Shown here piece after piece: positions 1 through 15,259 of a stretch of 15,259 nucleotides of DNA. Position 1 is the first letter of the stretch; each line of letters starts with the position of its first letter. Source of the DNA: Pseudomonadota bacterium (GTDB lineage: Bacteria > Pseudomonadota > Alphaproteobacteria > Micropepsales > Micropepsaceae); assembly GCA_021808875.1 (NCBI GenBank), contig JAKBAU010000047.1:1-15259 (forward strand), given 5' to 3'. The notes beneath the pieces were generated by a model, which worked only from the letters and a program-made list of their open reading frames with translations, searched no databases and was not told the DNA's origin. A program made the translations under genes and the position numbers.

Positions 1-1
1 G

Positions 2-103
2 ACTGAGTGGCAGGAGCACTATGCCGACCTCACGGCAAACACCCACGGCCTACCGACAGTATCTGGTGCACGGGACGGCGCCCGTCACCCGCACAGGACC
101 TGA
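2..103 (+). CDS. possible C-terminal tail of a gene starting outside the window
   Basis: A frame open from the left edge ends at TGA 101-103 and would encode 33 residues, beginning TEWQEHYADLTANTHG. The first half looks like ordinary protein; the second half is rich in G, A, R and H. I do not recognise the family. Its position upstream of fdsD would fit a formate dehydrogenase or accessory gene, but the residues do not match the FdsA or FdhD ends I know. With so little sequence it may also be chance. Confidence 0.2.
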   Translation, partial: TEWQEHYADLTANTHGLPTVSGARDGARHPHRT

Positions 104-570
104 ACCGCCGTCAGTTATGACCACGCCCACAAAACGGTCATGCTGACAATTTTGGAACGATGCCAGACCGTCGCGTCCGGTGTCAGGCCGCCCGCGCGTA
201 GTCGTATTGCCAGCCAGGAAGGCCGAACCAACAAATGTGTACCGGATGCCCCACCCGGAATTGCCTATGTCGTTGATGCGTATGAAGCCTATGGCGCCTG
301 CTCTGACCGTTTGCGTATGGCAGGTGAGGGGCTGTTGCCGGGGCAAGGGAGTGAGATTTTTAGGTGCCGGCAGGTATGCATCCCAGGGAGACCTCGTGTG
401 ATCCCTGCTGCGCCATCTGTCAGCCTTGAGGCCAGAACTCCTCGAGCCTCGGTGCAATGCGTGCCGTTGTGGTGGAATTGGTTCAGATGCGGTATACTTT
501 TTCGGTAGCATAGAAGGCGCTTCTTGTCAGCGTTACGCGTTTTTATGATGGCAAACGCGTTGATTCGGAC
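104..570. other. 467-bp stretch with no supported gene
   Basis: Open frames exist on both strands (a plus frame at 140-508 and a minus frame at 50-511), but their translations are rich in Arg, Pro and Cys and show no recognisable domain, and neither has a good ribosome binding site. I see no tRNA, insertion sequence end or tandem repeat. The stretch may be decayed sequence or the leader of fdsD. The only clear structure is the inverted repeat at 535-560. Confidence 0.4.
535..560. repeat. perfect 8-bp inverted repeat upstream of fdsD
   Basis: ACGCGTTT at 535-542 is matched exactly by AAACGCGT at 553-560, with a 10-base loop. It ends 25 bases before the chosen fdsD start codon. No T-run follows the plus-strand stem as expected for an intrinsic terminator, so an operator or a leader hairpin is more likely. 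Function unknown. Confidence 0.5.
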
Positions 571-585
571 ATGTGGGAAAAGTCC

Positions 586-825
586 ATGACAGCGATGACC
601 ACTGATGACAAGCTGATCTATATGGCAAACCAGATTGCCGATTTCTTTGTTGCGCAGGGGGAGGCCCGCGCGGTACCCGGAATCGCAAACCACATTGACC
701 AGTTCTGGACAGCGCGTATGCGCGCGCAGTTACTGGAGCTCTCAAAGAAGAGTGACTCGAGGCTGGTGCCGCTGGTGAGGCAGGCCTTGCCGCTGATCGC
801 CAGGTCTGCGGAAGGGATTAGATGA
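586..825 (+). CDS. fdsD: NAD-dependent formate dehydrogenase delta subunit (FdsD)
   Basis: A 79-residue protein matching the small delta subunit of soluble, molybdenum-dependent, NAD-linked formate dehydrogenase (FdsGBA-D type). The family pattern is visible: DKLIYMANQIADFF near the N-terminus, then HIDQFW and RMRAQLLEL, then VRQALPLI near the C-terminus, at the usual length of about 65-85 residues. The delta subunit is cytoplasmic and its exact role (assembly or stability) is poorly defined. ATG 586 was chosen because GGGA at 575-578 lies 7 bases upstream; ATG 571 and ATG 595 are also in frame. Normally this gene closes an operon with fdsG, fdsB, fdsA and fdhD, but none is recognisable in the 585 bases upstream, which is odd. 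Family call confident, start less so. Confidence 0.82.
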   Translation: MTAMTTDDKLIYMANQIADFFVAQGEARAVPGIANHIDQFWTARMRAQLLELSKKSDSRLVPLVRQALPLIARSAEGIR

Positions 826-1121
826 CGTTCATCCTTGGCTATGAATTGGCGATTCTGGCGTCAGAATGCCAGTCTGGGCCGGTGCTCACCAATGCCGCGT
901 CCAGTTCCGGCGTAAAGCCCGAAGAATAGATTCTTCGCCTCGCTTTGTTGGGGATGCGCGGATGAGTGAAAATCGGAGCCATCATTGCTGCCGCTTGGTC
1001 GAAGGCCGGCCTGAGGAAGGGATACTCGAGGCGTCTGCGGCTCCACGCGCTCTCGATTTCCGCGGTGAGGAAATGCTCCTCGAATGTGAATCAGCGTCAT
1101 GGCAGACTCTCCTAGGGCCGA
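826..1121. other. convergent intergenic region with two palindromes
   Basis: This 296-bp region lies between the 3' ends of fdsD (plus) and an SDR gene (minus). No coding sequence is supported. A perfect ATTCTG-GCGT-CAGAAT palindrome spans 852-867, overlapped by CTGGC/GCCAG arms at 855-872. A second palindrome, CGAAGAAT-AG-ATTCTTCG, spans 920-937. Either could terminate transcription of the converging genes, but neither has a clean T-run, and the 2-base loop of the second suits a protein-binding site better than a hairpin. Confidence 0.4.
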
Positions 1122-1835
1122 TCACCAGGGTACGGTCTGCCCATTGCGGTCGAGATATCGCAGGCCGGGAACGCCTTGCTGCGCGATCAGCACGTCGACG
1201 ATGGCAGGCACTGCTTCCTCGACGCTGACCGGTGCGTCTGGACCGCCTAGTTCGGTGCGGATCCAGCCTGGCGCCATCAATACTATCGCGAGGCGGCTCT
1301 TGGCATGGCGGGCCGCGTAACTTCGCATATATTGGTTCAGCGCCGCTTTGCTGCCGCGATAGACCTCATAACCACCATTGATGTTATTTGTGATGCTGCC
1401 CTGACCGGACGACATGACACCGATCATGCCGTTTGACGGCGCCAGCGTACCAAGAGCCTCCACCGCGCGCATGACGCCAAGAGCATTGGTAAGCATGACC
1501 CGCACGAACTCCTCTGTCGACACCTGCGCAATCGTCTCGCCCTGCCGGCGGTTCGCAGTGCCAGCATTCACGAACACGATGTCGAACAGCCGCTCCGCGA
1601 GCCGATCACGCAGCGCCGCAATCTGGTCGACATCGGTAATGTCGAGGGGCCTGATTTCGATGGTGCCGGGATGGCTCGCCGCCAAGGTGTGGAGCGGAGT
1701 TTCGCCGCTCCGGACCGTGCCGAGGACCTTCCAGCCGCGGCCAGCGAAGTCCCTAGCCAAGGCGAAGCCCAGGCCGCGGGACGCGCCCACGATCAGGATC
1801 GACGGGCCTTCCATCTCTGAAATAATAGTGCTCAT
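1122..1835 (-). CDS. short-chain dehydrogenase/reductase (SDR)
   Basis: A 237-residue classical SDR, presumably a soluble NAD(P)-dependent oxidoreductase acting on a carbonyl or alcohol. The Rossmann glycine motif GASRGLG is at residues 17-23, the NAG motif at 90-92, the catalytic serine at about 142-143 and the YRGSK active site (Tyr159, Lys163) follows. Length is normal for the family. The frame stays open much further upstream, but the conserved fold begins at about residue 11, so ATG 1835 is chosen; ATG 1814 (MEGPSILIVG) is also possible and neither has a strong ribosome site. It is divergent from the LysR gene with 136 bp between them, the usual arrangement for a LysR regulator and its target. 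Substrate cannot be told. Confidence 0.85.
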   Translation of the reverse strand: MSTIISEMEGPSILIVGASRGLGFALARDFAGRGWKVLGTVRSGETPLHTLAASHPGTIEIRPLDITDVDQIAALRDRLAERLFDIVFVNAGTANRRQGETIAQVSTEEFVRVMLTNALGVMRAVEALGTLAPSNGMIGVMSSGQGSITNNINGGYEVYRGSKAALNQYMRSYAARHAKSRLAIVLMAPGWIRTELGGPDAPVSVEEAVPAIVDVLIAQQGVPGLRYLDRNGQTVPW

Positions 1836-1896
1836 GTCTTCGCATCTGTCGCGTGGTGTCAGCATCCAAAATGAACTCGTCTTGATAATGGCGCCA

Positions 1897-1928
1897 GACG
1901 CACAGGATACATAATATATTTGCGTCCT
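1897..1928. promoter_or_regulatory. candidate LysR binding region between SDR and LysR genes
   Basis: The AT-rich core around 1908-1921 is flanked by GACGCA (1897-1902) and TGCGTC (1921-1926), an exact 6-bp inverted repeat, and by AGGA (1904-1907) and TCCT (1925-1928). LysR proteins usually bind interrupted palindromes of the T-N11-A type in divergent intergenic regions, and this site lies where such an operator is expected. No experimental support. Confidence 0.35.
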
Positions 1929-1971
1929 ACGCCATGGCCCGATGCTCGGGCGTAGGAGGGTAGGGTAAGCC

Positions 1972-2895
1972 GTGGACCTCAATTTGCTGATTGCTCTGGA
2001 TGTGCTCCTTGCCGAGAGGAGCGTCACTGGAGCGGCAAAGCGGATGCGGCTCAGTACTTCGGCCATGAGCCGGATACTTGCCCGGCTTAGGGCCGCCACA
2101 GGAGACCCGCTCCTCGTGCGAGCGGGCCGCGGCCTGGTCCCGACACCAAGGGCCCTCGAACTTTGCGGTCGTGTTCACCTGCTTGTCCAGGATGCCCGCG
2201 GAGTACTCACTCCGCCTGTTACGGACATTGATCTGAAAACACTCGACCGTATGTTCGTTATTCGCGCTAGTGAAGGGTTCCTCGCCTTGTGTGCAGCCCC
2301 GATTGTGACGGCCGTGATGCGGGCTGCTCCGCACGTTCGACTCCGCTTCGTTGCCAAGCTGGCCAAGGAGTCGTTGCCGCTGCGCGAAGGTCTGGTCGAC
2401 TTGGAGATTGGGACACCAGGAGTTGTCGCTCCGGAAGTGCGAACCCAGATGATTTTCCGCGACAGGTTTGTCGGAGCTGCGCGGGCGGCACATCCGCTAC
2501 TTTCTGGTCCCGTCACTGCAAAACGTTACGCAGAATGCGGGCACGTCGTCGTGTCCCGGAAGGATTGCTTCCATGGGCCAGTCGATAGTGCCTTGGAGAC
2601 GCTCGGATTACAGCGAAGGATCGTTGCCGTCGTGCCCGGCTTTCCGGATGCGATGAGGCTGGCCCGAGACTCAGATCTCGTGGCTCTTATACCAAGGTCT
2701 TGCCTTGCCAGCGCCGTCGCAATCACCAGTCCGCTGGTGGCCGGGTTGAGTACCTTCGATCTCCCGGTGGACACGGCAGAGATCACGGTTTCCGCAATGT
2801 GGCACCCGCGGATGGATGCCGATGCATCGCATCGCTGGCTGCGAAGCATCGTAATGTCTATTAGCCGCGCAGCGCTCTTGCCGTTCCTTTCCTAA
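1972..2895 (+). CDS. LysR-family transcriptional regulator
   Basis: A 307-residue LysR-type regulator of normal family length. The N-terminal winged helix-turn-helix is clear: MDLNLLIALDVLLAERSVT, then GAAKRMRLSTSAMSRILARL, then a wing reading DPLLVRAGRGLVPT (about residues 45-58). The style resembles the NodD/NahR/LinR branch, which often controls aromatic or xenobiotic catabolism. The remaining 220 residues are the two-lobed effector-binding domain. The start is GTG 1972, supported by AGGAGG at 1954-1959, 12 bases upstream; no better ATG fits the conserved N-terminus. It probably controls the divergent SDR gene and itself through the shared intergenic region. Inducer unknown. Confidence 0.9.
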   Translation: MDLNLLIALDVLLAERSVTGAAKRMRLSTSAMSRILARLRAATGDPLLVRAGRGLVPTPRALELCGRVHLLVQDARGVLTPPVTDIDLKTLDRMFVIRASEGFLALCAAPIVTAVMRAAPHVRLRFVAKLAKESLPLREGLVDLEIGTPGVVAPEVRTQMIFRDRFVGAARAAHPLLSGPVTAKRYAECGHVVVSRKDCFHGPVDSALETLGLQRRIVAVVPGFPDAMRLARDSDLVALIPRSCLASAVAITSPLVAGLSTFDLPVDTAEITVSAMWHPRMDADASHRWLRSIVMSISRAALLPFLS

Positions 2896-3172
2896 CCGAG
2901 CCTTCTTCGTTCGAAGGAACTGGGCGCGCCTCGGAGTCGCATGTGATCCATTGTTGTCAAGCTGTAAGCCTCAGTCATCGTGCTCGGGAGGTTTGGGCTA
3001 TCGCTGGAGGCACAATGATTGCCTTGGGAAGCCGTTTCCTCGACGCGTGGTGGGCCATAAATCCCGCGAACTGTGTGGAGATGCGGTGCGAATAACTGGA
3101 ATCGACATATAGCTTGACGCGCTGGCCTAAGGCCTGGAAATGCGGCCTGAATCAATTGCGCCACTCTTGATG
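2896..3172. other. intergenic region between convergent LysR and amidohydrolase genes
   Basis: These 277 bases separate two genes that converge. An open minus frame (2892-3164) gives a protein of no recognisable family and no good start, and I regard it as chance. A short CCTTC/GAAGG stem at 2901-2917, beginning 6 bases after the LysR stop codon, may help terminate that gene. CATATAG at 3106-3112 resembles one half of the operator described elsewhere, but no second half is present. Confidence 0.4.
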
Positions 3173-4885
3173 CTACGCCTTTCGGCCACGCACGAGCTGT
3201 CCTGGTAATGCTCCTGTAGCCTGTCCACTTCGGCTTATGATTTTTCCGGTCTTAATCGTCGCAACGTACCCTTCCGCCTCCTGCATAAGACGGCGTGCGC
3301 CCGTCGGTAAGTCATAGGCCATGTAGGGAACGCGTAGACATAAGTGTTCGAAATTGATTACGTTGATATCCGCCAGATGGCCGGGACGCAAAATGCCGCG
3401 ATCCGATAGTCCCACGGCTTCGGCCGTGTCTTTCGTTTGCCAACGGATAACTTGGGCGAGATCAAGCTTTTCGCCACGAGTACGATCTCGGCACCAATGC
3501 GTGAGCATAAAGGTTGGCAGCCCAGCGTCGCAGACCAAGCCAACATGCGCGCCACCGTCAGATAGGCCGCTAAGAGTGTTCGGATTGGTCAGCATAGATC
3601 TAACGTTGTCGAGGTTGCCGTCAGCGTAGTTCAACATAGGAAAATAGAGAAACGCGCGCCCTTCATTGGCAAGAAGCGCCTCATATACAAGTTCATCGGG
3701 ATTGATGCCCAATTTCTGCGCCTTAGCGCCGAGGCTATCTTTGGGGTCTGGTTCATAGTTTGGCGGATCGCCAAGCTCGAAGAACTTGTGATATGCGCCG
3801 GTAAGGGAATTGATCAGAGGGTGACTGTCTTGCGGCGCTTGGGAGATCAACCGCGCCCGGAAATCCGGATCTCGCATGGCCGCAACCTTCGCGGCCAAAG
3901 GCAGGTCGGTGATCTCGCGAAACGCGGACCTGCTTATGAAGGGGTGCGCCGAGCCCTGTAGCCCCAGCATGAGGCCGATCGCTCGGCCTGCGACCTGCCC
4001 TTTTATCGGACATCCGGCGGCAACCGCAGCATCGAGGCGCAGCATTAGCTCCCGCCACTGGTCTGGCGCCTGGTCCTGCTGAACCATCGAGAAGCTGAGT
4101 GGTCGCCCGGAGATTTTTGTTAAGTCCCGCATAAGCTGAAATTCTTCGTCGATTGAACTGAAGTCACTTACCAATTGGAATACGCCCCATCCCGCGTCAG
4201 CCAGCCCCTGGGCGATCGCTGCCAGCTCGTTACGCGCTGCTCCGAATGTGGGCGTCAAGTCGCCATCGGCGGTGCGGTGGACCATGGTTCGGGTGGTGGA
4301 AACCCCCAATGCACCTGCCTCGATGGCCTCTCGAGTCAGGTTGCGCATTATGCGTGCTTCTTCAGGCGTAGCAGCTTCGCGGTTGGCGCCGCGCTTACCC
4401 ATGGCATATACGCGCAAGGCGCCATGGGGTATCTGAACGGCTACATCAATGTCATGAGGCAAGCGGTCGATAGCATCCATGAATTGGGGGAAGCTCTCCC
4501 AATCCCATGATAAGCCCTCATGCAGAGCCGCTCCGGGAATGTCCTCGACGCCTTCCATCAGCCGGATCAGTGTATCGCGGTCTTGTGGGCGTACTGGGGC
4601 AAATCCAACACCACAGTTCCCGGTCACCACAGTTGTAACGCCTAGCGTCGACGACGGAGTCACGCGACTGTCCCAGGTGATCTGGCCATCATAATGCGTG
4701 TGAATGTCGACCCAGCCCGGCGTAACCATAAATCCACGCGCGTCGATTTCTTCGCGCCCGCACGATGTCACCTGGCCAATCTCGACGATCAGTCCTGCAT
4801 CCACTGAAATATCCGCTACGATGGGGTCTGTGCCAGTGCCGTCATAGATCAAGCCATCGCGGATCACTAAATCGACCATCTTCAT
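3173..4885 (-). CDS. D-aminoacylase-like amidohydrolase (N-acyl-D-amino-acid deacylase family)
   Basis: A 570-residue member of the amidohydrolase superfamily, N-acyl-D-amino-acid deacylase branch, expected in the cytoplasm. It would hydrolyse an amide, releasing a carboxylic acid and a D-amino acid or analogue. The metal motif IHTHYDG gives His62 and His64, GNCGVGFAP gives Cys91 (a metal ligand in D-aminoacylase), and LSDGGAHVG gives the catalytic Asp443; GILRPGHLADINVI near the C-terminus is the typical composite-sheet strand. However, the stretch where true D-aminoacylases carry two further metal-binding histidines reads TPTFGAARNE and FSMVQQDQAP, without them, so exact chemistry is uncertain. 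ATG 4885 has AAGGA 5 bases upstream. It follows the VOC gene after 158 bp and probably belongs to the same transcript from the SMP-30 promoter. Confidence 0.85.
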   Translation of the reverse strand: MKMVDLVIRDGLIYDGTGTDPIVADISVDAGLIVEIGQVTSCGREEIDARGFMVTPGWVDIHTHYDGQITWDSRVTPSSTLGVTTVVTGNCGVGFAPVRPQDRDTLIRLMEGVEDIPGAALHEGLSWDWESFPQFMDAIDRLPHDIDVAVQIPHGALRVYAMGKRGANREAATPEEARIMRNLTREAIEAGALGVSTTRTMVHRTADGDLTPTFGAARNELAAIAQGLADAGWGVFQLVSDFSSIDEEFQLMRDLTKISGRPLSFSMVQQDQAPDQWRELMLRLDAAVAAGCPIKGQVAGRAIGLMLGLQGSAHPFISRSAFREITDLPLAAKVAAMRDPDFRARLISQAPQDSHPLINSLTGAYHKFFELGDPPNYEPDPKDSLGAKAQKLGINPDELVYEALLANEGRAFLYFPMLNYADGNLDNVRSMLTNPNTLSGLSDGGAHVGLVCDAGLPTFMLTHWCRDRTRGEKLDLAQVIRWQTKDTAEAVGLSDRGILRPGHLADINVINFEHLCLRVPYMAYDLPTGARRLMQEAEGYVATIKTGKIISRSGQATGALPGQLVRGRKA

Positions 4886-5043
4886 ATGATTCCTTTGTCA
4901 TGTCGTTGCTTAAGGACGTTTCTCGTGGATCGCTCAGGGTGAGGAGTCCGTAAACCTTAGCCGCCTCAACTAGGTGCGTCTCTGGTCGCGTGCTGGGTCG
5001 CGGCGCTGGAGAGGTGGATCGCCTGGGATTGAACGTGATGCGT

Positions 5044-5568
5044 TTAAGAACTCTCTGGTGTAGAGCAGCTGCCGGAGGATTTGGTCGTTTTGTCCGCGCG
5101 GTTACGCAGGAGCGGTGCCAGGTCGCCGAGGGTCTTGAAGGATCCCGGGAATTCAATCAGTTCAAATACATTTCCGTCCGGGTCGGTGATGAAGAAGAAT
5201 TGTGCTCCCTGGAATACCGTGATCGACTCTGTGGAAGTATGCCCTGCCACCTTTAGCCGTTGAAACGCGCTCCGAGCGTCAGGAATGGAGAAAGATAGGC
5301 AGGGGTGGCCCGCAGGTTTGTCGGTTTTAATACGGCGCACGCGGTGGTGGGGGATAAACGCGGTTTGGGCGAGCTCGATAGCAAAGCCGCCAATGAGACC
5401 CTTAACATTCGGCTGATGGCGGTCATCTCGGTTGTCCTGGAAAATGTCCAGCCCCAGGACGCTTTCATAGAAGGAGATGGAGCGCGCCAAGTCTGACACT
5501 TCCAACGCCAGGTGCGAGACGGCATTGACGACGACTAAGGATTGCACACCTGATGTTGCTTTGGGCAT
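5044..5568 (-). CDS. VOC-family (glyoxalase/dioxygenase fold) protein
   Basis: A 174-residue vicinal-oxygen-chelate protein. The three metal ligands of the fold are placed normally: His19 in VSHLALEV, His88 in AGHPCLSF and Glu136 in TDPDGNVFELIEF. VOC proteins include glyoxalases, epimerases, extradiol dioxygenases and resistance proteins; single-domain proteins of this length are hard to assign, and the substrate here is unknown. ATG 5568 is preferred because AGGA lies 8 bases upstream (plus-strand 5577-5580). ATG 5598 is also in frame and abuts the SMP-30 stop as TGAATG, which would suggest translational coupling. Either way it is co-transcribed with the SMP-30 gene. The C-terminal 30 residues, rich in Ser, Thr and Lys, look unstructured. 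Confidence 0.85.
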   Translation of the reverse strand: MPKATSGVQSLVVVNAVSHLALEVSDLARSISFYESVLGLDIFQDNRDDRHQPNVKGLIGGFAIELAQTAFIPHHRVRRIKTDKPAGHPCLSFSIPDARSAFQRLKVAGHTSTESITVFQGAQFFFITDPDGNVFELIEFPGSFKTLGDLAPLLRNRADKTTKSSGSCSTPESS

Positions 5569-5598
5569 TGGAGAGTTCCTATTCGCAGCGATAGGCAT

Positions 5599-6450
5599 TC
5601 AAGGAAGGCCCGCGCCCGGCACATCGACTTCGACGCTTAGGAGTCGGGCCGTAGGGTGGGTTCGACATAATGTGGGATCGGTGGAATCGGAGGTACAGAC
5701 ATAAAGGGTAAGTCGATCAGGACCCCCGAGCATGCAGGCAATGGCTTGTTGCTCAGTCTGGATTACATCGAGGACCTCTCCACCCTCGGCGATCCGCAAC
5801 AATTCGTGGCTAGGTGGTGAGGCGACCCAGATCGCTCCCTCTCTGTCCAGGCAGATACCATCGGGCAAGGCTCGCTCCGGCAGCGTCGCCCAATCGCGGC
5901 GATTGGACAGTTCCCCTCGCGCTCCTATGTCAAAGGCGGTGAGTTTGCGCCGTCCGCTTTCCGCAACGATGAAGGTTTTGCCGTCCGGGGTAATTACCGA
6001 CCCGTTGGGGAAGAACAGATCGTCGGCTGCCTGGCTAACCACGCCGGTTGCTGTTACGCGAGCCAGTTTCGCGAGCTTAAATGTCCCCGGCGCTTCCAGA
6101 GAGAAGCCGAAATTTCCGACATAGGCATCGCCGTTGGCCGCGACCACCATGTCATTGGCGTGCCAGCTGGCGATCAGGGCCAAGTCCGCATGTATGGCAA
6201 ACCGGCCATCCCGTTCCTGCCGGAGCACCTTTCGGTCATGCATAGAGACAACTAGTAATCGACCGTCGGGCAGCCAGCCGAGGCCCGAAACTGGGCTCGC
6301 GAACGTTGCCACCACATCGAGGAAGCCCGAGGGGCGCCACACCACGATCCGATTGGCGTGGATATCCGCGAGGTAGAGGCCGTCCGCGCGCCAGCGGGGG
6401 GACTCGCCGAAGGCGAGGTCTGAGACGAGGGTCTTCACGGTGCGCGTCAT
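5599..6450 (-). CDS. SMP-30/gluconolactonase/LRE-family lactonase
   Basis: A 283-residue six-bladed beta-propeller of the SMP-30/gluconolactonase family, normal in length, with no signal peptide, so probably cytoplasmic. The family hydrolyses lactones with a divalent metal. Expected ligands are visible: Glu16 in FGESPRW, Asn99 in WHANDMVV, Asn149 in FPNGSVITPDG, and Asp197 in LPDGICLDREG. It is the first gene of a minus-strand transcript running into the VOC gene and probably the amidohydrolase gene, with an operator palindrome at 6490-6509, 39 bases upstream of the start codon. In context it may open a lactone made from the imported substrate or from a hydroxy-oxo-acid intermediate. Sugar lactones cannot be excluded. 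No strong ribosome site is seen; AGGA lies 12 bases upstream of the start. Confidence 0.87.
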   Translation of the reverse strand: MTRTVKTLVSDLAFGESPRWRADGLYLADIHANRIVVWRPSGFLDVVATFASPVSGLGWLPDGRLLVVSMHDRKVLRQERDGRFAIHADLALIASWHANDMVVAANGDAYVGNFGFSLEAPGTFKLAKLARVTATGVVSQAADDLFFPNGSVITPDGKTFIVAESGRRKLTAFDIGARGELSNRRDWATLPERALPDGICLDREGAIWVASPPSHELLRIAEGGEVLDVIQTEQQAIACMLGGPDRLTLYVCTSDSTDPTLCRTHPTARLLSVEVDVPGAGLP

Positions 6451-6489
6451 CTGCTAAGCCGATCCTGCCGGCGGTGTCGATAGGATCCA

Positions 6490-6509
6490 ACTATAGCAAT
6501 AACTATATT
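6490..6509. promoter_or_regulatory. operator copy A (upstream of SMP-30 gene)
   Basis: ACTATAG-CAATAA-CTATATT: the right arm is a perfect consensus half and the left arm has one mismatch to AATATAG. It lies 39 bp before the SMP-30 start. TTGTCA on the minus strand (plus 6528-6533) could serve as a -35, putting the site over the downstream promoter part. One of four copies in this window; probable binding site of the TetR protein encoded at 9508-10284. Confidence 0.65.
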
Positions 6510-6599
6510 TATGTAAAGTTAGTCTGGTGACAAATTGACGAAAAATCTGCCGTATTATCGTAAAATCAATAATAAGTTGGTTGACGGACATGGTATCAT

Positions 6600-6619
6600 A
6601 ATATAGTAAAAAGTATAAT
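6600..6619. promoter_or_regulatory. operator copy B (upstream of deaminase gene)
   Basis: AATATAG-TAAAAA-GTATAAT: perfect left arm, right arm with two mismatches to CTATATT. TTGACG at 6581-6586 lies 13 bp upstream as a possible -35, and the deaminase ATG is 41 bp downstream, so binding here should block transcription. Its centre is 110 bp from that of copy A, so each divergent promoter has its own site. Confidence 0.6.
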
Positions 6620-6660
6620 TATTGAGCAAGCCCTGGTGATATATCCGCTTCGGAGTGCAA

Positions 6661-7965
6661 ATGCCCCCCTTCGCTCCAAGATTCCCGGAATTGCCGCTCG
6701 ATCCCAGCGAGAAAGGCGTCCCGGGCAATGCCGGTGTCGTCCGCCTCGCGGATGTTGGTGCGAAGGGCTGGAATGTTCTGCGTGAGGATCTGCCTTTGCC
6801 AGTGGCGGTTCTCAAGCAGTCGGCGCTGGTTCACAACAGCACGTGGATGACGGCTTTTCTTGGCCTTTCGGGGGCCCGGCTCGCGCCGCATGGCAAGACT
6901 AGCATGGCGCCAGGGCTTTTCGATCTGCAGCTTACGGATGGTGCCTGGGCGATCACGCTCGCCACACCACACCAACTTCAGGTGGCCCGGCGCTTTGGCT
7001 ATGCGCGGATCGTGTTGGCCAATCAGCTTGTAGGACGAAGTGCCACCATTTGGGTGATGGAGGAGTTGAAGCGCGATCCCGAGTTTGAATTCTACTGCCT
7101 TGTCGATTCAGTCGATAATGTACGTCAGCTCGCGAGTATCGCGCGATCTCTGGGGCTTGATCGGCCGCTGCGCGTACTTGTGGAGATCGGCTATGCTGGT
7201 GGACGCACCGGTTGTCGTTCGGTTGCCCAAGGCCTGGAGCTGGCGCGGGAGGTTGCTCGCCATGCTGACGTGCTGGCGCTCTCTGGGGTCGAAGGTTTCG
7301 AGGGGTTGATCCGAGAGCCGACGGAAGCCGGAACTGTCGCCAAGGTAGAGGCCTTTGCCGAGCAGGTCGTAGCGCTCGCGCAAGCCTGTGCCGTCGAGGA
7401 TCTGTTCGCTAAAGGTTTGGTCCTTTTCAGTGCCGGCGGCTCCGCCTTCTATGATATCGTCGCCAGCAGATTGACCCGAATTCGCTTGCGGCAGGAGAGT
7501 TTAGTCTTGCTCCGAGCCGGGTGTTATCTTACCCACGACTCGATCATGTATACGTATCTTTTTGCGCAGCTGATGGCGCGGGAGCCGCAGTTGGCACGCC
7601 TTGGAGAAGGGCTCAAGCCTGCCCTAGAAGTGTGGGCCTACGTCCAATCTGTGCCGGAGATTGGCAAGGCAATTGTGGCGATGGGTAAGCGCGACGTCTC
7701 CTACGACCACATGCCTGTCCCATTGGTCTGGTGCCGCCCGGGCGACGGGCCGACTGTGCCTTGTGCAGTGCCCGCCGGACATAAAGTCATTAGGCTCGAC
7801 GATCAGCACGCCTGGCTTGAGATCCCCAGCGACACGCCCTGGCGGGTCGGCGACCTGGTTGGCTTTGGGATATCCCATCCCTGTCTGACTTTCGACAAGT
7901 GGCGTATTCTTCATGTCGTGAACGATGCCTACACGGTCACAGGATCGCTGCGCACCTACTTTTGA
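6661..7965 (+). CDS. PLP-dependent D-amino-acid deaminase (D-serine dehydratase-like, DSD fold)
   Basis: A 434-residue protein with an N-terminal alanine-racemase-like PLP barrel and a C-terminal D-serine-dehydratase-like domain. LAPHGKT (Lys79) matches the Schiff-base lysine motif. GISHPCLTFDKWR supplies His406 and Cys408, equivalent to the zinc-binding His-x-Cys of eukaryotic-type D-serine dehydratase, where the metal helps remove the beta-substituent. The family deaminates D-serine, D-threonine or beta-hydroxy D-amino acids to 2-oxo acids through an enamine/imine, the species RidA clears. ATG 6661 has GGAG 5 bases upstream; an in-frame GTG at 6655 overlaps that site and is less likely. It is the first gene of a plus-strand pair with the aldolase, under operator copy B. 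Substrate not determined; a bacterial 'amino acid deaminase' label would also fit. Confidence 0.87.
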   Translation: MPPFAPRFPELPLDPSEKGVPGNAGVVRLADVGAKGWNVLREDLPLPVAVLKQSALVHNSTWMTAFLGLSGARLAPHGKTSMAPGLFDLQLTDGAWAITLATPHQLQVARRFGYARIVLANQLVGRSATIWVMEELKRDPEFEFYCLVDSVDNVRQLASIARSLGLDRPLRVLVEIGYAGGRTGCRSVAQGLELAREVARHADVLALSGVEGFEGLIREPTEAGTVAKVEAFAEQVVALAQACAVEDLFAKGLVLFSAGGSAFYDIVASRLTRIRLRQESLVLLRAGCYLTHDSIMYTYLFAQLMAREPQLARLGEGLKPALEVWAYVQSVPEIGKAIVAMGKRDVSYDHMPVPLVWCRPGDGPTVPCAVPAGHKVIRLDDQHAWLEIPSDTPWRVGDLVGFGISHPCLTFDKWRILHVVNDAYTVTGSLRTYF

Positions 7966-8032
7966 CGGTCTCCGGTGCCGAGCCGAATGCACCCATTACT
8001 CCAATTGTCCCAGAAAGGTGGAAGAACCGCTG

Positions 8033-8809
8033 ATGCCGAACAAGCTGAGAGCCAAACTGGAAGCCGGCGAGGTCTGTGTGAATGGGTGGTCGATTATCCC
8101 ATGTCCCTTCACTGCCGAGATATTTTCTCAAATGGGCTGGGATAGCGTCACCATCGATATTCAGCACGGCCTACATGACTACAGATCTGCGGTTAGCTGC
8201 ATTCAGGCGATGCAGGCCCATCCGGTGACGCCGCTTGTGCGCGTACCCTGGAACGAACCGGGTATCATAGGCAAGGTGCTCGACGCCGGTGCCTGGGGCA
8301 TCATATGCCCTATGGTCAATACGGTCGCGGAAGCTCGTGCCTTGGTCAAGGCGAGCCTCTATCCCCCGATGGGCGAACGTTCCAATGGTCCGGTCCGCGC
8401 AGCGGCTTATGGTGGTCGCACTCCCTATCAGGAGATCGCCAACGACCAGGTTCTTATCCTGCCGCAGATCGAAACCCGCGATGCGGTCGACAATCTCGAC
8501 GCGATCCTGGATGTCCCGGGCATCAGTGGCATCTATGTTGGCCCCAGCGACCTCGGGTTCTCGATGGGCATGCCTCCGATTCTAGACCGGGAGGAACCTG
8601 AGGTTTTCGTAATTTATGAGCGCGTTCTTGTGGCGACCAAATCGCGTGGAAAATTCGCCGGCATCCATAATGCGACACCTGCCTATGGTGCTCGTATGGC
8701 GCTGATGGGGTTTCAATTCGTAACGGTTTCAAGTGATGGAGCCTTGCTTGGCCACGGGGCCCGTCAGGCGATCAACGCCACCCGTCGGGCGATCGGCGGA
8801 GGTCCTTAA
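8033..8809 (+). CDS. HpcH/HpaI-family class II aldolase
   Basis: A 258-residue pyruvate aldolase of the HpcH/HpaI family, which reversibly cleaves 4-hydroxy-2-oxo acids to pyruvate (or a relative) and an aldehyde using a divalent metal. Key residues align well with E. coli HpaI: His45 (IDIQHGLHDY), Arg70 (PLVRVPWNEP), Glu147 (LPQIETRDA) and Asp173 (VGPSDLGFS) match its base, pyruvate-binding and metal residues; RSNGPVRAAAYGG is the usual loop. ATG 8033 is chosen because GGAAG lies 8 bases upstream and the conserved fold starts there; upstream codons overlap the end of the deaminase gene. It follows that gene by 67 bp and probably shares its transcript, so its substrate is likely the 2-oxo acid made by deamination. 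Ends in a perfect palindrome over the stop codon. Confidence 0.9.
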   Translation: MPNKLRAKLEAGEVCVNGWSIIPCPFTAEIFSQMGWDSVTIDIQHGLHDYRSAVSCIQAMQAHPVTPLVRVPWNEPGIIGKVLDAGAWGIICPMVNTVAEARALVKASLYPPMGERSNGPVRAAAYGGRTPYQEIANDQVLILPQIETRDAVDNLDAILDVPGISGIYVGPSDLGFSMGMPPILDREEPEVFVIYERVLVATKSRGKFAGIHNATPAYGARMALMGFQFVTVSSDGALLGHGARQAINATRRAIGGGP

Positions 8810-8814
8810 GGACC
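8801..8814. repeat. perfect 14-bp palindrome over the aldolase stop codon
   Basis: GGTCCTTAAGGACC is self-complementary and contains the TAA stop (8807-8809). It sits in the 44-bp gap between the convergent aldolase and ridA genes. With no loop and no T-run it is a poor intrinsic terminator and may be chance. Confidence 0.3.
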
Positions 8815-8853
8815 GACATAGATCTTAATCTTGGATACCACGTGCCCGGCCGA

Positions 8854-9333
8854 CTAATCCCGAATTGCCACCACCAGATCGACCTCCACCGTGATCTGGC
8901 CAGGCAGCGAACTCATGCCTACGGCTGAGCGGGCATGCCGGCCGATCTCCCGTCCGAAGACTTCGATAAGCAGGTCCGAGCAGCCGTTGATCACGATCGG
9001 GTGCGCCATAAAGTCAGGCGTCGCGTTAACCATCCCAAACAATTTTAGAACCTGAGAGACCTTGTCCAGGCCGACTGCATCCTCGATAGCCGCCAGCAGG
9101 TTCAATCCCGCTAAGCGGGCGTGTTTGTAAGCCGACTCGATCGATACTTCGCCGCCAACCTTGCCGCTGAAATAGCCGGATGAATGCACAGGTCCCTGGC
9201 CCGATAAGTAGAGTAGGGACCCTGACCGTACGGCTGGAGCAAAATTAGCCACAGTGGGTGACAGGGCAGGCAAGCTAATTCCGAGTGCCGTTAGGCGGTC
9301 ATATGGCGTGGGTGACGAATTGTTGGAGGGCAT
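8854..9333 (-). CDS. RidA-family reactive enamine/imine deaminase
   Basis: A 159-residue Rid (YjgF/YER057c/UK114) protein, slightly longer than the usual 125-155. Rid proteins hydrolyse 2-aminoacrylate-type enamines and imines released by PLP enzymes, giving the 2-oxo acid and ammonia. The catalytic arginine is present in GRHARSAVG (Arg135), and Glu150 in TVEVDLVVAI lies 15 residues later, the same spacing as Arg105 and Glu120 of E. coli RidA, so it should be active. The LSGQGP motif near residue 45 is typical. ATG 9333 has only a weak GAGTGA upstream. Operator copy C lies about 160 bp upstream, at the end of tetR. Pairing with the deaminase gene suggests it hydrolyses that enzyme's product. 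Confidence 0.88.
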   Translation of the reverse strand: MPSNNSSPTPYDRLTALGISLPALSPTVANFAPAVRSGSLLYLSGQGPVHSSGYFSGKVGGEVSIESAYKHARLAGLNLLAAIEDAVGLDKVSQVLKLFGMVNATPDFMAHPIVINGCSDLLIEVFGREIGRHARSAVGMSSLPGQITVEVDLVVAIRD

Positions 9334-9489
9334 GGGTTCACTCGGTCAGATTGCAAGATCCGCCACAGCGCGCGCGTCCTGCCTCAACGGAATGGATAGC
9401 TAACGGCTGCCACTGATTGGTCGGCATCTCTTGCTGATGATGCACGCTAAATTGCTTCACTTCCGAACAAGATGTGGCATGCAAAAATA

Positions 9490-9509
9490 AATATAGCAAG
9501 TACTATATT
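9490..9509. promoter_or_regulatory. operator copy C (ridA promoter, overlapping the tetR stop)
   Basis: AATATAG-CAAGTA-CTATATT: both 7-bp arms are perfect. The site overlaps the TAA stop of tetR (plus 9508-9510) and lies 157-176 bp upstream of the ridA start, both genes being on the minus strand. It implies a promoter for ridA separate from that of tetR, or a roadblock to read-through from tetR. Confidence 0.65.
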
Positions 9510-10284
9510 ACTTCCACTCCTCGTCTCTGAGGGAGATCGCAAGAATGCGTGCAGCCTCGCGGAGCAGGATGGCCTTGGGCACTCGGTCTTCCTCCAAGGC
9601 AAGTTCGTCCACCGCCCAACCAAACTCGGAGCGTATGCGCAGTCGGCACCATAGCACGGTCGGATCGATCTCGGGCAGCAGGCGGCGATAGAAAGCGAAC
9701 ATCTGGTCAGTGCTTTGGCGCTGCGACTCCAGGCGTACATGGGCAAGATTGGGAAGTGCTCTCAAGGCCCGCATCGTCCAGATCGCACCAGGTTCGCTGT
9801 GGGTGATTTCGGTGGCAATCGCGAACCATTCTTCTAGAGCCTCAACGGCCTTGTCGGGGCTGGACCAGGCTCCCCCCTTGAACAACCAGGCGGCATAGGC
9901 GTCGTTCTGGCGTTTGAGAAGACGACGAGCCATTACCTCGAGGATTTCGTATTTATCATCAAAATAATGATAGAACGCTGGCGGAGAAAGACTGGCGCGC
10001 GCACAGATGGCATTGGTGGTCAAGCGCTCGAAACCTACTTCGGCCAGTAACTCGCCCGTGGCAGCGATGAGACGCTCGTAAGTTTGGAGCGGCTTACCGC
10101 CCGATGGGGGCTCCCGCAGGTCAGCCTTCTTCTTATGCGAACGCGCTTTTGCTGATTCAGCTCTTTTGCGCGGGGTTTCCGTCCTTTTGGAAGTCACTTT
10201 GGCCCTGACCACGTCAACGAGGCGCTCATAGTACGGCTTAATCCGGGTTGATTCCACGAATGCTATCTCTGCGCTTTGGACCAT
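9508..10284 (-). CDS. TetR-family transcriptional regulator
   Basis: A 258-residue TetR regulator, probably the repressor of the surrounding catabolic cluster. The DNA-binding domain is at about residues 66-115, with LTTNAICARASLSPPAFYHYF forming the helix-turn-helix and DKYEILEVMARR the following helix; the remaining 140 residues are the ligand/dimer domain. Unusual is a long basic arm before the domain: residues 28-55 are dense in Lys and Arg. ATG 10284 has GGAG 8 bases upstream, so the arm appears to be translated; a GTG at 10197 would give a shorter protein. Four near-identical palindromes in the promoters around it, including one beside its own promoter, are the likely binding sites. The ligand is presumably a pathway compound. 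Confidence 0.9.
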   Translation of the reverse strand: MVQSAEIAFVESTRIKPYYERLVDVVRAKVTSKRTETPRKRAESAKARSHKKKADLREPPSGGKPLQTYERLIAATGELLAEVGFERLTTNAICARASLSPPAFYHYFDDKYEILEVMARRLLKRQNDAYAAWLFKGGAWSSPDKAVEALEEWFAIATEITHSEPGAIWTMRALRALPNLAHVRLESQRQSTDQMFAFYRRLLPEIDPTVLWCRLRIRSEFGWAVDELALEEDRVPKAILLREAARILAISLRDEEWK

Positions 10285-10353
10285 TCAAGCCGCTCCGTCA
10301 TTGTCATCTGCTTCGTAGGAGACCTTGTCGCGCTCTAGGGTCAAAGTCCTTGC

Positions 10354-10387
10354 TTGACAACGAGCGGAATATAGTAAAAGCTATATT
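10354..10387. promoter_or_regulatory. promoter element and operator copy D (tetR / MFS intergenic)
   Basis: TTGACA at 10354-10359 is a consensus -35 for the MFS gene. Eight bases downstream is AATATAG-TAAAAG-CTATATT at 10368-10387, with both 7-bp arms perfect. The operator therefore overlaps the expected -10 region and lies between the starts of tetR (10284, minus) and the MFS gene (10453, plus), so it could repress both. Confidence 0.65.
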
Positions 10388-10452
10388 ATATACCTTGGCA
10401 CGACGGTCAGACTTCGGCCGCATGGCCATATTGGGGCCGCGAAGGGGCTGGC

Positions 10453-11682
10453 ATGGCGATCAACAAAATTGTCGAGCATTCGGCTGAGAAACTTGATCTC
10501 GATCACTGGATTGGGCCGAAACCGTCGCTACTTCAGATGAGCGCGGTTCTCGTCGTCGGTACGGTGGCATTGATCATCGCGGGCGTGCAGCCGTTGGTGC
10601 TGGGCGCACTAGTCGAAGAGCATCGCCTCTCCGCAATGGCGCTCGGTTGGACTGTGACCTCGGAATTTCTCGCCATGGGGCTTGGCGTGGGCCTGGCCGA
10701 AAGTCTGTTCGAGCCCGATCAACTAAGGCTGCGGGGCCTGATTGCTGCGGCGGTGCTCTTCGCAGCGAACATCGTTGCAACCGGGCAATCCGACGTCGGG
10801 ATAATAATCGCAAGAGGCGTGGCCGGCCTGGCGGAAGGTGTTTTGGGATGGATTGTGTCGCTAATGATCGCGCGCGCATCCACCCCGGCGCGGTTGAACG
10901 CTATCTTCCTGGTAGCACAGGGGGCGGCTCAGATCCTTTTTGCGGCAATTCTTCCGCTCACGCTTATGAAGACGCTCGGTGCCAATGGAGGGTTCTACGC
11001 TCTGGCGGGCGCCGCGATCGTTGGAGGATCTGCGCTCCTCGTTATACCTGATCGCATGATGCCCCTTCCGGTACTGCCGGATGAGTCCCGCCGAAGAAGT
11101 GGGGGAAAGCTCTCCCGCGCAGGACTTTTTAGCCTTGTCGCAGTGGTTCTACTCTATGCGTTCTTCATCGGGTTCTTCTCCTACCTGGCTCAACTTGCCG
11201 GCCAGGCCATGCTCGGTCCAGAGCAGGCAGGATTTGCCGTTGCCGCGGCCCTTGGGTCATCGATCATCGGATCAGGAGTGGCTGCAGCTGCCGCTAAGCG
11301 CATTTCCTACTATGCCGTCTACTTAGTTTGTCTGCCGGTAAACCTAATGGTGTTGGCGGCGCTCGCTACACTTCCGACTCAACCCGTATTCATGGCGCTG
11401 AGCGTCGTGTTCGGCTTCTTTTGGGGCTTCTTCATGCCGTTTCAGCTACCGCTTGTCATCGAGGCCGATCCTACACGAAGGGCTGCCATTTTTGTTCCAG
11501 GCGCAATGGCGCTGGGCGCTGCGGGTGGACCCTTGCTCTGCTCCTTCTTTGTTAACCGTGTCGACTCGCGTGGAGTTCTCCTGGTCTCGGGCCTCTGTTT
11601 GCTAGCCTCGTTTATCATCGCCACAGTCCTTCATCTTCGGCTTGCTGTCGATCGACGGAGATTGGTCGAAGGCTGCCCCTAA
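10453..11682 (+). CDS. major facilitator superfamily (MFS) transporter
   Basis: A 409-residue inner-membrane protein with about 11-12 hydrophobic segments in two halves: the first six between about residues 30 and 198, then a charged cytoplasmic loop (about 199-222, DESRRRSGGKLSR), then the second half to about residue 395. Size and layout are those of an MFS secondary transporter. The usual motif A is not clear, so the subfamily is uncertain. ATG 10453 has AAGGGG 5 bases upstream. It is divergent from tetR with operator copy D between, the common arrangement for a repressor and its transporter. In context it probably imports the cluster's substrate, though efflux cannot be excluded. The SDR gene follows by 93 bp on the same strand. 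Confidence 0.87.
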   Translation: MAINKIVEHSAEKLDLDHWIGPKPSLLQMSAVLVVGTVALIIAGVQPLVLGALVEEHRLSAMALGWTVTSEFLAMGLGVGLAESLFEPDQLRLRGLIAAAVLFAANIVATGQSDVGIIIARGVAGLAEGVLGWIVSLMIARASTPARLNAIFLVAQGAAQILFAAILPLTLMKTLGANGGFYALAGAAIVGGSALLVIPDRMMPLPVLPDESRRRSGGKLSRAGLFSLVAVVLLYAFFIGFFSYLAQLAGQAMLGPEQAGFAVAAALGSSIIGSGVAAAAAKRISYYAVYLVCLPVNLMVLAALATLPTQPVFMALSVVFGFFWGFFMPFQLPLVIEADPTRRAAIFVPGAMALGAAGGPLLCSFFVNRVDSRGVLLVSGLCLLASFIIATVLHLRLAVDRRRLVEGCP

Positions 11683-11775
11683 AATCCATTCGTTCGTCAC
11701 ATGGATGACCAAGTCGCGCTTCAACTCGGCAGTTGCACGCGAATAGGCCACAGTCATCACACCGGAGAAACCACG

Positions 11776-12597
11776 ATGAAGCCTAAAACCATCAGGACCT
11801 ACCTGATTACCGGTGCCGGAAGCGGGATCGGCGCTGCGTTGGCAACAAAGCTCGCACATGCAGGACAGAACGTGATGCTGGCCGACATTAATGTTGCTGC
11901 GGCCCAGGCGGTTGCAAAACTCCTGCAGCCTTATGCAGATGTTGTGGAGCTCGATATCCGTGATCCGGAGGATTGGGAACGAGCTTTCGACAGCACGATT
12001 GCTCGTTTTGGGAGGATCGACGTTCTCATCAACAATGCAGGAATCGTTCGGACCGGCTTGGCGCGAAATGTCGCCATCGCCGATCATCAGGCCACCATCG
12101 ACACGAATTTCATGGGGCCACTCACCGGCATGATCGGAGCGTTGCGCCGCTTTAGGCAACTGGGTTCCGGACATCTGGTCACGATTTGCAGCATGACGTC
12201 CTTCTTGCCGTTTCCCGGCCTGGCCAGCTATGGCGCGTCAAAGCACGCGTTGCGCGCGTTTCATCACGGCTTCGCGCTTGAAGAACGTCACGGCACCATC
12301 GATTTCACCATCGTCCATCCGACGGCCACAGAAACCCCGATGCTGGCGCAGGAAGCCGCAGACGACGATGCGGCGATGGCATTTTTTGCCGAGAGCGTCA
12401 CTGCCGAAGAGGTTGCCGATACGGTGATCAAGGCTATCCGGCGCAAAGCGATAGAGGTCTGTATGCCCCAATCCTCCGCGCGCATGATTAAATCGTTGGG
12501 TACCGATCCCGCGCGACTTCGAGACTATGCCGACTATATGGAGAAGCGAGGGCGCGAAGGTCAGGCAGCCCGGCGCGCCAAAGCTGGCGGCACTTGA
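11776..12597 (+). CDS. short-chain dehydrogenase/reductase (SDR), probably NAD-dependent
   Basis: A 273-residue classical SDR. The cofactor motif TGAGSGIG is at residues 12-19, Asp37 at the end of the second strand (LADIN) points to NAD rather than NADP, NNAG is at 86-89, and the catalytic set is Ser139, Tyr152 and Lys156 (YGASK). The frame is open from 11701, but ATG 11776 has GGAGA 7 bases upstream and fits the family start. Following the MFS gene on the same strand, it is probably in its transcript, under operator copy D. It could oxidise an alcohol or reduce an aldehyde or ketone made in the pathway; no substrate can be named. Confidence 0.88.
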   Translation: MKPKTIRTYLITGAGSGIGAALATKLAHAGQNVMLADINVAAAQAVAKLLQPYADVVELDIRDPEDWERAFDSTIARFGRIDVLINNAGIVRTGLARNVAIADHQATIDTNFMGPLTGMIGALRRFRQLGSGHLVTICSMTSFLPFPGLASYGASKHALRAFHHGFALEERHGTIDFTIVHPTATETPMLAQEAADDDAAMAFFAESVTAEEVADTVIKAIRRKAIEVCMPQSSARMIKSLGTDPARLRDYADYMEKRGREGQAARRAKAGGT

Positions 12598-13058
12598 CCC
12601 ATAGACTGCTGAGGCGCGCCTGGCTGATCCGCAGCCGGACGGTTTCCAAGTTGGAAGCAGAAATGGACGGAATTAGCGAACGAATGGAGTCGAAACCTGG
12701 ACGTGCGGCCGTATGGCTTGAAGATATCCTTTGAGCGATTGATTGAGTTCATCTCTTGGGGAGGTAGAGACGCGATGTGGCGCATGCTTCTATCATACTT
12801 TACCTGGGTGGAAGCTATGATGAGTGTCTGCAGAAAGCCTTGGCTGTCGATTGGCTGAGGGGCTTAGGGGAAAATGTGATCCAAAAATGCCGGCTTTTCT
12901 GCGCTAAAGTCTCGGCACTCTCAAAGCATGACTTTGCCCTATGAGTTCTCATCATCTGCGGGGGCAACCCGGCTGAAAATCGTGCTGTCTGGTGGGCAGG
13001 GAACCTGTTTGACGCGAGCGTTCGCTGGTGTGTTCTTCTCTTGGCCGACCGCATTGCG
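12598..13058. other. 461-bp stretch with no supported gene
   Basis: Nothing here matches a family I know. A plus frame open for about 75 codons from around 12628 to about 12857 encodes peptides of ordinary composition (for example ELANEWSRNLDVRPYGLK), but has no convincing start, and a second short frame overlaps it. Minus-strand frames are Arg/Ser rich and look like chance. It may be decayed sequence next to the AraC pseudogene. No operator copy is present. Confidence 0.4.
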
Positions 13059-13486
13059 TCACGAAGCGGGATGTATCGGTTCAGGACGCAGTGCTGCGAT
13101 GCGTACCTCGCGGCCGTACTGCCGCGGCGAGCGGCCGCATGACGTGCTTGAAGGTCAAGCTGAAGGATTTTTGCGATTCGTAACCCAGCGAAGAACTAAT
13201 TTCGGCCAGCGACTGACGCGACGTGGCCAGAAGTTCCGCAGCTTGCAACATGCGCCGCCGCTTCAGACAGGCCATCGACGACAGGTCGCGAGTTTTTTGA
13301 ATTGCAACGTAAAGACGGTTCGCGATGCTACCGCTTCCTCGGCCAGGCTCTCGACCGTCCACCGATGACCGAGGGCATGATCCATTGAAACGAGCGCCGC
13401 CCGTAACCTTGGGTCGGCGAGGATGAACCGCGAAGCTGTCCCTTCACCCCGCCCGGCATTCGGGGTTCAAAGAGGTAGAGGGTCAT
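13059..13486 (-). pseudogene. AraC-family regulator fragment with frameshifts
   Basis: The minus strand encodes a C-terminal AraC DNA-binding domain in three frames. One frame reads ADPRLRAALVSMDH and WTVESLAEEAVASRTVF, the first helix-turn-helix, starting at about 13427. The next reads RRRMLQAAELLAT and LAEISSSLGYESQKSFSLTF, the second helix-turn-helix. A third resumes as GRSPRQYGREVRIAAL and ends at TGA 13059-13061. Each junction needs an indel: one near 13275-13300, one near 13135-13145. Upstream, MTLYLFEPRMPGG (ATG 13486) may be a piece of the effector domain in yet another frame, but most of that domain is absent. As written it cannot make a functional regulator; it may once have controlled the adjacent monooxygenase. 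Sequencing error is possible but would have to occur at least twice. Confidence 0.72.
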
Positions 13487-13522
13487 GGCTCGCCCCATAG
13501 ACAGCGTGGGGCACGAGGTGAT

Positions 13523-15259
13523 TTAGCGGAATTCCAGGCCCTCAAACTGGCCCGAATTCCGCCAACCCTCGAGATAGCGGAAGTAGGCGGTGGCACCCTG
13601 GGGATAGCCGATGGCATAGCGCGCCGCGGGACCGGGATCCTGGCCTTCATTGTTGTAATACCCGGGCGTGCAATCCTGCGAGCCGATCATGCGCCCCGGT
13701 CCGGTGAGGAGGAGTTCGACCCAGGCCTCCTGTGCGGCTTTGCTCACTTCGACTTCCCGGGCACCGCGCCTTTGCGCTTCGGCGATGATCATGGCGACCG
13801 TCTTTCCCCCCTCGGTAAGATTGTGCGGTACATTCGAGATCAGGTTGGCGCCCTGCGTTGGCTGGACGAAGAACAGGTTTGGAAAGCCGTGCACATGGGT
13901 GCCGTGCATCGAGCGCATCCCTTCGGCCCAGGCCTCAGACAGTCTGAGGCCATGGCGGCCGGTGAGATCGAACCCGGCGCGGCCGGTAAACTCGGTGCCG
14001 ACCTCGAAGCCGCTTGCATAAATGATGCAGTCGACCTCGTATTCGACGCCATTGGCGACGACGCCCGTCCTGGTAATGCGCTCGACGCCCTTGCCGTCGG
14101 TGTCGACCAGCGTGGTCGAGGGCTCGTTGAAGGCCTGCAGATATTCGTCATGGAAGCAGGGGCGTTTGCACAGCTGGCGATACCAGGCCTTGAGCTTCTG
14201 TGCGGCTTCCGGGTCGCGCACGATGGCATCCACGCGGGCGCGGATTTCCTCCATCTTCTCAAAATCGGCATCCTCAAAGGCCGCCCACATGGCCCCGGGG
14301 TTACGCTGCTCGGGCGGTAGCGTAGCGATGCGCGCACGGATGCGGCGGGAGAGATCGGTCCAGCCGTCCTGCACCAGATCCTCGTCGGCGCCGCCGCCGG
14401 CCTGGTTCTCCGTGAAATTCTCCAGCCAGCGCTGCTGCCATCCAGGTGTCGCGATATTGCTGAACCAGTCTGGATCGATGGGCTCATTGGCTCGCACGTC
14501 GACGGAGGAGGGCGTACGCTGGAAGACGTAGAGCTTCTGGGCCGCACGGGCGAGATGTGGCACGCATTGCACGGCTGTTGCGCCGGTGCCGATGATCGCG
14601 ACGCGCTTGTCCTTGAGCTTGTCGAGGGGCGCTCCATTGGGATCGCCGCCGGTATAGGCATAGTCCCACCGGCTGGTGTGGAAGCTGTGGCCCTCAAATT
14701 CTTCGATCCCGGGGATACCGGGCAGCTTCGGTACATGCAGGGGCCCAGTACCGACGCCGAGGAACTGCGCAGTAAAATTATCGCCGCGATTGGTTTTGAT
14801 ACACCAGGCCGCGAGGCTCTCATCCCAGCTGAGATCGGTGACCTCGGTGTGGAAGAGTGCGTTGCGGTAGAGCCCGAACTGCACGCCGATGCGCCTGCAC
14901 TGCGCCAGGATCTCCGGGGCGTGGGCGTATTTTTCCAATGGCCGGTGGCCGGTCTCTTCGAGCAGCGGCATATAGACCATCGAGGCGGTATCGCATTGGG
15001 CGCCGGGGTAGCGGTTCCAATACCAGGTGCCGCCAAAATCGCCGCCTTTCTCGATAATGCGCACATCCTCGATGCCGGCCTCGGCCACTCGCGCCCCGGT
15101 GACGAGGCCGGCAAAGCCGCCGCCAACGAAGGCGAAGGTGACGTGATCAGTCTTGGGCGTCCGTGGCTTCACCGGGACGTAAGGATCCTCGGCATAATGG
15201 GCGAAACGGTCCTTGAGGCGGATATATTGCGCATTGCCGTCGGGGCGCAGGCGCTTGTC
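13523..15259 (-). CDS. type I Baeyer-Villiger monooxygenase (FAD/NADPH), 5'-partial
   Basis: The visible 578 residues stay in frame to the right edge, so the start is outside the window; an internal GTG at 15172 is not the start, because the preceding residues (RLRPDGNAQYIRLKDRFAHY) match the N-terminal extension of long BVMOs. An FAD Rossmann motif (VGGGFAG) is followed by GGTWYWNRYPGAQCD. The BVMO fingerprint FxGxxxHxxxW is present as FEGHSFHTSRW, then the NADPH-binding IGTGATAVQ. It resembles the cyclopentadecanone or steroid monooxygenase branch. The enzyme inserts one oxygen of O2 next to a ketone, giving an ester or lactone. Substrate unknown. It runs in the same direction as the AraC remnant downstream of it and has no operator copy in view, so it is probably not part of the TetR regulon. 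Confidence 0.92.
   Translation of the reverse strand, partial: DKRLRPDGNAQYIRLKDRFAHYAEDPYVPVKPRTPKTDHVTFAFVGGGFAGLVTGARVAEAGIEDVRIIEKGGDFGGTWYWNRYPGAQCDTASMVYMPLLEETGHRPLEKYAHAPEILAQCRRIGVQFGLYRNALFHTEVTDLSWDESLAAWCIKTNRGDNFTAQFLGVGTGPLHVPKLPGIPGIEEFEGHSFHTSRWDYAYTGGDPNGAPLDKLKDKRVAIIGTGATAVQCVPHLARAAQKLYVFQRTPSSVDVRANEPIDPDWFSNIATPGWQQRWLENFTENQAGGGADEDLVQDGWTDLSRRIRARIATLPPEQRNPGAMWAAFEDADFEKMEEIRARVDAIVRDPEAAQKLKAWYRQLCKRPCFHDEYLQAFNEPSTTLVDTDGKGVERITRTGVVANGVEYEVDCIIYASGFEVGTEFTGRAGFDLTGRHGLRLSEAWAEGMRSMHGTHVHGFPNLFFVQPTQGANLISNVPHNLTEGGKTVAMIIAEAQRRGAREVEVSKAAQEAWVELLLTGPGRMIGSQDCTPGYYNNEGQDPGPAARYAIGYPQGATAYFRYLEGWRNSGQFEGLEFR

Follow-up and report, generated by a model that had tools for sequence, protein, structure and literature searches.

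The window, which is the whole stretch of 15,259 nucleotides that was analysed, contains a block of nine genes running from an amidohydrolase to a short-chain dehydrogenase (the second SDR), with a gene for a TetR-family regulator in its midst and four copies of a 20-bp palindrome between or beside the genes:

3173..4885, minus strand: amidohydrolase of D-aminoacylase type (PF07969, E 2.3e-50; best solved relatives are D-aminoacylases)
5044..5598, minus strand: VOC/glyoxalase-fold protein (PF00903, E 3.1e-14; kept in the relatives' islands)
5599..6450, minus strand: SMP-30/gluconolactonase-like protein (PF08450, E 6.2e-45; kept in the relatives' islands)
6490..6509, minus strand: predicted operator copy 1, ACTATAGCAATAACTATATT; one arm mismatch; precedes the SMP-30/VOC/(amidohydrolase) run
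6600..6619, plus strand: predicted operator copy 2, AATATAGTAAAAAGTATAAT; two arm mismatches; precedes the deaminase/aldolase run
6655..7965, plus strand: PLP-dependent D-serine deaminase-like enzyme (PF14031, PF01168; best solved relative 3gwq, 'D-serine deaminase', E 1.4e-111)
7925..8809, plus strand: HpcH/HpaI-type aldolase (PF03328, E 7.6e-32; TIGR02311 below its cut-off; matches solved HpcH/HpaI aldolases)
8854..9333, minus strand: RidA/YjgF-family protein (PF14588, PF01042)
9490..9509, minus strand: predicted operator copy 3, AATATAGCAAGTACTATATT; perfect arms; between the tetR 3' end and ridA
9508..10284, minus strand: TetR-family regulator, 258 aa from the first ATG (PF00440, TetR-type fold, orthologs)
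10368..10387, no strand assigned: predicted operator copy 4, AATATAGTAAAAGCTATATT; perfect arms; in the divergent tetR-MFS intergenic region
10453..11682, plus strand: MFS transporter (PF07690, E 4.3e-11)
11701..12597, plus strand: second SDR (PF00106, E 1.4e-44; homology from about residue 32; no site of its own in the window)

The regulator and the repeated palindrome

Several features of the TetR/AcrR family are found in the regulator. Its N-terminal HTH is of the TetR type (PF00440 at 48.6 bits, cut-off 24, E 6.9e-13), and the AlphaFold2 model (mean pLDDT 81.1) has ten helices arranged in the all-helical TetR fold; the titles of its best Foldseek matches, among the 50 listed, name transcriptional regulators of the TetR family or related ones, with E down to 6.2e-06. 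Judged from sequence, the predicted palindromic operator also lies near the regulator gene and is kept among orthologs. The first 50 or so residues are poorly modelled and few homology matches reach into them, so translation may begin further downstream; the aldolase, whose homology begins at about residue 36, probably also starts later. FadR of Bacillus, DesT and EthR, among the 50 matches listed, have the same all-helical fold, but with identities of 13-23% among those matches no inference of ligand is warranted, and the gene set here is unlike one for fatty-acid degradation. Searching phages with the TetR protein gave no match, and a comparison of the window DNA with plasmids gave two short matches and nothing more.

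The original prediction described the four palindromes as having one, two, no and no arm mismatches and a common YAANNR centre, without a further full copy in the window. This description is accurate: the positions, mismatches and centre are as predicted, and a search for AATATAG-N6-CTATATT with up to three mismatches returns exactly these four. The same search in 200 dinucleotide shuffles gave 26 matches in total, with no shuffle holding two or more. On a matrix built from the four copies, which themselves score 29.1-32.3, the runner-up in the window (position 6554) scores 16.6 and the third 8.4, while 30 shuffles peak at 15.1. Bare 7-6-7 palindromes are not rare, being found at 32 places in the window with up to one arm mismatch; the exceptional feature is the repetition of the same arm in four copies, not palindromy itself. 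The intergenic DNA around the palindromes is AT-rich.

Conservation of the sites among relatives

The interpretation was checked in five genomes of one family that carry close orthologs of the TetR protein (63-78% identity). Among 385 genomes drawn across the class, TetR matches at E 1e-45 occurred in two only, both already found in the family search. The original prediction held that many unrelated genomic copies would argue against a local regulon; in the five ortholog-bearing relatives, 30 of the 34 copies with up to two mismatches fall inside the homologous gene island. One of the four outside adjoins a TetR paralog, so the assignment of protein to site is not fully separated. All seven copies with up to one mismatch in genome G183 lie within 15.6 kb around tetR, on a contig of 4.66 Mb, and G033 has a single copy with up to two mismatches and a poor tetR-MFS site. 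Fifteen genomes of the same family in which no TetR match reaches E 1e-25 (about 49 Mb) contain no copy with up to one mismatch, and seven with up to two mismatches against 13 for a reversed control. When up to three mismatches are allowed, the long pattern occurs 71 times in the five genomes summed and 74 times in the reversed control, which counts all mismatch levels together. The signal of the motif sits in its best matches and in their clustering, not in its overall frequency.

The positions of the sites are kept across the relatives although the flanking DNA has diverged. Both members of the pair between the divergent SMP-30 and deaminase genes are present in all four relatives with that gene pair (5/5 including the window), and the tetR-ridA site, with a core within one mismatch, is present in all five relatives examined (6/6 including the window). 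The tetR-MFS site is within one mismatch of the core in four of five relatives, with two mismatches in G033 (5/6 including the window). What is conserved is the core ATAGY-N4-RCTAT; the central AA of the consensus first proposed is neither conserved nor required.

In Novosphingobium, a rearranged cluster with a TetR of about 54% has the core within one mismatch at three operon starts; on the window matrix two of these sites reach 10.1 and 10.5, less than the highest score in 30 shuffles, 15.9. Among 32 tetR loci of more distant TetR homologs, 22 are accompanied by a core within one mismatch, against 0-4 of the 32 for each of 11 permuted palindromes; the flanks examined of ten loci (45-53% identity) contain no core site, though their recognition region is the same. 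TetR homologs carried by Burkholderia and Yoonia plasmids also have the core next to them, in annotated neighbourhoods that share little with the window.

Placement of the sites and proposed mode of action

The four palindromes are very probably operators of a local, autoregulated TetR-family repressor that governs a catabolic regulon, and would overlap promoter elements. A local repressor with a defined operator, as predicted, is supported at the sequence level by the clustering of sites around tetR and this gene set across genomes and by their conserved positions.

The claim that all four lie at promoters is borne out in part. Copies 1 and 2 are centred 49.5 bp upstream of the SMP-30 ATG and 45.5 bp upstream of the deaminase GTG start; copy 4, in the 168-bp tetR-MFS gap, is centred 93.5 bp before the tetR ATG and 75.5 bp before the MFS ATG. 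Copy 3, however, overlaps the tetR stop codon, and its centre lies about 167 bp before the ridA ATG. In PMC3511530, a divergent-neighbour gap of less than 200 bp is reported as predictive, and the tetR-MFS gap falls under that. Overall, the yield of a sigma-70-type scan does not exceed chance: it has a single match at a site (TTTACA-16-TATAGT, 6517-6490, minus strand, overlapping copy 1), where chance would give 0.6 in the region, and 9300-10500 holds no match. On the deaminase side, in five of five loci including the window, the distance from the end of a TTG-type hexamer (TTGAC, TTGAT or TTGCC) to the site is 13 nt, and TTGACA ends 8 nt before the tetR-MFS operator, on the MFS side, in all five loci shown.

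The Caulobacter RpoD -10 box, with the consensus GCTANAWC given in PMC8144410, is similar to the operator arm. A reading of the arm as such a box at a fixed spacing from a -35 element was not adopted, since the distance from TTGACG, TTGACA or TTGATC to GCTA varies, being 16 nt for SMP-30 (two genomes), 19 for MFS and 24 for deaminase when counted by eye with the hexamer taken as 7 nt.

The unequal distance from hexamer to operator (8 nt for MFS, 13 nt for deaminase) and the remote centre of the ridA site would suit a TetR protein that binds the palindrome yet at some promoters activates or forms a roadblock instead of simply occluding and repressing; one activating family member, AtrA, is among those tested in PMC3511530. 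Such action is unlikely, because the centres of three of the four lie 45-95 bp upstream of starts, close behind -35-like hexamers, and in locus L050 a stretch of 14 nt with a ribosome-binding-like GGAGG separates the end of the deaminase site from an ATG, an arrangement that suits occlusion. It is very improbable that the palindrome is bound by a neighbouring LysR, AraC or Crp/Fnr regulator and merely travels with tetR. LysR, AraC-like and Crp/Fnr genes do lie near some loci, and one Novosphingobium copy (L017:2762) is at a Crp/Fnr gene, but a tetR ortholog is present in every genome whose island was examined, the core stays beside TetR homologs on the Burkholderia and Yoonia plasmids despite dissimilar annotated neighbourhoods, and a 20-bp palindrome adjoining its own gene fits a TetR dimer. 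A promoter element, suggested by the likeness of the right arm to the RpoD consensus in PMC8144410, or a chance symmetry of AT-rich intergenic DNA hardly deserves credence, since both arms are conserved and a general element would be expected genome-wide, not with 30 of 34 copies (up to two mismatches, five genomes) in one island each.

The predicted regulon and its significance

Direct binding, repression, autoregulation and induction by the proposed TetR repressor would be expected from what is known of the family. A TetR dimer would bind ATAGY-N4-RCTAT, extended to 20 bp by weaker AAT/ATT ends, at the four sites and would thereby control the SMP-30-VOC-(amidohydrolase) run, the deaminase-aldolase run, ridA and the divergent tetR / MFS-SDR pair. 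Since the sites overlap promoter elements, occupancy of the operators should block RNA polymerase, until an inducer, probably the pathway substrate or an early intermediate, releases the protein. The enzyme set suggests, with low confidence, that the substrate may be an amide- or N-acyl-linked, D-amino-acid-like compound, which would be converted to a keto acid and split by the aldolase.

The nine genes had been predicted to form one unit, and seven of them stand first or second in runs that start at a site. The amidohydrolase, separated by a 158-bp gap from the VOC gene, and the second SDR, which probably shares one transcript with the MFS gene, have no site of their own here, yet their homologs in relatives follow their own operator copies: those of the amidohydrolase (50-55%) in L053, L054 and L056 (3/3), and those of the second SDR (>50% identity) in all five relatives' loci that hold one. 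In relatives the regulon extends beyond the block as drawn and also takes in a TonB receptor, a P450 and amide hydrolases.

The system resembles the TetR-TetA paradigm and other local TetR/AcrR repressors in HTH family and fold, in the palindrome within the shared intergenic region and in the divergent MFS target (168 bp here), but it differs in being a multi-site catabolic regulon instead of a single transporter, and in operator sequence. Snowprint, as described in PMC10858194, relies on the same kind of footprinting logic. Sphingobium PheR (PMC13273656) was checked and set aside, being an IclR-family protein with a different site. A description of this regulator or operator was not found among the listed matches in open-licence PMC papers, which is weak evidence of absence.

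As a regulatory principle the system is ordinary: a real but common kind of control around a breakdown pathway. A broader proposal, tentative and somewhat short of even likelihood, is that TetR proteins sharing the recognition motif [ST]PPA[FL]Y[HR]YF form a subfamily which, throughout alpha- and betaproteobacteria, reads a single operator grammar, ATAGY-N4-RCTAT. The branch of it that is conserved best would control a catabolic pathway not yet described, in which a specific natural amide or N-acyl amino compound is broken down, with TonB-dependent uptake, P450 or amide-hydrolase entry, D-serine-deaminase-like and RidA chemistry, an HpcH/HpaI aldolase and SMP-30. The operator and regulator are a candidate biosensor part. 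For the pathway, the analysis yields a predicted pair of regulator and defined operator together with a conserved boundary of the regulon, and such a pair makes the search for the substrate testable, by asking which compound induces the operator.

Shared palindromes and the genes around them

The four 20-bp palindromes of the original prediction are present at the positions and in the form described, with one, two, no and no arm mismatches, respectively. Their placement among the genes of the block, which were annotated by Pfam, NCBIfam and PDB comparisons, is as follows.

Genes of the block and predicted operators
(-), amidohydrolase of the D-aminoacylase type
(-), VOC protein
(-), SMP-30 protein
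6490-6509 and 6600-6619, two sites between the divergent SMP-30 and deaminase genes
(+), D-serine-deaminase-like PLP enzyme
(+), HpcH/HpaI aldolase
(-), RidA
9490-9509, one site between the tetR 3' end and ridA, overlapping the tetR stop codon
9508-10284 (-), TetR
10368-10387, one site between the divergent tetR and MFS genes
(+), MFS
(+), SDR

Because of its overlap with the tetR stop codon, the third site is assigned to the ridA side and not to a tetR promoter. The claim that no full copy lies elsewhere also holds, since a window scan for AATATAG-N6-CTATATT with up to three mismatches matches these four places only; the same search of 200 dinucleotide shuffles gives 26 matches in total and at most one per shuffle. 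A matrix built from the four sites gives them 29.1-32.3. The runner-up in the window, position 6554, reaches 16.6 and the one after it 8.4, against a maximum of 15.1 in 30 shuffles. Unrelated 7-6-7 palindromes with at most one mismatched arm position are common, the window having 32, and thus the evidence is the arm common to the four sites, not symmetry alone.

The next-scoring position is a weak look-alike at 6554-6573 (ATTATCGTAAAATCAATAAT), in AT-rich DNA between operators 1 and 2; it slightly exceeds the best of the 30 shuffles and, read by eye, has three mismatches to the core ATAGYN4RCTAT. Near the left edge, 571-825 (+) encodes formate dehydrogenase delta subunit FdsD (PF11390, E 8e-23), with no sign of regulon membership. 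A divergent LysR/SDR pair at 1122-2895, in which the starts of the two called ORFs overlap, has no copy of the palindrome in the window scan. A short ORF at 13081-13362 (-) has an AraC-type HTH only (PF12833) and is perhaps a remnant. At 13523-15172 (-) lies a flavin monooxygenase of Baeyer-Villiger appearance, whose best NCBIfam match, pentalenolactone D synthase, scores 677 bits and so falls far short of the 1100-bit cut-off.

Distribution in relatives

Window proteins were located by tblastn in eight stretches from relatives. Counting the window, two sites occupy the SMP-30/deaminase divergent region in 5/5 cases, one lies between tetR and ridA in 6/6, and one within one mismatch of the core lies between tetR and MFS in 5/6, the sixth (genome G033) having two mismatches. 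A site of its own precedes the second SDR in all five relatives' loci with a homologue above 50%, and the amidohydrolase is downstream of a site in 3/3, behind a P450 gene in loci L053 and L056 and about 1.3 kb away in L054. In intergenic alignments the sites are preserved and the flanks diverged. Gene order differs in Novosphingobium capsulatum (TetR 53-55%), where an exact core precedes VOC-RidA-deaminase-aldolase / SDR and cores with one mismatch lie between TonB-SMP-30 and tetR and between tetR and MFS; the window matrix gives this one-mismatch pair scores of just 10.1 and 10.5, under a shuffle maximum of 15.9, so that alone they would not count.

A TetR relative at 79% occurs in Caulobacter sp. 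UNC279MFTsu5.1 (L001). Among 249 genomes of its family, 69 have a TetR match at E 1e-25, with 63-78% identity in five (G001, G183, G042, G013 and G033). Many unrelated genomic copies would have counted against a local regulon; when these five were scanned with WATATAGYN4RCTATATW, 30 of the 34 copies with up to two mismatches lay inside the island homologous to the window's block (8/9 in G001, 7/8 each in G183, G013 and G042, 1/1 in G033). The G042 island copies are on two contigs, both with regulon genes, and all seven G183 copies with at most one mismatch fall at 3,278,806-3,294,395, around tetR at 3,293,627-3,294,343. Matches with exactly three mismatches are scattered in all five genomes, and totals at up to three are 71 for the pattern versus 74 for the reversed control (not split by mismatch), so that it is the best matches and the way they cluster that carry the signal, rather than the total. 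Fifteen genomes without a TetR match at E 1e-25 (about 49 Mb, from 20 listed of 180) contain no copy with at most one mismatch, and seven with at most two (reversed control 13).

The ninth G001 copy adjoins a TetR paralogue at 37%. On contig C77 of this genome (L057, 1370-7902), a TetR paralogue (37-39% identical) and an MFS-like gene have three cores with at most one mismatch nearby, suggestive of a paralogous regulon whose operator is related.

Operator consensus and probable mode of action

At 32 further TetR-homologue loci, several closely related to one another (e.g. L042-L046) and so not independent, the core with at most one mismatch lies beside 22, and the exact core occurs at nine; eleven permuted palindromes give 0-4 and 0 of 32, respectively. 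Beside tetR there are 30 sites with at most one mismatch in 19,600 nt, and the other 122,082 nt contain 8. Ten loci lack the core, and the contig of L040 includes no upstream sequence. All 35 TetR sequences compared, site-less ones included, have the recognition region [ST]PPA[FL]Y[HR]YF, which is thus alone no proof of a common operator. Across the 26 exact-core sites of the window and six stretches from relatives (L050-L055; both strands counted), positions not fixed by construction favour A at position 2 (43/52) and T at position 3 (45/52). The centre is AT-rich and otherwise free, so the central AA first proposed is not a rule.

Counted by eye, the MFS operator has TTGACA ending 8 nt upstream in 5/5 loci, and for the deaminase operator the distance to the end of a TTG-type hexamer upstream is 13 nt, also in 5/5. 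The arm of the operator, GCTATATC/T, is similar to GCTANAWC, the -10 consensus of Caulobacter RpoD given in PMC8144410. A consensus promoter scan gives one match at a site versus 0.6 expected, and none in 9300-10500. Since spacing is variable, the claim is limited to overlap of operators with promoter elements. An AlphaFold2 model has the TetR fold, and the titles of its best Foldseek matches are those of TetR-family or related regulators. From family knowledge and operator position, steric repression with autoregulation would be the likeliest mode of action. The reading as a TetR operator and regulon, predicted from sequence, appears real and well supported; it is ordinary in kind, and a search covering part of the literature found no description of it.

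A putative catabolic regulon

Operator-led runs in relatives also hold genes for TonB receptors and for DMFA2_C (dimethylformamidase-like), P450, class II aldolase, PF10118 and lactone-oxidase-like proteins, as would fit a pathway that takes up and degrades an exogenous compound. DMFA2_C proteins lie inside operator-bearing islands at L050 12426-14627 and L054 3147-5363; none is among the annotated window ORFs. Any substrate named for the pathway is a guess. The enzyme set points to amide hydrolysis (D-aminoacylase-like or DMFA2_C hydrolase), deamination (deaminase-like PLP enzyme and RidA) and retro-aldol cleavage (HpcH/HpaI aldolase).
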